Shown piece by piece: positions 1 to 64,000 of a stretch of 64,000 nt of DNA. The DNA comes from Halobaculum halobium (GTDB lineage: Archaea; Halobacteriota; Halobacteria; Halobacteriales; Haloferacaceae). The number at the start of each line of letters is the position of its first letter. Within the stretch, counting starts at the first letter, position 1. The notes under the pieces are model-generated. The model was not told where the DNA came from and did no database searches. It saw only the letters and a program-made list of their open reading frames with translations. The DNA is taken from assembly GCF_030127145.1 (NCBI RefSeq), contig NZ_CP126158.1:2542001-2606000 (forward strand). Reading direction: 5' to 3'. Both the position numbers and the translations under genes were made by a program.

Positions 1-15
1 GCTGGGTGATTCACA

Positions 16-2724
16 GTGAGGTTCGACCGGATCCGACTGCGGAATTTCAAGCCGTACGTCGACACCGACCTCCGGCTGACCGAGGGCGTGACGGTGATAC
101 ACGGGCTCAACGGCAGCGGGAAGTCGTCGCTCCTCGAGGCGTGTTTCTTCGCGCTGTACGGCTCGAAGGCGCTCGACGGCACGCTCGGGGACATGGTGAC
201 CAACGGCGCCGAGGAGAGCGAGGTCGAACTGTGGTTCACTCACGACGGCAGATCCTACCACGTGCGCCGGGAGCTGAAGCGCTACGGCGAACAGATTCAG
301 ACCACGACGTGCACGCTCGACTCCGACGACGAAGCGATCCATCGCGACGGCGCGACGGACGTGCGGGCGTTCGTCGCCGACCTCCTGCGCATGGACGCGG
401 CGGCGTTCGTCAACTGCGCGTACGTCCGCCAGGGCGAGGTGAACAAGCTGATCAACGCCACGCCGACCGAACGCCAGGACATGATCGACGACCTCCTCCA
501 ACTCGGGCGGTTGGAGGAGTACCGCGAGCGCGCCGGGAACGCTCGCCTCGGCGTGAACGAGGTGCTCGGGAACAAGCGCGAGCTCTTGCGCGATTACGAG
601 AGCCGAATCGAAGAGCGGGAGGCCAAGGACCCCCACGAGACGCTGAACGCGCTCCAGTCGGACCTCTCCGAGGTCGACGCGAAGATCGAGAACTACGAAC
701 AGCAGCGTGAGAAGGCCGAACAGAGCCGCCAACAGGCTCGTTCGGTGCTCGATGAACACGAGGAGCGCCGCGAGGAGTTGGCGGAACTGGAGGCCGACGT
801 GGACGATCTGGAGACGACGATCCGCGAGGACGAGGCCGAGCGCGAGCGTCTCGGCGACCGAGTCGGCGACCTCCGCGACCGCGTCGACGAGGCCGAAGAG
901 ACGCTGAGGGAGCGGCTCGCTGTGGTCGCGGTCGACGACGCGGACCCCGAGACGCTGGCGGCTCGCCGCGAGGCGTTGGACGACCGCGAGGACGAGGTGC
1001 GCGAGGAGCTCCGCGAGGCCCGATCCCGTGCGGACGCGCTGTCCACCCAGTCGGAGACGCTCGAGGAGCGGGCAGCGGACGCGGCCTCGCGCGCCGAGGA
1101 GAAGCGCGAGCGCGCGGCCGAACTCGACGCAGACGCCGAAGCGGCGGCGGAGACGCTCGAGGAGCGCGAGGCGTCGCTGGCGGAGTCGACCGCCGAGCGC
1201 GGGGAGCTGACCGCGGAGTTCGACGACGAACCCGTCGCGGTCGGCGAGGCGACGGCACACCGCGAGTCGGTTCGAGAGGCACTCGCCGACGTGCAAGCGG
1301 AGGTTCGCGAGACGAGCAACGATCTGGCGGCTGCCCGGTCCAGCGTCGAGGAGGCGGAGCGTCTGCTGGAGGAGGGGAAGTGCCCGGAGTGTGGCCAGTC
1401 GGTCGCGGACTCCCCCCACGTCGACGCGCTGGACGAGGATCGCGAGCGCGTCGCCCGCCTGGAAAATACGCTCGCCGAGTTGAACGACCGGGTGGAGGAA
1501 CGCACGGCCGATGTCGAGCGCGCCGAGGCGCTCGTTGAGGCCGAGAACCGCATCGGTCAGATCGACGACACTCGGGAGCTCCTCGAGGACGGCATCGCCG
1601 AGAAGGAGTCCGAGATCGCCGAGAAGCGCGAGCGCGCGGCGACCCTCCGCGAGGAGGCCAACGACTTGGAAGGCGAGGCAGAGGAGAAGCGCGACGCGGC
1701 CGAGACGCAGGCCGAACGCGCGCGGGAGGTGCGCGACGACGTGGAGGAGCTGGAGGCGGCGCTCGACGACTTGGACGAGGCGCGCGACGACCTCGACGCT
1801 GTCGAGGCGGGTCGCGACGCCCTCGACGAGGCGGAGACGGAGATCGAGCGCTTGGGCGAGCGGCGCGCGGAGATCGCCGACCGTAACGACGAACGTCGGG
1901 AGTTCCTCGCAGCGAAGCGATCGCGGCGCGACGAGCTTCGGGAGGCCGTCGACGAGGAGGCCGTCCAGTCCGCCCGCGACAGCCTCGACAGCGCCGAGGA
2001 CTACCTCGAGAAGGTGACTGACGCCCTTGAGGACCTCGCCGAGCGCCGCGACGACCTCACGAGTCGGATCGGCGCCGTCGAGAACGAGATCGAGGAACTG
2101 GAGTCGCTTCGCGAGGACCGCGACGCGCTGGCCGCGCGCGTCGAGGAGTTGGAGGCGGTCCACGAAGAGACCGAAGAGCTGGAGGCGATGTACGGCGACC
2201 TCCGGGCCGAACTCCGCCGGGCGAACGTCGAGAGCCTCGAACGGATGCTCAACGAGACGTTCGAGCTGGTGTACGGCAACGACGCCTACTCGCACATCGA
2301 ACTGGACGGCGAGTACGAGCTCACCGTCTATCAGAAGGACGGGGAGCCGCTGGATCCCGAGCAGCTTTCAGGCGGCGAGCGGGCGCTGTTCAACCTCTCA
2401 CTTCGATGTGCCATCTACCGCCTGCTCGCGGAGGGGATCGAAGGTGCGGCGCCGACGCCGCCGCTCATCCTCGACGAGCCGACGGTGTTCCTCGATTCGG
2501 GGCACGTCTCGCGGCTCGCGGACCTGATCGAGGAGATGCGCGGCTTCGGCGTCCGACAGATCCTGATCGTCAGCCACGACGACGAACTCGTGGGGGCGGC
2601 CGACGAGCTCGTGCGCGTCGAAAAGAACCCCACGTCGAACCGCTCGACCGTCGAGCGAGTGGCCGACCCCTCACTGTCGGCGGTCGAGCGTCCCGTCGGC
2701 GACGCTGAACACGCGGACGACTGA
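16..2724 (+). CDS. rad50: DNA double-strand break repair ATPase Rad50
   Basis: SMC-like ATPase that works with Mre11 in double-strand break end processing. Seen in 902 residues: Walker [10 protein letters not shown] at about 30-38; long acidic coiled coil on both sides of a zinc hook CPECGQ (Cys456 and Cys459); ABC signature LSGGER near 785; Walker B LILDEPT near 817; and a SHDDE switch His near 855. Length and order fit full-length Rad50. The start is a GTG. The first nine bases (gct ggg tga) could be the last codons of an upstream mre11 gene, the usual partner, but too little is present to call it. Confidence 0.96.
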
Positions 2725-2763
2725 CCGCTGAAACCGACGGGCTGCGGTGGGCTACCCGCGGGA

Positions 2764-3183
2764 CTACCCGCGCAGTCGCTCGACGACCGCCAGCGCCTCG
2801 TCGGTCGGCTCGTAGCCGCGCTCGCCGGCGACGGTCGCCTCCGCGAGCAGCCCCGCGGCGCGGAACTCCGCGACGAGGCCGTGCAGGTCCGACTCACACA
2901 GGTCGTAGGCGTCCAACAGCGTGCGGACCGAGAGCCCGCCGCGGTCCGCAAACTCCACGAGCAGACCGAGTGATCGCTCGTCGCGACACGCCAGCACCGC
3001 TCGACGGACCTCGGGCGACACGCCGGCCGCGGCGGCCGACAGCGGCGACTCCCCGACCGGGTCGAGGTTGTCGTTCGGAAGGTACTGCTCCTCGCCGGTC
3101 GACGGGTCGCGAACGAGGCTCGCCTCCGAGGACCGCTTGACGAGCAGGTACCGCGTCCCATCGGACCCTCGAACCGACTGCAT
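2764..3183 (-). CDS. Conserved haloarchaeal protein, winged-helix-like C-terminus
   Basis: 139 residues on the strand opposite rad50, ending 39 bases after the rad50 stop. The N-terminal 50 residues (RYLLVKRS, STGEEQYLPNDNL) look like a small beta-rich domain. The remainder is helical and reads like a winged helix: a helix-turn-helix around residues 84-110 (GGLSVRTLLDAYDLCESDL), then LLAEATVAGERGYEPTDEA as the wing and last helix. Function is not known. From memory the family (DUF7346, number not verified) commonly sits beside rad50/mre11 in haloarchaea, so a regulatory role in repair is possible but is inference. Confidence 0.75.
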   Translation of the reverse strand: MQSVRGSDGTRYLLVKRSSEASLVRDPSTGEEQYLPNDNLDPVGESPLSAAAAGVSPEVRRAVLACRDERSLGLLVEFADRGGLSVRTLLDAYDLCESDLHGLVAEFRAAGLLAEATVAGERGYEPTDEALAVVERLRG

Positions 3184-3268
3184 GGTCGATGCTCGGGCGC
3201 GCGTTCGAAAAGGCGTGTCGGTGCCGGCGGGCAGTCATGTCGCCAGCAACGGTCGCCCGCGCCGGCGG

Positions 3269-3682
3269 TCACTCGTCAGCGTTCGCGTCCTCGCCGTCAC
3301 CGCTCCCGCGTTCGGCGGTGTCGGCGTCGTCGCCTCCGTCGTCGTCTTCGTCGCGCTTCCGCTGCTTGAACGCGCGGACCGTCTGGTAGACGCGGATGCC
3401 GGCGAGCACGCCGACCACGAGGGCCGTGCCGCCGAAGCGCCAGTCGCCGCGGAACCCGACGAGCATCAGCCCGAGCGAAATTCCCAGCAGCGCGACGTTG
3501 GCGTACACGACGGCCGCCAGGAACGGCCGCTGGATCGCGGGGTCGACCGTCGAGGGATCGGGGAGGGAGTCCGAGGGGTCGCCGACGGACGGGATCTCGA
3601 CGCGAGGGCCGCGCTCCTCGGCGGCGCTCGACTGCCGCTCGAGTGCGAACAGCTCTCCGTCGTCGTCGTCCTCTCCGAGCAC
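3269..3682 (-). CDS. Small membrane protein with two TM helices, acidic tail
   Basis: 137 residues if translation begins at the GTG at 3682; the open frame runs further upstream, but that part is Arg-rich with unlike composition. The N-terminal half is acidic and cytoplasmic-looking (LGEDDDDGELFALERQ). Two hydrophobic helices follow (around PFLAAVVYANVALLGISL and GTALVVGVLAGIRVYQ), then a highly charged Asp/Glu tail. Function is unknown. It lies between the rad50-linked small gene and the small gene before polB, all on the minus strand. Confidence 0.7.
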   Translation of the reverse strand: MLGEDDDDGELFALERQSSAAEERGPRVEIPSVGDPSDSLPDPSTVDPAIQRPFLAAVVYANVALLGISLGLMLVGFRGDWRFGGTALVVGVLAGIRVYQTVRAFKQRKRDEDDDGGDDADTAERGSGDGEDANADE

Positions 3683-3744
3683 GAGCGTCAGTTGGCGAAC
3701 GACCGGCAAAAGGGTTGTCAGACCGCGCAGTCGTAGCCGGTGGA

Positions 3745-3915
3745 TTACGCGAGATCGGCGAGCGTAACGGCGGTGTTCGCCTCCATCCACGCGAGCGGAT
3801 TTTCCGCGTCGTAGAGCACCGTTCGCCCGTCGTCCTCGTACGCCTCGACCGTCTCGACGGCCTCGTCCGGGCTCGTGCCCGAGCGTTCCAACGGGGTGTC
3901 GGATACGTGGGTCAT
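3745..3915 (-). CDS. Conserved 56-residue haloarchaeal protein
   Basis: The minus strand encodes MTHVSDTPLERSG... ending ...TLADLA, 56 residues. The pattern (Thr/Ser-rich start, ETVEAYE, LYDAENPLAWM) matches a small protein I recall before polB in other haloarchaeal genomes (DUF7331, not verified). An ATG start and an acidic composition support coding. No membrane segment or cofactor motif. It is divergent from polB and shares its upstream region. Function unknown. Confidence 0.7.
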   Translation of the reverse strand: MTHVSDTPLERSGTSPDEAVETVEAYEDDGRTVLYDAENPLAWMEANTAVTLADLA

Positions 3916-4170
3916 CTCCGAACCTTGGTAAGTAATGGCACGGTATATGCCTTTCCGTGGCGGTGGTCCTCGCCATCTCCGTCACTGTGGTCGATTTCAC
4001 GAGCGAGTCCGAACCGCGACAGCGACCGGGTACGTTGGGGCTACCGCGCCGAACGGTCCGTGGACGCCGGGCAATCGGCGGCCGTCAGTCGGGCGCTCGG
4101 TCGGGCGACGCCAGTCCGAGCGGGCCCGCCCGCGCGGATCGTTCGCGGCTGGCGACCGATACCCGAAGGG

Positions 4171-4178
4171 GAGGTTTT
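4171..4178 (+). promoter_or_regulatory. TATA-like box of polB
   Basis: The T-rich run in gaggtttttatcgg lies about 28-30 bases before the polB ATG at 4205, the right distance for a leaderless haloarchaeal transcript. It supports 4205 as the start rather than the long upstream open frame. Confidence 0.5.
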
Positions 4179-4204
4179 TATCGGCGACCGGCAAAGGCCC
4201 GGCA

Positions 4205-6970
4205 ATGAGCGATTCGCAGGCGGGCCTCGATCAGTTCGCCGGCCGCGAGGACGCCGAAGACGGGGACACAGACGGCGACCGCCCCGCCGAGGAGGCGGCG
4301 TACGTCGCGGGGGGCGGACAGGGGCGCGTGAGCGCGGTCGTCGACCGCGAAGACGTCGTCGTGCCCGATTCGACCGGCACGGTCGAGTTCATGGTCACCG
4401 CCGTCGACTACACCGTCGAGGGGGCCGGCGCCGAGGAGTATCCGGTTGTCCACGTGTTCGGCCGAACAGCCGACAACGAGCCGGAGCACGTCCGCGTGCT
4501 CGGGATCGAGCCGTACTTTTACGTCCCGACGGCCGACATCGCGGAGCGCGAACTCGCAGACGAGTACGACGTGATCCTCGACACTCGCAAGGAGGGACCC
4601 GACGGCGAGCGCTTCGAGTCGATTCGCGGCGAGCCGGTGACGAAGGTCGTCGCGCGCACGCCGCGGGACGTCGGCCAGATACGCGACGACTTCGCGCACA
4701 CCTACGAGGCGGACATCCTGTTCCCGAACCGCTTCCTCATCGATCACGACGTCACCTCGGGAGTGCGGGTCGAGGAGCGCCGCCTCGACGCCCGCGACGG
4801 GGAGGACCGGGGTCGCCTACAGGTGACACCCGAGCACCTCGAACCGGCAGACGTCGACGCCGACATCCGCGTAAATACGTTCGACATCGAGGTCGACGAC
4901 CGCAACGGCTTCCCGGAGGACGGGGAGGAGCCGATCGTCTGTCTCACCTCGCACGATTCCTACCGCGACGAGTACATCGCGTGGCTGTACGACGCCCCCG
5001 CCGGCGACGCACCCGCGCCGGCCGACCTCGGCGGCTACGAGCAGATCGGCGACGCGGACGGCGACATCGAGGTGCGGACGTTCGGCGACGAGGATGCGAT
5101 GCTCGACGCGTTCATCGGGTACATCGACGAAACCGACCCGGACGTTCTCACGGGCTGGAACTTCGAAGATTTCGACGCGCCGTACTTCATGGACCGCTGT
5201 GAGGAACTCGACGGCCGGAGCGAGCACGACCTCTCGCCAGACCGGCTCTCACGAGTGAACGAGACGTGGCGCTCCGGCTGGGGCGGGCCGGACGTGAAAG
5301 GCCGGGTCGTCTTCGACCTGTTGTACGCCTACCAGCGCACGCAGTTCACCGAGCTGGAATCGTACCGGCTCGACGCCGTCGGCGAACTCGAACTCGACGT
5401 GGGGAAAGAGCGCTACACCGGCGATATCGGCGATCTCTGGGAGGACGACCCCGAGCGACTGCTGGAGTACAACGTTCGCGACGTGGAGCTGTGCGTCGAG
5501 ATCGACCGCAAGCAGAAGATCGTGGCGTTCTGGGACGACGCGCGCAAGTTCGTCGGCTGCCAACTGGAGGACGCCCCGACGCCCGGCGACGCGGTCGACA
5601 TGTACGTCCTCCACAACGCCTTCGGTCAGTTCGTCCTCCCGACGAAGGGCCAGCAGGAGGGCGAGGACTTCGAGGGCGGCGCCGTCTTCGAGCCGATCTC
5701 TGGCGTCGAGGAGATGGTGTCGGTGCTGGACCTGAAGTCGCTGTACCCGATGTGCATGGTGACGATCAACGCCAGCCCCGAGACGATCGTCGAGGACCCC
5801 GACGCCTTCGACGGGGAGACGTACCGCGCGCCCAACGGCACCCGGTTCCGCAAGGAGCCCGACGGGATGATGCGCGAGATGGTCGACGAGCTGCTCACCG
5901 AGCGAGAACGGCTGAAGGGCGAGCGAAACGAACACGACCCGGGCTCGGACGCCTACGAGCAGTACGACCGACAGCAGGCGAGTGTGAAGGTGATCATGAA
6001 CTCTCTATACGGGGTCTCGGGCTGGGATCGGTTCCGCCTGTACGACAAGGACAACGCCGCCGCGATCACGGCGATGGGTCGGCGGGTCATCGAGTTCACC
6101 GAGGAGGCGGCCCGCGAGATAGATCACGACGTGACATACGGAGACACAGACAGCATTATGCTCGCCCTCGGAAGCGAGATCTCGACGGAGGAGGCGATCG
6201 AGCAGTCCTTCGAAATCGAGGAGCACATCAACGGACGGTACGACGACTTCGCGCTGGAGGAACTCGACGCCGAGGAGCATCGCTTCCAGATCGAGTTCGA
6301 GAAGCTGTACCGGCGGTTCTTCCAGGCGGGCAAGAAGAAGCGCTACGCCGGCCACATCGTCTGGAAGGAGGGCAAAGACGTCGACGACATCGACATCACC
6401 GGCTTCGAGTACAAGCGCTCTGACATCGCGCCCGTCACGAAACGGGTACAGAAGCGCGTCATCGAGATGATCGTCCACGGGGAGGACACCGAGGACATCA
6501 CCGACTACCTGCACGGGGAGATCCAGAGTTTCCTCGACGGCGACGCCGACCTCGACGAGGTGGGGATACCCGGCGGCATCGGGAAGCGACTGGAGAGCTA
6601 CGATACCGACACCGCCCAGGTCCGCGGCGCCAAGTACGCGAACCTCATGCTGGGTACCAACTTCCAGCGCGGATCGAAGCCGAAGCGGCTCTACCTGGAG
6701 AAGGTCCACCCCGATTTCTGGGCACGGATGGAAGACGAACACGGACTCGATCCACAGACGGATCCGCTGTACGGGGAGTTCAAGCGCGATCCCGACGTGA
6801 TCTGTTTCGAGTACGCCGACGAGGTGCCCGCGGAGTTTGCGGTGGACTGGGACAAGATGCTCGATAAAACGCTGAAGGGGCCGATCGCTCGGATCATCGA
6901 GGCGCTCGGCATGTCTTGGGACGAGGTCAAAAGCGGGCAAGAGCAGACCGGGCTCGGCAGCTTCATGTGA
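4205..6970 (+). CDS. polB: Family B replicative DNA polymerase (PolB)
   Basis: DNA-dependent DNA polymerase with 3'-5' proofreading, 921 residues from the ATG at 4205. The frame is open upstream to 3935 but loses haloarchaeal composition. Exonuclease motifs: FDIEVDD near 226, LTGWNFEDFD near 315 and YNVRDVELC near 421. Polymerase motifs: A, DLKSLYP near 510; B, KVIMNSLYG near 597; C, YGDTDS near 646. The acidic N-terminal 60 residues are a typical salt-adapted extension. Motifs B and C are contiguous, so no intein is present, although several haloarchaeal polB genes carry them there. Confidence 0.96.
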   Translation: MSDSQAGLDQFAGREDAEDGDTDGDRPAEEAAYVAGGGQGRVSAVVDREDVVVPDSTGTVEFMVTAVDYTVEGAGAEEYPVVHVFGRTADNEPEHVRVLGIEPYFYVPTADIAERELADEYDVILDTRKEGPDGERFESIRGEPVTKVVARTPRDVGQIRDDFAHTYEADILFPNRFLIDHDVTSGVRVEERRLDARDGEDRGRLQVTPEHLEPADVDADIRVNTFDIEVDDRNGFPEDGEEPIVCLTSHDSYRDEYIAWLYDAPAGDAPAPADLGGYEQIGDADGDIEVRTFGDEDAMLDAFIGYIDETDPDVLTGWNFEDFDAPYFMDRCEELDGRSEHDLSPDRLSRVNETWRSGWGGPDVKGRVVFDLLYAYQRTQFTELESYRLDAVGELELDVGKERYTGDIGDLWEDDPERLLEYNVRDVELCVEIDRKQKIVAFWDDARKFVGCQLEDAPTPGDAVDMYVLHNAFGQFVLPTKGQQEGEDFEGGAVFEPISGVEEMVSVLDLKSLYPMCMVTINASPETIVEDPDAFDGETYRAPNGTRFRKEPDGMMREMVDELLTERERLKGERNEHDPGSDAYEQYDRQQASVKVIMNSLYGVSGWDRFRLYDKDNAAAITAMGRRVIEFTEEAAREIDHDVTYGDTDSIMLALGSEISTEEAIEQSFEIEEHINGRYDDFALEELDAEEHRFQIEFEKLYRRFFQAGKKKRYAGHIVWKEGKDVDDIDITGFEYKRSDIAPVTKRVQKRVIEMIVHGEDTEDITDYLHGEIQSFLDGDADLDEVGIPGGIGKRLESYDTDTAQVRGAKYANLMLGTNFQRGSKPKRLYLEKVHPDFWARMEDEHGLDPQTDPLYGEFKRDPDVICFEYADEVPAEFAVDWDKMLDKTLKGPIARIIEALGMSWDEVKSGQEQTGLGSFM

Positions 6971-7107
6971 CCGCTTGGACCCGACAAGACCGAGCCGATT
7001 TTCCGATTCTGAAAACGATCTTTTGAGAGACGGAACGTGATGGGTACTGATGCGAAACCTTCATGCGTGAAACGACCCCATCACTCCGTAGAGGCGTACT
7101 CACGAAC

Positions 7108-8025
7108 ATGGCGACACTCGAACTCCAGAACCTCCAGGCGGAGGTCGCAGAGACGGGCGAAGAGATCCTCCGGGGCGTCGACCTCGAAGTGAAAAACGGC
7201 GAGATCCACGCGCTGATGGGACCGAACGGATCGGGCAAATCGACGACCGCGAAGGTCATCGCGGGCCACCCGGCGTACGAGGTCACCGACGGCTCGGTGA
7301 CGCTCACGCTCTCGGAGGCAGACGTCGCCGACATCGACGCCGACGTCGACGAGGAGGACCTCACGTGGAACCTGCTCGACCTGGAGCCGAACGAGCGCGC
7401 CGCGCTCGGCATCTTCCTCGCGTTCCAGTATCCCGCTGAGATCGAGGGCGTGACGATGGTGAACTTCCTCCGGCAGGCACTCAACGCCAAGCTCGACGAG
7501 CGCGAGGAGCTGTTCGAGGACGAAGACGAGGAAGCCGAAGCCGAATCCGAGAAGGACGAGGGCTACGAGACCTCGCCGATGGAGGGGCCGGCCGACGACG
7601 GCGACGTCGGCGTCGCCGAGTTCCAGCAGCTCCTGAAAGAGAAGATGGAGCTGCTCGACATGGACAAGAAGTTCGCCGAGCGCTACCTCAACGCCGGCTT
7701 CTCCGGCGGTGAGAAGAAGCAAAACGAGGTGCTCCAGGCGGCCATTCTCGAGCCGAGCATCGCGGTGCTCGACGAAATCGACTCCGGGCTGGACATCGAC
7801 CGCCTGCAGGACGTCTCGAAGGGAATCAACGCCCTCCGCGACGAGCAGGACACCGGCATCCTCCAGATCACTCACTACCAGCGTATCCTCGACTACGTCG
7901 AGCCGGACTACGTCCACATCATGCTGGACGGCAAGGTCGTCAAGTCGGGCGGCGCGGAACTCGCCGAGAAACTCGAGGACGAGGGGTACGACTGGGTCCG
8001 CGAGGAAGCCTACGAGACGGCGTAA
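7108..8025 (+). CDS. sufC: Fe-S cluster assembly ATPase SufC
   Basis: ABC-type ATPase that drives the SufBCD scaffold in iron-sulfur cluster assembly. 305 residues from the ATG at 7108 (MATLELQNL); an in-frame ATG at 7063 is open but the added residues do not look like SufC. Walker A GPNGSGKST at 38-46, signature FSGGEKK near 197-203, Walker B IAVLDEIDSGLD near 217-228. An acidic insert (about 140-165, rich in Glu/Asp) separates the Q-loop region from the signature, as usual in haloarchaeal SufC. First gene of sufC-sufB-sufD. A T-rich element at 7019-7024 is the likely promoter, implying a leader of about 55 nt. Confidence 0.95.
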   Translation: MATLELQNLQAEVAETGEEILRGVDLEVKNGEIHALMGPNGSGKSTTAKVIAGHPAYEVTDGSVTLTLSEADVADIDADVDEEDLTWNLLDLEPNERAALGIFLAFQYPAEIEGVTMVNFLRQALNAKLDEREELFEDEDEEAEAESEKDEGYETSPMEGPADDGDVGVAEFQQLLKEKMELLDMDKKFAERYLNAGFSGGEKKQNEVLQAAILEPSIAVLDEIDSGLDIDRLQDVSKGINALRDEQDTGILQITHYQRILDYVEPDYVHIMLDGKVVKSGGAELAEKLEDEGYDWVREEAYETA

Positions 8026-8084
8026 CCTGAGATGGTTACTGAACAGCCTGATATGCACACACCCGTAAATACGAAACAATACCT

Positions 8085-9515
8085 ATGAGTTCAGAACAGG
8101 ACCATCTCAAGGAGACCGACACCGAGGACCGCTTCGACTTCAAGAAAGAGGAGAAGTCGGCGTTCCAGACCGAGAAAGGGCTAAACGAGGAGACGATCCG
8201 TGCGATCTCCGAGGACAAAGACGAGCCGGAGTGGATGTACGAGCGCCGCCTGCGCGCGCTCAAGCAGTTCCAGGAGATGCCGATGCCGACCGACTGGCCG
8301 GGTCAGCCCGACCTCTCGGAGGTCGACATCGACGAGATCGTCCCGTACATCCGCCCCGACGTGGACGTCCGCGCGGGCGTCGACGACTGGACGGAACTGC
8401 CCGACGAGATCAAAGACACCTTCGATAAGCTGGGCATCCCCGAGGCCGAGAAGAACGCCCTCTCGGGCGTCGGCGCACAGTACGAGTCGGAGGTCGTCTA
8501 CCAGAACATGCAGGAGCGCTGGGAGGAGAAGGGCGTGATCTTCTGCAACATGGACGAGGCCGTCCGCGAGCACGAAGACATCGTCCGGGAGCACTTCATG
8601 ACGACGTGCGTCCCCCCGAGCGACAACAAGTTCGCGGCGCTTCACGGCGCCGTCTGGTCGGGCGGTTCGTTCGTGTACGTCCCCGAGGACGTCACCGTCG
8701 AGATGCCCGTGCAGGCGTACTTCCGGATGAACTCCGAGGGGATGGGCCAGTTCGAACACACGCTCATCGTCGCCGAGGAGGGCTCGGAGGTCCACTACAT
8801 CGAGGGTTGCTCGGCGCCGAAGTACTCGGCGTTCAACCTCCACTCCGGGGGCGTCGAGGTGTTCGTCGGCGAGGACGCCCACGTGCAGTACTCGACCGTC
8901 CAGAACTGGTCGAAGAACACGTACAACCTCAACACCAAGCGCGCGCTCGTCGAGAAGAACGGCCGGATGGAATGGATCTCCGGCTCGATGGGCTCGAAGG
9001 CGACGATGCTGTACCCCTCCTCGATCCTGAAGGGTCGCGGCGCCTCCGACAACCACATCACCATCGCCTTCGCGGGCGAGGGCCAGAACATCGACACCGG
9101 CGCGAAGGTGTACCACAACGCGCCCAACACCAAGTCGACCATCGAGTCGAAGTCGATCAGCAAGGACGGCGGTCGCACGAACTACCGCGGCCTCGTCCAC
9201 ATCGCCGACGGCGCCGAGAACTCCTCGACGGCCGTCGAGTGCGACGCGCTGATGTTCGACAACGAGTCGACCTCCGACACCATGCCGTACATGGAGATCA
9301 ACGAGTCGAAGGTCGACGTCGCCCACGAGGCGACCGTCGGGAAGATCGGCGACGAGGACGTGTTCTACCTGCAGTCGCGCGGCCTCGACGACGACGACGC
9401 AAAGCAGATGATCGTCTCGGGCTTCATCGAGCCGATCACGGAGGAACTGCCGATCGAGTACGCCGTCGAGCTCAACCGGCTCGTCGAACTGGAGATGGAG
9501 GGCTCGCTCGGGTAA
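8085..9515 (+). CDS. sufB: Fe-S cluster assembly scaffold protein SufB
   Basis: Scaffold subunit on which iron-sulfur clusters are built, partner of SufC and SufD. 476 residues, the usual length. Family stretches are present: GVIFCNMDEAVREHEDIVREHF, YFRMNSEGMGQFEHTLIV, VHYIEGCSAP (conserved Cys), NLNTKRALV and the C-terminal DVFYLQSRGLDDDDAKQMI. It starts 59 bases after sufC and is followed 37 bases later by sufD, consistent with one operon. Confidence 0.95.
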   Translation: MSSEQDHLKETDTEDRFDFKKEEKSAFQTEKGLNEETIRAISEDKDEPEWMYERRLRALKQFQEMPMPTDWPGQPDLSEVDIDEIVPYIRPDVDVRAGVDDWTELPDEIKDTFDKLGIPEAEKNALSGVGAQYESEVVYQNMQERWEEKGVIFCNMDEAVREHEDIVREHFMTTCVPPSDNKFAALHGAVWSGGSFVYVPEDVTVEMPVQAYFRMNSEGMGQFEHTLIVAEEGSEVHYIEGCSAPKYSAFNLHSGGVEVFVGEDAHVQYSTVQNWSKNTYNLNTKRALVEKNGRMEWISGSMGSKATMLYPSSILKGRGASDNHITIAFAGEGQNIDTGAKVYHNAPNTKSTIESKSISKDGGRTNYRGLVHIADGAENSSTAVECDALMFDNESTSDTMPYMEINESKVDVAHEATVGKIGDEDVFYLQSRGLDDDDAKQMIVSGFIEPITEELPIEYAVELNRLVELEMEGSLG

Positions 9516-9552
9516 CCCCCGGCGCTCCGTCACCACCCACTCACCACACACA

Positions 9553-10764
9553 ATGAGCACACAGCTACCCGCAAGCATCTCCGAGGAGACCGTCACCGAG
9601 ATCTCCGCGGAGCGCGACGAACCGGACTGGCTCCGACAGACGCGCTTGGACGCGCTGTCGGCGCTGGAGGAGTTGGAGATGCCGAGCGTCATCGAGACGC
9701 CCGGCCGCCGCTGGACGAACCTCGAAGGCCTCGACTACGAGTCGATCGTCGATCCGCTCGATCAGCGCGACGAGACCGAGCGCGTCTCGGCCGAGGGCGC
9801 CGAAGTCCTCGACTTCGAGACCGCCCTCGACGAGCACGGCGACCTGGTCGAAGAGCACTTCGGCTCTGTCACCGACCCCGAGACCAACTACCTCACGGCG
9901 CTGTCGACGGCGCTGTTCACCACGGGAACGGTCATTTACGTCCCCGAGGGCGTCGACGCCGAGGACGTGAAGATCCGCGCGGAGATGAACAGCACGTCGC
10001 TGTTCAGCCACACGCTCGTCGTCACCGAGGACAACGCCTCGGCGACGATCCTCGAGCGCATCTCCAACGGCGACACCGCGGTCGACGGCGACCGCTACTT
10101 CAGCAACATCGTCGAGGTCGCCTCGGGCGAGAACTCGTACGTCCAGTACGGGACGCTGCAGAACCTCGACGAGGACGTGTACAACTTCACGCTGAAGCGA
10201 GGCGACGCCGACACCTACTCCACGATCAGCTGGATCGAGGGGAACATCGGCTCCCGACTCACCCGGTCGGACATCGAGACGGAGCTGAACGGCGACTCCT
10301 CGGAGACGAAGATCGTCGGCGCATTCTTCGGCCACGACCACCAGCACCTCGATATCAACGCCCGCGTCTGGCACAACGGCGAGCACACGACCGCCGACCT
10401 GGTCACCCGCGGCGTCCTCGACGACGAGGCGCGCTCGGTGTACGAGGGCGTGCAGGACGTCGGCCGCGACGCGTGGGACACCAGTTCCTACCAGCGCGAG
10501 AACACGCTGATGTTGAGCGACGAGTCCGAGGCCGACGCCTCGCCGAAGCTCATCATCCACAACCACGACACCGAGGCCTCGCACTCGGCGACCGTCGGGC
10601 AGGTGGACGCGGAGGACCTGTTCTACATGACATCCCGGTCCATCCCGGAGAACACCGCTCGCAACATGCTCGTCGAGGGCTTCTTCGTGCCGGTCCTCGA
10701 GGAGGTCGAGGTCGACGAACTGCGCGAGGACATCGACGACCTGATCGTCGCGCGCCTCGACTGA
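9553..10764 (+). CDS. sufD: Fe-S cluster assembly protein SufD
   Basis: SufB paralogue that pairs with SufB on the SufC ATPase. 403 residues: short helical N-terminus, beta-helix core (NSYVQYGTLQNLDEDVYNF, GAFFGHDHQHLDI) and the SufB/D C-terminus (ASHSATVGQVDAEDLFYMTSR, GFFVPVLEEV). It lacks the C-terminal Cys/Glu pattern of SufB and is shorter, which is why I call it SufD. Last gene of the suf cluster; the next gene is convergent. Confidence 0.93.
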   Translation: MSTQLPASISEETVTEISAERDEPDWLRQTRLDALSALEELEMPSVIETPGRRWTNLEGLDYESIVDPLDQRDETERVSAEGAEVLDFETALDEHGDLVEEHFGSVTDPETNYLTALSTALFTTGTVIYVPEGVDAEDVKIRAEMNSTSLFSHTLVVTEDNASATILERISNGDTAVDGDRYFSNIVEVASGENSYVQYGTLQNLDEDVYNFTLKRGDADTYSTISWIEGNIGSRLTRSDIETELNGDSSETKIVGAFFGHDHQHLDINARVWHNGEHTTADLVTRGVLDDEARSVYEGVQDVGRDAWDTSSYQRENTLMLSDESEADASPKLIIHNHDTEASHSATVGQVDAEDLFYMTSRSIPENTARNMLVEGFFVPVLEEVEVDELREDIDDLIVARLD

Positions 10765-10857
10765 GGCGTTCGCGGCGCTCCCGGTTCCGAACGCACGCGT
10801 CGACGTTTTCGAGGTTCGCTCCCCGATCCACCGCCCGACAGCGACGGCGTCGGCGAC

Positions 10858-12135
10858 TCAGTCGCGACCCTCGACCGTCTCCACGTCGAACGACACGCCG
10901 GTCCCTTCCAGTCGGTCGATCAGCGGCAGCCCGATCCCGGAGGCCGGCGTCAACACGCCGCCGTCGTTGGGAGCGTCGACCTCGCCGCGGGCGAGACAGA
11001 CCGCCGACTCCCCGAGCATCCGGCACGTCGATCCGTAGCCGGGGTCGTACTCGCCGCGGACCGCCGCCTCGACGGCGAAGCCGCCGGGGTGGTCGTCTGA
11101 GGCACCCGTCCCGCGGAGGCGCACCTGGAAGGAGCTCTCCTCGATCGTCTCGTCGTCTGGGCCCTCCCCGGGATCGGGGAGGACGTAGCGGTCGAGCGCA
11201 TCGCGCAGCGGGCCGACCGACAGCGCGCCCGCGAGCAGACCCTGGCCACCAGCGAGTGCACCCGCTCGCGCGAGGCCGCCGACGCCGTCGCCCGTCCCGA
11301 GCGTCTCGCCGTAGCGGAACGTGTGCCCCCACGGGTAGCCGAGGAGGGCGTTCGAGCGGCGGACGACTGGCTCGTTGATCTGCGCCATGACGAACGGCGC
11401 GGTCCACGTGTCGCGGTCGCGATCGTAGCTGACTCCGCGCTGGGGTCGCTCGGCTGGCGCGCCGCGACTCTCCGGCGGGTCCAGTGCGCGGGGATCCGCG
11501 AGGATCCGGCGGACGTCGCGGTCCTCGGCGGCCTCGCGGTACATCTCGACCATGCTCGCGATCGTGCCGCCGCTGAAGGCGCCGCCGCGGATCGAGACGA
11601 GGCTGTGGACCTCGTCGCAGTACGCTCCCAGTTCCTCCTCGGCGTGCGTCTGGAGCAACAGGGTGCCGATGTCGCTCGGCACCGAGTCGAAGCCGCAGCC
11701 GTGGACGATCCGCGCGCCGGTCTCGCGCGCTCGCTCGTGATGCTCGTCGATCGTGGTTCGCATCCAGTGGACCTCGCCAGAGAGGTCGCAGTAGTGGGTG
11801 CCGTGTTCGACGCAAGCAGCGACCAACTCCGAGCCGTACGTCGCGTACGGCCCGACCGTGGTGCAGACGACCGCCGTGCGCTCGGCGATGGCGTCGAGGC
11901 TCTCGCGGTCGAACGCGTCACCGACGAGGAGGTCGAGCGACGCGACCCCGTCCCCGTCGCGCTCGGCGGCCACCTCGGCGCGGACCTCGGCGAGTCGATC
12001 TTCGCTGCGACCCGCCAGCGCCCAGTCGAGGTCGCTCGCGCCGTAGCGGTCGGCGAGGTAGTCGGCGACGAGGCGGCCGGTGAACCCGGTCGCACCCCAG
12101 AGAACGATGTCGTAGTCGCGGTCGTGGTCTGGCAT
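10858..12135 (-). CDS. Saccharopine dehydrogenase family (trans-enoyl-reductase-like) oxidoreductase
   Basis: 425 residues. The N-terminus has a classical Rossmann site, VLWGATGFTGRLVADYLADRY, and the VGPYATYGSELVAACVEHG / HYCDLSGEVHWM pattern of the saccharopine-dehydrogenase-like family, which includes mycobacterial trans-acting enoyl reductases. Substrate unknown; members are often associated with lipid or isoprenoid reduction, which here is inference. Single gene, convergent with sufD. Confidence 0.85.
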   Translation of the reverse strand: MPDHDRDYDIVLWGATGFTGRLVADYLADRYGASDLDWALAGRSEDRLAEVRAEVAAERDGDGVASLDLLVGDAFDRESLDAIAERTAVVCTTVGPYATYGSELVAACVEHGTHYCDLSGEVHWMRTTIDEHHERARETGARIVHGCGFDSVPSDIGTLLLQTHAEEELGAYCDEVHSLVSIRGGAFSGGTIASMVEMYREAAEDRDVRRILADPRALDPPESRGAPAERPQRGVSYDRDRDTWTAPFVMAQINEPVVRRSNALLGYPWGHTFRYGETLGTGDGVGGLARAGALAGGQGLLAGALSVGPLRDALDRYVLPDPGEGPDDETIEESSFQVRLRGTGASDDHPGGFAVEAAVRGEYDPGYGSTCRMLGESAVCLARGEVDAPNDGGVLTPASGIGLPLIDRLEGTGVSFDVETVEGRD

Positions 12136-12201
12136 ACAGGTACGTCGACAGTCGGCCGCGGAGCCAATCAGCGTTACCGCCGCCCGCGCGATCCAGCGGC
12201 G

Positions 12202-13485
12202 TCAGTCCCCGCCGCTGAACACCGCTGTCCGTCCGGCTCGCCGGCCGAGTCGAAGCAGCGCCGGCAGCGCCGCCACCGCGAGCAGGAACTCGCTGCCGCC
12301 GGCGACGACGAACGCCGCCCTGAAGCCGAACTCTGCGGCGACGGCACCGCCAACCAGCGACCCCGCGAGGAAGCCCAGGCTGCCGGCGGCGTTGAAGCCC
12401 GCGACGGCGGCGCCGCGGCCGTCCTCGGCCGCAAGATCGACGACGAGCGCGAGCGTCGCCGGCGCCATCAGCGCGCCGAGCACGCCCACGGCGACCATCG
12501 TCGCGGCGACCGCCGGCACCGACGGTGCGAAGCCGACCGCGATCACCACGAGACCGAAGACGGCCGACCCGGCGGCGATCGGAACGACACGGCCGATCCT
12601 GTCGGAGAGGAGGCCGAAGGGGTACTGCAGCAGCGCGAACGGTGCGAAGAACGCCGCGAGCAGCAGTCCCGTTGCCCCGGGACCGAGCCCGAACGCCTGC
12701 CGGAAGTACAGCGTGCCGACGAGCGCGAAAAAGCCCGCGACGAGGCGGTCGGCGAACGCGAACGCGTACGGCACCGCCAGTTCGCGTCGGTCGCGTACGC
12801 CGGCGAGCAGCGCCGCGAGCCCGCTGTGGCCGCCGGTACGCTGCGCGTCGCCGCCGGCGTCCGTCGTCGTGGATGCAGGCTCCGGCGGGTGGTCCGGAAT
12901 GACCAGCGAGCCGACGGCGGCGACGCCGAGCAGGCCGGCGGCGGCGTACAGCGGGACGGTTGCACCGACCTCGAACAGTTGGCCGCCGAGCGGCGCGCCG
13001 GTGGCCGTTCCGAGGCCGATCGCGATGCCGGCGACGCCCATGTTTCGGCCGTTGCCGCCCGAGCGATCCGCGAGAGCGGAGATCGCCAGTGAAAGTGCGC
13101 CGACGGTCATCGCGCCCTGCAGCGCCCGCAACAGCAGCGCCAGGAGGAAGGGGCGTCCGCCGCCGGCGACGGCGGCGAGCGCGAGGTAGCCGGCCGCGCC
13201 GCCCCCGGCCGCCAGCGCCACGAGGCGCCGACGCTCGCCGAGTCGGTCCGAGAGCGTCCCCCAGGGGCCGGCGAACAGCGCGAAGGCGGCGAACTCGACC
13301 GCGAGAAACAGCGTCGGTCCGGCGACACCGCCGCCGCCGAACTCGGCGGTGAGCAGGTCGACGCCGGGGTACACGAGCGTCTGCGCGAGCAACACGGCGT
13401 ACACGACGAGCGCGAGCGCCGCCCGGTCGCGCCGGTCGCTGCGCGGGGAGGGTCTCGCGGGCGGCGCGTCGCTCGAGGCTGCCAT
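12202..13485 (-). CDS. Major facilitator superfamily transporter
   Basis: 427 residues with about twelve hydrophobic helices. The MFS signature GPWGTLSDRLGERRRL lies between helices 2 and 3 and its repeat YPFGLLSDRIGRVV between helices 8 and 9. A drug-exporter-like (DHA1) member by general look; substrate not predictable. The start chosen is the ATG at 13485 (MAASSDAPP), since the open frame upstream overlaps the divergent gene at 13645. It ends 66 bases past the start of the oxidoreductase gene at 12135 and could be co-transcribed with it. Confidence 0.88.
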   Translation of the reverse strand: MAASSDAPPARPSPRSDRRDRAALALVVYAVLLAQTLVYPGVDLLTAEFGGGGVAGPTLFLAVEFAAFALFAGPWGTLSDRLGERRRLVALAAGGGAAGYLALAAVAGGGRPFLLALLLRALQGAMTVGALSLAISALADRSGGNGRNMGVAGIAIGLGTATGAPLGGQLFEVGATVPLYAAAGLLGVAAVGSLVIPDHPPEPASTTTDAGGDAQRTGGHSGLAALLAGVRDRRELAVPYAFAFADRLVAGFFALVGTLYFRQAFGLGPGATGLLLAAFFAPFALLQYPFGLLSDRIGRVVPIAAGSAVFGLVVIAVGFAPSVPAVAATMVAVGVLGALMAPATLALVVDLAAEDGRGAAVAGFNAAGSLGFLAGSLVGGAVAAEFGFRAAFVVAGGSEFLLAVAALPALLRLGRRAGRTAVFSGGD

Positions 13486-13644
13486 CGGCGGCCGTTGAAC
13501 GCCGGGCGGCTTGAGCGTGTTGCGTGTGTCTGGGCAACCGTCTGGAGGGGAAGGCTTACGGTCGCCGTCCTCCGACGCTGAATCGATGAACGTGGAATCG
13601 GTCGGCGATCGGCCCACTGCCGCCCCGCAGGCGGGTGATCGCCC

Positions 13645-14130
13645 GTGAGCGTGGGACAGCGGGTCACCTCCGATCACCAACTCGCTCGGCTCCTCCAGAT
13701 CGGGGTGGTGCTCGAGGAGGTCGTGGAGGCGCGATCCACTCAGCACCACCGGGAGATGGACGGCGATGTCGACGCCGAGCTCGAGGCGCTGTTGCGGGAC
13801 GCGGCCGACGAGTCGGCGGACCACCGCGACCGGCTCGAAGACCTCATCGACGAGCTCGACGCCGAGTCCGTCTCCTACGAGGAGATCGAGGCGCTCGTCG
13901 AGGCGCAGTACGGGAAGACGAAACCGGAGGACTTCGACGGCGTGCTGTACGACCAGCTGTGTAACGAGGAGACCGCCTACAAGTTCTACGACGACCTCAT
14001 CGAGGCGATCGAGGGGAGCGACTCGTCGTTCTCCGTCGACCGCGAGCGAGTGCTCGACACGCTCCGGGCGATCCGCGAGGAGGAAGCCGAGGGCGTCGAA
14101 GAAGTAACGGCGATCATGGAGCGTCGATAA
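13645..14130 (+). CDS. Helical protein preceding SirR, possibly ferritin-like
   Basis: 161 residues, almost entirely helical and acidic, starting at a GTG. Glu/His-rich segments (VLEEVVEARSTQHH, ADESADHRDRLEDL, NEETAYKFYDDLIEA, IREEEAEGVEEV) give four amphipathic helices as in ferritin/rubrerythrin folds, but spacing does not match the canonical ExxH pair, so metal binding is uncertain. The stop lies two bases before the sirR start, so the two are almost certainly co-transcribed, suggesting a role in metal homeostasis. Confidence 0.72.
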   Translation: MSVGQRVTSDHQLARLLQIGVVLEEVVEARSTQHHREMDGDVDAELEALLRDAADESADHRDRLEDLIDELDAESVSYEEIEALVEAQYGKTKPEDFDGVLYDQLCNEETAYKFYDDLIEAIEGSDSSFSVDRERVLDTLRAIREEEAEGVEEVTAIMERR

Positions 14131-14132
14131 CG

Positions 14133-14570
14133 ATGAACACGGCAGATCAGTACCTGAAGGCGATTTACCTCGTTCAGGAGATGGAAGACGGCTCCGCGTC
14201 GACGGGCGCGGTCGCCGACGCGCTCGACGTGAGCCCCGCCTCCGCCAACGAGATGATCGGGAAACTCGAGGGGCGTGGCCTCGCCGAACACGAGAAGTAC
14301 AAGGGCGTCTCGCTCACGGACGAAGGAATCGTCCGGGCCCGCGAGGCGCTGTCGAACTACTGCATCATCGAGCGCTTCCTCGCGAACGTGCTCGAGGTCG
14401 AGGAGTTCCGCGCGGAGGCGCGCTCGCTGGAGGCGGTCATCGACGACACCGTCGCCGAGCGGCTCGACACCATCATCGACCGCTCCTCCGAGTGTCCTGA
14501 CTGCTTCGACGCCGAGACGGACGCCTGCAAGTACCTCGCGGAAGTCGAGTCGGAGAGTCCGGCCGACTGA
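14133..14570 (+). CDS. sirR: DtxR/SirR-family metal-dependent transcriptional regulator
   Basis: Winged-helix repressor of the DtxR/MntR family that senses Fe or Mn. 145 residues: HTH around 25-50 (STGAVADALDVSPASANEMIGKL), wing, then a dimerisation domain with metal-ligand-like residues and a C-terminal Cys-rich end (CPDCFDAETDAC). Short form without an SH3 domain. Directly follows the helical protein gene with a two-base gap. Regulation of metal uptake genes is family knowledge; targets are not visible here. Confidence 0.88.
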   Translation: MNTADQYLKAIYLVQEMEDGSASTGAVADALDVSPASANEMIGKLEGRGLAEHEKYKGVSLTDEGIVRAREALSNYCIIERFLANVLEVEEFRAEARSLEAVIDDTVAERLDTIIDRSSECPDCFDAETDACKYLAEVESESPAD

Positions 14571-14682
14571 CGGCGGGTCGCGGCCGTGCGCGTGTTCGCT
14601 CAGAACGTGACCCGGCCCAGGCGTGACCAGCCCCTCAGAGCCTGGGGGGATTAAGTGCAACCCCTCGGTAGTGCTGTCGCAC

Positions 14683-14844
14683 ATGGGTAGTGGTGTGACT
14701 GACCGGATCAAGTCGCTGGTGGGGACGGGCGACGACGAGCCGGACTTCGAGTGCGCCGGCTGTGGGCGGGGATTCGAGGCGAACAGACAACAGTGTCCCG
14801 AGTGCGACGGGTTCGATATCCGGCGGGCATCGCGATCGCACTGA
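14683..14844 (+). CDS. Small zinc-ribbon protein
   Basis: 53 residues from an ATG at 14683. One zinc ribbon made of CAGC and CPEC (two CxxC knuckles 15 residues apart), with a short charged N-terminus and a basic end. A TATA-like gattaag about 30 bases upstream supports a leaderless start. Stand-alone haloarchaeal zinc ribbons of this size are common, function usually unknown. Confidence 0.72.
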   Translation: MGSGVTDRIKSLVGTGDDEPDFECAGCGRGFEANRQQCPECDGFDIRRASRSH

Positions 14845-14909
14845 CGGGCTTCGGCCGGCGGACGAGAAAGCAATCCTATTGTATCCCCGGGCGGTAGTGG
14901 CGGGTGCGC

Positions 14910-15013
14910 AGTCCCGTGGTGTAGTGGCCAATCATGAGGGCCTTTGGACGCGACCCGGTTCCTCCGGGCGCGGAAGACAGCCTTCGACGGCGGTTCGAAT
15001 CCGCCCGGGACTA
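14910..15013 (+). tRNA. tRNA-Gln (anticodon TTG) with a 31-nt intron
   Basis: Acceptor stem agtcccg / cgggact with discriminator A at 15013; T arm ggcgg-ttcgaat-ccgcc; anticodon stem agggc (14937-14941) pairs with gcctt (14980-14984). The loop reads c-t-TTG-g, so the anticodon is TTG at 14944-14946. After position 37 comes an insertion, 14948-14978, folding as cgcg-a-cccgg / ccggg-cgcg, the expected hairpin of an archaeal bulge-helix-bulge intron at 37/38. Removing 31 nt leaves a 73-nt tRNA without encoded CCA. From memory, tRNA-Gln(TTG) also has an intron in Haloferax volcanii. A TATA-like ctattgtat lies about 27-35 nt upstream. Confidence 0.93.
14948..14978 (+). other. Bulge-helix-bulge intron of tRNA-Gln
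   Basis: 31 nt between tRNA positions 37 and 38, with a GC-rich hairpin core. The boundary can slide by one base because both flanks carry an A. Splicing by the archaeal tRNA endonuclease is expected from family knowledge. Confidence 0.85.
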
Positions 15014-15116
15014 TTCTGCGACGAGCGAGGACCAAGAGTGGGTCACCGAGCGGGACGGTCGCTCGTCCCGCCGGCCGCCGGCGACGTTTTCAGCGCCCGG
15101 CCCCCACCGCCTACCC

Positions 15117-15419
15117 GTGACGCTCACCGTTCACGACATCCGTAATGGCATCCGAGGCGGCGTCGGTCGGTTCAAGCGCGAGGCGACCGCGACGTTCACC
15201 AAGGAGGAATTAGCGGCGCTTGCGGACGCGCTCGACGTACCCGCGGGTCACCGGTCGACCAACGAGACGACCCGCGCGGGAGTCAGGGCAGCCGTCGGGT
15301 TGACTGAGACGGCAGAGGATGCCGAGACGGGGAGCTTCTCCAAGCCGGAGTTGCTGGCGATCGCCGACGCGCTCGGCGTCGAGCCTGTCGAAGGCGACGA
15401 ACCGGAGCCGCTGTACTGA
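15117..15419 (+). CDS. Conserved 100-residue protein with internal repeat
   Basis: Starts at GTG 15117, about 29 bases after a TATA-like gttttca, so probably leaderless. Two similar segments, FTKEELAALADALDV (about 28-42) and FSKPELLAIADALGV (about 75-89), suggest a duplicated helix-turn-helix-like or SAP-like unit. Between them is STNETTRAGVRAAVGL. Soluble, acidic, no Cys. Conserved in haloarchaea as far as I recall; function unknown. Confidence 0.7.
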   Translation: MTLTVHDIRNGIRGGVGRFKREATATFTKEELAALADALDVPAGHRSTNETTRAGVRAAVGLTETAEDAETGSFSKPELLAIADALGVEPVEGDEPEPLY

Positions 15420-15456
15420 CCGGAGGGAGCCGGGTCAGCGACCATGTCGGCTCAGA

Positions 15457-15540
15457 TCAGAGGAAGGACACGGCGTACGCGAACGACGAGAACACCATCA
15501 AGCCGACGAGAACCAGCGCGAGCACCTGCTGTCGATCCAT
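15457..15540 (-). CDS. 27-residue single-helix membrane peptide
   Basis: The minus strand reads MDRQQVLALVLVGLMVFSSF then AYAVSFL and a TGA stop. A short charged start followed by one continuous hydrophobic helix fits a real micropeptide, and I recall similar MDRQQV... peptides in other haloarchaea (unverified). It lies 37 bases before another small membrane protein on the same strand, possibly in one transcript. Confidence 0.5.
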   Translation of the reverse strand: MDRQQVLALVLVGLMVFSSFAYAVSFL

Positions 15541-15577
15541 ACCCGCGAATGCCCCGGGGGCGACTAAACGGTGGCGC

Positions 15578-15712
15578 TCACAGGCTGAACAGCAGGTACG
15601 GCACGCCGAACAGCAGCAGCGTCATCACCGCGAGGATCGCGCCGTAGGCGGCAGCGGTGCCGACGGCCGCGCGGAAGGACTCGTGGCCGAAGCGGTCGAG
15701 GCCGGTGTTCAT
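15578..15712 (-). CDS. 44-residue small membrane protein
   Basis: The minus strand encodes MNTGLDRFGHESFRAAVGTA followed by AAYGAILAVMTLLLFGVPYLLFSL, 44 residues from the ATG at 15712. An amphipathic N-terminus and one long hydrophobic segment, possibly two helices. The frame is open further upstream, but the ATG start and the composition change favour 15712. Function unknown. Confidence 0.55.
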   Translation of the reverse strand: MNTGLDRFGHESFRAAVGTAAAYGAILAVMTLLLFGVPYLLFSL

Positions 15713-15848
15713 ACCCGACGCTTCGCGGGGGAGGACTAAACCGTTCCCCTTGACCACCCGAGCGCTGGGGGGCCGGTGACCGCGCACGCGGGGTGACTCG
15801 GGTGGCCGGGTCCGAACCGTTGAAGCCCGCGGCGGCGGACTGACGCGT

Positions 15849-16532
15849 ATGGGAACCCCGCTGGACTCGCGCGAGGCACAGGTCACAGAGGTCGTGGATC
15901 GGCTCTACGAGGAGTACCCCGACACGGACATCTCACTGAACTTCTCGACCGAACTGGAGCTGCTCGTCGCGGTCGTGCTCTCGGCGCAGTGTACCGACGA
16001 GCGGGTGAACGACGTGTGCGAGGATCTGTTCGAGACGTACCAAGCGGCCGAGGACTACGCGCAGGCGAGCGAGGCGCAGCTCGCTGAGGACATCTACGGG
16101 ATCACCTTCCACAACAACAAGGCCGGCTACCTGAAGGGGATCGGCGAGATCCTCGTGGCGGAACACGACGGCGAGGTTCCCGACACGATGAGCGAGCTGA
16201 CCGACCTCCCCGGCGTCGGACGGAAGACCGCGAACGTCGTGCTCCAGCACGCCCACGACGTGACCGAGGGGATCGTCGTCGACACGCACGTCCAGCGCAT
16301 CTCCCGGCGCCTCGGGATCACCGAGGAGAAGCGCCCCGAAGCCATCGAGTCAGACCTCGTCGACGTCGTGCCCGAGAAGGACTGGCGGATGTTCACCCAC
16401 CTGTTCATCAGCCACGGGCGGGCGACGTGCACGGCGAGGAACCCCGACTGCGACGACTGTGTGCTCGCGGACCTCTGTCCGTCCGAGCGGGGCGACGCCG
16501 ACGCCGACCTCGCCAGCGGCGAGGCGTGGTAA
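15849..16532 (+). CDS. nth: Endonuclease III (DNA glycosylase/AP lyase)
   Basis: Base-excision repair glycosylase for oxidised pyrimidines. 227 residues: helix-hairpin-helix LPGVGRKTANVVL with catalytic Lys126, catalytic Asp145 in VDTHVQR, and a C-terminal 4Fe-4S loop with canonical spacing C-x6-C-x2-C-x5-C (CTARNPDCDDCVLADLC). Full length, no anomalies. Confidence 0.95.
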   Translation: MGTPLDSREAQVTEVVDRLYEEYPDTDISLNFSTELELLVAVVLSAQCTDERVNDVCEDLFETYQAAEDYAQASEAQLAEDIYGITFHNNKAGYLKGIGEILVAEHDGEVPDTMSELTDLPGVGRKTANVVLQHAHDVTEGIVVDTHVQRISRRLGITEEKRPEAIESDLVDVVPEKDWRMFTHLFISHGRATCTARNPDCDDCVLADLCPSERGDADADLASGEAW

Positions 16533-16619
16533 CACCCACGGTCGAGGCGAACGGCCGTCGGTTCCAGTCCACTCGGAACGTCCGCCGCGTTCGAGTGTCG
16601 GGGCGCCGAACCGGCGCCC

Positions 16620-16841
16620 GTGACTGACACGGACGAACACGGTGTTGCTGTCGAGGAGGACACCGATCTCGAAACGGCCGAGGACGCCACGTCGTCGAAG
16701 GACGACGGCGAGCCGCCGGAGGAAGCGCTTCCCGAGCAGGAGCCAGGACGCGACGATACGGACGGCGAGACGCGCGAGCAGGACGCGGCCGAACAGGAGA
16801 ACCCCGACGCCCACCGCGACGAGGAGCCATACCAGTCGTGA
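16620..16841 (+). CDS. Short acidic, probably disordered protein
   Basis: 73 residues from a GTG, about 40 percent Asp/Glu, no hydrophobic core (VEEDTDLETAED, QDAAEQENPDA). The opposite strand is also open over much of this stretch, so the call is weak. The strongly acidic bias is what haloarchaeal coding DNA usually gives in the true frame. No promoter seen. Function unknown. Confidence 0.4.
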   Translation: MTDTDEHGVAVEEDTDLETAEDATSSKDDGEPPEEALPEQEPGRDDTDGETREQDAAEQENPDAHRDEEPYQS

Positions 16842-16866
16842 GGACTGCGGATGCGGCCGTGCCGAC

Positions 16867-17352
16867 TCACGCGATGTACAGCCCGTAGTACCGGTACAGC
16901 CCGACGACGTACGCGAACACCCAGAACAGCACGTAGCCGAACACCCCGATCCGGAGGCGGCCGCGCCAGGCGGCCATGTTCTCGTGGAGGTCGTTGAGGT
17001 TCGTGTCGGGGTCTTCGAGCTCGTAGAGGTCGGCGCCGCGTTTCACTTGGAAGATACGGACGATGCCGGTCAGACCGAACGCGAGCAGCGCGTACGCCTG
17101 TAATCCGAGAAACGCGTGCAGCGCGGCGACGCCGCCGAACTGGTCGAGAAGTCGCGGCGCCATCCAGAACACGACCGGGATCGTGTTGAGCACCAGCCCC
17201 GGAAGGATGACGCGCAGGTGCCGCATGAGGCGGTCCCAGGTGACGTGATTTTGGTCGCGACCGACCATGATCCACGCCCCGTACAGGTAGAAGGGGAGGC
17301 TCGCCGTCACCATCACCGCGGCCACCGTCGCCGTCGTCGCCTCGGAGACCAT
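16867..17352 (-). CDS. Four-helix membrane protein near the bc gene block
   Basis: 161 residues with four hydrophobic helices: near residues 8-28, 45-65, 78-98 and 133-155 (GVFGYVLFWVFAYVVGLY). Conserved-looking polar loop DPDTNLNDLHENMAAWRGRL. I recall a family of this type (DUF7321, unverified) next to halocyanin and cytochrome bc genes in haloarchaea. It follows the halocyanin gene on the same strand with a 78-base gap and may be co-expressed. Role in electron transfer is inference. Confidence 0.72.
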   Translation of the reverse strand: MVSEATTATVAAVMVTASLPFYLYGAWIMVGRDQNHVTWDRLMRHLRVILPGLVLNTIPVVFWMAPRLLDQFGGVAALHAFLGLQAYALLAFGLTGIVRIFQVKRGADLYELEDPDTNLNDLHENMAAWRGRLRIGVFGYVLFWVFAYVVGLYRYYGLYIA

Positions 17353-17430
17353 CCGTCACTCCCTCGGAGCGGGGAACTCCTAAGCCCTCCGACGACGGCC
17401 GCGCCGTCGTGACGGCCGCGGCGGAACGGC

Positions 17431-18357
17431 TTAGTCGTCGTTCCCGTTGTCTTCCCCGGCTTCGTCGTCGTTTTCGGCGTCTGTTTCTCCGTCTCCGTTC
17501 TCCTCGCCCCCATTCTCGCCGTCGCCGCCCGCGCCGCTTCCGGACCCTGACTGGACTGATTCGAGCGACTGCCATTCGACCGTGCCGGCCTCGACGATCG
17601 AAGTCGGCTCCAGCGCGGGGTCGGTGAGCGTCACGCGCGCCAGACCGACCGGTCCCGTCCTCGGCTCTGGCAGCGCGGACGGGTCCGACGTCTCGAACGG
17701 CGCGTCCGGGTCGTCGCCGACCACCACGCGCATCGCCATTCCGAACCCCTCGTGTGGAGAACAGAGGAGGTCGTACACGCCCGGCGTGTCGAAGCCGTGG
17801 AGCCACGTGTCCGGAACCGGCCCCTCGAGTTCGCCGTCGCCCTCGTCTTCGGCGCCGTTGTCACCTCCCGCCCCTCCGCCTGTCTCACTTCCCTCGCCCG
17901 TCGGTTCCGCGGGCGGGTCGACCATGTCGCCCGGAATCGAGGACGGGACCCAACCGAGCAGCGGCGAGGAGAACGCTTCGACCCCGATCGGCACGCGCCG
18001 GCGCATTCCGTACGCCGGGTGGTACCCGACGACGTTGTGATCTGGCGTGGCGAAGACGAACTTGACCACGTCGCCCGGGTCCACGTGGAGCCCAGTCGGC
18101 TGGTAGTAGAAGTCAGCCGGGCGCTCGGCGTTCGTCGGCGGCCCGCCGATCATCGTCCGAACCTCGTGGACGGTTCCCGTTCCCGGTTCGTCCGGGGAGG
18201 TGCCCGGCTCCCCGTCGTCGGTTTGCGGGTGCGCTCCGGCGTCGCCGGCGCGCGCGGCAGCGGTCCCGCCGGTAGCCGTCAGGCCCGCCCCCACGCCGAT
18301 CGCTTTCATCACGTCTCGTCGCGACTGTCCGTCTCTTGGGTTCTGGTTGTCACCCAT
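17431..18357 (-). CDS. Halocyanin-like exported blue-copper protein
   Basis: Cupredoxin electron carrier, 308 residues. Tat signal SRRDVMKAIG at 12-21 followed by a hydrophobic stretch to about 35. Type I copper ligands: His107 (DHNVV), Cys199, His202 and Met207 in CSPHEGFGM. A Gly/Glu-rich insert lies at about 150-180, inside the cupredoxin fold, and a long Gly/Asp/Glu-rich tail covers about 265-308. No C-terminal anchor and no lipobox Cys after the signal, so it may be free outside the membrane. Divergent from the bc block, sharing its upstream region. Confidence 0.88.
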   Translation of the reverse strand: MGDNQNPRDGQSRRDVMKAIGVGAGLTATGGTAAARAGDAGAHPQTDDGEPGTSPDEPGTGTVHEVRTMIGGPPTNAERPADFYYQPTGLHVDPGDVVKFVFATPDHNVVGYHPAYGMRRRVPIGVEAFSSPLLGWVPSSIPGDMVDPPAEPTGEGSETGGGAGGDNGAEDEGDGELEGPVPDTWLHGFDTPGVYDLLCSPHEGFGMAMRVVVGDDPDAPFETSDPSALPEPRTGPVGLARVTLTDPALEPTSIVEAGTVEWQSLESVQSGSGSGAGGDGENGGEENGDGETDAENDDEAGEDNGNDD

Positions 18358-18375
18358 AGGCCGTTATCGACGGCG

Positions 18376-18387
18376 AACGAGTTCGTT
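18376..18387. promoter_or_regulatory. Perfect inverted repeat at the halocyanin promoter
   Basis: AACGA-GT-TCGTT, centred about 24 bases before the halocyanin start on the minus strand, where a TATA box would sit. A candidate operator; no known regulator assigned. Confidence 0.35.
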
Positions 18388-18425
18388 AGTAGCCGAACGA
18401 CGTTCCGAAGGCTGACATTTTCTCG

Positions 18426-18464
18426 GACGGCTGCGACGGGGATTTCATCCCGAAAATAGCCGTC
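18426..18464. promoter_or_regulatory. Nested inverted repeat in the halocyanin/bc intergenic region
   Basis: Outer arms gacggct (18426-18432) and agccgtc (18458-18464) are a perfect 7-bp match. Inner arms gggat / atccc (18439-18443 and 18447-18451) enclose a ttc loop. It lies in the 284-base spacer between the divergent halocyanin gene and the bc block. Could be an operator or an RNA hairpin; not assigned. Confidence 0.35.
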
Positions 18465-18641
18465 TCAGTTCGCTGATCTATCCAACGAGGCAGTCTCGAC
18501 TGCTCTCGATCACGAACTGTCACGAAACCGCTGCATACCGCATGCGAGGCGAGTACGCTCGGCCAACATCGGCTCGTCGGTGCCGCAAGGTGCCGTCGAA
18601 CGTCGCGGCGCTTATGCGCCTACGGCCCGGAGTTGGAGGGG

Positions 18642-19559
18642 ATGACTGACGCCTCGGACGAGCCGGAGGGTTCGCGCGCGGTCGCTACCGGGTCGGTCGA
18701 CGACGCGTCCGGTGACGGCGGCTTCGGCGACGCGTCCGACGATTCCATCGAGGCGCTGCGTGCCGAGGTCGAGGAGAAGTACGACTTCGAGAACTTCGGC
18801 CCGGCCGACATGGCGGAGATGACCGCGGCCGAGTGGGACGCGGCGTTCGATCCGGACTCGTGGATCACCGGTCGGGACCTGCTCGACCGGGTCGAACGGG
18901 ACCTGCGCAATCAGATCGCGTCTCGGGAGGTGTTCGCGGTGCTCGACCGTCGGAACGACCCGCCGTCGGTCGTCGCCTACTCCGACGAGGGGTGGGCGAT
19001 CGTCTACGAAGACGGGAGCGTCGAGGGGGAAGGAACGGTGCTTCGCGACGTGAAGCCAACCGTGGCCCTGTGCTCGATGGACTCCTACGAGGTCCGCGAC
19101 CCACCCGAGGAGTACGAACTCCCGACACCCGAGGAGGTCGAAGGGGGGACCGGCGAGTTCGGGAACCTGATGATCCAGGCGGTCGCGACGATGCAGATCC
19201 TCGGCGGAATGGGGCTGTTCGTCGCGTGGCTGTTCTTGGGCGTCGAGACCATCGTCGCGCCCGTCATGGGTGGGTTCTTCGTCCTCGTGGGGGTGTTGCT
19301 GTTCGGCCTGGTCGCGAACGCTCGACTGTCGGATCGGTTCCGCGCCGAGGAGTACCGTGACCGGCTCCGAGCCGCCGGTATCACCGACTCCGGCGAGCAA
19401 GCCGAATTCGTCCCGTTCGAGGAGGTCGCCGAGGAGGCACTCGCGACGGCTCGGGGAGAGGAGCCGGAATCGCTGGATACGTCGGTCTCTTCGGCCGACG
19501 GCGCGGGGTCGTCCGTCGACGCTCCGGGCGGCACGACTGGAGACGAAACCGACGGATAG
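18642..19559 (+). CDS. Conserved membrane protein, first gene of the bc block
   Basis: 305 residues from the ATG at 18642. A TATA-like cttatg about 28 bases upstream fits a leaderless start better than the TTG at 18633. The soluble acidic N-terminal 170 residues include EVFAVLDRRNDPPSVVAYSDE; two hydrophobic helices follow (LMIQAVATMQILGGMGLFVAW and VMGGFFVLVGVLLFGLVANA), then an acidic tail. I recall a haloarchaeal family of this shape in bc clusters (DUF7319, unverified). Function unknown; 77 bases separate it from the anchored cupredoxin gene. Confidence 0.75.
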   Translation: MTDASDEPEGSRAVATGSVDDASGDGGFGDASDDSIEALRAEVEEKYDFENFGPADMAEMTAAEWDAAFDPDSWITGRDLLDRVERDLRNQIASREVFAVLDRRNDPPSVVAYSDEGWAIVYEDGSVEGEGTVLRDVKPTVALCSMDSYEVRDPPEEYELPTPEEVEGGTGEFGNLMIQAVATMQILGGMGLFVAWLFLGVETIVAPVMGGFFVLVGVLLFGLVANARLSDRFRAEEYRDRLRAAGITDSGEQAEFVPFEEVAEEALATARGEEPESLDTSVSSADGAGSSVDAPGGTTGDETDG

Positions 19560-19636
19560 CGGGCCGTTGTACGGGCTACGCGCCGGCCGTGAGGTCGGTG
19601 GGTTTATGCGCGCCCAACCCCGACCCTCAACTACCC

Positions 19637-20263
19637 ATGAAGAGGCGGGACTTTATGCGACAGGCCGGCGGTGCGACGGCCGCCATCGGGGCGGGCGCGA
19701 CCGCGACGGCCGGCACCGCCGCGGCCCAGGAGGGCGGCGGCGGCCAACGGCCCGATTTCGGCGGGTACACCGACGGCGCCGAGGGCGGCGAGTACCTCGA
19801 CGCCCGCGGCGAGTCCGAGGTGACCCTCGAAGTCGGCGGCGGCGGGGGCCTCGCGTTCCTGCCGACGGAGCTGTGGATCGACACGGGAACGACCGTGGTG
19901 TTCGACTGGGTCTCCGACGGACACAACGTCCTGTTCGACGACAACCCCGGCGACGTCTCCGGCCACGAACCGCTGGAAGGCGAGGGGTTCTCTTTCGAAG
20001 TGACGTTCGAGTCCGGCGGGATATACACGTACTACTGTGACCCGCACCGCTCGCTCGGAATGATCGGCGGCATCGCCGTCGGCGAGGACGTGGCGACGGT
20101 GTCGACCGGGGGCGGTGGCCCGAAGGAACTCCACGAACTGGGCGTCGCCATCCAGGCCCACTGGGTCGGCGCGGCGACGATCCTCGGCATCATCATGAGC
20201 GTGATCTTCACGTTCTATCTGGTGAAGTACGGGGAGTCCGCACACACGGGGACGGGGAGATAA
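19637..20263 (+). CDS. Membrane-anchored cupredoxin of the bc block
   Basis: 208 residues. Tat-type signal KRRDFMRQAGG at 2-12, plastocyanin-like domain with copper ligands His96 (DGHNVLF), Cys134, His137 and Met142 (YYCDPHRSLGM), then a C-terminal membrane helix at about 170-192 (ATILGIIMSVIFTFYLV). Placed immediately before the small membrane protein and cytochrome b genes, where other quinol oxidase operons have the Rieske protein. Likely takes electrons from, or passes them on from, the b-type complex; that role is inference. Confidence 0.9.
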   Translation: MKRRDFMRQAGGATAAIGAGATATAGTAAAQEGGGGQRPDFGGYTDGAEGGEYLDARGESEVTLEVGGGGGLAFLPTELWIDTGTTVVFDWVSDGHNVLFDDNPGDVSGHEPLEGEGFSFEVTFESGGIYTYYCDPHRSLGMIGGIAVGEDVATVSTGGGGPKELHELGVAIQAHWVGAATILGIIMSVIFTFYLVKYGESAHTGTGR

Positions 20264-20266
20264 CCG

Positions 20267-20653
20267 ATGTCCAGTACCGGATCCACTTACGGCGACATTC
20301 ACCGATACGAGCCGGCGCGAGAGAGCACCGCCGCGGCCATCGCGATCGTCCTCCTGACGGTCGTCGAGGTCGTGTTCGTGTTCATGTTCACCTACGGCCT
20401 CGTCAACGGGTGGGGCCTCTCCGACACGGGGAACATGTTCCTCGGCGGCATCCTCGCGGTGGTCTTCATCGACCTCGCGTTCATCCTGGCGCTGTACCGC
20501 AAGGAGTTCCTCCCGGACGTCGTGATCGTCAAGAAGCGGCGTCGCAAGTGGGAGGACCTCTACATCCGCGAGGAAGACGTGGACGGAACCGACATCGGCG
20601 GCGACGCGTGGGAGCAGGTGAAACGCGCCGTCTACCCCTACTACAAACGGTGA
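20267..20653 (+). CDS. Two-helix membrane protein of the bc block
   Basis: 128 residues, three bases after the cupredoxin stop. Two hydrophobic helices: AAAIAIVLLTVVEVVFVFMF and MFLGGILAVVFIDLAFILAL, followed by a basic/aromatic cytoplasmic tail (KKRRRKWEDLYIRE, VYPYYKR). I recall the family as DUF7318, unverified. Tight spacing to cytochrome b (next start after four bases) argues for a subunit or assembly factor of the complex. Confidence 0.8.
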   Translation: MSSTGSTYGDIHRYEPARESTAAAIAIVLLTVVEVVFVFMFTYGLVNGWGLSDTGNMFLGGILAVVFIDLAFILALYRKEFLPDVVIVKKRRRKWEDLYIREEDVDGTDIGGDAWEQVKRAVYPYYKR

Positions 20654-20657
20654 GACG

Positions 20658-21464
20658 ATGAGTCTGGAAAAGAAAGACGAGTACGATCACAAGAACTGGC
20701 TCGAGAGCAAGGACCTCACGCCGGTCGAGGCGACGTTCCTCACCGCGCTGATCTGGATCGACAAGCGCCTCCGAATCGTCGATTACCTGGAGCTGCTGGA
20801 GTCGCTGTACTACCGGTCGAACCTCCAGATGCCGAAGTCTCACACGGAGCAGTACGACCTGGACAACAAGTTCTGGTACTGGTACGCGCTGTACACGCTG
20901 GGCTTCTTCAGCACGCTCGCGTACGTCGTGGCGGCGATATCCGGCGCCTTACTGGGCTTTTATTACGTCCCCGCGGTCGGGTCTGCGGGACCGGGCGAGG
21001 CGTCGATCGCATACAGCCAGATCGCGTTCATCATGCGCGACCTCCAGTTCGGCTTCATGCTGCGCTCGATCCACCGGTGGTCCGCGCAGGTGATGACCGC
21101 AGCGGTCTTCCTGCACATGCTGCGCGTCTACTTCACGGGCGCGTACAAGGAACCCCGCGAGCTGAACTGGCTGCTCGGCATCGTGCTCATCTCGCTGACG
21201 ATGGTGTTCGGGTACACCGGATACCTCCTGCCGTGGGACCAGCTGGCCTTCTGGGCCGGCCAGATCGGCGTCGAGATGAGCCTCTCGATCCCGCTCATCG
21301 GCGAGTGGGTCGCCCAGCTGCTGTTCGGCGGCTTCTCGCTGAGCCAAGCGACGCTGCAGCGCATGTACATCCTGCACGTGTTCCTGCTCCCCTTCGTGGT
21401 GACGACGCTCATCGCGATCCACATCGGCATCGTGTGGGTGCAGGGCATCGCTGAGCCGCACTAA
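20658..21464 (+). CDS. Cytochrome b (b6-like) of a quinol oxidase complex
   Basis: Di-heme membrane subunit, 268 residues. Heme ligands: His pair in SIHRWSAQVMTAAVFLH with 13 residues between, and a second pair in LHVFLLPFVVTTLIAIH with 14 residues between; the 13/14 spacing is that of cytochrome b6 rather than mitochondrial b. GYTGYLLPWDQLAFWA is the conserved Qo-side loop. No N-terminal Cys for a c-type heme is evident. Split from its C-terminal partner, encoded next. Confidence 0.9.
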   Translation: MSLEKKDEYDHKNWLESKDLTPVEATFLTALIWIDKRLRIVDYLELLESLYYRSNLQMPKSHTEQYDLDNKFWYWYALYTLGFFSTLAYVVAAISGALLGFYYVPAVGSAGPGEASIAYSQIAFIMRDLQFGFMLRSIHRWSAQVMTAAVFLHMLRVYFTGAYKEPRELNWLLGIVLISLTMVFGYTGYLLPWDQLAFWAGQIGVEMSLSIPLIGEWVAQLLFGGFSLSQATLQRMYILHVFLLPFVVTTLIAIHIGIVWVQGIAEPH

Positions 21465-21470
21465 TAACCA

Positions 21471-22235
21471 ATGACCGACGATAACACCAACACGGACGTT
21501 GAAACGGACGGCGGAACGGGTATCGTCGCGCCGGACGACGAGACTCCGACGTGGCGCGAGCGCAAGGAGCGCACTGAGGGGCTCTCTCGACTGACGTACG
21601 AGTACTTCGAACGCGCGCGCAGCGAGGACGAGTCGCTCCGGCGCGAGTCCGACTACGTCGAGCGCGACGTGCTCGCGTTCCCGACGTGGCCACACGAGAC
21701 GGTGCGCAACCTCGCGCTCACCAGCTTCTTCGTCGGGATGATCATCTTCCTCTCGGCGACGCTGCCGCCGCACATCGGCGACCCGGCGAACCCCAACTCG
21801 ACGCCGGCGATCATCCTGCCCGACTGGTACCTCTACTGGTCGTTCGGCCTGCTCAAGCTCGGCCCGCTCAACCCCGAGCTCGCCATCCTCGGCGGCCAGA
21901 AGCTGATGGCCGACCGCACGTACGGCGTGCTCGCCAACGGCATCATCGTCGGCGCCATCGCGGTCGTTCCCTTCATCAACAAGGGGTCGGCCCGGCGTCC
22001 CGTCGAGCAGCCGTTCTGGGCGGCCGTCGGCATGTTCGGCGTGACGCTCGCGTTCACGCTGTCGATGCTCTCGGTGAAGAACCTCATGCCGATGAACGTC
22101 GACCTGCTGTTCGACCTGACGTTCCTCGTTCCGCCCGTCGTCGGGGCGATCACCTACGCGGTGCTGAAGACGCTGCGCGAGGGGTACATGTACGACCTCA
22201 ACCGCCGGTACTACCGGCTGCGACCCCCGAAGTAG
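21471..22235 (+). CDS. Cytochrome b C-terminal half / subunit IV-like protein
   Basis: 254 residues with an 80-residue acidic soluble N-terminus, then about four hydrophobic helices. The quinol-site motif is PDWY at residues 117-120 (LPDWYLYWSFGLLKL) in place of the PEWY of ubiquinol or plastoquinol enzymes; PDWY is associated with menaquinone users, and haloarchaea use menaquinone. Six bases after cytochrome b. Together they form the b-type core. Confidence 0.88.
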   Translation: MTDDNTNTDVETDGGTGIVAPDDETPTWRERKERTEGLSRLTYEYFERARSEDESLRRESDYVERDVLAFPTWPHETVRNLALTSFFVGMIIFLSATLPPHIGDPANPNSTPAIILPDWYLYWSFGLLKLGPLNPELAILGGQKLMADRTYGVLANGIIVGAIAVVPFINKGSARRPVEQPFWAAVGMFGVTLAFTLSMLSVKNLMPMNVDLLFDLTFLVPPVVGAITYAVLKTLREGYMYDLNRRYYRLRPPK

Positions 22236-22386
22236 GCACCGTCGCGGACGGTCCCGACTCGTCCGGCTCGCCGAGTTCGATTCGACGCCGCTTCGACGCG
22301 AGCCCGCTTGTTCTCATCACTCTCTGCTCGCGCCCACCGCGAGCGATGCCGCAGGACATAGTACCGTCGAGCCCCTTCGACGAGCC

Positions 22387-22851
22387 ATGAGCGAGACGCC
22401 CGGCGAGAGGGACACCGCAGCCGCGTCTGACGACGGCCCGCCGGGGACGACGGCGAGCGCTGAGGGGCCGACCGCCGGCGGCGACGCGTCCGAGCCAGAC
22501 GGGCCGGTCGCGAGCGGCGAGGGCCGCGCCCGCGACGTGGTCGTCCCGCTCGCGCTGTACAAGCGAGTCACGGCGTACGCCACGCTGGCGGCGGTGGTGA
22601 CGGTCGTGCTCGGGTTCGTCATGCTCGATGCGGCGACGCTGCAGGTGTCGCTGACGCGGCGGTTCGTCGTCGGGGTGTTGGGTGCCGTCGGCATCGTTCC
22701 CCCGGAGACGTTGCTGACGGCGCTGTTCTCGCTTGCGGGCCTGGGATTGATCGCGTTCGGTGCCGGCGTGTACGTCCTCGGTTCGCGGTTCCGAGCGGCC
22801 GGGATGACCGCGGAAAACGGAAACTCTCAAGACGACGACGGCGAAGTGTAG
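22387..22851 (+). CDS. Two-helix membrane protein of the bc block
   Basis: 154 residues: a 50-residue acidic/Gly-rich lead, then hydrophobic helices around VTAYATLAAVVTVVLGFVML and LLTALFSLAGLGLIAFGAGV, with an acidic end. I recall DUF7315 at this place in other haloarchaea (unverified). It follows the subunit IV gene after 151 bases and is four bases from the next gene. Likely an accessory subunit; function unknown. Confidence 0.75.
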   Translation: MSETPGERDTAAASDDGPPGTTASAEGPTAGGDASEPDGPVASGEGRARDVVVPLALYKRVTAYATLAAVVTVVLGFVMLDAATLQVSLTRRFVVGVLGAVGIVPPETLLTALFSLAGLGLIAFGAGVYVLGSRFRAAGMTAENGNSQDDDGEV

Positions 22852-22855
22852 GATA

Positions 22856-23119
22856 ATGGCAGACGAGTTCATCAAGGGCCTCGGGCTGTTTTGCGGCGCG
22901 GGCCTCGCGTGGATGGTGCTCGCGGGCTGGTACCGGACGCCCTCGTTCGAGAGCCCCAAGCAGCTGATCGCGGCGCCTCCCGAGCCGAACAGCGTCTTCG
23001 ACGCCGTCGGGATCTTCCTCAACGACGTGTTCTTCTGGACGGCGATCATGGGCGCGCTGACGTTCTGGGTGCTGATCCCAGCGATCAACCAGGTCCGCGA
23101 GTCGTCCTCCGCGGCGTAA
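22856..23119 (+). CDS. Small two-helix membrane protein ending the bc block
   Basis: 87 residues: hydrophobic helices at about 6-24 (KGLGLFCGAGLAWMVLAGW) and 60-80 (FFWTAIMGALTFWVLIPAI) separated by a Pro-rich loop (AAPPEPNSVF). Starts four bases after the preceding gene. I recall it as DUF7314 (unverified). Probably an accessory subunit of the same complex. Confidence 0.75.
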   Translation: MADEFIKGLGLFCGAGLAWMVLAGWYRTPSFESPKQLIAAPPEPNSVFDAVGIFLNDVFFWTAIMGALTFWVLIPAINQVRESSSAA

Positions 23120-23257
23120 CCGGCTACGCACTCCGCAGTCGTCGCTGGCGGCCGCTTCTGTCTCCCGTCGCCGTCGCCTTCTCGTCGGTGTCGAGTCACC
23201 CGGTGGACCCGGCTCGTGTGCGGAGCGCTTTTCATCGCACGCGATCCCACTGCCGGT

Positions 23258-24238
23258 ATGGATCGCAGGGCGACCGTCCGCCGGGTCGGCGTGGTCATTC
23301 TCGCCGTCAACCTGGTGTTGGCGGTCGCGAAGGCGATCGTCTGGCACGTGACCGGGAGCCTGGCCGTCGGCTCGGAGGCGGTGAACTCCATCGCCGACGT
23401 GGCCTACTCCGCGGTCGTGGTCGCCGGGCTGTACCTCACGACTCAGCCGCCGGATTTCGAGCACCCGCACGGCCACGAGCGTATCGAGCCGTTCGTCTCG
23501 CTGTTCGTCGCCGCGGGGGTGTTCGTCGCCGGGATCGGCGTCGCCTACTCGGGTGCGACTGCGCTGTTTTCGGCCGGGCCGCCGCGAGCGGTCACCGGCG
23601 GCCCGCTGGCCGTCGCGGTCCTCGTCGGGACGGGCGCGGTGAAGTTGCTCTTGTATCGCTACTGTTTGCGCGTCGGCCAGCGACACGACTCGCCGGCGCT
23701 TGTCGCGACGGCGCTCGACAACCGCAACGACACGCTCACCGCGCTGGCAGCGCTGGTCGGCGTGCTCGGCGCGGCCGCCGGCTACCCGGCGCTCGACGCG
23801 CTGGCGGCCGTGGCCGTCTCCGTCGGCATCCTCTACACCGGCTACGAGATCGTCCGCGACAACGTCGCCTACCTCGTCGGCGCGGCCCCGTCGGCTGAAT
23901 TGCGCGAGGAGATCCTCGACCGGGCGCTCTCACACCCCGAGGTCCGGGGTGCACACGACGTCGTCGCCCACTACGTCGGCCCCGAGGTCGACGTGAGCCT
24001 CCACATCGAAGTCGAGGGCGAGCGCTCCCTGTTCGAGGCGCACGACATCGAGACCGAGGTGGTCGAGTCCATCCGGGCGATCCCCGCCGTCGACGACGTG
24101 TTCGTCCACGTCGATCCGAAGGAGCTGGGCGAGTGGAAAGAAGCCGCAGACGCGCGGGTCGCCGTCGACGAGGCCGGCGGACCGGACGCGACCGTCCATC
24201 CGCCGGACGGCGTCGATCCGGACGCAACCGATCGGTAG
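23258..24238 (+). CDS. Cation diffusion facilitator, NDDD (Mn-like) site
   Basis: Divalent-metal exporter of the CDF family, 326 residues from the ATG at 23258 (a TTTTC box lies about 29 bases upstream). Six membrane helices, then a cytoplasmic ferredoxin-like domain (about 210-290, REEILDRALSHPEV... DVFVHV). Transport-site residues Asn43 and Asp47 (NSIAD, helix 2) and Asp154 and Asp158 (DNRND, helix 5). Zinc exporters usually have His in this site; Asn-Asp-Asp-Asp is that of the manganese exporter MntE. HPHGH at 69-73 is the family loop motif. Confidence 0.9.
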   Translation: MDRRATVRRVGVVILAVNLVLAVAKAIVWHVTGSLAVGSEAVNSIADVAYSAVVVAGLYLTTQPPDFEHPHGHERIEPFVSLFVAAGVFVAGIGVAYSGATALFSAGPPRAVTGGPLAVAVLVGTGAVKLLLYRYCLRVGQRHDSPALVATALDNRNDTLTALAALVGVLGAAAGYPALDALAAVAVSVGILYTGYEIVRDNVAYLVGAAPSAELREEILDRALSHPEVRGAHDVVAHYVGPEVDVSLHIEVEGERSLFEAHDIETEVVESIRAIPAVDDVFVHVDPKELGEWKEAADARVAVDEAGGPDATVHPPDGVDPDATDR

Positions 24239-24291
24239 GCGCTCGGCACGGAGCGTCCCCGGGCCCAATTCTACCCCGCTCGCCCCGGCCG

Positions 24292-24753
24292 TCAGTAGAA
24301 GTTCACCCGCCGATCGTCGTCCCCCGACAGCGACACCGACGGGTCCGCCCGATCGACGGTTGGATCACCCGTGGCGCCCGTCTCGATGCGCGCGGCCGCC
24401 CGGCTGGCCGCGCGGATCGCAGCCTCCAGTTCTGCCCGATCGTTCCCCGTCGCCGGAACGCCGGCGACGACGGTTCGGCGGCCGGCGACGCGATCGCGTT
24501 CGTGGATCGCCAGCGCCTCGTCGCCGCCGGTGCCCGCGTCGGTGATCACGAGATCGCGGGGGTAGTCGCCGTGGCTGAGCGTGACGCCGTCAGCGGGAAG
24601 GCCGTCCCGGAACTGCACAACCTCGGTGCCGACGCGCCACCCCGCCGGAACGAGCGCGTCGACCGGGATCTCGCGGAGGGTGTCCCGGAGGGTGTGCTCG
24701 GTCCTCGTCGAGCCGAGGTCGTCCGCGCGGTCCTCGCGACGAGGCCGGGGCAT
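24292..24753 (-). CDS. Uncharacterised haloarchaeal protein
   Basis: 153 residues from the ATG at 24753; another ATG at 24762 is possible. Soluble, mixed alpha/beta, no membrane helix. Central part PADGVTLSHGDYPRDLVITDAGTGGDEALAI resembles a small receptor or ligand-binding fold without a clear signature. The C-terminal part has an Ala/Arg-rich helix (AELEAAIRAASRAAARI) and an Asp-rich end. Unknown; located between the CDF gene and signal peptidase. Confidence 0.6.
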   Translation of the reverse strand: MPRPRREDRADDLGSTRTEHTLRDTLREIPVDALVPAGWRVGTEVVQFRDGLPADGVTLSHGDYPRDLVITDAGTGGDEALAIHERDRVAGRRTVVAGVPATGNDRAELEAAIRAASRAAARIETGATGDPTVDRADPSVSLSGDDDRRVNFY

Positions 24754-24869
24754 GGGTATCAATACGTTGCCACTTCACATCAAACCAGCGGCCACCGCGC
24801 CACGTTCGCCTTGACGAGCAGTGGGCCTTCAGGGGTGTGCGGTCGTGGGAGGGCTGTCGCGGTACCCGT

Positions 24870-24952
24870 GGAATCAGGCATCGGAGCGGGTCAGGCACCG
24901 GTGGGGTCAGGCACTGGTGGGGTCAGGTACCCGTGAGAGTCAGGCACCGGTG
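24870..24952. repeat. Tandem 16-bp repeats at the 3' end of the signal peptidase gene
   Basis: Copies of gggtcaggcaccggtg at 24888-24903, 24904-24919 (one change) and 24920-24935 (two changes), with a further copy at 24936-24952 that includes the signal peptidase stop codon, and a degenerate one from 24870. Each unit carries caccggtg, itself a palindrome. Looks like slippage duplication of the gene end. Confidence 0.8.
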
Positions 24953-25518
24953 AGCAAGAGCCGGATGTGACCGAGCAGCGGGATCTTGACGTGTGCCTCA
25001 GAGCGGATCCGGTCGGTGGTGACGATCGGAGCGTTGCCGTTCACTTGGTCGTACTGCGCGTTCGCGTCACCCTTCGTGATGAACCCCGCGCGCGGCGCCG
25101 GACAGTCAGTCAACTCGGCACACGAGTCGACGCCGGGCGGAAGGTACGCCGGGTTCGCCTCGTCGTACCAGTTCTCCCCGCGTTCGACGTGGAAGTGCGC
25201 GCGGTGGATGATCGGGGTCCCCTGCAACGTCGGCGAGGTGAACACGATCACGTCGCCGCGGGCGCCGAACGTCCGATCCCCGGTCGGCGTCTCGTGAGCG
25301 GCCCGGACGCCGCCGACTGCACCGTCACCGCCGAAGCGCGTCGGCTCAGCGACGACGACTAGGTCACCCCGCTCCATGTGCGGCTCCATGCTGCCCGACT
25401 CGACGGCGACCATCGGCGGCCACACGCCGACGACGGCGAACATGAGCCCCGCGACGACGGCTACGGCGAGCGCCGTGCTCGCGGCGTCACGGATCGCCTG
25501 TCGGAGGGCGCGGATCAC
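24940..25518 (-). CDS. Signal peptidase I, archaeal Sec11-type
   Basis: Membrane serine protease that removes secretory signal peptides. 192 residues: N-terminal anchor helix (about 13-36), catalytic Ser in ESGSMEPHM (about 42-44), His in TPIIHRAHF (about 104) and Asp in TKGDANAQYD (about 150). The Ser-His-Asp set is that of the Sec11/archaeal (S26B) branch rather than bacterial Ser-Lys. C-terminal hydrophobic end HIRLLLTGA. Its stop codon is inside a tandem repeat. Confidence 0.92.
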   Translation of the reverse strand: MIRALRQAIRDAASTALAVAVVAGLMFAVVGVWPPMVAVESGSMEPHMERGDLVVVAEPTRFGGDGAVGGVRAAHETPTGDRTFGARGDVIVFTSPTLQGTPIIHRAHFHVERGENWYDEANPAYLPPGVDSCAELTDCPAPRAGFITKGDANAQYDQVNGNAPIVTTDRIRSEAHVKIPLLGHIRLLLTGA

Positions 25519-25596
25519 GGGGAGCGGTTCGACCGAGAGGGAATCAGTCTTCGGGTCGCGTCCGCGGTCACCCGCCGGCGACCGTGACGGGATCGA

Positions 25597-26847
25597 TCAG
25601 ACCGGTTCGGCGAACGCGTACATCGTGTTCTGCCCGGTGATCTCCACGTCGAGAAAGTCGCCGGGGTCGACGCCGCGGTCGTCGGCGCGCTGGACGATCA
25701 CCTGACGGTAGGCGCCGTCGCGGCACTTGACCGAGTCGCCGGTTCCCTCCTCGACGACGAGGACGCGGCGTTCGGTGCCGACCATCGACTCGTACGCCTC
25801 GCCGACGATCTCGCGCTTGGCCGCGCTCATCTCCTTCGAGCGGTCCTTCTTCGTCTGCCCGCCGAGCCCCTTCATGTCGGCCGCCTCGGTGCCGGGGCGC
25901 TTCGAGAACCGGGTGACGTTCACCTTCTCGGGGCGCACCTCCCGCAACAGCGCCATCGACTGCTCGTGGTCGTGGTCGGTCTCGGTGGGGAAGCCGACGA
26001 TGAAGTCCGTCGAGAGCGTCCACTCGTCGAGTCGGTCGTCGAACGTCTCGACGATCTCGAGGAACTCGTCGACCCGGTGTTGCCGGCGCATCTCTTCGAG
26101 CACGTCGTCGCTGCCGGACTGCACGGGGAGGTGGATGAAGTTGTACAGGTTTTCGTTCTCGGCGAACACGTCGGCCAACTCCCCGCGGATGCCGTGGATG
26201 CCGCCGGGGTTGGCCATGCCGACGCGGACGCGGAAGTCGCCCTCGATGTCGCAGATGCGATCGAGCAGTTCGGGGAGCTTCCGCTCGTCCTCGTCCCAGC
26301 CGTAGACGCCGGTGTCCTGCCCGGTGACGCGGATCTCGCTGGCACCGGCGTGGACGAGCGCGCGGGCCTTCTCGACGTTCTCGGCGACGGGCGGGGAGTC
26401 GATGCGCCCGGTCGCGAACTTCGTGATGCAGTACGAACAGTTGCTCATGCAGCCGCGGGCGATGGGGAGGATGCCGACCTGTCCGTCGAGCACGGGGGCG
26501 GTTCCCTCGGTCGGCGTCGGACACTCGCCGTTCATCACGGCGGTGGGCACGTCCTCCCAGTGGAGCACCCGCGCGTCGACGTCGGCCTCGGCGAACTGCT
26601 CGCCCTGCGCGAGCGCCATGCAGCCGGTGACGATGAGGTCGGCGGTCTCGTCGCTCAGCTCTTCGGCGCGGCGCAGCATGTTGCGCTCGGTCTTCTCGAC
26701 GACCGTGCAGGTGTTGAGGATGGCCACGTCCGCCTCGGCGGGTCCGTCCACGGGGCGGTGGCCGCCGTCGCGGAGCCGGCGCTCGATCTCGCGGCTCTCA
26801 CCCCGATTGGACGTGCAGCCGTAGGTCTCGATGTGGTACGTCGCCAT
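25597..26847 (-). CDS. tRNA threonylcarbamoyladenosine (t6A37) methylthiotransferase, MiaB family
   Basis: Radical-SAM enzyme converting t6A37 to ms2t6A in tRNA, archaeal branch near human CDKAL1. 416 residues: N-terminal UPF0004 domain with three cluster cysteines (YGCTSNRGE, NTCTVVEKT, TGCMALAQ), radical-SAM loop GCMSNCSYC (C-x3-C-x2-C), barrel, and C-terminal TRAM domain (ERRVLVVEEGTG ... DFLDVEITGQNTMYAF). Stand-alone gene. Confidence 0.92.
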   Translation of the reverse strand: MATYHIETYGCTSNRGESREIERRLRDGGHRPVDGPAEADVAILNTCTVVEKTERNMLRRAEELSDETADLIVTGCMALAQGEQFAEADVDARVLHWEDVPTAVMNGECPTPTEGTAPVLDGQVGILPIARGCMSNCSYCITKFATGRIDSPPVAENVEKARALVHAGASEIRVTGQDTGVYGWDEDERKLPELLDRICDIEGDFRVRVGMANPGGIHGIRGELADVFAENENLYNFIHLPVQSGSDDVLEEMRRQHRVDEFLEIVETFDDRLDEWTLSTDFIVGFPTETDHDHEQSMALLREVRPEKVNVTRFSKRPGTEAADMKGLGGQTKKDRSKEMSAAKREIVGEAYESMVGTERRVLVVEEGTGDSVKCRDGAYRQVIVQRADDRGVDPGDFLDVEITGQNTMYAFAEPV

Positions 26848-27001
26848 TCGCGTATCCCAATCTTCCCGCGCGCGAGGTTAAGGGGTACGGTCCGGGGTGA
26901 CGAGCGGCGCCGCCTGCGGTGAGTGATCTGGACGCGCGGCGCTGTCCCCACTGGGGATGGGAAACCGATATACGCTGTCCGGCGAAGGATCCGCCGAACC
27001 A

Positions 27002-28188
27002 ATGCCCTCCCGTCGCCGGCTGCTGTCCGGGCTCGCCGCCGCCGGAGCCGCGGGGCTGGCGGGCTGCTCGGGGAACGGTCCGGACGCGACGACCTTCTCT
27101 CCCGGGCGGGACTCGACCACCGAGTGGCCCCTCCCGGCGCGCGGGGCGCGCGCGACGAGCTACGCCCCGGACGCGGTCGCGCCGCGCACGCCGCCGACCG
27201 AGCGCTGGCGCGCGGAGACGGGGCGGGCGGTCGGCCGGACCGTCGTCGCCGACGGGACGGCGTTCGTCCCCGCCGAGGACGGCCTGTACGCGCTCCGCCT
27301 GCGCGACGGCGACGAGCGCTGGCGCGCCCCGATCAGCCCCTACGGCGTCGCCGTCGCCGACGGCGTCGCGTACGCCTCCAGCCGGAATGAGCCGCTTGTG
27401 TACGCGTTCGAGGCCGCTACCGGCGAGGAGCGCTGGCGCGTCGAGACGGCGGCCGACTTCGCGGTCGCGCCGCTTCCCGCCCCCGCGACCGACTCGGTGA
27501 TCGTCGGTGACACCGGGGGCCGGGTCGCGGCGTTGGCGCCGCGAACCGGGGAGTCGCGCTGGACGTTCCGGGCGTTCACCGGCGTCTACTCGCTGGCGGC
27601 CCGCGAGGACCGCATCTACGTCGGGACGACCGGCGGCGAGGCGTACGAGCTGCACGTCGTCGAGACCGAGGCGGGCGAGCCCCGCGGCGTCCCGCTGTGG
27701 CGACGGAAACTTCCCGGCACGGTCCGCGCGCTGACCGCGGCGCCCGCTTCCGTGTACGCGGCCACCTTCGGCGGCGGCGTCCTCCGGCTCGCCACGGGCG
27801 CGGCGGCCGGTCGCACGGAGTGGCACGCAGTCGGCGCGCCGACGGTGACCGACGCGCTCGTCCACGCCGGCGGGCTGCTCGCGGGCGCGGGCTCGGAGGG
27901 GTCTCGGCGTTCGGCGCCGAGGACGGCGGGCAGCGCTGGCGCGTCGCCGTCGATCGCGTCGCCCCGGTGTCGCCCGCCGTCGCCGCGGGAGACACGCTGT
28001 ACGTCGGCGTCGGCGGCGCGCTCCGGGCGTACGCGCTCGGGGGCGGCGTCGGCGTCGGCCCCTACCGGATCGACGTGGAGCGCTGGCGACGGGAACTGCC
28101 CGTCAGAGCCGTCGCCGTCGCCGACGGCGCGCTCGTCGTCGCCTCCGACGACCTCGACGGCTCGTCCGGCGTGGTCGTGCTGGAGTAA
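27002..28188 (+). pseudogene. PQQ-type beta-propeller lipoprotein, frameshifted
   Basis: Start ATG 27002. Tat-plus-lipobox signal SRRRLLSGLAAAGAAGLAGC, so an exported lipoprotein. Repeated blades of the type ERWRAETG, DGLYALRLRDGDERWR and VYAFEAATGEERWRVET mark a PQQ-like beta propeller resembling BamB. The frame breaks at the GGGG run 27898-27901: after GAGSEG it shifts, and the next frame continues with GVSAFGAEDGGQRWRV to the stop at 28188. Restoring one G gives one intact protein of about 395 residues. Either a recent frameshift or a missed base. Confidence 0.85.
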
Positions 28189-28234
28189 GTACCCCACGCC
28201 CGGATTTGTGAGTTCCACCCACGGTCGGCGCCGT

Positions 28235-28930
28235 TCAGGCGTCCGGGTGGCCGGCGACGATGGCCGCGCCGGAGGATGCCCCGATTCGGACGGCGCCCGC
28301 CTCCAGCATCGCGATCGCTTCCTCGTAGCTGCCGACGCCGCCGCTGGCTTTCACCGGGAGGTACTCGCTCATCAGCTCCACGTCCGGGACGGTCGCGCCG
28401 CCGTCGGCGAAGCCGGTCGACGTCTTCACCATCGCGGCGTCGGCGTCGCGGGCGGCGTCGCACGCGCGGCGCTTCTCGTCGTCCGAGAGCAGCGCCGTCT
28501 CGATGATGACTTTCACGGGGACGGGGACGGCGGCGACGACCTCGGCGACCTCCTCGTGAACCGCGTCGTCGTCGCCCGCGCGCAAGCGCCCGACGTTGAT
28601 CACGAGGTCGAGTTCGTCGGCGCCCTCGCGCCAGGCGTCTTCCGCCTCCGCCCGTTTGGCCGCCGGGGTGTGCTGCCCGTGCGGGAAGCCGATCACCGTC
28701 GCGAGCGTCACCTCCGGCGCGCGCTCGCTGGCCTCGGCGACGTAACACGGCGGAATGCAGGCGTTCATGTCGTGCTCGTCGGCCTCGTCGAGGACGCGGG
28801 CGACGTCCTCAAGCGTCGTCTCCGGTCCGAGTATCGTGTGGTCGATGGTCGCGGCGAACTCGTCGAGCGAGAGCGACGCGGGGTCGGCGAAGGCGTGCGC
28901 GTCGAACGCGTCGGACGCGTCGTCGGTCAT
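28235..28930 (-). CDS. deoC: Deoxyribose-phosphate aldolase
   Basis: Cleaves 2-deoxyribose 5-phosphate to glyceraldehyde 3-phosphate and acetaldehyde; TIM barrel, cytosolic. 231 residues. Schiff-base Lys in MVKTSTGFA (near 170), second active-site Lys in [14 protein letters not shown] (near 195), and [15 protein letters not shown] with the conserved Asp. Complete; single gene. Confidence 0.93.
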
Positions 28931-28988
28931 ACCGGCGACTCGTGTGCTGCCCCGGAAAAGCTACCGAGTGTCTTCCGGGTGTCGCCGC

Positions 28989-29162
28989 TCACGATTCGGC
29001 TGCCGCGAGCACGCGGTACGTCACGACCGCGGCGACCGCCGAGGCGACGACGCCGAGGGCGAGGGGAGCGACGCCAGTCGGGTCGGGCGCAACCCCGAAC
29101 GACAACGCGAGCGTCACGGGCGTCACGGCGAGCGAGAGAAGGGCACGGACGAGCGGGTGCAC
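28989..29162 (-). CDS. Small two-helix membrane protein
   Basis: 57 residues from the GTG at 29162 (MHPLVRALL); a GTG at 29210 would add 16 basic residues. Two hydrophobic segments: LLSLAVTPVTLALSFGVA and VAPLALGVVASAVAAVVTY. Unknown function. Divergent from the DUF63 gene. Confidence 0.55.
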   Translation of the reverse strand: MHPLVRALLSLAVTPVTLALSFGVAPDPTGVAPLALGVVASAVAAVVTYRVLAAAES

Positions 29163-29263
29163 GGGTCCACCGCGACGACCGCGTCGGCTAACGGTTTCGA
29201 TCCCGGACACCCCGGTGCGACGATTTCCCCAACGCTTTCACTCGCCGGCGCGCGCCCATCGGC

Positions 29264-30120
29264 ATGGAGGCTCTCGTCTTCGTGCGGCCGGCGCTGTTCC
29301 CGGGGCCGCCGCTCGTGCTCCCGGCCGGCTTCGGGCTACCGCCGCTGCCGTATCTGGCGGCGCTTGTCGCCGGACTCGCGGCTGTCGGGCTGACGCTGCG
29401 CCGACGTGACCCCGACTTCGGCGGCCGCCACGTGCTCGCGCTGGTGCCGTGGATGTGCGTCGGCGCCGCCGGTCACGTTCTGTACGCCCTGGGCGCGCTG
29501 CCCGACGCCGCCGCGCCGCTGTTCGGCACGCCGAGCGCGTACCTCACGACCGCGGTCGTCGCGGGGGCGTCTGGGTCGCCGCGCGTTCCGTCGCCCGCGA
29601 CGACGCCCTCGCGCTCGGCGTCGCCGGCGCGCTCGCGCTGGTCCCCTTCCTCGGCGGAGTCGCCCGATACGGGATCGCGAACGGGACGCTCTCGCCCGGC
29701 CTGCCGGCTGCGGGGCTGGTCGCCGGCGCCGCCCTCGGCGTCGCCGTCGGCGCGATCCTGTACCGCGTGCGCGACGGCGCCGCGGTCGCCGGACGCGCGG
29801 GGCTGCTCGCGGTCGCTGCCCACGGCGTCGACGGGGTGACGACCGCCGTCGGGATCGACCTGCTCGGCTTCGGCGAGCGCACGCCCGCCTCGCGGCTGAT
29901 CATCGAGTTCGCGGCCGGACTGCCCACCGCCGAACTGCTCGGCGCGGGCTGGCTGTTCGTCCTCGTGAAGCTCGCGGTCGCCTGCGTCGTCGTCCTCGCG
30001 CTCGCGCCGACGGTGCGCGAGGAACCCCGCTACGGTCACGCGCTGCTGGCGCTCGTGACCGCCGTCGGGCTCGGCCCCGGCGTCCACAACGCGCTGTTGT
30101 TCGCGGTGGAAGTCGCGTAG
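29264..30120 (+). pseudogene. DUF63-family membrane protein, frameshifted
   Basis: Archaeal integral membrane family of unknown function with about seven helices. Starts at ATG 29264 (MEALVFVRPALFPG). The second half carries the family hallmark HGVDGVTTAVGIDLLGFGERTP and LVKLAVACVVVLAL. The frames change at the GGGGG run 29563-29567: frame one ends its sensible part at AYLTTAVVAG and the other continues GVWVAARSVARDDALAL. One added G restores about 285 residues. Same kind of lesion as its neighbours. Confidence 0.83.
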
Positions 30121-30154
30121 AACCGGGACCGCGCGGGCGGTCGGATCCCGGCGG

Positions 30155-31017
30155 CTACTCCGCGGTCGCGACGCTCGTTTGCATTCCCTCGGAGTTGTAC
30201 GCCGACCCGGCGCCCGACTCGTCGAGCACGATGACGCCGGCGGCGGAGCCGGTCAGTTCCCCGAACTCCTCGATCGCGCGGTCGGCCGCCGCCTGGGCGT
30301 CGAGCCCGTTCTCGAGGTGGCGCACCGCCCGTCGCGTCAGGGTCGCCTTCGCGATGTCCTCGCCGGCGCCGGTGGCGCTGGCGCCCCGGCGGGCGCACAG
30401 AAGAAGCCCGAGCCGATCTGGGGCACGTCGCCGACGCGGCCCGCGAGCGCGAACCGCCGGCCGCCGGTCGAGGTGCAGGCGGCGAAGGCGTCCGTCGTCG
30501 GGTCGTGGGCGACCGCGCCGACCGTGTCGTGGCCGCCGAACCGCTCGTCGAGCCAGCCGAGGTGCGCCGTCGGTCCGGCGTCGGGTTCGGGCGGGTCGGC
30601 GGCCTCGTACTCCTCGCGCTCGTCGTCGGTGAGGAGGTCGCGCTCGACATCGATCCCGAAGTCGTCGGCCAGGTCGACCGCGTGGACGCCCGAGACAGCC
30701 ACGTGGGGCGTCTCCTCCATGACGACGCGCGCGACCGCGGCGGCGTCGGCGACGCCCGGCATCGACGCGACCGCGCCGGCGTCGCGCTCCTCGGTCATGA
30801 TCCCCGCGTCGGTGCGGACGATCCCGTCCGACTGGACCGCGCCGCCGTAGCCGGCGTTGAACCGGGGCGACTCCTCGAGCACCTCGACGGCGGCGACGAC
30901 GGCGTCGACGGCGGTCGACTCGCCGGCCCCCGCCCCCGCGGCCTCGTCGAGGACCGCCTGTCTGGGCTCCGGTTCCTCGGGGACGCCGCCCGCGCCGCCG
31001 TGACAGATCACTCGCAT
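30155..31017 (-). pseudogene. Isoaspartyl peptidase / L-asparaginase (Ntn hydrolase), frameshifted
   Basis: Threonine-type Ntn hydrolase splitting isoaspartyl peptides or asparagine. N-terminal CHGGAGG, then SPRFNAGYGGAVQSDG and the self-cleavage and nucleophile site HDTVGAVAHD. After IGSGFFCAPAG the frame breaks at the CCCC run 30384-30387 (GGGG in coding sense). The next frame continues with GASATGAGEDIAKATLTRRAV to the stop. One extra G would give about 287 residues. Either a recent frameshift or a missed base. Confidence 0.85.
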
Positions 31018-31079
31018 GGCTCACTCGGCGGCGGCGGCGGGCATCAATCCACGGGAAGCGGCCGGCGAGTCGGCCCCGT

Positions 31080-31952
31080 TCAGTCGTCGGCCGGGTCGGC
31101 CCCGTCGCCCGTCACGCCGGTGTCGCCGTCAGTGCCAGTCTCGGTGTCGGCGTCGACGCCGGCGTCAACCTCCGCGCGGCTCAGGTGCCCGGCGACCGCG
31201 AGGTAGTCGCGGACGAACACCGCAAGCGAGGGGACGACGACCACGCCCGCGAGCACCGCGACCACGAACGGCGGGAGCACGGGCGCGAGCGCGACGGCGA
31301 TGAACGCCATCTGGACCCCCGCGAGCGGTCGTCGAACGCGGCTGTCTGGGAGATCGAACACGGGGAGTCCGCGGCGGTGACGCCGCCAGCGACCCAGTTT
31401 GAACAGGTAGCGCGCGGCCGACAGCGTGAGGTACCAGACCGGCAGGCGCCCCCACGCCACCCCGACCAGCGGCGCGACGAGGAACCCGAGCGTGTCGATC
31501 CCCATGTCCAGTTTCGCCCCAAGAACCGTCGGGCGGCCGAAACGGCGCGCGAGCGCGCCGTCGACGGCGTCCATCGCCGCCCCTATCCCGTACAACAGCG
31601 CCGGCGCCCACGCCCACGCCCCCGCGAGCGGTCCGGTCAGGACGAACCCCGCGACGCCGGCGTACAGGAGCCCTCGGCCGAGCGTCACGGCGTTGGCGAC
31701 GCCGATGCCGGCGGCGACTGCGCCGGGGTCGCCGGGCGGGTGGTTCAGTCCCGTCCGACGGGCGAGAAACACGCTCTCCCAGGCGACGACGACCGCCACA
31801 GGGAGCAGCCACGCCCCGGCGGCTTCGGGGCCGACGCCGGCGGTCACCGCGCCCGCGCCGACCGCGACCGCGGCGATCGCCGCCGCGGCGACGGCGACGG
31901 TGACCGGCGCGAGGACCACCGCTCGACCGTCGTCACGGGCTGGTCCCCTCAT
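31080..31952 (-). CDS. CDP-alcohol phosphatidyltransferase family membrane protein
   Basis: 290 residues, about seven hydrophobic helices. Full signature D-x2-D-G-x2-A-R-x8-G-x3-D-x3-D, seen as MDAVDGALARRFGRP... GAKLDMGID (about 130-153). These enzymes swap CMP for an alcohol to make phospholipids. The alcohol substrate cannot be told. The start ATG overlaps the stop of the upstream fusion gene by four bases (ATGA), so they form one transcript. Acidic tail of about 25 residues. Confidence 0.88.
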   Translation of the reverse strand: MRGPARDDGRAVVLAPVTVAVAAAAIAAVAVGAGAVTAGVGPEAAGAWLLPVAVVVAWESVFLARRTGLNHPPGDPGAVAAGIGVANAVTLGRGLLYAGVAGFVLTGPLAGAWAWAPALLYGIGAAMDAVDGALARRFGRPTVLGAKLDMGIDTLGFLVAPLVGVAWGRLPVWYLTLSAARYLFKLGRWRRHRRGLPVFDLPDSRVRRPLAGVQMAFIAVALAPVLPPFVVAVLAGVVVVPSLAVFVRDYLAVAGHLSRAEVDAGVDADTETGTDGDTGVTGDGADPADD

Positions 31953-34000
31953 CGCTCAAACTCCGGATCGGCGAGTCCGTCCAGGCGAGCGCGCTGGTCG
32001 GCAGTCAGTTCGAGGCGCGCGGCCGCGAGGTTCGAGACGACGTGCTCGCGGTCGGTGCTGGCGGGGATCGGGACGACGCCGGCAGCGACGTCCCACGCGA
32101 GGATCACCTCGGCGGGCGTCGCGTCCGCCTCCGCTGCAACCGCGGTCACGACGGGGTCGTCGAGCAGCCCCGGCGCCGACAGCGGCGAGTGGGCGATCAT
32201 CCGAATTCCCCGCTCGTGACACCACGAGACGAGGTCCTGTTTCGGGGTGTACGGGTGGCGCTCCACCTGCACCAGCGCGGGTTCGATCCCCGTCTCGGCG
32301 ACCAGCCTGCGGAGCCGGTCGAGGCCGACGTTGCAGATCCCGATCGTTCGGGTCAGCCCCGCCTCCCGCAGGGCGGCGAGATCGCGCCACGTGTCGGCGA
32401 GGTCGCGGTCGGCGGTCGCGCGCTCCCCGTCCTCGTCCGTCGGGAACGTCACCGCCTCCTGCTCGTCGACCGGACGGTCGGCGAGCCGGCGGAGCGGCCC
32501 CTGATACGCCCACGCGTCGGGCCAGTGGAGCGCGTAGCAGTCGAACGCGTCGACGCCGAGCTCCGCCAGCGATCCCTCGCACGCCTCCCGGAGGTGGCCG
32601 TGGTTCGTGTTCCACGCTTTCCCGAGCAGGAACAGCCCCTCGCGGCCGGGGGTCCCCGGTGCCGCGAGCAGGTCGCCGATGCGCGACTCGTTGCCGTACA
32701 GCTCCGCCGAGTCGAGCAGCCGATAGCCGGCATCGAGCGCGATCGCGACCGAGTCGGTCCGGTCGACGTACGTCCCGTCCCGGTAGCGCGAACAGCCGAA
32801 GCCGACCGGCGGGAGCCGGAGTGCGGTGCCGTCGGTGAGCTCGGACGCCGGCGGGCGGACCGTCGGAGCTGACACCTGGCCGACGCCGGCCGTGAGCCCG
32901 CGAGCGTCGACGCCGGCGGGCGTCCGGCCAGCGTCGGGCCCGTCCACCGTGCGTCCGGTTCCATCCGGGTCGGTCGCCTCCGCCTCGATCGCGGCGCAGA
33001 CGGCAACGACGTGGGCCGCGCGCCGCGCCGACGACCGGGGGCGGTCGCCGCGACCGATCGCTCGGGCGAGTCGTTCAGGGCCGTCGAGGTGCGAGCGCTC
33101 GCGTCGCGGCCGCGGATGTGGCGCGGACACCGACTCGCGGTCGCCGCCGCGGACCCGGACTGCGTCGCGGTCGGCGGCCATCGCCCCGGCGTCCGCGAGG
33201 TAGAGCGTCCCGTCGTCGCCGTGGCACTCCAGCGAGTAGAACTCCCGGCTGCGGTGGTCGGCGTACAGGCTCGCGCGGAGGGAGACGACCGGGCCGTCGG
33301 CGAACTCCACGGTCGCTTCGACGTGTGCGGGCGCCTCCGGGCGACGCTCCTCGCGTTCGGGCCAGACGTCGACGGCGTCCGCCGAGCGCACCCGCGCGAC
33401 GGAGCCGAACCAGTCGACGAGGACCGACAGCGGGTACACCGCACCGTCGAACAGCGGGCCGACCGAGAGGAATGAGTCGGGTCGCTCGTGCCACTGGGTC
33501 ACGCGGCCGACGTGGGCCGTCGCGTACGCGAGCCCCACGTCGCCGATGCGACCGTCCGACAGGAGCGTCCGCGCGTGGCGCTGGGCGTCGCACTCGGGGG
33601 CGATCGGCGCGCAGCCGAGCGCGAGACCGCGGTCGCGAGCGAGTCCGAGGAGGTCGCCGGCCTCCGCCGGATCGAGGGCGAGCGGTTTCTCCGAGAAGAC
33701 GTGCCGGCCCGCCTCGAGGCACGTCTGCGTCACCGCAGCGTGCGCCGCGTGACTGGTGAGGTTGACGACGAGCGGGGCGTCCTCGGCGGCCAGCATCGCG
33801 TCGAGGTCGGCGTAGACGGCTGGACGGCCGGCGATCGACCCGGAACCGCCGCAGTCGTTCGAATCAGCCACCGTCCGCGCGAGCGACGCGGCGCGGTCGC
33901 GATCGAGGTCGCAGACGGCCGCGAGCGACAGCGACGACCCGTCGAGGTCGGTCGTGTACTGGCGAGCGACCGCGCCGGCGCCGACGAGCAGACAGTCCAC
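31949..34000 (-). CDS. Gfo/Idh/MocA oxidoreductase - aldo/keto reductase fusion
   Basis: 683 residues in one frame. Residues 1 to about 330: Gfo/Idh/MocA dehydrogenase, with Rossmann start LLVGAGAVARQY, AVCDLDRDRAASLAR, the FSEKPLALDP motif (EKP) and a beta-sheet domain. From about 395: aldo/keto reductase with PPVGFGCSRYRDG, catalytic Asp and Tyr in LLDSAELYGNE, Lys in LLGKAWNTNHG, His in YALHWPDAWA, and the cofactor end IPASTDREHV. A Gly/Asp/Arg-rich linker joins them. Two NAD(P)-dependent activities on one chain suggest consecutive sugar or polyol redox steps; inference. Overlaps the lipid transferase gene downstream. Confidence 0.87.
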   Translation of the reverse strand: MDCLLVGAGAVARQYTTDLDGSSLSLAAVCDLDRDRAASLARTVADSNDCGGSGSIAGRPAVYADLDAMLAAEDAPLVVNLTSHAAHAAVTQTCLEAGRHVFSEKPLALDPAEAGDLLGLARDRGLALGCAPIAPECDAQRHARTLLSDGRIGDVGLAYATAHVGRVTQWHERPDSFLSVGPLFDGAVYPLSVLVDWFGSVARVRSADAVDVWPEREERRPEAPAHVEATVEFADGPVVSLRASLYADHRSREFYSLECHGDDGTLYLADAGAMAADRDAVRVRGGDRESVSAPHPRPRRERSHLDGPERLARAIGRGDRPRSSARRAAHVVAVCAAIEAEATDPDGTGRTVDGPDAGRTPAGVDARGLTAGVGQVSAPTVRPPASELTDGTALRLPPVGFGCSRYRDGTYVDRTDSVAIALDAGYRLLDSAELYGNESRIGDLLAAPGTPGREGLFLLGKAWNTNHGHLREACEGSLAELGVDAFDCYALHWPDAWAYQGPLRRLADRPVDEQEAVTFPTDEDGERATADRDLADTWRDLAALREAGLTRTIGICNVGLDRLRRLVAETGIEPALVQVERHPYTPKQDLVSWCHERGIRMIAHSPLSAPGLLDDPVVTAVAAEADATPAEVILAWDVAAGVVPIPASTDREHVVSNLAAARLELTADQRARLDGLADPEFER

Positions 34001-34117
34001 GGCCGGGCTACGGGACGGCCGACCAAATAACCGGAGGGCGGTTGCGTCGCCGGATCGTCCGCGGGAGACGGAGAACGGCAGGCTTTTTCGCTCGCCGTCG
34101 GAAGCCGCTTGTAGCCT

Positions 34118-35380
34118 ATGAGCTACGACATCGCCGAACGCCCCGAGGAGGGCGAGGTCATCACTCTCGCCGACGAGGAGACGGGCGAACTAGACGTTCC
34201 CGAGAATCCCATCATCCCGATCATCCACGGCGACGGCATCGGCACCGACGTGGGCCCCGCGGCCCAGAAGGTACTGGACGCGGCCGCCGAGGCGACCGGC
34301 CGATCCATCGCCTGGATGCGCGTATACGCCGGCGAGTCCGCCCGCGAGAAGTACGACGAGAACCTGCCCGACGAGACCGTCGAGGCGTTCCGCGAGTTCC
34401 GCGTCGGCATCAAGGGACCGCTGACGACGCCCGTCGGATCCGGCTTCCGATCGCTCAACGTCGCGCTGCGCAAGACGCTCGACCTGTACGCGAACGTCCG
34501 GCCGACGTACCACCTCGACGGCGTCCCCTCGCCGGTCAAGAACCCCGAGAAGATGGACATGATCACGTTCCGGGAGAACACCGAGGACGTGTACGCCGGC
34601 ATCGAGTGGGAGGCCGGCACCGACGAGGTCGAGCAGGTCCGCGAGTTCGTCGAGGAGGACATGGGCTTCGACTCGACCATCCACGACGGTCCCGTCGGGA
34701 TCGGCGTCAAGCCAATCACCGAGTTCGGCTCCAAGCGCCTCATTCGCGAGGCTATCGACTACGCGGTCAAGAACGACCGCGACTCGGTCACGCTCGTCCA
34801 CAAGGGGAACATCATGAAGTTCACCGAGGCCGCCTTCCGCGACTGGGGCTACGAGGTCGCAGAGGAGGAGTACGGCGAGGACGTGATCACCGAGGACGAA
34901 CTGTGGGACGAGCACGACGGCGAGCAGCCCGAGGGCACGGTCGTCGTCAACGACCGCATCGCCGACAACATGCTCCAGCAGCTCCTCACGCGGACGGACG
35001 AGTACGAGGTCATCGCGACGATGAACCTCAACGGCGACTACATGTCCGACGCCGCAGGCGCCCAGATCGGCGGCCTCGGCATCGCGCCGGGCGTCAACTA
35101 CGGTGAGGGGAAGGCGCTGGCAGAGCCCGTCCACGGCTCCGCGCCCAAGTACGCCGGCCAGGACAAGGTGAACCCGACCGCGATGATCCTGTCGGGCCGC
35201 GAGATGCTCGACTACCTCGGCTGGAACGACGCCGCGGACCTCGTCCGCGACGCCGTCGAGCAGCAGATCAGCGAGGGTCGCGTCACCTACGACCTCGAGC
35301 GGCAGCGCGAGGGCGCCACGAAGCTCGCCACCTCCGAGTTCGCCGACGAGGTCGTCGAGCGCATCCACGACCTCGCGTAA
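34118..35380 (+). CDS. icd: Isocitrate dehydrogenase (NADP+)
   Basis: Citric-acid-cycle enzyme making 2-oxoglutarate, 420 residues as usual. Substrate loop PVGSGFRSLNVALRKTLDLY with the phosphorylatable-type Ser, EDVYAGIEWEAG, catalytic Lys and Asp regions VHKGNIMKFTE and TMNLNGDYMSDAAGAQIGGLG, and C-terminal HGSAPKYAGQDKVNPTAMI. A T-rich box (cttttt, 34082-34088) lies about 30 bases before the ATG, so the message is likely leaderless. Confidence 0.96.
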   Translation: MSYDIAERPEEGEVITLADEETGELDVPENPIIPIIHGDGIGTDVGPAAQKVLDAAAEATGRSIAWMRVYAGESAREKYDENLPDETVEAFREFRVGIKGPLTTPVGSGFRSLNVALRKTLDLYANVRPTYHLDGVPSPVKNPEKMDMITFRENTEDVYAGIEWEAGTDEVEQVREFVEEDMGFDSTIHDGPVGIGVKPITEFGSKRLIREAIDYAVKNDRDSVTLVHKGNIMKFTEAAFRDWGYEVAEEEYGEDVITEDELWDEHDGEQPEGTVVVNDRIADNMLQQLLTRTDEYEVIATMNLNGDYMSDAAGAQIGGLGIAPGVNYGEGKALAEPVHGSAPKYAGQDKVNPTAMILSGREMLDYLGWNDAADLVRDAVEQQISEGRVTYDLERQREGATKLATSEFADEVVERIHDLA

Positions 35381-35502
35381 TCGACGACCGTCGCGGATCG
35401 CCGGGGCCCTCTCCGGGCGAAATCGCGGTGTCCCCGTCTCTCTCACGCGAGCAGCGCACGAACGCGCTCCCGTTTTTCACGCCTCGCCACGTACGAGTAG
35501 AC

Positions 35503-35715
35503 GTGGAAGGCGCCCGTGAGGACCTCTTCGATGGGGTCCGGGACGACCTGACCGCAGGTCTGGACCGCTCAAAACAGACGCTCTCGGTTCGCGTCGAGCG
35601 CCGCACGTACAACAAGCCCATCACCGTGATCGAGGGATTCGACCGCGACGCGACTTGTTTTTGCGCCGCGCGAACCGGTCCCGGATCGACGCTGCACCCG
35701 CGACGCCTCCGGTGA
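35503..35715 (+). pseudogene. Truncated SUI1 (eIF1)-like remnant
   Basis: A TATA-like gtttttca (35472-35478) sits 27 bases before GTG 35503. The first 45 residues include LSVRVERRTYNKPITVIEGFD, which resembles the first two strands of SUI1/eIF1 (compare ERRYGKEVTIIEGFD). A SUI1 domain then needs about 50 more residues with a GGTV loop and QGDH. Instead the frame runs through unrelated Cys/Arg-rich residues to a stop at 35715, at the 3' end of the opposing gene. I read this as a 3'-deleted copy; a short functional peptide is the alternative. Confidence 0.45.
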
Positions 35716-37104
35716 CTATTCCCCGAGGATCTGGTCGGCGCACTCGTACCCGGCGACGACGCCGCCGTTGAGGCTGCGCTCGGGGTACTGCGCCGCGCTG
35801 GCCATCCCGGCGTAGTACAGCCCGTCGGCGACCTCGTCCGCGAGGTCGTACGGGACGACCATGTCGCGGTAGCCGCGCTCGTAGACGGGCGCCGCGCGCG
35901 GGGCGCGGGCCATGCGGAACTCCGAGACCCAGTCGCGCGAGAAGTCGGGGAACATCTCTCCGATGTGGTCGAGCCAGCGGTCCTCGATCTCCTCCTCGGA
36001 AGCGGTCGCGAGCCACTCGTCCTCGGTCTGCACGTAGCTGGCGACGTACAGCAGGTGGTCGCCGCCGTAGCGCTCGGGCGGCACGAAGTTCGTGTGCTCG
36101 ATGAGCGCGCCGAAGGGGGCGTCGTGGGCGATGTTGAGCCAGTAGGTGTCCGTCAGCGGCTCGTCCATCGTGACCACCGCGCAGACGGCCCCCTGGAAGT
36201 CGATGTCGCAGGCGTAGCCCGTCAGATCCTCCAGCACGTTCGGCATCGTCGCGACGACGACGCCGTCGACGGCCTCCGTGCGCGTCTCGCCGTCCTGCTC
36301 GACGGTGATCGCGGAGACCGCGGCGCCGTCGCTGCCCTGCTCGCCGCTCGCGTCGCTGCCGTCGTCCCCACCGCCGGCGCCGTCCCCGGCGCCTGTGGCG
36401 CCGGTGTCGAGGTCGACGACGCGGGCGTTCGTCTCGACGTTCTCCATTCCCACGTCGTCGACGAGCGCGTCGATGACGGGCGCGAAGCCGCCGTCGAAGT
36501 AGCCGAGGATCTCCCCCCTGAGGAGGTCGCGCTCGCCGCGGAACTTCACCCGGCCGAGCAGCCACGCCGCGCTCACGTCGTCCTTCCGGGAGCCGAACTT
36601 GGCGTCCAGCAGCGGCTCGAAGAAGTTCTCGTACACGCCGCGGGAGGTGTGATCCAGCAGAAAGTCCCTGATCGGCACGTCCTCGAAATCCCCGAGGTCG
36701 TCGTACGTGTCGAACGAGGGGATCCCGCCGCGCACGTCGATCTCGAGGGTGAGCATCCCCAGCCGGAACTTGTCGTACACGCTCATGTGCGGGTACGCGA
36801 GGATCTGCCAGGGCGTGTCCAGCGGGTGGACCACGCCGTCGACGTAGTAAGCGTTCTTCCCGACGAGCCACTCCAACCGGTCGCCCAGCCCCAGTTCCTC
36901 GGCCAACTCGACGATCGTCTCCTCGGACTTCGAGAGGTGGTGGTAGAACTGCTCGATGTCGTCGCCCGCGGTCTCGTAGGTGCGCGCGAGTCCGCCCAGC
37001 GCGTTCTCGCCGCCGGCCTCGTACACCGTCACCTCGCGCCCGTTCGCGCGCAGGCGACGCGCGGCGGCCAGGCCCGCGATGCCGCCGCCGACGATAGCGA
37101 TCAT
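35716..37104 (-). CDS. FAD-dependent amine-oxidase/desaturase-family oxidoreductase
   Basis: 462 residues. N-terminal FAD site IAIVGGGIAGLAAARRLRANG with Glu31-like YEAGG and GLARTYE; C-terminal ADGLYYAGMASAAQYPERSLNGGVVAGYECA closes the FAD-binding fold. Belongs to the protoporphyrinogen oxidase / phytoene desaturase / UDP-galactopyranose mutase-like superfamily; exact substrate unknown. A Gly/Asp/Ser-rich loop of about 28 residues interrupts the middle (about 245-275). Starts at ATG 37104. Not beside carotenoid genes, so I do not call it crtI. Confidence 0.85.
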   Translation of the reverse strand: MIAIVGGGIAGLAAARRLRANGREVTVYEAGGENALGGLARTYETAGDDIEQFYHHLSKSEETIVELAEELGLGDRLEWLVGKNAYYVDGVVHPLDTPWQILAYPHMSVYDKFRLGMLTLEIDVRGGIPSFDTYDDLGDFEDVPIRDFLLDHTSRGVYENFFEPLLDAKFGSRKDDVSAAWLLGRVKFRGERDLLRGEILGYFDGGFAPVIDALVDDVGMENVETNARVVDLDTGATGAGDGAGGGDDGSDASGEQGSDGAAVSAITVEQDGETRTEAVDGVVVATMPNVLEDLTGYACDIDFQGAVCAVVTMDEPLTDTYWLNIAHDAPFGALIEHTNFVPPERYGGDHLLYVASYVQTEDEWLATASEEEIEDRWLDHIGEMFPDFSRDWVSEFRMARAPRAAPVYERGYRDMVVPYDLADEVADGLYYAGMASAAQYPERSLNGGVVAGYECADQILGE

Positions 37105-37218
37105 GGCGGGGACTGCGCCGCGGCGTGGCAAGTCGCTTGCGGATGGTCGCCGCGAGCGTCGGAGTCGACCGTCGGCTCGGCGAGAACGCTGAAGCCCCTG
37201 GCACACGAACCTGAGGGC

Positions 37219-37539
37219 ATGGCAGACGACGACATCGAGGTGGACGTCGAAGTGGAAGTAGAGGTCGACAGCGACGAACTGGAGGTCGAGGTCGGCGACG
37301 CCACCGAGTACGAGGCCGAGTTGGAGACCGACGGACTGGAGATCGAGGTCGAAGTCGAGGTCGAACGCCGCGGTCGAGACGAATCGGCAGCGGACGGCCA
37401 CGACGAGAGCGAGCAGGAGCGAGACGACGGCGGGCACGACGAAGCGGACGACGGCGACGGGGACGACGAGCAAGAAAACGGCGATGGCGGCTCGGACGCG
37501 GAGCCCGACACCGAACCCGGTGAAGCCAGCGAGGAGTAA
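37219..37539 (+). CDS. Very acidic protein with alternating V-E pattern
   Basis: 106 residues from ATG 37219. The first 50 alternate hydrophobic and acidic residues (VDVEVEVEVDSDELEVEVGD, GLEIEVEVEVE), predicting amphipathic beta strands; the second half is a disordered Asp/Glu/Gly/His tail. No Cys, no membrane segment. Similar small proteins exist in haloarchaea to my memory; function unknown. Divergent from the flavoprotein gene. Confidence 0.6.
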   Translation: MADDDIEVDVEVEVEVDSDELEVEVGDATEYEAELETDGLEIEVEVEVERRGRDESAADGHDESEQERDDGGHDEADDGDGDDEQENGDGGSDAEPDTEPGEASEE

Positions 37540-37596
37540 GGCGCCGTCGGCGGCGGCGAACGCGCTTTTTAACCCACGCGGGCGCCAACGGCTGGT

Positions 37597-38130
37597 ATGA
37601 GCGAACCGCGCGTCCCCGGAGGCGGGGACGACGCTGTCGAGCTGCCGTGCGGCGAGACGCGGTCGATGTCGGTGTTCGACCTCGGCATGCGCGAGTACGA
37701 CTGCGCGTGCGGGGCGACCCACGGCGTCGTCACCGACGTGAACCCGCCCGAGCGCTTCCTCCCGGAGTTCCTCGTCACGACGCTTCAGGAGGCCGTCGAG
37801 ACGACCAGCGAGGAGATGCCGGAGTTCGCCACCCCGCACCTGATGGGCATCGTGCTGGAGGAGTTCCCCGAACGGGTGACGGCCGCCGACGCGAGCGAGA
37901 ACCCCGACATGGGCTACTCGATGCTGTGGATCACGGAGTTCGACTCGCGGCGGCTCCACGAGATCATCGTCGAACTCGTGATCGAGCTGATGGAGCACGC
38001 GGTGAGCCACGCCGACGACTCGACCGCGATGACGCAGTTCGAAGAGCAGATGATCGAGTTCGACGTACAGGAGTTCGTCGACCAGTACCGCGCCGAGCGG
38101 GACCTCGACGCCGACGACGTGTACGTCTAA
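37597..38130 (+). CDS. Conserved haloarchaeal protein with Cys-rich N-terminus
   Basis: 177 residues. CGETRSMSVFDLGMREYDCACG gives three to four possible metal-binding cysteines near 20-42; the rest is helical and acidic (LQEAVETTSEEMPEFA, LVIELMEHAVSHADD). I recall this as DUF5815, unverified. A TTTTT box (37565-37569) about 28 bases before the ATG supports a leaderless start. Function unknown. Confidence 0.78.
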   Translation: MSEPRVPGGGDDAVELPCGETRSMSVFDLGMREYDCACGATHGVVTDVNPPERFLPEFLVTTLQEAVETTSEEMPEFATPHLMGIVLEEFPERVTAADASENPDMGYSMLWITEFDSRRLHEIIVELVIELMEHAVSHADDSTAMTQFEEQMIEFDVQEFVDQYRAERDLDADDVYV

Positions 38131-38226
38131 CCCCGCGAGCGGCGTTTTCTCCGGCTCCGATTGGAGGCGCGACAGCGACGCCGACAACCTGTGAGTCCGT
38201 GCAGCGCGGTGTGGTACACCGTGGCA

Positions 38227-38241
38227 TTACGAATTTCGTAA
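38227..38241. promoter_or_regulatory. Perfect 15-bp inverted repeat upstream of carB
   Basis: TTACGAA-T-TTCGTAA, AT-rich in a GC-rich genome, with another half-like ctacgaaaa at 38248-38256. It lies about 64-78 bases before the carB ATG, just upstream of a TATA-like cttatta at 38274-38280. Likely an operator; the regulator is not identified. Confidence 0.55.
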
Positions 38242-38273
38242 ATCAGCTACGAAAATCGATGTGTTCCGTCGGC

Positions 38274-38280
38274 CTTATTA
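38274..38280 (+). promoter_or_regulatory. TATA-like box of carB
   Basis: cttatta about 25-30 bases before ATG 38305, consistent with a leaderless carB message. Confidence 0.5.
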
Positions 38281-38304
38281 CGATGAACGCACTCGGAGAC
38301 GGTA

Positions 38305-41300
38305 ATGAGTCAGGACACCGACGGGGAGAGCCGGACCATTCTCCTCATCGGCAGCGGGCCCATCCAGATCGGACAGGCGGCAGAGTTCGACTACTCCGGC
38401 GCGCAGGCGTGTCGCGCGCTGCAAGAGGAGGGCGCGCGAGTCGTCCTCGTCAACTCCAACCCGGCGACGATCATGACGGACCCGGAGATGGCGGACAAGG
38501 TGTACATCGAGCCGATCACGACCGAGGCGATCTCGGAGGTCATCGCCACGGAGAACCCCGACGGCGTCATCGCCGGCCTGGGCGGTCAGACCGGCCTCAA
38601 CGTCACCGCCGAGTTGGCGGAGGAGGGCGTGCTCGACGAGCACGACGTGGAGATCATGGGGACGCCGCTGGACACGATTTACGCGACCGAGGACCGCGAC
38701 CTGTTCCGCCAGCGCATGGAGGGGCTGGGCCAGCCGGTCCCCGCCTCGACGACCATCTCGATGGACGAGGACGAGTCGGTCACACAGCTCACCGAGGAGG
38801 ACCTCCGCGACCGCGTCGAGGACGCGGTCGACGAAGTCGGCGGACTCCCCGTCATCGCGCGCACGACCTACACCCTCGGCGGGAGCGGGTCGGGCGTCGT
38901 CGACGAGATGGACGAGCTGCTCGACCGCGTGCGCAAGGGGCTTCGCCTCTCGCGCAACTCCGAGGTGCTCATCACCGAGTCCATCTCCGGGTGGGTCGAA
39001 CTGGAGTACGAGGTGATGCGCGACGCGGACAACTCCTGTGTCATCATCTGCAACATGGAGAACCTCGACCCGATGGGCATCCACACGGGCGAGTCCACCG
39101 TCGTCACGCCCTCGCAGGTCATCCCCGACGACGGCCACCAGGAGATGCGCGACGCCGCGCTCGAAGTGATCCGCGACCTGGGCATTCAGGGCGGCTGTAA
39201 CATCCAGTTCGCGTGGCGCGACGACGGCACCCCCGGCGGCGAGTACCGCGTCGTCGAGGTGAACCCCCGCGTGTCGCGCTCCTCGGCGCTGGCGTCGAAG
39301 GCGACGGGCTACCCCATCGCCCGCGTCACCGCGAAGGTCGCGCTCGGCAAGCGCCTCCACGAGATCACCAACGAGATCACCGGCGAGACGACGGCGGCGT
39401 TCGAGCCCGCCATCGACTACGTCGTGACGAAGGTGCCGCGCTGGCCCATCGACAAGTTCGACGAGACCGACTTCACGCTCTCGACGGCGATGAAGTCGAC
39501 CGGCGAGGCGATGGCCATCGGCCGCACCTTCGAGGAGAGCCTCCTGAAGGCGCTCCGCTCCTCCGAGTACGACCCCGCCGTGGACTTCGGCGACTTGGAG
39601 GACGACGAACTGACCGCACAGTACCTGGAACGTCCGAGCCCCGACCGCCCGTACGCGATGTTCGAGGCGTTCGAGCGCGGCTTCTCCCTCGAGGAGGTCG
39701 TCGAGGCGACCGGCATCTACGAGTGGTACGTCGAGCGCTTCCACCGGATCGTCGAGGCGAGCAAGGAAGTCGTCGACGGCGAGTTCACTCCGGCGGCGAT
39801 TGCCGGTTTCACCAACGCCGAGATCAGCGCGCTCGCCGGCAACGTGTTCGAGGATAGCAGCCTGACGTGGCTACCCGAGACGCGCGGCGCGTGGCGGACC
39901 GCCGGGGCGACCGAGGCGGCGGCCGCCGGCGCCGCCGGCGTCGAGACCACCGACGAGGGGATCCCGGTCTCGGCCGCCCGCGCCGGCGTCGGTGAGGTCG
40001 AGGCGAACGTCCCCGGCCGGACGTACAAGCAGGTCGACACCTGCGCCGGCGAGTTCCAGGCGTCGACGCCGTACTACTACTCCTCGCGCAAGCCGGAGTG
40101 GTTCTCCGGTCCGTTCGAGGGCGACGCCGCCGGCGGCGAGCTGCGCGTCGACCGCGACGCCGAGAGCGTCGTCGTCGTGGGCGGCGGCCCAATCCGCATC
40201 GGTCAGGGCGTCGAATTCGACTACTGCTCGGTGCACGCGGTGCGCGCGCTGCGCGAACAGGGCATCGACGCGCACGTCGTGAACAACAACCCCGAGACGG
40301 TGTCGACGGACTACGACACCTCCGACGGGCTGTTCTTCGAACCGATCACCGCCGAGGAGGTCGCCGACGTTATCGAGGCGACCGCCGCAGACGGCGTGAT
40401 GATCCAGTTCGGCGGGCAGACCTCCGTCGACATCGGCGAGCCGCTGCGCGACGAACTGGAGCGCCGCGGCGTCGAGTGCGACATCATGGGCACCGCCGTC
40501 GAGGCGATGGACCTGGCGGAAGACCGCGACCGCTTCAACCGCCTCATGGACGAGCGCGGCATTGCCCAACCGGAAGGCGGGTCCGCGACCAGCGAGGAGG
40601 AGGCGCTGGGGCTGGCCCGGGAACTGGGCTATCCGGTACTGGTCCGCCCGAGCTACGTGCTCGGCGGACGCGCGATGCGCGTCGTCGACGACGACGACGA
40701 GCTGAAGGAGTACATCGAGGAGGCCGTGCGCGTCTCCCCGGACAAGCCGATCCTCGTCGACGAGTTCCTCGCCGACGCGGTCGAGCTCGACGTCGACGCC
40801 GTCGCCGACGGCGAGGACGTGCTCATCGGCGGCGTGATGGAACACGTCGAGGCCGCGGGCGTCCACTCCGGCGACTCCGCGTGCGTCATCCCGCCGCGCT
40901 CGCTCGACGAGGAGACGATGGCCCGTGTGCGCGAGGTGACCGAGGAGATCGCAGACGCCCTCGACACGGTCGGGCTGATGAACGTCCAGCTGGCGGTGCG
41001 CGACGGCGAGGTGTACGTCCTCGAAGCGAACCCGCGCTCCTCGCGCACGGTCCCGTTCGTCTCGAAGGCGACGGGCGTCCCCATCGCCAAGCTCGCCGCC
41101 CGCGTCATGGCCGGCGAGTCGCTTGCGGACATGGCCGTCGACGAGGCGATCCCCGAACACTTCTCGGTGAAGGAGGTCGTCCTGCCGTTCGATCGCCTGC
41201 CGAATTCGGACCCGCGCCTCGGCCCCGAGATGAAGTCCACGGGCGAGGTGATGGGTACGGCGAGCGACTTCGGCGTCGCCTACGGGAAGGCGCTGGACGC

Positions 41301-41655
41301 GGCGGGCCAGCGGCTCCCCGACGGCGGCGTGGTCGCGTTCGAGACGGTCGGCGACAGCCTCCCGCGGAGGGGCACCGAGGAGTACGAGCACCTCCGCGCG
41401 GGGCTGGAGGAGTACTACGAGGTCGAGCCGGTCGGTGACGTGGCGGAGGCGCTGCGCCGCGGCGACATTGACTTGCTGATATCCGACGAGGTCGACGCGC
41501 TGCGCGCGGCCGTCTCCGAGGAGGTCGCGTACCTCTCGACGACCGAGTCGGTCGAGGCGTCGCTCGAGGCGCTCGCCTCCCGCGGCCAGGACCTGGACGT
41601 GCTCGCGGTCTCTGAGCGCCCGCGCCGCACGGCGGCGTGGGGACGGAGGGACTGA
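38305..41655 (+). CDS. carB: Carbamoyl-phosphate synthase large subunit
   Basis: Makes carbamoyl phosphate for pyrimidines and arginine, from bicarbonate, ammonia and two ATP. 1116 residues against about 1073 in E. coli. N-terminal ATP-grasp half begins LLIGSGPIQIGQAAEFDYSG; the second half repeats the pattern as VVVVGGGPIRIGQGVEFDYC; both have metal sites such as EANPRSSRTVPFVSKATG. C-terminal MGS-like allosteric domain. An Ala/Gly-rich insert at about 530-570 (EAAAAGAAGVETTDEG) accounts for the extra length. carA is not adjacent in this window. Confidence 0.96.
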   Translation: MSQDTDGESRTILLIGSGPIQIGQAAEFDYSGAQACRALQEEGARVVLVNSNPATIMTDPEMADKVYIEPITTEAISEVIATENPDGVIAGLGGQTGLNVTAELAEEGVLDEHDVEIMGTPLDTIYATEDRDLFRQRMEGLGQPVPASTTISMDEDESVTQLTEEDLRDRVEDAVDEVGGLPVIARTTYTLGGSGSGVVDEMDELLDRVRKGLRLSRNSEVLITESISGWVELEYEVMRDADNSCVIICNMENLDPMGIHTGESTVVTPSQVIPDDGHQEMRDAALEVIRDLGIQGGCNIQFAWRDDGTPGGEYRVVEVNPRVSRSSALASKATGYPIARVTAKVALGKRLHEITNEITGETTAAFEPAIDYVVTKVPRWPIDKFDETDFTLSTAMKSTGEAMAIGRTFEESLLKALRSSEYDPAVDFGDLEDDELTAQYLERPSPDRPYAMFEAFERGFSLEEVVEATGIYEWYVERFHRIVEASKEVVDGEFTPAAIAGFTNAEISALAGNVFEDSSLTWLPETRGAWRTAGATEAAAAGAAGVETTDEGIPVSAARAGVGEVEANVPGRTYKQVDTCAGEFQASTPYYYSSRKPEWFSGPFEGDAAGGELRVDRDAESVVVVGGGPIRIGQGVEFDYCSVHAVRALREQGIDAHVVNNNPETVSTDYDTSDGLFFEPITAEEVADVIEATAADGVMIQFGGQTSVDIGEPLRDELERRGVECDIMGTAVEAMDLAEDRDRFNRLMDERGIAQPEGGSATSEEEALGLARELGYPVLVRPSYVLGGRAMRVVDDDDELKEYIEEAVRVSPDKPILVDEFLADAVELDVDAVADGEDVLIGGVMEHVEAAGVHSGDSACVIPPRSLDEETMARVREVTEEIADALDTVGLMNVQLAVRDGEVYVLEANPRSSRTVPFVSKATGVPIAKLAARVMAGESLADMAVDEAIPEHFSVKEVVLPFDRLPNSDPRLGPEMKSTGEVMGTASDFGVAYGKALDAAGQRLPDGGVVAFETVGDSLPRRGTEEYEHLRAGLEEYYEVEPVGDVAEALRRGDIDLLISDEVDALRAAVSEEVAYLSTTESVEASLEALASRGQDLDVLAVSERPRRTAAWGRRD

Positions 41656-41744
41656 CGGGCTATCGACTGACGACGGTCGCAGCCACGCTCGCAACCACAC
41701 CGGCCTGCGGCCCCCTTTTCACGTGGGCGCGCGAACTGCAGCGC

Positions 41745-42350
41745 GTGACCGACGAAGACGCGCCCTCGACGGTTGCCGATCAGCTCCCCGACGATCTCGC
41801 CGAGGTGTTCCCCGCGTTCGCGGGGATCGACGATCCCGATCTCCGCACGAGCGTCCGCGACGCGTACGCGCTGGCACTCGCCGAGACGGACTGGACCGAC
41901 CTCGCGGCGGTGCCGTGGCTCCCGGACGAACAGGCTCGCCTCGGTCTTCCCGACGAGACGAACGTGGAGCACGTCAACGACGTGACCGCGCTGGCGACGG
42001 CGCTGACGGACGCCCTTACCGACCGCCGTCCCGATCTCGGGATCGACCGCGACCTCGTGGTCGCGGGCGCGCTCGTCCACGACATCAGCAAACTGTACGA
42101 GTTCGCGCCCGGCGAAGGCGGCGACGCGGTCACAACCGACTACTACGACCTGCTCGGCCACCCCTACGTCGGCGTCCACGTCTGTGAGGCGGCGGGGCTG
42201 CCGGTCGCGCTGTCGCACGTCGTGCTCTCGCACACCGGACGGACCACCGTCGAACCCGCGACGCCCGAGGCGGTCGTGGTGAAGCGGGCCGACGAGGTCG
42301 CCGCCGCGGCGATCCGCGCGCAGGCCCTGGAGGACCTGCGCGACGCGTGA
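41745..42350 (+). CDS. HD-domain phosphohydrolase
   Basis: 201 residues from GTG 41745. A box ccttttcac about 30 bases upstream makes this start better than GTG 41637, which would overlap carB and add Thr/Leu-rich residues not typical of the family. HD metal site: GALVHDISKLYEF (His-Asp), HPYVGVHVCEA and LSHVVLSHTGR. Probably a nucleotide or phosphate ester hydrolase; substrate unknown. Downstream of carB but with its own promoter. Confidence 0.82.
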   Translation: MTDEDAPSTVADQLPDDLAEVFPAFAGIDDPDLRTSVRDAYALALAETDWTDLAAVPWLPDEQARLGLPDETNVEHVNDVTALATALTDALTDRRPDLGIDRDLVVAGALVHDISKLYEFAPGEGGDAVTTDYYDLLGHPYVGVHVCEAAGLPVALSHVVLSHTGRTTVEPATPEAVVVKRADEVAAAAIRAQALEDLRDA

Positions 42351-42433
42351 GGGCCCGCGGCGTGTCGAGTAGACGCGACCGCGGAGTGGACCCGTCACGC
42401 TTCGGACGACCTCACACCGCACCGCCGCGCGAC

Positions 42434-43255
42434 TTACTCGAGCTTCCCGAGCGCCTCGAAGAAGTCCGAGGAGGGCCCGGCGATCCGGACCGGCGGCTCC
42501 GTCGTCGCGACGGTCACCTCGGTGGGGACCTCGAGGGTCCGCTGATCGCGGCCGTCGGTGATGACGACGGCCTCGTCGGTGTCGGTGAGGGTAACGCTCA
42601 CGGTCGCGTCTGATCCGACCAACAGCGGGGGCATCCCGTCCTCGGCGCACATCTCTGTGACGACCAGGCCGTCGACCGACGGGTGAACGAGCGGTCCGCC
42701 CTCCGAGAGGTTGTACGCGGTCGACCCGGTCGGAGTTGACACGAGCACGCCGTCTGCGTGACCGCTGGAGTAGAGCGACCCGTCGACGCGGACCTCGTAC
42801 CCCACGCCGCCGCCGCGACCGCGTCGGCCACCCTGGACGACGATCTCGTTGGCCGCCGGATCCGAGCGCCAGCCCTCGCACTCGGCGGCGATCCGTGGGG
42901 CCTCGCGGACGTGCATCCCGTCGCCGCGGAACGCGTCGACCTCGGCGAGCACCGCGTCGACCGCGTTGTCGGGCGTGACGCCGTTGAGAAACCCGACCTC
43001 GCCGAGGTTCACGCCGAGTATCGGCACGCCGCCGGCGCCGCGGGCCGCAAAGAGGAACGTCCCGTCGCCACCGATAGAGACGACGAGATCGACGCGGTCC
43101 ATCGCGGAGACGGGGATGCCCTCGAGGTCGAGGGCAGAGGCTGTCGCCTCGTCGACGGTGACGCGCACGTCGCCTGCTCGGAGCCGATCGCGCAGGTCCT
43201 CCGCCAGGTACGCCGCGCGGGTGTTCCCCCGCTGGGCGACGATGCCGACTTCCAT
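42434..43255 (-). CDS. nadK: NAD kinase
   Basis: Phosphorylates NAD to NADP. 273 residues from ATG 43255. GGDGT motif in [18 protein letters not shown] (near 64-68), then [12 protein letters not shown], the NE-D pattern in [10 protein letters not shown], and [16 protein letters not shown] for substrate binding. The C-terminal [10 protein letters not shown] is typical of haloarchaeal members. Divergent from the KaiC-like gene. Confidence 0.93.
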
Positions 43256-43475
43256 ACCCGGACGTGGCCGCCCCCGGTCAAAAAGCCACTCGACAGCGGC
43301 TGATGACCCGCGGGGTCGGTCACGTGAGCGCGCAGGAGCGCGGGTACGCTGGGGAACATTCATGCCCGCGGCCCGTCTCCGAGGTGACGATGAGCGAACG
43401 GTCGAGGACGGCGCACGCCGCGCGTGCCCCGCCACGGCGGGCGACGGTGGACCGAGCACGCGGGAGGAGCCGACC

Positions 43476-44900
43476 GTGAGCGACGACGACGACTGGTACG
43501 AACGCGCCCTCCGGGAAGCCGACGAAGACGGTGAGGAGCCCGAGTCCGACGACGAGCGAGCCAGCGACGAGCGAGCCGACGGTGATCACGCAGATGACGA
43601 TCGAACGTCGAGAGAGGAGGAGCCGGCAGGCGCTGGCGACGACGCCGCGTCGGGCGACCCCCCGTTCGAGGCGGACGTCGACCCCGCCGAGGGCGAGTTC
43701 GACGACGACTTCGACGATCTCGACGGCGGTTCGTTCGACGCGGCCTTCGGCGACGACTTCGAACCGCGTCGCGTCGAGACGGCGGAGCCGGACTCCGCGG
43801 GTGACCCAGAGTTCGGGGGGACCGACGCCAGCGGCGAGCGCGACGAAGACGCCGAAGGTCAGGACGTCCGACCAGACCAGTCGACAGGCGAGACAGGAGC
43901 CGGCTCGTCCGCGGACCCTGACTCGGCGGACGGTTCGACCGACCCGTTCGGCGGGGTGAGCGACGACGCGGCAGACCCCGCCGGCACCGGTGGCGACGAC
44001 CCGATGGACGACCCGTTCGGGGACGATTTCGGCGCGGCGATGCAGAACGCGCCGGGATCTGGGGGCCAGGACGGCGGTGGCCCGGGAGGTGCGGGGGGTG
44101 ACGAGTTCGGTGGCGGATTCGGCGACTTCGGTGGCGGTGGGTTCGGAGGGGGCGGGATCGCCGGCGGCGGTCCCGACTTCGACGAGGAGGAGTTCGAGTC
44201 GGACATCAAACGGATCGACATCGGGATCGAGGGGCTCGACGAGATGATCCTCGGCGGCGTCCCCGAGCGGTCGCTGATGGCGGTCGTCGGCAGCGCCGGG
44301 ACGGGCAAGACGACGTTCGGGCTCCAGTTCCTTACCGAGGCGCTGAAGAACGACGGCGACGCGGTGTACATCACGCTCGAGGAGTCCAGAGAGCGGATCC
44401 TCTCGACAGCCGAAGAGAAGGGGTGGGAGTACCGTCGCTACGCCGAGGAGGACCGCCTCGCGGTCATCTCCATGGACCCCATCGAGATGGCGAACTCGCT
44501 GGACTCCATCCGCGACGACATCTCCCGGCTCGTCACCGAGTTCGGCGCCGACCGACTCGTTCTCGACTCCGTCTCGCTGCTGGAGATGATGTACGACCAT
44601 CCGAGCAAGCGCCGCTCGGAGGTGTTCGACTTCACCAGGTCGCTGAAACAGGCGGGCGTGACGACGATGCTGACGAGCGAGGCGAGCGAGGACAACCCCT
44701 ACGCGTCGCGCCACGGCATCGTGGAGTACCTCACCGACGCCGTGTTCGTCCTCCAGTACGTGCGCCCGTCGGACTTCCGCGAGACGCGCCTCGCCGTCGA
44801 GATCCAGAAGATCCGCGACGCGAACCACTCGCGCGAGACGAAGCCCTACGAGATCATGAACGACGGCATCTCGGTGTACCGGCAGGCGAACATCTTCTGA
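43476..44900 (+). CDS. KaiC/RAD55-family ATPase with long acidic N-terminus
   Basis: 474 residues from GTG 43476 ([20 protein letters not shown]). Residues 1 to about 235 are Asp/Glu/Gly/Ser-rich and probably disordered, ending in a Gly-rich stretch ([20 protein letters not shown]). From about 240 a single KaiC-like RecA fold: [17 protein letters not shown], Walker [16 protein letters not shown], Glu pair [10 protein letters not shown], Walker [14 protein letters not shown], and [13 protein letters not shown]. Probable signalling or regulatory ATPase. Only one domain, unlike circadian KaiC. Confidence 0.86.
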
Positions 44901-44908
44901 GCCGGATA

Positions 44909-44926
44909 CCCGGGACGGCTCCCGGG
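44909..44926. terminator. Possible hairpin after the KaiC-like gene
   Basis: Arms cccggga / tcccggg with a cggc loop, nine bases after the stop codon. No T-run follows, so an archaeal terminator function is uncertain. Confidence 0.3.
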
Positions 44927-45030
44927 GTTGCGGCCAGCGTCACGTCTCCGGCGTGAGCGGCGCTTCGAGCCGAACTCCGACTTCCGACGGTCGACAGTGA
45001 ACCGCGACCGGCTGACGACGACCAAGCGGG

Positions 45031-45735
45031 TCAGACCTCGGCGGTCCAGTAGGAGACCGACGAGAGCTTCTCGCCGATCTGGTTCGAACCGATCGCCTGA
45101 TCAAGCGACCAGAAGGGGTCGGCGACGGCGTTCGGCACTTCGCGATAGAACCCGTAGGGGAACACGAAGTCGTGGTCGGCCTGGCGGAGGCGCAAGCCGG
45201 CGCCGTCGACGAGCCGCTCGACCTCCTCGCGCCCGTACAGCCGCGACCCCATCGGAAGCGCCCAGTTGTACAGCACGCGGAACGATGACCCCCGGAACGT
45301 GTCGAAAAAGACCACGTCCTTCGAGACGCGCGCCATCTCTGCGAGGAACTTCGCGGGCGTGTCCGCGAGGTGGAAAAACCGCATCGCGAACACGGCGTCG
45401 AAGTGGTCGTCAGGGAACGGGAGCCGGGCGGCGTCGCCGCGCATGAACTCGACGGTCGACGCGATGCCGGCCCGGTGAGCCTTCTCGCGTCCCTGCGCGA
45501 GCATCGCGTCGGAGATGTCGAGGCCGACGATGTCGGCGCCCCGCTCGGCGAGCATCACGGTGAACCGTCCGGTACCGCAGGCGATCTCGAGCACGCGTTC
45601 GTCCTCGACCGGCGCGAGCGCCTCGAGCACGGCGCGCTTCTCGCGGCGGTCGATGAGGCGTCCGCCCTTCGAGAATCGCTTGCTGTCGTACTCCTCGGCG
45701 ACCGCGTCGGCCTGGTACCACTCCTGGCCCTTCAC
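45031..45735 (-). CDS. SAM-dependent methyltransferase, class I
   Basis: 234 residues from GTG 45735. A gttttacc box on this strand about 27 bases upstream supports a leaderless GTG start. SAM motif I VLEIACGTGRFTVMLAERG (about 50-68), acidic end of strand 2 IVGLDISDAML, motif with DAARLPFPDDHFDAVFAMRFFHL, as in UbiE/COQ5-like small-molecule methyltransferases. Substrate unknown. Confidence 0.85.
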   Translation of the reverse strand: MKGQEWYQADAVAEEYDSKRFSKGGRLIDRREKRAVLEALAPVEDERVLEIACGTGRFTVMLAERGADIVGLDISDAMLAQGREKAHRAGIASTVEFMRGDAARLPFPDDHFDAVFAMRFFHLADTPAKFLAEMARVSKDVVFFDTFRGSSFRVLYNWALPMGSRLYGREEVERLVDGAGLRLRQADHDFVFPYGFYREVPNAVADPFWSLDQAIGSNQIGEKLSSVSYWTAEV

Positions 45736-45833
45736 ACTACATCCGGATGCTCGGGCGAGCGGTAAAACGATACTGATAGCCCGCCGACTGCGGCGCGGTC
45801 CGCGGCTCGCCACCGTGGGTTTCTACGGACCGA

Positions 45834-46226
45834 TCACCCGCTCGTGACGATCCGCTCGGTCGGGATCCGGATGATGACGCGAGGGCCCGACTCCTCGCCG
45901 TGGTGCGGATACTCGTCGACGTCGAAGTACCGCTTCGCCAGCTTGTCGATGTGCTCGACGGCGCCGTCCTCGGTGAGTTCAGCTTCCCCCATCACCGACA
46001 CGTAGCGGTACGGGTCCTCGGGGTCGGTGACCGAGAGCCCGACCTTCGGGTTGTTCCGGACGTTCCGTTCCTTGCGCCGGCCGCGGGCGGTGTTGACGAG
46101 AACGTACTCGCGGTCCTCGTGGTCGACCCACACCGGCGTAACCTGTGGCGTTCCGTCTGGCATGACCGTCGAGAGGTGCGCGAACGACTCCGACTCGAAG
46201 ATGTCGACGTGTGACGCTGGAATCAC
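45834..46226 (-). CDS. PPOX-class (F420/flavin) split-barrel oxidoreductase
   Basis: 130 residues from GTG 46226 (IPASHVDIFESESFAHLS); the frame is open further upstream without family similarity. Split-barrel flavin/F420 fold: STVMPDGTPQVTPVWVDHE, TARGRRKERNVRNNPKVGLSV and DPYRYVSVMGEAELTEDG match F420-dependent pyridoxamine-oxidase-like proteins. Substrate unknown. Divergent from the winged-helix gene. Confidence 0.87.
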   Translation of the reverse strand: MIPASHVDIFESESFAHLSTVMPDGTPQVTPVWVDHEDREYVLVNTARGRRKERNVRNNPKVGLSVTDPEDPYRYVSVMGEAELTEDGAVEHIDKLAKRYFDVDEYPHHGEESGPRVIIRIPTERIVTSG

Positions 46227-46353
46227 GTGTTCCCCTCGGCCGGGCGGTACTTGGTCGTTAGCGTCGGCGATCCGCACCGGGGGGCTGGCGTCCCGTCGGT
46301 TCGACAGCGCGTCGCCTTCCGCTCGCTCCCCGACCGAACTCGGCACTTGTCAG

Positions 46354-46424
46354 AGAATCGCCCCGCCGAACTGGCGGATTCTGCCCGAACGGGCACAGTG
46401 ATATTATGCGTATAAGGGATATGC
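46354..46424. promoter_or_regulatory. Cluster of three dyads in the PPOX / winged-helix intergenic region
   Basis: agaatc...gattct arms at 46354-46382; tgcccg-aa-cgggca, perfect, at 46382-46395; gcgtat-aaggg-atatgc, one mismatch, at 46408-46424. Nothing else is visible in this 255-base spacer besides the promoter elements. Confidence 0.4.
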
Positions 46425-46468
46425 ACGAGTTGGTCTTGTATTGAGGCAACCTTTACCAGCACCCTTGA

Positions 46469-46481
46469 ACTCCGAAGGAGT
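46469..46481. promoter_or_regulatory. Inverted repeat touching the winged-helix gene start
   Basis: ACTCC-GAA-GGAGT ends one base before the ATG at 46482. A ctttacc box lies at 46451-46457, about 28 bases before the ATG, so the message may be leaderless and the repeat would cover the transcription start. It also contains a GGAG that could act as a ribosome site if there is a leader. Confidence 0.45.
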
Positions 46482-46754
46482 ATGAGCACCAGTACCGCGG
46501 ACCCGGACGCTGCAGACGCGCTCACCGACACTGAATATCGCGATCTCCTCAGCGACCTGCCGCCGAGCGCGAAGCTCGTCGCCAAGGTCCTCGAGGGCGA
46601 CGCGCCGCTTTCACAGGGGCAGTTAGCTGAGGAGTCGCTGCTCCCTGACCGCACCGTGCGCTACGCCCTCAATCGGCTGGAGGAGCAGGGACTCGTCGGC
46701 TCGCGGTACTCGTTCAAGGACGCGCGCAAGCAGGTCTACTACCTGAACCGGTAG
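46482..46754 (+). CDS. Winged-helix (MarR/TrmB-like) transcriptional regulator
   Basis: 90 residues. Central wHTH: LVAKVLEGDAPLSQGQLAEESLLPDRTVRYALNRLEEQGLVGS, with recognition helix near 55-68, then a short wing SRYSFKDARKQVYYLNR. No effector domain, so it probably acts as a small DNA-binding dimer. The inverted repeat at its own start suggests autoregulation (inference). Confidence 0.85.
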   Translation: MSTSTADPDAADALTDTEYRDLLSDLPPSAKLVAKVLEGDAPLSQGQLAEESLLPDRTVRYALNRLEEQGLVGSRYSFKDARKQVYYLNR

Positions 46755-46879
46755 GCAGGTCGTCGCTCGCTCCGAAGCCGTTCGACGCCGTCGCCGCCGC
46801 CATCGTCATCGCCCGCGCGTCGGTTGCGGAGGCCGGTTGGAATCCCCCCTTTTAAGTCCACGACTTCCTACCCTGAGCT

Positions 46880-47794
46880 ATGGAGCTCTCGGTGGTCGTC
46901 CCGACGCTCAACGGTCGGGACAGGCTGGCGGCCAGCCTCGACGCGCTGGCGGCCGAAGCGCCGGACGTGGAGGTGATCGTGGTGAACGGTCCCTCCGCAG
47001 ACGGGACGACCGGGATGGTCCGCGACCGCGACGACGTGGACGTCCTCGTCGAGATCGCCGCGCGCAACGTGAACGTCGCCCGCAACGCGGGCCTGGAGGT
47101 GGCTGACGGCGACGCGATCGCCTTCCTCGGCTACGACCACGAGGTCGAACCCGGGTGGCGCGAGGGAGTGGCCGACGCGTTCGCCGAGGGGGCGTCGGTC
47201 GCCACAGGGCCGCTGCGGCGGGCGGTGCGCGGCGGCGCGACGAGCGACGGGCTCGAGCGTCGGCAGATCGCAGACAGGGAGGTGTCGTATTTCAACGGCC
47301 GCAACGTCGTCTTCGCGCGCCCCGTGCTGGCGGAGCTGGACGGGTTCGACGAGTACCTCGAAACCGGCGGCGCGCGCGACGCCGCCCACCGCCTCGCGGG
47401 AATGGGCGTGGACGTGACGTGGCGCGGCGACGTGGCCGCCCGGCGTCGCGCGGAAGCGACCGACGGCGGGATCGAGCGCCGGGACCTCGGCTGGAAGTAC
47501 CGGGCGCTCGCGTACCGGCTCACGAAGAACTACGGGGTCCGACCGACGGTCCTCCGCCGAACGCTCAGCCACGCCGTCGGCGACGCCGCGGGCGCCTTGC
47601 GCGACGTCGTCGGCGGCGAGGCGACTCCCACCTCGTGGGCGCGAAACGGGCGCGACGTGATCGCGGGCATCTCTTCTGGCGCCTCCGACGGGCTCGTCGC
47701 CCGCGCCCGCGACCGCTCGCCGAAGCGGAACCCGAACGGCGTCACCGCGCGGGCCGACCGCGCCGTCGCGCGGTACGACCGACGGACGGACTGA
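46880..47794 (+). CDS. Family 2 glycosyltransferase
   Basis: 304 residues. GT-A start LSVVVPTLNGRDRLAASLDALAAE, VIVVNGPSADGT, NVNVARNAGLEVADGDAIAFLGYDHEV (in place of the usual DxD, here D-H), and WR..VAD. The C-terminal third is basic and helical, ending RAVARYDRRTD. A ttttaag box about 27 bases upstream. Adds a sugar to lipid or protein glycans; acceptor unknown. Confidence 0.85.
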   Translation: MELSVVVPTLNGRDRLAASLDALAAEAPDVEVIVVNGPSADGTTGMVRDRDDVDVLVEIAARNVNVARNAGLEVADGDAIAFLGYDHEVEPGWREGVADAFAEGASVATGPLRRAVRGGATSDGLERRQIADREVSYFNGRNVVFARPVLAELDGFDEYLETGGARDAAHRLAGMGVDVTWRGDVAARRRAEATDGGIERRDLGWKYRALAYRLTKNYGVRPTVLRRTLSHAVGDAAGALRDVVGGEATPTSWARNGRDVIAGISSGASDGLVARARDRSPKRNPNGVTARADRAVARYDRRTD

Positions 47795-47810
47795 GGGGGA
47801 CGGCGGCCTG

Positions 47811-48644
47811 TCACACGTCCGCACCGGGAGCCAGCGCGTCGATGACGCGCGCGGCGTTCTTCGAGAGCGCGCGGTCGAGCAGGTCCTCGGGCACGTCGAG
47901 CGTGAGCACCTCCATCACGCCGACGTCGGGATGGGTGTCGGGCGCGCCCGAGCCGAACAGCACGCGGTCGGGGTGTTCCAAGAGCCCCCGTTCGAGCACG
48001 TCTCGGAACCGGACGAACGCGGTGTCGAGGTAGAGGTCGTCGTGGGAGTCCAGCAGCTCCAGCGCATCGTCCATCAGCCCCCGATCGAGGGGGTAGCCGC
48101 CGAACGACGAGAGGATCACCGGGAAGTCGTACGACAGCACCGTCTCGGCGACCGCGTCAGGCGGGTAGCCGCGTCCGGCGTGGACGATGACCGGCTCGCC
48201 GGCGACGGCGATCTGGTCGAGCGTCTCCTCGGTCGGGAGCCCGTCGCTCACGGGGTCGAGCACGAAGCCGTGAAGGCGGCTGTCGTAGGCGTACTGCTCC
48301 ACGTCGCCGGGATCGGTGTGGTGGTCCGCGGGAGCGGCAGCGAGGTTGCGAAGCCGGGAGACAGCGGAGTCGCCGGGGTCGCGGGGACCGTTCAGCCGCG
48401 CCATCGCGCGGAACGGCCGGTCGACCGAGAGGCGTGCGACGGCGTTGTTCGCGCGGAGGTACCCCTCACCCGCCGGACGCGGTCCCGGCGCGACTGCCGA
48501 CTGGACCACACCCGCCTGGTGCATCTCGCGCTGGAGCCGTTCTGGAGAGCTGTCGCGTCCGCGAGAGGCGACGACCGCCCCGTCCTCGGGGTCGAGGCGC
48601 GCGTGCACGTCGACCACGCGGAACCCGTGCTCCAACTCCAACAT
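47811..48644 (-). CDS. Amidohydrolase-family protein with altered metal site
   Basis: 277 residues, TIM-barrel amidohydrolase/TatD-like. The usual first strand DxHxH reads VDVHARLDP, so the second His is missing; later GEPVIVHAGRGYPPDAV keeps a His, ILSSFGGYP replaces the usual H-x-G, and the final metal Asp region reads VLFGSGAPDTHPDVG. Hydrolase activity is therefore uncertain. Divergent from the thermosome gene. Confidence 0.78.
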   Translation of the reverse strand: MLELEHGFRVVDVHARLDPEDGAVVASRGRDSSPERLQREMHQAGVVQSAVAPGPRPAGEGYLRANNAVARLSVDRPFRAMARLNGPRDPGDSAVSRLRNLAAAPADHHTDPGDVEQYAYDSRLHGFVLDPVSDGLPTEETLDQIAVAGEPVIVHAGRGYPPDAVAETVLSYDFPVILSSFGGYPLDRGLMDDALELLDSHDDLYLDTAFVRFRDVLERGLLEHPDRVLFGSGAPDTHPDVGVMEVLTLDVPEDLLDRALSKNAARVIDALAPGADV

Positions 48645-48747
48645 CTATCTCCTCCCTACGACGCTCCCGACTTGAGTGTTGCAGTCTCCGGGCCATCGAT
48701 CGAGCGTCGGGAACCCGCTGCGTTCGGCGCCCGCAATCGCGCCGGCG

Positions 48748-48771
48748 CTGCGACGAGCTCTCACGTCGCAG
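48748..48771. promoter_or_regulatory. Perfect 8-bp inverted repeat upstream of the thermosome gene
   Basis: ctgcgacg / cgtcgcag with an 8-base spacer, about 75-97 bases before the thermosome ATG and in the 200-base spacer from the amidohydrolase gene. Candidate operator for a heat-shock or other regulator. Confidence 0.45.
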
Positions 48772-48844
48772 TCGACTAGTTTTCTCGGTACTCGCTACGA
48801 TATCTTCATATGGAATCGCGACCTATCTACTCGTTGATCACTCC

Positions 48845-50413
48845 ATGAGCTACATGCAGCAACCCCTCTACGTTCTGACTGAGTCGACCCAGCGAACCAG
48901 CGGCACCGACGCGCGTCGGTCGAACGTCGCCGCCGGGCGAGCCGTCGCGAGCGCGGTCCGAACGACGCTCGGTCCCCGCGGGATGGACAAGCTGCTCGTC
49001 GACTCCTCGGGCGGGGTCGTCGTCACGAACGACGGCGCGACGATCCTGAGAGAGATGGACATCGAGCACCCGGCGGCGCAGATGCTCGTCGAGGTCGCCG
49101 AGACCCAGGAGTCAGAAGTCGGGGACGGCACGACGACGGCCGCGGTGCTTGCGGGCGAGCTGCTCGCGCGCGCCGAGGGACTCCTCGACGACGACGTCCA
49201 TGCGACGGCCGTGGTCGAGGGGTACCACGAAGCGCTCCGGCTCGCGCTCGACGCCGTCGACGGGCTGCTCGTCGAAGGCGAGGTCGACCGCGACGCGCTG
49301 GTGACGGTCGCCGAGACCGCCATGACCGGCAAGGGAACCGGTGACGTCGCGACCGGCGTGCTCGCCGAGATCGTCGTCGACGCGGTGCTTCAGGTGGCAG
49401 ACGACGGCCGCCGGGTCGACCGCGACGACATCCGCGTGTTCACCCGAACGGGCGCCTCCGCGGCCGCGACCGAACTCGTCCGCGGCGTCGTCTTCGAGGA
49501 GGAACCCGCCGCCGACAACATGCCCCGCAGCGTCGAAGACGCGACCGTGGCCGTGCTCGACATGAAACTCGACGTGCGCTCGGGCGAGGTAGACACCGAG
49601 TACACGATCACCTCCGTCGAGCAGCTCGACGCCGCGATCTCCGCGGAGGACGCCGAGCGCCGCGGGATCGCCGAGACGCTCTCAGAGGCCGGCGTCGACG
49701 TGGTCTTCAGTTCGAAGGAGATCTCCGATCCCGTCGCCGCGTACCTCGCCGACGCTGGCATCCTCGCGTTCTCCAACGTGAAGACGAGCGAGGCGCGCGC
49801 CTTCGCCCGCGCCACCGGCGCTCGACGCCTCGGGACGCTCGACGGCATCGAGTCCGGCGATCTCGGCACCGCCGCGTCCGTTCGCGTCGAGCGCCACGGC
49901 GGCGACGATGTGACCTTCCTCGACGGGAGCGACGACTCCCGCACCGTGACGCTGTACGTGCGGGGATCGACCGACCACGTGGTCGACGAGACGGAGCGCG
50001 CGATCGACGACGCCCTCGGCGTGGTCGTCGCCGCTCACGCGGACGGCGAGATCGTCCCCGGCGCCGGCGCCGTCGAGATCGCGATCGCCGATCGCCTCCG
50101 CTCGGGCGCCAACGCGGTCACCGGACGGAAGTCGCTGGCGGTCGAGGCGTTCGCCGACGCCGTCGACGCCATCCCGCGAACGCTCGCGGAGAACGCGGGG
50201 CTCGACCCGATCGACGCGCTGGTCGACCTGCGCGCGCGCCACGACCGCGAGGGCGTCGCCGGCATCGTGATCGACGGGCCGTCCGTCCAGATCACCGATC
50301 CCCGTGACGACCGGGTCGTCGACCCGGCGGCCGTCAAGCGCGAGGCATTGGAGTCCGCAACCGAGGCAGCGACGATGATCCTCCGCATCGACGACGTCAT
50401 CGCGGCGAACTGA
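48845..50413 (+). CDS. Thermosome (group II chaperonin) subunit, short third type
   Basis: ATP-driven protein-folding chamber subunit, 522 residues from ATG 48845. Conserved [46 protein letters not shown] (near 93-108), and [17 protein letters not shown]. It ends ...[11 protein letters not shown] with no Gly/Met-rich tail and is shorter than typical 560-residue subunits, resembling the Haloferax CCT3 type as I recall. An AT-rich stretch gatatcttcatatgg lies upstream. Confidence 0.9.
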
Positions 50414-50471
50414 GCTGCGCACGGCCGAGTTTTCGGGGGATATCTTGGGACGGTAGCGACACCGACGGCCG

Positions 50472-51143
50472 CTAAAGGCTCGGAAGGGACCAGTCTCTCC
50501 GAACTGCGACCAGCCGAAGCGCGAACACGCCGACTGCGACCCCCAGCGTCGCTGTCGCGCCCCGGACACCGGCCGTACCGGCGAGGACGTAGGCGACGCC
50601 GCCCAGCAGCGCGGGCGTCGCATAAAAGTCCTCACGGAGCACGACGGGCGTTCTGGTGAGCAAGAGGTCCGACAGCGAGCCGCCGCCGACGCCGGTGAGC
50701 GTCGCGGTGACGACGACGCCGAACGCCGAGAGGCCGGCATCGGCGCCGACGGCCGCGCCCGAGGCGGCGAACGCCGCGAGCCCGACCGCGTCGGCGACGA
50801 GGAACGCCGAGTGGTCGCGGACGCGACCCGCTCCCCCAGACAGCGCCGCCGCGACGAGGAGGCCGACGCCGACGCCCGCGAGCACCACCAACACGTCGCC
50901 CGTCGAGCGCAACGCGGCGGGGACGCGGCCGACCAGCACGTCGCGGATGGTGCCGCCCCCGAGCGCGGTGAGCACGCCGAGCGTCGCGACGCCGAACGGG
51001 TCGAGGTCGGCGTCGGCGCCCTTGAGCGAGCCCGCGACGGCGAACGCGAGCAGGCCGACGAGGTTCATCGCCGCGACCGCGGCGGCGGCGGGGACGGTCG
51101 AGGCGGCGGCGGTCACCGCCGAGACGGCCGAGACGACCCACAC
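50472..51143 (-). CDS. TRIC/UPF0126-family membrane channel protein
   Basis: 223 residues with seven hydrophobic helices in a duplicated arrangement. First repeat TALGGGTIRDVLVGRVP (family GGG-x2-RD), second GVGGGSLSDLLLTRTPVVLRE where the usual R-D is S-D. Prokaryotic TRIC homologues conduct monovalent cations. Three bases after the SAM hydrolase gene stop, so last gene of the nadM operon. Confidence 0.87.
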   Translation of the reverse strand: MWVVSAVSAVTAAASTVPAAAAVAAMNLVGLLAFAVAGSLKGADADLDPFGVATLGVLTALGGGTIRDVLVGRVPAALRSTGDVLVVLAGVGVGLLVAAALSGGAGRVRDHSAFLVADAVGLAAFAASGAAVGADAGLSAFGVVVTATLTGVGGGSLSDLLLTRTPVVLREDFYATPALLGGVAYVLAGTAGVRGATATLGVAVGVFALRLVAVRRDWSLPSL

Positions 51144-51146
51144 GGC

Positions 51147-51980
51147 TCAGGCCGTCGGCACCGTCGCCGAGACTTCCTCCTCGAACGAGAGCGTCACGGC
51201 CCGACCGGGCGCGATGTCGAACGCCTCGTCGCCGCGTCCCTGGTTCGCGTCGCACTCGACGAAGCCGTGGCTGCCGACGGTGACGAGGGGGTCGTGTTTG
51301 TCCACGTCGGCGAACGTCTCGACGACCGGCACCTCGCGGACGCCGGCGGCGGTCTCGACGGCGATCGTCTCGCCGACGCGCCCCTCGAGGAAGTCGCCGG
51401 GGACGTTGGTGACCGCGTTGCCGAAGTCGTCGACGACGAGCACTTCGCCGGAGGCCGTGTCGGACTCGACCCAGGCGTCGGGGATCGCGTAGTCGTCGTA
51501 GTCGTCGGCGCGGACGAACCCCTCGAGCGACTCGATCGCGTCGACGCCGGCCTCGTGGACCCGGGCGGCTGCGGGCGCGAACACGTCGCGCCCGTGGAAC
51601 GTGCTGGACCGTGGATCGGGGTCGTCGACCGCGTACACGTCGATCGCGTCCGCGGGGTCGGCGTCGGGACCGACGTGCTCGGCCGCCAGCGCGCGGGCCG
51701 GCGGAAGCAGACAGCCGTTGTCTGGCCCGACGAGCGCGTGGTCGCCCGCGCGGACGCAGACGGCCGCACGGTCGGTCCCGACCCCGGGGTCGACGACGAC
51801 GAGGTGGACGCCGGGCGGGAACTCGGGGAGGACGAAGCGGAGCCAGAAGGCGGCCGCACGAGGGTCGCCCTGCGGGAGGTCGTGAGCGACGTCGACCAGG
51901 TCCGTGACGCCGCGCGAGCGGAGGACGCCCTTCATCGCGGCGGGGTACGGCGAACCGAAGTCGGAGGCGAGCGTCAGCAT
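51147..51980 (-). CDS. SAM hydrolase (adenosine-forming), DUF62 family
   Basis: S-adenosylmethionine hydroxide adenosyltransferase, splitting SAM to adenosine and methionine; relative of the fluorinase/chlorinase enzymes. 277 residues from ATG 51980. LTLASDFGSPYPAAMKG, VVVDPGVGTDRAAV, LVGPDNGCLLP and STFHGRDVFAPAAA are the family motifs; VVDDFGNAVTNVP marks the C-terminal domain. Middle gene of nadM-SAM hydrolase-TRIC. Confidence 0.9.
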   Translation of the reverse strand: MLTLASDFGSPYPAAMKGVLRSRGVTDLVDVAHDLPQGDPRAAAFWLRFVLPEFPPGVHLVVVDPGVGTDRAAVCVRAGDHALVGPDNGCLLPPARALAAEHVGPDADPADAIDVYAVDDPDPRSSTFHGRDVFAPAAARVHEAGVDAIESLEGFVRADDYDDYAIPDAWVESDTASGEVLVVDDFGNAVTNVPGDFLEGRVGETIAVETAAGVREVPVVETFADVDKHDPLVTVGSHGFVECDANQGRGDEAFDIAPGRAVTLSFEEEVSATVPTA

Positions 51981-51987
51981 TCGAAGG

Positions 51988-52551
51988 TCACGCCGGGTCG
52001 GCGGTTGATCCGTCGCGGTCCGTTTCGATCGACGCGTCCGCACCGTTGGCGTCCGAGGAGGACACCTGTCGGATGCGGTCGACGCCGTCGATCTCCTCGA
52101 TCGTCGCGACGACCTCGTCCGGCACGAGTGGCCTCCAGCCGTCGCCGCGGATCATGCGCTGGCGGAGTTCACTCCCCTCCAGCACCTCTCGACGGAACAT
52201 CGGCGAGGAGCGGACTTCGACGCCCGCTTCCTCGAACAGGCGGACGACGAGGGGGTTGTTCGAGTACGCCACGTCGAACTTCGGCGACATCGACTGGACG
52301 TGGCTCACCCACACCGAGTTGCGCTCGAGGTCCTCGATCGGAACCACGTACGTGGTCACGTCGAGATCGGCCAGCGACTTCGTCACCATCATCACGCGCT
52401 CGCCGGCGGTGAACGGGTTGCGATGGGTGTGGGAGTCGCCCGCCGACCCGATGCCGAGGACGAGTTCGTCCACGTCGTCGGCGATCTCCTCGACCATGTG
52501 GTGGTGGCCGTTGTGGTACGGCTGGAACCGCCCGATGTAGAACCCCCGCAT
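51988..52551 (-). CDS. nadM: Nicotinamide-nucleotide adenylyltransferase
   Basis: Archaeal NMN adenylyltransferase completing NAD synthesis. 187 residues: GRFQPYHNGHHHMVEEI at 7-23 (HxGH nucleotide site), GSAGDSHTHRNPFTAGER, and EGSELRQRMIRGDGW as the second motif. Acidic C-terminal tail. Gap of seven bases to the SAM hydrolase gene. A ttttaaa box on this strand 25-30 bases before the start supports a leaderless message. Confidence 0.94.
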   Translation of the reverse strand: MRGFYIGRFQPYHNGHHHMVEEIADDVDELVLGIGSAGDSHTHRNPFTAGERVMMVTKSLADLDVTTYVVPIEDLERNSVWVSHVQSMSPKFDVAYSNNPLVVRLFEEAGVEVRSSPMFRREVLEGSELRQRMIRGDGWRPLVPDEVVATIEEIDGVDRIRQVSSSDANGADASIETDRDGSTADPA

Positions 52552-52641
52552 GCGTGGACGTATCTCGCGGCGAGTTTAAAAGCCCGGCGAGTGGTGCGGG
52601 GGCAGACGAACGCCGGTCACCGCGTCGCTACTGGCCGTTCT

Positions 52642-52680
52642 CGCTCGGGCGAGCGCGGCTCACGGGGGGAGAAAGTATAT
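52642..52680 (+). promoter_or_regulatory. lonB promoter region with inverted repeat
   Basis: Perfect repeat cgctcg-gg-cgagcg at 52642-52655, followed by a TATA-like aagtatat at 52673-52680, 38-45 bases before the lonB ATG, implying a short leader. Confidence 0.45.
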
Positions 52681-52717
52681 GAATCGACAGACCCTGTTTC
52701 TCGGTAGTAACGATTCT

Positions 52718-54847
52718 ATGAGCAACGATCGAAACGACAGCCGGGACGGCGATGACGTCCTGGGCCCGGAGGACGCTCCTGCCGACGACGACCCCGAGTC
52801 GAACGGGATTGACGGCGGGAGATCCGGCGGGACCACCGGCGGCCGTTCGGTGGGCGCCTCCAACGATCCCTCCGACCAGGACGCCGACATCGACGACCTC
52901 GGGAGCGATGTCGAGATCGACGCGGAAATCGACGAGGAGATCGCCGAGGACCACCTCCTCGGCGGCCTCCAGATCGACTCGACCAACGACATCGAGGTCC
53001 CCGACCGGCTCGTAGACCAGGTGATCGGGCAAGAGCACGCCCGCGACGTCGTGATGAAGGCGGCAAAGCAGCGCCGCCACGTGATGATGATCGGCTCGCC
53101 CGGGACGGGTAAGTCGATGCTCGCGAAGGCGATGTCCGAGCTCCTCCCGAAAGAGGAACTGCAGGACGTGCTCGTGTACCACAACCCCGACGACGGCAAC
53201 AACCCCAAAGTGCGGACGGTGCCGGCGGGCAAGGGCGAACAGATCGTCGAGGCCCACAAGGAGGAGGCCAGAAAGCGCAACCAGATGCGCAGCTTCCTCA
53301 TGTGGATCATCATCGCGGTGGTGCTGGGCTACTCGCTGCTCGTCGTGAGCAACATCCTCCTCGGCATCCTCGCTGCCGGTATTATCTACCTCGCGTTCCG
53401 CTACGGCTCGCGCGGCAGCGACTCGATGATACCGAACCTCCTCGTCAACAACGCCGACGAGAAGTCGGCGCCGTTCGAGGACGCCACCGGCGCCCACGCC
53501 GGTGCGCTGCTGGGCGACGTCCGCCACGACCCGTTCCAGTCCGGCGGGATGGAGACGCCGAGTCACGACCGCGTCGAGGCCGGCGCCATCCACAAGTCGA
53601 ACAAAGGCGTGCTGTTCGTCGACGAGATCAACACCCTCGACATCCGGTCCCAGCAGAAGCTGATGACCGCGATCCAGGAGGGCGAGTTCTCGATCACGGG
53701 CCAGTCCGAGCGCTCCTCGGGCGCGATGGTCCAGACGGAGCCCGTCCCGACGGACTTCATCATGATCGCGGCGGGGAACCTCGACGCGATGGAGAACATG
53801 CATCCCGCGCTGCGCTCGCGGATCAAGGGGTACGGCTACGAGGTGTACATGGACGACACCATCGAGGACACCCCCGAGATGCGGCGCAAGTACGCCCGCT
53901 TCGTTGCCCAGGAGGTCGCGAAAGACGGGCGGCTTCCCGCCTTCAGCGAGGAGGCCATCGAGGAGGTCATCCTCACCGCCCGCCGCCGTGCGGGTCGGAA
54001 GGGCCATCTCACGCTGGAGCTGCGGAACCTCGGCGGACTCGTCCGCGTCTCGGGCGACATCGCCCGCGGCGAAGACGCCGACCGCGTCACTCGCGACCAC
54101 GTGCTCCAGGCGAAGGGTCGCTCGCGCTCCATCGAGCAGCAGCTCGCCGACGACTACATCGAGCGGCGCAAGGACTACGAACTGCAGGTCGCCGACGGCT
54201 ACCAGGTCGGTCGCGTCAACGGGCTCGCGGTCATGGGCGAGGACTCGGGTATCATGCTCCCCGTCATGGCCGAGGTCACACCCTCGCAGGGGCCCGGCCA
54301 GGTGATCGCCACCGGGCAGCTCCAAGAGATGGCCGAGGAGTCCGTCCAGAACGTCTCGGCGATCATCAAGAAGTTCTCCGACGAGGACATCACCGAGAAG
54401 GACATCCACATCCAGTTCATCCAGACCGGCCAACAGGGCGTCGACGGCGACTCGGCGTCGATCACGGTCGCGACGGCCGTCATCTCCGCGCTGGAGGAGA
54501 TGGGCGTCGATCAGAACCTCGCCATGACCGGCTCGCTGTCGGTCCGTGGCGACGTGCTCCCGGTCGGCGGCGTCACCCACAAGATCGAGGCCGCCGCCAA
54601 GTCCGGCTGCAGCCGGGTCATCATCCCCAAGGCGAACGAGCAGGACGTGATGATCGAAGACGAGTACAAGGAGATGATCGAGATCATCCCGGTCTCGCAC
54701 ATCTCGGAGGTGCTCGACATCGCGCTGGAGGGCGAGCCCGAGAAGGACTCGCTCGTCGACCGCCTCAAGAGCATCACCGGCTCCGCGCTCGAGAAGACGG
54801 GCGAGGGCGCCGGCACCGCGGGCCCGACCAGCCCCAGCCCGCAGTAG
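52718..54847 (+). CDS. lonB: Membrane-anchored Lon protease (LonB)
   Basis: ATP-dependent AAA+ serine protease with a membrane anchor, 709 residues from ATG 52718. Acidic N-terminus; Walker A GSPGTGKSMLAKAM near 127-133; two adjacent membrane helices at about 195-230 (WIIIAVVLGYSLLVVSNILL) inserted in the AAA module; Walker B GVLFVDEIN; protease domain with catalytic Ser579 (GDSAS) and Lys622 (THKIEAA), spaced by 43. An ATG at 52679 overlaps the TATA box and is unlikely to be used. Essential quality-control protease in haloarchaea by published work. Confidence 0.95.
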   Translation: MSNDRNDSRDGDDVLGPEDAPADDDPESNGIDGGRSGGTTGGRSVGASNDPSDQDADIDDLGSDVEIDAEIDEEIAEDHLLGGLQIDSTNDIEVPDRLVDQVIGQEHARDVVMKAAKQRRHVMMIGSPGTGKSMLAKAMSELLPKEELQDVLVYHNPDDGNNPKVRTVPAGKGEQIVEAHKEEARKRNQMRSFLMWIIIAVVLGYSLLVVSNILLGILAAGIIYLAFRYGSRGSDSMIPNLLVNNADEKSAPFEDATGAHAGALLGDVRHDPFQSGGMETPSHDRVEAGAIHKSNKGVLFVDEINTLDIRSQQKLMTAIQEGEFSITGQSERSSGAMVQTEPVPTDFIMIAAGNLDAMENMHPALRSRIKGYGYEVYMDDTIEDTPEMRRKYARFVAQEVAKDGRLPAFSEEAIEEVILTARRRAGRKGHLTLELRNLGGLVRVSGDIARGEDADRVTRDHVLQAKGRSRSIEQQLADDYIERRKDYELQVADGYQVGRVNGLAVMGEDSGIMLPVMAEVTPSQGPGQVIATGQLQEMAEESVQNVSAIIKKFSDEDITEKDIHIQFIQTGQQGVDGDSASITVATAVISALEEMGVDQNLAMTGSLSVRGDVLPVGGVTHKIEAAAKSGCSRVIIPKANEQDVMIEDEYKEMIEIIPVSHISEVLDIALEGEPEKDSLVDRLKSITGSALEKTGEGAGTAGPTSPSPQ

Positions 54848-54856
54848 CGACCGGAC

Positions 54857-55713
54857 GTGACGCGCTGGACGGCGTTCGCGGGGCTGGCGACCGTCGTCCT
54901 GATTCTGCTCTTGGGCCTCGCGCGCCTGTCGGAGGCCCGAGTCGCACCGCACCCTGAGCCCTCGGCTCGCGACGGCACCGGGCGCGCGGATGACGCGCCG
55001 GAGGACCCCGGGCCCGCGACCAGAGGGCCGTCCCACTTGGGACCGGGCGACGGTCCGGACCGGACGCTCGCGTCCCCCGAGCGCAGCCCCGTCGCCGCCG
55101 CGGAGGCGGACGCGTCGCTGTCGGCGGGGGCGCTGCTCGCCAACGTCGCGCTCTCTCAGGGCTTGTTCGGCGCGGTGCTCGTCGCGGCCGCGCTGTGGGC
55201 GGACGTACCCGCCGCGGCGCTCGGGCTCGCGCCGGTCGCGACGGCGACGGACGCGGGGATCGGCGTCGGCCTCGGCGTCGCGCTGTGGCTCGCTGCGAGG
55301 CGGGCGGGCGATTCGCCGAGCGCGTCGGCGTCGAGGTGAACGAGGCGCTGCGCGGCGCGCTCGCGCCTGACTCGGTCGGCGGCTGGGCGGTGCTGCTGTT
55401 CGCTGTCCTGCCGACGGTCGCGCTGTTCGAGGAGTTCCTCTTTCGCGCCGTCCTCGTCGGTGCGTTCGCCGCTGGCGCGGCCGCGACCGGCGTCCCCGCG
55501 TCGCCGTGGCTGCTCGCGGCAGGCTCCTCGGTCGCATTCGCGCTGGGGCACGGAGCGCAGGGGCGAGCGGGCGTCGTCGCCACGGGAGCGCTGGGGTTCG
55601 TTCTCGCGGCAGCGTTCCTCCTCACCGAAAGCTTGCTGGCGGTCGTCATCGCTCACTACTTGGTGAACGCGCTCACGTTCGTCGTCCACGAAGGGATCGG
55701 CGTCGGCCGGTGA
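54857..55713 (+). pseudogene. CPBP (CAAX-type) intramembrane protease, frameshifted
   Basis: Ten bases after lonB, from GTG 54857. Frame one: TM helix near 5-25, Pro/Gly-rich loop, then ALSQGLFGAVLVAAALWADV and GVALWLAARRAG. The other frame continues GRFAERVGVEVNEALRGAL with CPBP motifs LFEEFLFRAVLVG (EE-x3-R), FALGHGAQ and IAHYLVNAL. The switch is at the gcgggcgggcg stretch 55300-55310. One added base restores about 285 residues. Either recent inactivation or a missed base. Confidence 0.83.
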
Positions 55714-55869
55714 GTCGCCCCTCGGGTGCCCGGTCTGTCGTGATGTCGGGTGCTCCACCGAGCGCGTCACGCGGGCGTGACGTTCGGCGCTCGCCGCCGT
55801 CAGACCTTCGGCAGACGACCGGCAGACGGGGTCGCCACCCTTACCTCCGTCCCGCTCCCGTCGTGCGGT

Positions 55870-56217
55870 ATGTACGCGTCGAAGCGAAGCGTCGACCTGT
55901 CGGCGGGCGTGGCGGTGTTTCTCGCGTGCGCCGCCGTCGTCGCCGGCGTCGGCGCCTGGTATCGTGGCCTGGTCCCCGCGGACATGGCCGTCGGAGCGGC
56001 GATGTTGGCGGTCGGGGTCCTCGCGAGTCAGCGAACGATGTGGCTCCACAGCGCGCCGACAGAGGCCGGCGCGCTCTCGAACGCCGGACTGTTCGCGCTC
56101 GCGTCGGGCGCGAAGATCGGCGGCGTCGAGGTCGGGGTCGGCTCGCTCGAAACCGCCGGCGAGGCGCTGTTCCTCATCGCAGTCGCCTACTTCCTCGTGC
56201 GCGCGTACGGTCGATAG
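55870..56217 (+). CDS. Small membrane protein
   Basis: 115 residues from ATG 55870 (MYASKRSVDLSAGVAVFLACAAV). About four hydrophobic helices: 11-30, 38-58 (ADMAVGAAMLAVGVLAS), 68-82 and 93-110. Conserved-looking SQRTMWLHSAPTEAGALSNAGLF loop. Unknown function; convergent with the MGMT-like gene. Confidence 0.65.
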   Translation: MYASKRSVDLSAGVAVFLACAAVVAGVGAWYRGLVPADMAVGAAMLAVGVLASQRTMWLHSAPTEAGALSNAGLFALASGAKIGGVEVGVGSLETAGEALFLIAVAYFLVRAYGR

Positions 56218-56274
56218 TCGCCGCCGATCGCGGTCCGTCCGTTCTCCACGCCGAGCCGCCCGGTCCGACGGCGG

Positions 56275-56784
56275 TCAGATCCCCTCGATCTCCCTGAGCC
56301 GTGCGGCGACGGCCTCGGGCGTCGCGCCCGCCGCGTTCCGCACCCGGTGGTCCGGGATCACGATCGGTACCGGGTTCGCCCGCAGCGCCTCGCGGGCTGT
56401 CTCCAGATCGGCATCGTCCTCGTGATCGAGATCGGCGGTCATCTTCGCCACGCGTTCGAGGTCGATCGCCTCGCCGTAGGGAATGTTCCGAACCGACTCC
56501 AGCACCGACCGCTGGGCCGTCGGGACGGTTATCGCGATCTCCAGGTCGGCGAAATCGTCCTCGGCGCCGGCGACGTATTCGTCGAGGCGGTCCAGCAGGG
56601 GGTGCTCGCTGTCCACGTCCCCCGAGAGATCCTCGGCGAACGAGACGGAAATGAGTCGACCGCTCGCGGTCCCCAGCTCCAGCACCCGATCGATCGCGTC
56701 GAATCGACGCCCGAACACGCCCGTGTCGCTCACGCCGCCCGCCTCCGAGCTGTCGTCCCCGTCGCCGCCGAGAAAGTCCGTCAT
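56275..56784 (-). CDS. MGMT-family protein lacking the acceptor cysteine
   Basis: 169 residues from ATG 56784. The C-terminal 85 residues match the DNA-binding domain of methylated-DNA-protein cysteine methyltransferase: RSVLESVRNIPYGEAIDLERVAKM and NPVPIVIPDHRVRNAAGA. The acceptor motif PCHRV reads PDHRV: codon 145 is GAC, Asp. It therefore cannot accept alkyl groups and resembles alkyltransferase-like (ATL) proteins, which bind damage and recruit repair. The N-terminal domain is acidic and poorly conserved. Divergent from trpC. Confidence 0.85.
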   Translation of the reverse strand: MTDFLGGDGDDSSEAGGVSDTGVFGRRFDAIDRVLELGTASGRLISVSFAEDLSGDVDSEHPLLDRLDEYVAGAEDDFADLEIAITVPTAQRSVLESVRNIPYGEAIDLERVAKMTADLDHEDDADLETAREALRANPVPIVIPDHRVRNAAGATPEAVAARLREIEGI

Positions 56785-56949
56785 AGCCGACCGAACGCGA
56801 CGGCGCCGCTTCAATCCCGTGCCGTCGCGACCGCCGCACGCGACTCGGCGTGACGGGCCGGCTATCGCGCGCGGCGCTACACAGCCCCCGCGCCGATCCG
56901 CCGAGCCGACGCAACACTTTTGAACGAAAGAGCCCACCGATGTACATAG

Positions 56950-57756
56950 ATGAACACACGATCCGAGGAACTCGCGCCGGCGGTGCGATCGATCCTCGAT
57001 GCCGCGGCCGACCGACCGGGAGGCGACGAGCGCGTCGCCGTCGACGCGCGGTCGCTGTCGACCGCGTTCGCGACCGCGGAGGCCGACGGGCGGGTTCCGG
57101 TCATCGCGGAGGTGAAGCCGACGAGCCCGACGACCGACGGGGCGCGCCGCGAGGACCCGGTCGACCTCGCCGAGTCGATGGTCGCCGGCGGCGCCGCGGC
57201 GCTGTCGGTGCTGACCGAACCGGAGCACTTCGGCGGCTCGCTCGACACGCTCGACCGGGTTCGCGCGGCGGTCGACGTTCCCGTCCTGCGCAAGGACTTC
57301 CTCGTGCGCGAGGACCAGTTGGACGCCGTCGAGGCCGACCTCGTGCTCCTCATCGCCCGGTTCGTCGGGGACGACCTCGCGGATCTCGTCGCGGCGGCCC
57401 GCGACCGCGGCTTCCAGCCGCTCGTGGAGGTCCACACGCGCGAGGAACTCGCGGCGGCGTTGGCGGCCGGCGCGGAGCTGATCGGCGTCAACAACCGGGA
57501 CCTCGGAAAACTCGCGGTCGACCTCTCGACGTTCGAGGCGATCGCACCGGAGGTTCCCGACGGAGTGACGCTGATCGCAGAGTCGGGGATCGCGACGCCC
57601 GCGGACGTCCAGCGGATGCGCGACGCCGGGGCCGACGGGCTGCTCATCGGCTCGGCGATCATGGACGCGGAGGGGACCGACGAGGCGGGCACCGGCGGCG
57701 ACGTTTCTGCCAACACCCGTCGGTTTACGGCCGCGGAGACGGAGGAGGAGGTATGA
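56950..57756 (+). CDS. trpC: Indole-3-glycerol-phosphate synthase
   Basis: Tryptophan pathway TIM-barrel enzyme, 268 residues. [14 protein letters not shown] (catalytic Glu and Lys), [55 protein letters not shown] and [10 protein letters not shown] are the family blocks. The TATA-like cttttg about 28 bases before the ATG indicates a leaderless start. Overlaps trpB by four bases (ATGA). Confidence 0.95.
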
Positions 57757-59045
57757 GCAGCGAACGCGAGCGGAGCGATCCCACAGAGGGCGAGCAGTGG
57801 GTGTCGGCCGGGGACGGGAAGTTCGGCCGCTACGGCGGCCAGTACGTCCCCGAAGCGCTGATGCCCGCGATACAGGAGTTGACCGACGCCTACGAGCGGT
57901 ACGTCCTCAACAACGAGGACGGCTTCATGGACGAGTTCCGCCGGCGGATCCGCGACTTCGGCGGGCGTCCCACCCCGCTCCAGCGCGCGGACCGCCTCTC
58001 CGAGCGCTACGACACCGAGGTGTACCTCAAGCGGGAGGACCTGCTCCACGGCGGCGCGCACAAACTGAACAACGCCCTCGGGCAGGTGCTGCTCGCGAAG
58101 TACATGGGCAAAGAGCGCATCATCGCCGAGACGGGCGCCGGTCAGCACGGCACCGCGACGGCGATGGCGGCGGCCCATCTCGGGATGCCCTGCGAGGTGT
58201 ACATGGGCGAACGCGACATCAACCGCCAGCGCCCCAACGTGTTCCGGATGAAGATCAACGGCTCCGAGGTCACCCCGGTGACGACGGGCCGCGGCACGCT
58301 GAAGGAGGCGATCTCCGAGACGATGCGCGACTGGGCGACGAACGTCGAGGACACCCACTACGTCATCGGGTCGGTCGTCGGCCCCCACCCGTTCCCGCAG
58401 ATGGTCCGCGATTTCCAGGCGATCATCTCCGAGGAGGCCCGCCGACAGGTGCGAGAGACCGCCGGACGGCTTCCGGACTCGGTCGTCGCCTGCGCGGGCG
58501 GCGGCTCGAACACGATGGGATCGTTCCACCACTTCGTCGACGACGAGTCGGTCGACCTGCTGGCCGTCGAAGCCGGCGGTTCCTCGCTCGCGGTCGACGA
58601 AGACGAGGGCGTCGCGCCCAACTCCGCGTCGCTGTCGACCGGGAGCGAGGGCGTCCTCCACGGCGCGCGAACGAAGCTCCTGCAGGACCACGACGGCCAG
58701 ATCGTCGAAAGCCACTCCGTCTCCTCCGGGCTGGACTACGCCGGCGTCGGACCGGAGCTCGCGTCCCTCGTCGACGAGGACCGCGTCACCCCCGTGAACG
58801 TCGACGACGACGCGGCCATCGAGGGGTTCCACCGGCTCTCGCAGGAGGAGGGGATCATCCCCGCGCTGGAGACGGCCCACGCGTTCGGCTACCTCCACGA
58901 GCACCACGAGGGTCTGGGCGACGTGACGGTGATCAACGTCTCCGGCCGCGGCGACAAGGACCTCGACACGGCCATCGAGGAGACGGCCAAACGCGACGTG
59001 GCGAACGCGCCGGACATGTCGATGTTCGACGGGGGGCTGCGATGA
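57753..59045 (+). CDS. trpB: Tryptophan synthase beta chain
   Basis: PLP enzyme joining indole and serine, 430 residues from ATG 57753. [20 protein letters not shown] Lys in [13 protein letters not shown], phosphate loop [15 protein letters not shown], and [13 protein letters not shown]. The N-terminal 15 residues are an acidic extension. Start overlaps the trpC stop and its own stop overlaps the trpA start, giving translational coupling through trpCBA. Confidence 0.96.
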
Positions 59046-59902
59046 GCGACGACGCGGCGGCCGACCGAGTCGCGGCCGCGTTCGCCGACGGGCCCGCGTT
59101 CGTCCCGTACCTCGCCGTCGGCGACCCGGACTACGAATCCTCACTGGCGTACGTCGAGGCGCTCGCCGAGGGCGGCGCCGACGTGATCGAACTGGGGCTG
59201 CCCTTCTCCGAGCCCATCGCCGAGGGACCGACGATCCAGAACGCCGTCGTGCGCGCGCTGGAGGCGGGAATGACGCCGACGCGCTTCTTCGAGTTCGTCG
59301 AGGAGGTCGACGTGGACGTGCCGCTCGTGTGCATGACGTACTACAACCTCATCTACCAGTTCGGCTCCGAACCCGGCCCGCGGCCGTTCGTCGAGAAGGC
59401 GGCCGAGGTCGGCCTCTCCGGGTTCGTCGTCCCCGACCTCCCGGCCGAGGAGGCCGGCCCCCTCCGGGCGGCGTGCGACGAGTTCGGGCTCCACCTGATA
59501 TCGATCGTCGCGCCGACGACCGACGAGGCGCGACTGGAGAAACTCGTCGGGGTCTCCTCCGGCTACCTCTACGTCCAGGCGCGCCTCGGCGTCACCGGCG
59601 CGTCGTCGTCGGTGTCGGATCAGACCGGGGAGTCGCTCGCGCGTCTCTCGGGGGTCGCGCTCCCGAAAGCGGTCGGGTTCGGCATCTCCTCGGGCGAGCA
59701 GGCGGCAACGATCGTCGAGGCGGGCGCCGACGGGATCATCGTCGGCTCCGCGCTCGTCGACATCGTGGCCGACGGCCACGAGCGGGGGGCATCGACCGAG
59801 TCAGTCGCCGAACGGCTCGAAACGAAGGCGCGCGAACTGAAGCAGGGGGCCGTCGACGGGTACGGGCGACGGACGCCGACACCCGAAGGTACTTCCGATT
59901 GA
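59042..59902 (+). CDS. trpA: Tryptophan synthase alpha chain
   Basis: Releases indole from indole-3-glycerol phosphate, 286 residues from ATG 59042. Catalytic Glu50 in [21 protein letters not shown]. The second catalytic acid, Asp60 in E. coli (LADG), is Glu61 here (IAEG), and the FSD-P position is also Glu. C-terminal family motifs [20 protein letters not shown] and [11 protein letters not shown]. Last gene of trpCBA; ADH synthase follows after 44 bases with its own promoter. Confidence 0.95.
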
Positions 59903-59946
59903 GCCGTTCGCAAGCCATTTACGCCAGATCACGCCATACCACACCA

Positions 59947-60744
59947 ATGGAACACGCCGGCCTCACAGCACGACTCGATCGCATCTCGACAGACGACCGA
60001 ATCCTCATGGTCCCGATGGACCACGGGATCACCCTCGGCGCGGTGACGGGACTGAAAGACATCGAAGGCACCATCGACGCGGTGACCCGCGGCGGTGCCG
60101 ACGCGGTGCTCACCCAGAAGGGGATCGCCCCGCGCGTCCACGACAACCTCAACGGCGCGGGCTACGTCGTCCACCTGAACGCCTCCACGTCGGTCGGTCC
60201 CGAGAGCAACGATAAACGCCCCACGGGCACCGTGAAGGGGGCCATCCGCGCGGGCGCCGACGCGGTCTCCATGCACATCAACGTCGGCTCCGACTACGAG
60301 CCCGGCCAGATGACGTTCCTCTCGGAGCTGTGTGAGACCGCCGGCGACTACGGCGTGCCGGTGCTCGCGATGGCGTACGCCCGCGGCGCCAACCTCGAGG
60401 GCGACGACCCCGAGCACGACGCCGAGTACCTCGGCCACGCGGTCCGCCTCGCCGAAGAGTGCGGCGCCGACCTCGTGAAGACGGCGTACTCCGGCGACGC
60501 GGCCAGCTTCGAGCACGTCTGTGAATCGACGCGCCTGCCGGTCATCATCGCCGGCGGCTCGCCCGTCGGCGACCTCGCGACGCTGGAGAGCGTCCGCGGC
60601 GCGATGGACGCCGGCGCCGCGGGCGTCTCGATGGGCCGAACCATCTTCCAACACGACGACCCCGAGGCGATGACCGCGGCGGTGTCGGCGGTCGTCCACG
60701 GGGACGCCGACGCCGAGGACGCGCTGTCGGGGTCCGGGCTGTAA
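59947..60744 (+). CDS. 2-amino-3,7-dideoxy-D-threo-hept-6-ulosonate synthase
   Basis: First step of the archaeal dehydroquinate route (MJ0400-like, class I aldolase fold), joining aspartate semialdehyde and a sugar phosphate. 265 residues. MVPMDHGITLGAV, GADAVLTQKGIAPRV, HINVGSDYEPGQM, LVKTAYSGDAASFEHV with the Schiff-base Lys, and GGSPVGD. A catttac box about 27 bases before ATG 59947. Paired with DHQ synthase II downstream. Its stop codon is inside a 31-bp tandem duplication. Confidence 0.94.
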   Translation: MEHAGLTARLDRISTDDRILMVPMDHGITLGAVTGLKDIEGTIDAVTRGGADAVLTQKGIAPRVHDNLNGAGYVVHLNASTSVGPESNDKRPTGTVKGAIRAGADAVSMHINVGSDYEPGQMTFLSELCETAGDYGVPVLAMAYARGANLEGDDPEHDAEYLGHAVRLAEECGADLVKTAYSGDAASFEHVCESTRLPVIIAGGSPVGDLATLESVRGAMDAGAAGVSMGRTIFQHDDPEAMTAAVSAVVHGDADAEDALSGSGL

Positions 60745-60798
60745 CGAATCTGTCGCCGTATCCGCCAGGCTGTAACGAATCTGTCGCCGTATCCGCCA
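60737..60798. repeat. 31-bp perfect tandem duplication
   Basis: The unit ggctgtaacgaatctgtcgc plus 11 more bases occurs at 60737-60767 and again at 60768-60798 without a mismatch. The first copy carries the last Leu codon and stop of the ADH synthase gene; the second lies in the spacer before DHQ synthase II. Confidence 0.92.
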
Positions 60799-60830
60799 AC
60801 TTGAAGCGCCGTCCACGATAGCGACCGGTA

Positions 60831-62042
60831 ATGACCGGAACGCGATCCGTCTGGATCCGAGCCGACGGCGACGTCGGCGACTGGGACGTACGACGCGAGC
60901 GGATCACCGCAGGCCTCGAGGCCGGCGTCGACTGGGTGCTCGTCGACGAGCGCGACGTGGCGAAGGTGCGCGAACTGGGCGACGTGAACGTCGCCGCCTT
61001 CCGCTCGGACGCCGACGTGGACGTGATCGAAGACGCCGAGTCCGGCGGCGGCGCGGCCGGCGGGGACGCCGCGGTCGCCGACGCCTACATCGTCGGGAAG
61101 GACGGCGAGGGCGACGGAACCGTCGACCTCCCCACGGACTTCTCGGGCTCGGCAGATCTCTCGACGCTCCGCCGCAGCGACAACCGCGCACAGGGCGCGT
61201 TCGTCCGCATCTTCGACGAGGACTACGAGGCGTTCGCCGAGGCCGCCGCCCGCGACGCGGAGTTCGTCGTCGTCGCCAGCGAGAACTGGCAGATCATCCC
61301 GCTGGAGAACCTCATCGCGCGCATCGGCGACGACACCACCCTCGTCGCGGGCGCGACGACCGCCGAGGAGGCCAGGACGGCGTTCGAGACGCTCGAACTG
61401 GGCGCCGAGGGCGTCCTGCTGGACACCGATAACCCCGACGAGATACGCAAGACGGTGGAGATCCGCGACGAGGCCGACCGCGAGACGCTGGACCTGACGA
61501 CCGCGACCGTCACCGCCCTCGAGCGCACCGGCTCGGCCGACCGCGTCTGCGTCGACACCGGGACGATGATGGACCACGACGAGGGGATGCTCGTCGGGTC
61601 GATGTCCCGGGGCCTGTTCTTCGTCCACGCCGAGACGGCCGATTCGCCGTACGTCGCCTCCCGGCCGTTCCGCGTCAACGCCGGCGCGGTCCACGCGTAC
61701 GTCCGTACCCCCGACGGCGGCACGAAGTACCTGAGCGAACTGCGCTCTGGCGACGAGGTCCAAGTGCTCGACACCGACGGGAAGACGCGCGAGGCCATCG
61801 TCGGCCGCGTGAAAATCGAGAAGCGCCCGATGTTCCGCGTGCAGGCTGAAGTCGAGACCGACGACGGCGAGGTCGACCGCATCGAGACGCTCATCCAAAA
61901 CGCGGAGACGGTGAAGGTCGCAACCGCCGACGGTCGGAAGGCGGTCACCGAACTCGCGGAGGGCGACGAGGTCCTCGTCTACTACGAGGACGTGGCTCGC
62001 CACTTCGGCGAGGCCGTCGAGGAATCGATCATCGAGCAGTAA
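60831..62042 (+). CDS. 3-dehydroquinate synthase II
   Basis: Archaeal NAD-dependent enzyme converting the ADH synthase product to 3-dehydroquinate (MJ1249-like). 403 residues. [87 protein letters not shown] and [19 protein letters not shown]-like blocks match the family. An acidic Gly/Ala-rich loop is inserted at about 65-80. Follows ADH synthase after 86 bases. Confidence 0.94.
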
Positions 62043-62117
62043 CGGCGGTCACGGAGGCGTTCGGTCCAGATCGAATTCGATGCGCGGTCGCCTCAGAGTC
62101 TGGAGCGGCCGAGTCGG

Positions 62118-62495
62118 CTACCGCTCGACGTACTCGAACTCCACCGAGCAGTACCAACAGAACCCCAGCGACAGGTCGACGCCGCGGCCGCACTGCGGGC
62201 ACGCGAGCGCGCCCCGTCGGGCGTCCCGGCGGGCGAGCACGTACGCGTCGGCCGACGAGAGCGCGATGACGACGCCAAGCGGGACGACGAGCGCGCTCCC
62301 GCTCGCCAGCCCCGTCCACGTCGCGCTCGCGGCCAACGCGTCGCCGACCCCGACGCCGACCACTCCAGCGAACACGAGCGCCGAGCCGGTGAGCAGCGAC
62401 AGCCACGCGATCCCCCGAGTCCACCGGCGGAGGTACGCGTGCCCCAACGCCGGCACCACCGCCAGCGCCGCGGCGACGACGGGTCGTCGTTGCAT
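62118..62495 (-). CDS. Membrane protein with C-terminal zinc ribbon
   Basis: 125 residues from ATG 62495 (MQRRPVVAAALAVVPALGHA). Three hydrophobic helices (5-20, 28-55, 65-85), then a zinc ribbon CPQCGRG...FCWYCSVEFEYVER, two CxxC knuckles 14 residues apart. I recall DUF7575 for such haloarchaeal proteins (unverified). Function unknown; convergent with DHQ synthase II. Confidence 0.75.
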   Translation of the reverse strand: MQRRPVVAAALAVVPALGHAYLRRWTRGIAWLSLLTGSALVFAGVVGVGVGDALAASATWTGLASGSALVVPLGVVIALSSADAYVLARRDARRGALACPQCGRGVDLSLGFCWYCSVEFEYVER

Positions 62496-62594
62496 GCCCC
62501 GTAGCTCCGTCCCTACGCGTATCAAGCTTCGTACGGGCCGTCAGACGCGTGTCCGCCTCGCGACGGCTCCGCGTCGGCGGCGGTCGACGGGTTC

Positions 62595-63290
62595 TCACGA
62601 GAGGTCGTCGACGAGCCGTCGGAGCGTCGCGAGGTCGTACTGCCCGGGCGCCGTCGCGTCGGCGGCGTCCACGGGCGCGTAGCCGAGTCGTGACCCGTAC
62701 ACCGGCGCGACCGCGCGGGTGTGGCGCCCGGCCTCGCCCATCGCCATCGTCGCCACGCGGTCGCCGCGGATCGTCGCGCGGTGAGTCGCCGCCAGCAGGT
62801 CCAGGGCCTCGCCGTTCGTCCGCGCGGTGACTGCCAGCTTCCCCGCGTCGCCGGCGGCCGCCGCCGCGCGGAGGAGCCCGTCGAGCGTCGCCGGCGACGG
62901 CGTCCCGTCGAAGTCGTGGACGGACGCGACGACCGCGGCGCCGTTCGCGCGGGCGTGCTCGACCAGCCCCGCCGGGTCGATCTCGTTCGTCCCGGCCGGT
63001 CGACCGCGCAGGGTCGCGAGCTCGACGTCGACTGCCGCAATCGCCTCGTGCTCGACGGCCGCCGCAAGCGCGTCGAGGCGGCCGTACGGCGCCGTCTCAC
63101 CTCCTTCCCAGTGAGGGCGGTTCGTGACGAGGAGGGGAAGCTCGCCGTCGTAGCCGTCGAGCGTCGCAAGCGGCTCCTCGGCGAGATCCATCCGGAATTC
63201 GACGCAGTCGGCGTGCTCGCGTGCTGCCGGCTCCTCGTCGAGGTCCGCCGTGCTGGCACACAGCGAGAACGAGTCGAGAGCGAACGTCAT
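62595..63290 (-). CDS. aroD: 3-dehydroquinate dehydratase, type I
   Basis: Third shikimate step, Schiff-base TIM barrel, 231 residues from ATG 63290. Conserved VEFRMDLAEEP, VTNRPHWEGGE, VVASVHDFDGTP (catalytic His), and AGKLAVTARTNGEAL (Schiff-base Lys), ending with MGEAGRHTRAVAPVYGSRLGYAPV. A gcttttcc box about 28 bases upstream supports 63290. The same frame is open upstream for 78 more codons that look like a membrane segment (separate entry). Confidence 0.92.
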   Translation of the reverse strand: MTFALDSFSLCASTADLDEEPAAREHADCVEFRMDLAEEPLATLDGYDGELPLLVTNRPHWEGGETAPYGRLDALAAAVEHEAIAAVDVELATLRGRPAGTNEIDPAGLVEHARANGAAVVASVHDFDGTPSPATLDGLLRAAAAAGDAGKLAVTARTNGEALDLLAATHRATIRGDRVATMAMGEAGRHTRAVAPVYGSRLGYAPVDAADATAPGQYDLATLRRLVDDLS

Positions 63291-63464
63291 TGTGACATCT
63301 GCGTGCCGGGGGCGGAAAAGCGTCCCCGTGGCCCACGATCCGCGACCCACCCCAAGCGTGACGTGGTCGACGTCGCGACCGGCGACCCGCCCCTCGACGC
63401 GGAGGCCGGCGGTGAACGCGAACGCGCCCCCGACCGCGAACAGCGCGATCACCGTCACGGGCAC
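63291..63464 (-). CDS. In-frame membrane-like extension upstream of aroD
   Basis: From GTG 63464 or upstream, codons with almost all G/C third positions encode hydrophobic VPVTVIALFAVGGAFAFTAG, then GLRVEGRVAGRDVDHVTLGV, and run without a stop into aroD. A strong TTATAAA box on this strand (63527-63533) precedes it. Either a small membrane protein whose true end is obscured, or an N-terminal membrane anchor of AroD. The coordinates are provisional. Confidence 0.35.
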
Positions 63465-63526
63465 CGGCGAGGCGGGGAGCCCGAACAGGACGACGGTGGC
63501 GGCGCTCAGGCCGAGGAGGAGCACCC

Positions 63527-63533
63527 TTTATAA
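63527..63533 (-). promoter_or_regulatory. TATA box upstream of the aroD region
   Basis: TTATAAA on the minus strand, one of the best TATA matches in the window; expected transcription start near 63503, upstream of aroD. Confidence 0.5.
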
Positions 63534-63621
63534 TAGCTCGAGCCGTGGACGCACCGCTCGCGGGAACGACGTGTCGGGGAAAAGCGGTCGGGTCCGGGGG
63601 GCGCGGGCGCCGAGGCCGAGC

Positions 63622-64000
63622 TCAGGCGACGAGGCCGTCCTCGGCCTCGAGCAGCTCGTGGTAGCGGTTGCGGATGGTGACCTCCGAGATGTCAGCGACC
63701 TCAGAGACGGCCGCCTGCGTCGTCTTCTCGTTGGTGAGCAGCGCGGCCGCGTAGACGGCGGCCGCGGCGAGGCCCACCGGCGACTTGCCCGAGTGGACGC
63801 CTTTCTCCTTGGCGTTCTTCAGGAGCTGCTTGGCGCGCATCTCCGACTCGTCGGACAGTTCGAGGGAGGATGCGAACCGCGGGACGTACTGTTCGGGGTC
63901 GGCGGGCTTGACCTCCAGCTTCAGCTCGCGGACGACGTAGCGGTACGTGCGGGCGACCTCGTCCTTCGAGACGCGCGAGACGTCGCTGATCTCGTCGAGC
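63622..64000 (-). CDS. tfb: Transcription initiation factor IIB (TFB), C-terminal part
   Basis: Archaeal TFIIB homologue that bridges TBP and RNA polymerase; cut by the window edge, so the zinc ribbon and first cyclin repeat are outside. Visible: LDEISDVSRVSKDEVARTYR, VVRELKLEVKPADPEQYVPRF, then the second cyclin repeat with GKSPVGLAAAAVYAAALL and the HTH VADISEVTIRNRYHELLEAE, which contacts the BRE. The C-terminal end is EDGLVA. Haloarchaea have several TFBs; which one this is cannot be told. Confidence 0.92.
   Translation of the reverse strand, partial: LDEISDVSRVSKDEVARTYRYVVRELKLEVKPADPEQYVPRFASSLELSDESEMRAKQLLKNAKEKGVHSGKSPVGLAAAAVYAAALLTNEKTTQAAVSEVADISEVTIRNRYHELLEAEDGLVA

What the first reader, a model, noticed from the sequence alone, without database searches (positions are those of the whole stretch)
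56275..56784. MGMT homologue with Asp in place of the acceptor Cys
Codon 145 is GAC, giving PDHRV. Known ATL proteins mostly have Trp or Ala there, so Asp is unusual and could even give a charged or catalytic pocket. The rest of the DNA-binding domain is kept, arguing for a kept function in damage recognition.
Basis: partly seen in the sequence, partly recalled or inferred. Interest (0 to 1): 0.5.

Follow-up and report, generated by a model that had tools for sequence, protein, structure and literature searches.

The report
Retired MGMT kept by haloarchaea
This gene is the haloarchaeal version of a DNA-repair protein (MGMT) that has lost its reactive cysteine and several of its damage-grabbing parts, yet nearly every haloarchaeon examined keeps it, so it probably has a different, still unknown job.

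Summary
Window 56275-56784 (minus) encodes a 169-aa PF01035 protein with GAC (Asp) at codon 145, where MGMT has its acceptor Cys. It is class-wide: 390 of 391 Halobacteria genomes searched match it, and of 172 distinct main-branch sequences 160 have Asp, 5 Ser, 5 Thr, 1 Ala, 1 Gly; none Cys or Trp. Four deep orthologues keep the base-flipping Tyr and a longer loop, with Cys (2) or Ser (2).

The claim that the rest of the DNA-binding domain is kept fails: the flipping Tyr is gone in 172 of 172, the Arg-finger position is Arg in 26 of 172, the lesion loop is shortened. It is no ATL either: it has the N-terminal domain and Asn hinge that ATLs lack. It is under purifying selection with its own conserved residues (T89, R164). 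This genome has a second, PCHRV MGMT, but none was detected in 76 of 116 haloarchaea. Best reading: an MGMT that lost alkyl transfer and was repurposed as a non-covalent binding protein; its ligand is unknown. New variant of a known kind.

The parts
56275..56784 (-). Gene: 169-aa two-domain MGMT-fold protein without acceptor Cys (stop codon included)
   Evidence: AlphaFold2 mean pLDDT 91.1; nearest solved fold S. solfataricus OGT 4zyd, Z 17.8, 139 residues aligned, rmsd 2.0
56533..56730 (-). N-terminal domain, about residues 19-84 (boundary is my estimate), present in AGTs and absent from ATLs
   Evidence: fold alignments with AGTs run from model residue 19-23 to 169; ATL definition from PMC10779285 section 10
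56278..56532 (-). C-terminal DNA-binding-domain homologue, about residues 85-169
   Evidence: PF01035 residues 90-155; S. pombe ATL 3gva aligns only here, residues 86-169, 74 aligned, Z 8.8, rmsd 2.4
56350..56352 (-). Codon 145 GAC, Asp in place of the acceptor Cys
   Evidence: D 160, T 5, S 5, A 1, G 1 of 172
56344..56349 (-). H146-R147, retained from the PCHR motif
   Evidence: 172 of 172 each
56374..56376 (-). N137, Asn hinge, retained
   Evidence: 172 of 172
56458..56460 (-). L109, at the position of the base-flipping Tyr (human Y114)
   Evidence: Tyr in 0 of 172 of the main branch, 4 of 4 deep orthologues, 33 of 33 haloarchaeal and 20 of 20 other Cys-type MGMTs
56401..56403 (-). E128, at the position of the Arg finger (human R128)
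   Evidence: Arg in 26 of 172; 19 of 20 in other Halobacteriota MGMTs; also absent from haloarchaeal Cys-type MGMTs (0 of 33)
56392..56394 (-). R131 in the recognition helix, where canonical MGMT has Gly
   Evidence: Arg in 147 of 172 and in 4 of 4 deep orthologues; Gly in 33 of 33 and 19 of 20 canonical ones
56518..56520 (-). T89, branch-specific conserved residue
   Evidence: 169 of 172; Gly in 4 of 4 deep orthologues
56293..56295 (-). R164, branch-specific conserved residue in the last helix, three residues before E167
   Evidence: 167 of 172; Leu in 4 of 4 deep orthologues
56284..56286 (-). E167, equivalent of catalytic Glu172, retained
   Evidence: 170 of 172, the other 2 rows gapped there
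56950..57756 (+). trpC (IGPS), divergent conserved neighbour (context only)
   Evidence: PF00218; homologue in 15 of 26 regions of up to about 5 kb either side, the window included
52679..54847 (+). LonB protease, conserved neighbour (context only)
   Evidence: PF05362, PF20436; in 16 of 26 regions, among them L131-L133 with deep Cys/Ser orthologues

Best explanation
It is the vertically inherited MGMT/Ogt of the Halobacteria, which lost alkyl transfer early in the class and was kept for another job. Shown by sequence: no acceptor Cys, no flipping Tyr, a shortened lesion loop, a freely varying Arg-finger position; the Asn hinge, H146, R147 and E167 fixed or nearly so; new conserved residues T89 and R164; near-universal retention and purifying selection. 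Inferred: the protein works without covalent capture. Its old pocket has become a polar, usually acidic site built around D145-H146-R147, N137, E167 and perhaps R164, which binds a ligand or partner other than a flipped O6-alkylguanine. What it binds is not known; nucleic acid through the altered helix (R131) and a protein or small molecule are both open.
For: 390 of 391 class genomes have a match, the weakest at E 7.3e-13. Residue counts. Tree of 118 rows (78 of the 172 main-branch sequences, chosen one per genus plus all non-Asp ones; 16 of 33 haloarchaeal Cys-type): the 78 form one clade (SH-aLRT 99*), joined to the 4 deep Cys/Ser orthologues at 100*, apart from the haloarchaeal Cys-type MGMTs (100*). 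Deep orthologues share the N-terminal domain sequence, and three of the four (L131-L133) lie near LonB and NadM-like homologues. Two-domain AGT fold predicted. dN/dS 0.16-0.40 in 15 congener pairs. Where a genome has a second PF01035 copy, transferase activity can be covered by it: 39 of 116 genomes have two, and in all 31 of those 39 that I read the second copy has Cys.
Against: No activity or binding was measured. 76 of 116 genomes show no Cys-type MGMT (my count from its rows), which could mean that this protein still handles O6-alkylguanine in some way. R131 is conserved (147 of 172), so a nucleic-acid role is possible. Acidity of the HTH region does not separate the branch from the deep orthologues, two of which have Cys (mean net charge -4.3 against -6.0). 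The Arg finger is also missing from the haloarchaeal Cys-type MGMTs (0 of 33), so its loss alone proves little.
Confidence: 0.6

Rival explanations
1. It works like an ATL: a non-enzymatic sensor that still binds O6-alkylguanine, by a changed set of contacts, and hands it to the UvrABC excision system.
For: No acceptor Cys; no Cys-type MGMT detected in 76 of 116 haloarchaea. UvrB is over its cut-off in 8 of 8 main-branch genomes tested and 0 of 4 deep genomes; UvrA in 4 of 4 against 0 of 4. Atl1 and E. coli ATL interact with UvrA (PMC10779285).
Against: The residues ATLs use are gone: Tyr 0 of 172, Arg finger 26 of 172, shortened loop. The ATL hallmarks of no N-terminal domain and no Asn hinge are not met. 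The UvrAB contrast is a single event on the tree, and two of the four deep genomes already have Ser without UvrAB.
Confidence: 0.25
2. Asp145 is catalytic: the carboxylate takes the alkyl group as an ester or activates water with H146 and E167, making a turnover dealkylase or another hydrolase.
For: Asp in 160 of 172; the His-Glu relay kept (172 and 170 of 172); no Cys-type MGMT detected in 76 of 116 genomes.
Against: Ser, Thr, Ala or Gly at the position in 12 of 172, in several branches of the tree, with the rest of the site little changed. Base-flipping Tyr lost.
Confidence: 0.07
3. It is a DNA- or RNA-binding protein without lesion specificity (regulator or architectural), using the HTH with R131.
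For: The C-terminal domain with its helices is predicted with high confidence; R131 in 147 of 172.
Against: Other helix positions that lie towards DNA in MGMT (recalled) vary freely, with charge reversals (128, 132, 135, 136); acidic turn before the helix.
Confidence: 0.15
4. Sequencing error, pseudogene or drift.
For: A neighbouring CAAX-protease gene in this window is split over two frames.
Against: Asp in 160 of 172 relatives; 390 of 391 genomes have a match; dN/dS 0.16-0.40.
Confidence: 0.01

Closest known systems
O6-alkylguanine-DNA alkyltransferase (AGT/MGMT/Ogt), e.g. S. solfataricus OGT (PDB 4zyd) and human MGMT
   Same: Two-domain fold (4zyd: Z 17.8, rmsd 2.0, 139 residues, 21% identity), Asn hinge, P-x-HR motif, Glu172 equivalent.
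   Different: No acceptor Cys, no flipping Tyr, shorter active-site loop, Arg finger not kept, Gly131 replaced by Arg, branch-specific T89 and R164.
Alkyltransferase-like proteins (ATL; S. pombe Atl1, E. coli Atl)
   Same: C-terminal domain fold (3gva: Z 8.8, 74 residues) without the acceptor Cys.
   Different: ATLs lack the N-terminal domain and Asn hinge, keep Tyr and the Arg finger, mostly have Trp and carry a C-terminal extension (PMC10779285 section 10); this protein differs on each of these points.
Haloarchaeal Cys-type MGMT (second copy; L001 in this genome)
   Same: PF01035, same genome, PxHRV motif.
   Different: PCHRV with Tyr and Gly131; separate clade (100*); a second copy in 39 of 116 genomes.
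Philodulcilactobacillus PDHRV protein (L039)
   Same: Asp at the acceptor position.
   Different: Keeps the Tyr and a longer glycine loop; bacterial; an independent change seems likely but was not tested.

Membership tests
AGT/MGMT (active O6-alkylguanine-DNA alkyltransferase) | AGT fold with N- and C-terminal domains | tested here: met
   AlphaFold2 model against PDB: Z 17.8 to 4zyd, model residues 21-169
AGT/MGMT (active O6-alkylguanine-DNA alkyltransferase) | Nucleophilic Cys in the PCHR motif | tested here: not met
   Asp here; Cys 0 of 172 in the main branch, 2 of 4 in the deep orthologues
AGT/MGMT (active O6-alkylguanine-DNA alkyltransferase) | Base-flipping Tyr (or Phe in some species) | tested here: not met
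   Leu here; Tyr 0 of 172, Phe 1 of 172
AGT/MGMT (active O6-alkylguanine-DNA alkyltransferase) | Asn hinge and His-Glu relay | tested here: met
   N137 and H146 172 of 172, E167 170 of 172 with 2 rows gapped
AGT/MGMT (active O6-alkylguanine-DNA alkyltransferase) | Alkyl transfer activity | not testable with these tools
   No assay
Alkyltransferase-like protein (ATL) | Acceptor Cys replaced (Trp in most) | tested here: met
   Replaced, but by Asp; Trp 0 of 172
Alkyltransferase-like protein (ATL) | No N-terminal domain | tested here: not met
   N-terminal domain present and aligned with AGTs; ATL definition
Alkyltransferase-like protein (ATL) | HTH with Arg finger and Tyr kept | tested here: not met
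   Glu and Leu here; Arg 26 of 172, Tyr 0 of 172
Alkyltransferase-like protein (ATL) | Asn hinge absent | tested here: not met
   N137 present, 172 of 172
Alkyltransferase-like protein (ATL) | C-terminal extension loop | tested here: not met
   The window protein ends two residues after E167; some congeners run about four residues further
Alkyltransferase-like protein (ATL) | Tight binding of O6-alkylguanine DNA and hand-off to NER | not testable with these tools
   Only UvrA/UvrB co-occurrence could be seen

The most novel reading that the evidence does not exclude
In the haloarchaea with no detected Cys-type MGMT (76 of 116), the PDHR protein is a true turnover enzyme: Asp145, activated by H146-E167 and held by R164, removes alkyl groups (or hydrolyses another modified nucleotide or metabolite) without suicide, a catalytic successor of a suicide repair protein.
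Probability: 0.06. Interest if true: 0.85.

Novelty: new variant of a known kind. Interest (0 to 1): 0.45.

Why it matters
A protein kept by nearly every haloarchaeon searched matches the MGMT domain family but cannot be an MGMT by the known mechanism, and it does not fit the ATL definition either. Domain matching alone would credit O6-alkylguanine repair to genomes that may have none (76 of 116 show no Cys-type MGMT). The deep lineages with Cys and Ser leave the transition visible, so the loss of a suicide enzyme and the rise of its new role can be studied step by step.

Tried and rejected
Base error or pseudogene: rejected by the counts across relatives and by dN/dS.

ATL membership: rejected on tested features.

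Acidity of the HTH region as proof of lost DNA binding: dropped, because the deep orthologues, two of them with Cys, are as acidic.

Arg-finger loss as proof: weakened, because haloarchaeal Cys-type MGMTs lack it too (0 of 33).

Salt bridge D145-R164: looked for covariation. Of 12 non-Asp rows 11 keep R164; of 5 rows without R164 (one of them a gap) 4 keep Asp; so no support.

trp-operon function: the neighbourhood is conserved, but the four deep regions show no homologue of the trpC, trpB or trpA clusters in the stretch held, and three of them have LonB and NadM-like homologues, so it looks like old gene order. The ORF filter was lossy: in 5 of 26 regions it did not list the focal gene itself. 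PMC4162585 (passages only) describes the trpCBA operon and had no hit for the three neighbouring ORF numbers I guessed.

Counting slips found and replaced: the R128 column was really human position 135, replaced. The Tyr pattern misread 12 haloarchaeal Cys-type rows and left a few others unread, replaced by the alignment count. The E172 row is empty for haloarchaeal Cys-type MGMTs and for 14 of 20 others because those rows are cut short, so it says nothing about them. The main branch (score over 140) and deep group (80-140) were split at a gap in profile scores, 115.5 to 148.8. Rows without a PxHR match and identical rows were dropped before the counts.

Papers: ten searches listed no paper on an Asp-type haloarchaeal MGMT that I could recognise from titles and abstract starts; several listings were capped. 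PMC10779285 was read as passages and one whole section; PMC4162585, PMC10470531, PMC5626843 and PMC7216122 as term searches only. The library holds open-licence PMC papers only, so this is weak evidence of absence in print.

Full report
What is there. The minus-strand ORF at 56275-56784 encodes 169 residues with PDHRV at 144-148; codon 145 is GAC at 56350-56352. The first 20 residues are predicted with low confidence (block means 57 and 54); the rest gives a confident two-domain AGT fold (mean pLDDT 91.1). In the second-look structural alignment, archaeal, bacterial and human alkyltransferases align over both domains, best S. solfataricus OGT with DNA at Z 17.8, rmsd 2.0, 139 residues. S. pombe ATL aligns only with the C-terminal half (Z 8.8, rmsd 2.4, 74 residues). 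Foldseek gives the same order: 37 matches at E up to 0.001 are alkyltransferases or tags made from them, and the best ATL stands at E 0.12. Pfam PF01035 matches at 35.5 bits, cut-off 27.

How widespread. The window protein finds a match in 390 of 391 Halobacteria genomes, and in 377 of 377 of those at least 90% complete with at most 5% contamination. The single miss, G340, is 88% complete and has a congener, G304, with the gene. I collected sequences from 176 genomes or records. After identical rows were removed they give 172 sequences of the main branch (profile score over 140) and 4 of a deep branch. Acceptor position in the 172: Asp 160, Thr 5, Ser 5, Ala 1, Gly 1. In the 81 Halobacteria: Asp 78, Ser 2, Cys 1 (one search counts 80; the 81st, G040, is Asp). 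Asp therefore is the rule of the class, with Thr, Ser, Ala or Gly scattered on the tree: of the coded families sampled, f1, f4, f6, f7 and f8 had Asp only (70, 25, 5, 5 and 5 genomes), while f2, f3, f9 and f10 had exceptions.

Where it comes from. A quick maximum-likelihood tree of 118 proteins (78 of 172 main-branch rows, 4 deep, 16 of 33 haloarchaeal Cys-type, 20 other Halobacteriota) puts the 78 main-branch rows in one clade (SH-aLRT 99*), and these with the four deep rows in another (100*). The haloarchaeal Cys-type MGMTs form a separate clade (100*). The rooting is weak, and the deep rows as a group have only 49. The deep rows come from two families with small genomes, f5 (G021) and f11 (G286, G382, G218). 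G021 and G286 have PCHRV, G382 and G218 have PSHR[VI]; all four keep the Tyr and the longer loop. They share the N-terminal sequence style of the main branch. The three f11 regions (L131-L133) hold LonB and NadM-like homologues near the gene, as the window does, though with that block turned round; the f5 region (L130) does not show them. Each deep genome has only one PF01035 match. The simplest history is an ordinary MGMT inherited vertically, whose Cys was lost inside the class.

What was lost and gained. Using rows anchored on Asn137 and an alignment of 229 rows: the flipping Tyr is present in 0 of 172 main-branch rows, 4 of 4 deep, 33 of 33 haloarchaeal Cys-type and 20 of 20 other Halobacteriota MGMTs. 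The Arg-finger position is Arg in 26 of 172 and 19 of 20 other MGMTs, but in 0 of 33 haloarchaeal Cys-type ones, so it is not decisive. Between R147 and the Glu172 equivalent lie 19 residues (164 of 170 rows measured; 18 in the other 6) against 23 in 4 of 4 deep rows. Kept: P144, N137, H146 and R147 in 172 of 172, E167 in 170 of 172. Gained relative to the deep rows: T89 (169 of 172), R164 (167 of 172), P88 (160 of 172), H61 (159 of 172). R131 in the recognition helix, where canonical MGMT has Gly, is Arg in 147 of 172 and already in the 4 deep rows. Purifying selection holds among six congeners (dN/dS 0.16-0.40 over 15 pairs). This is what a changed function looks like, not decay.

Repair context. 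This genome carries a second, PCHRV-type MGMT. In 116 Halobacteria scanned with PF01035, 39 have two matches; in the 31 of these 39 that I read, the second copy has Cys, and in the other 8 it scores 62-91 bits, far above the Asp type. One of the rest (G021) has the deep Cys gene. That leaves 76 with no detectable Cys-type MGMT, of which one (G052) showed no PF01035 match although it has the Asp-type gene (the 76 is my count from the rows). UvrB is over its cut-off in 8 of 8 main-branch genomes tested and 0 of 4 deep ones; UvrA in 4 of 4 and 0 of 4; the deep genomes show only weak partial matches. Each search was over its cut-off in 12 of 14 control genomes. This fits an ATL-like hand-off to excision repair, but it is one contrast on the tree, two deep genomes lost Cys without UvrAB, and three of the four deep genomes are 88-92% complete.

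What it is and is not. By the published description of ATLs (PMC10779285 section 10) they have no N-terminal domain, keep the Arg finger and Tyr, lack the Asn hinge, mostly carry Trp and have a C-terminal extension. This protein fails the domain, Tyr/Arg, hinge and extension tests. It also fails the Cys test of an active AGT. It is best filed as a Cys-less haloarchaeal branch of the AGT superfamily, with the active-site shell kept and rebuilt. I think it works by non-covalent binding in or near the old pocket (0.6). An ATL-like lesion sensor with new contacts is next (0.25), then a plain nucleic-acid binder (0.15), and a catalytic Asp is the bold outsider (0.07). These overlap in part and are not meant to add to one.

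Limits.

Noticed in passing
54857-55339 and 55195-55713 (+): The CAAX (Rce1-like) protease gene, one ORF in the 12 relatives used as queries, lies in two different frames here: 10 of the 12 match both halves, in frames 1 and 3, and 2 match only the second half. A frameshift or a sequencing error in the window genome.
   Followed up: partly
L039 (Philodulcilactobacillus myokoensis), 4743-5258: A bacterial MGMT-family protein with PDHRV that keeps the Tyr and a longer glycine loop: perhaps an independent Cys-to-Asp change and a truer ATL-like protein.
   Followed up: no
G021, G286, G382, G218: Deep haloarchaeal lineages with small genomes show no UvrA or UvrB over the cut-offs, unlike the main-branch haloarchaea tested (4 of 4 for UvrA, 8 of 8 for UvrB).
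   Followed up: partly
51150-52043 (-) and 51988-52551 (-): A SAM hydroxide adenosyltransferase and a cytidylyltransferase-like (NadM-like, name recalled) gene beside LonB; homologues in 7 and 13 of 26 regions compared.
   Followed up: partly
L001 and L137-L166: Haloarchaeal Cys-type MGMTs themselves lack Arg at the Arg-finger position (0 of 33; Val, Ile or Gln), yet keep Cys and Tyr.
   Followed up: no
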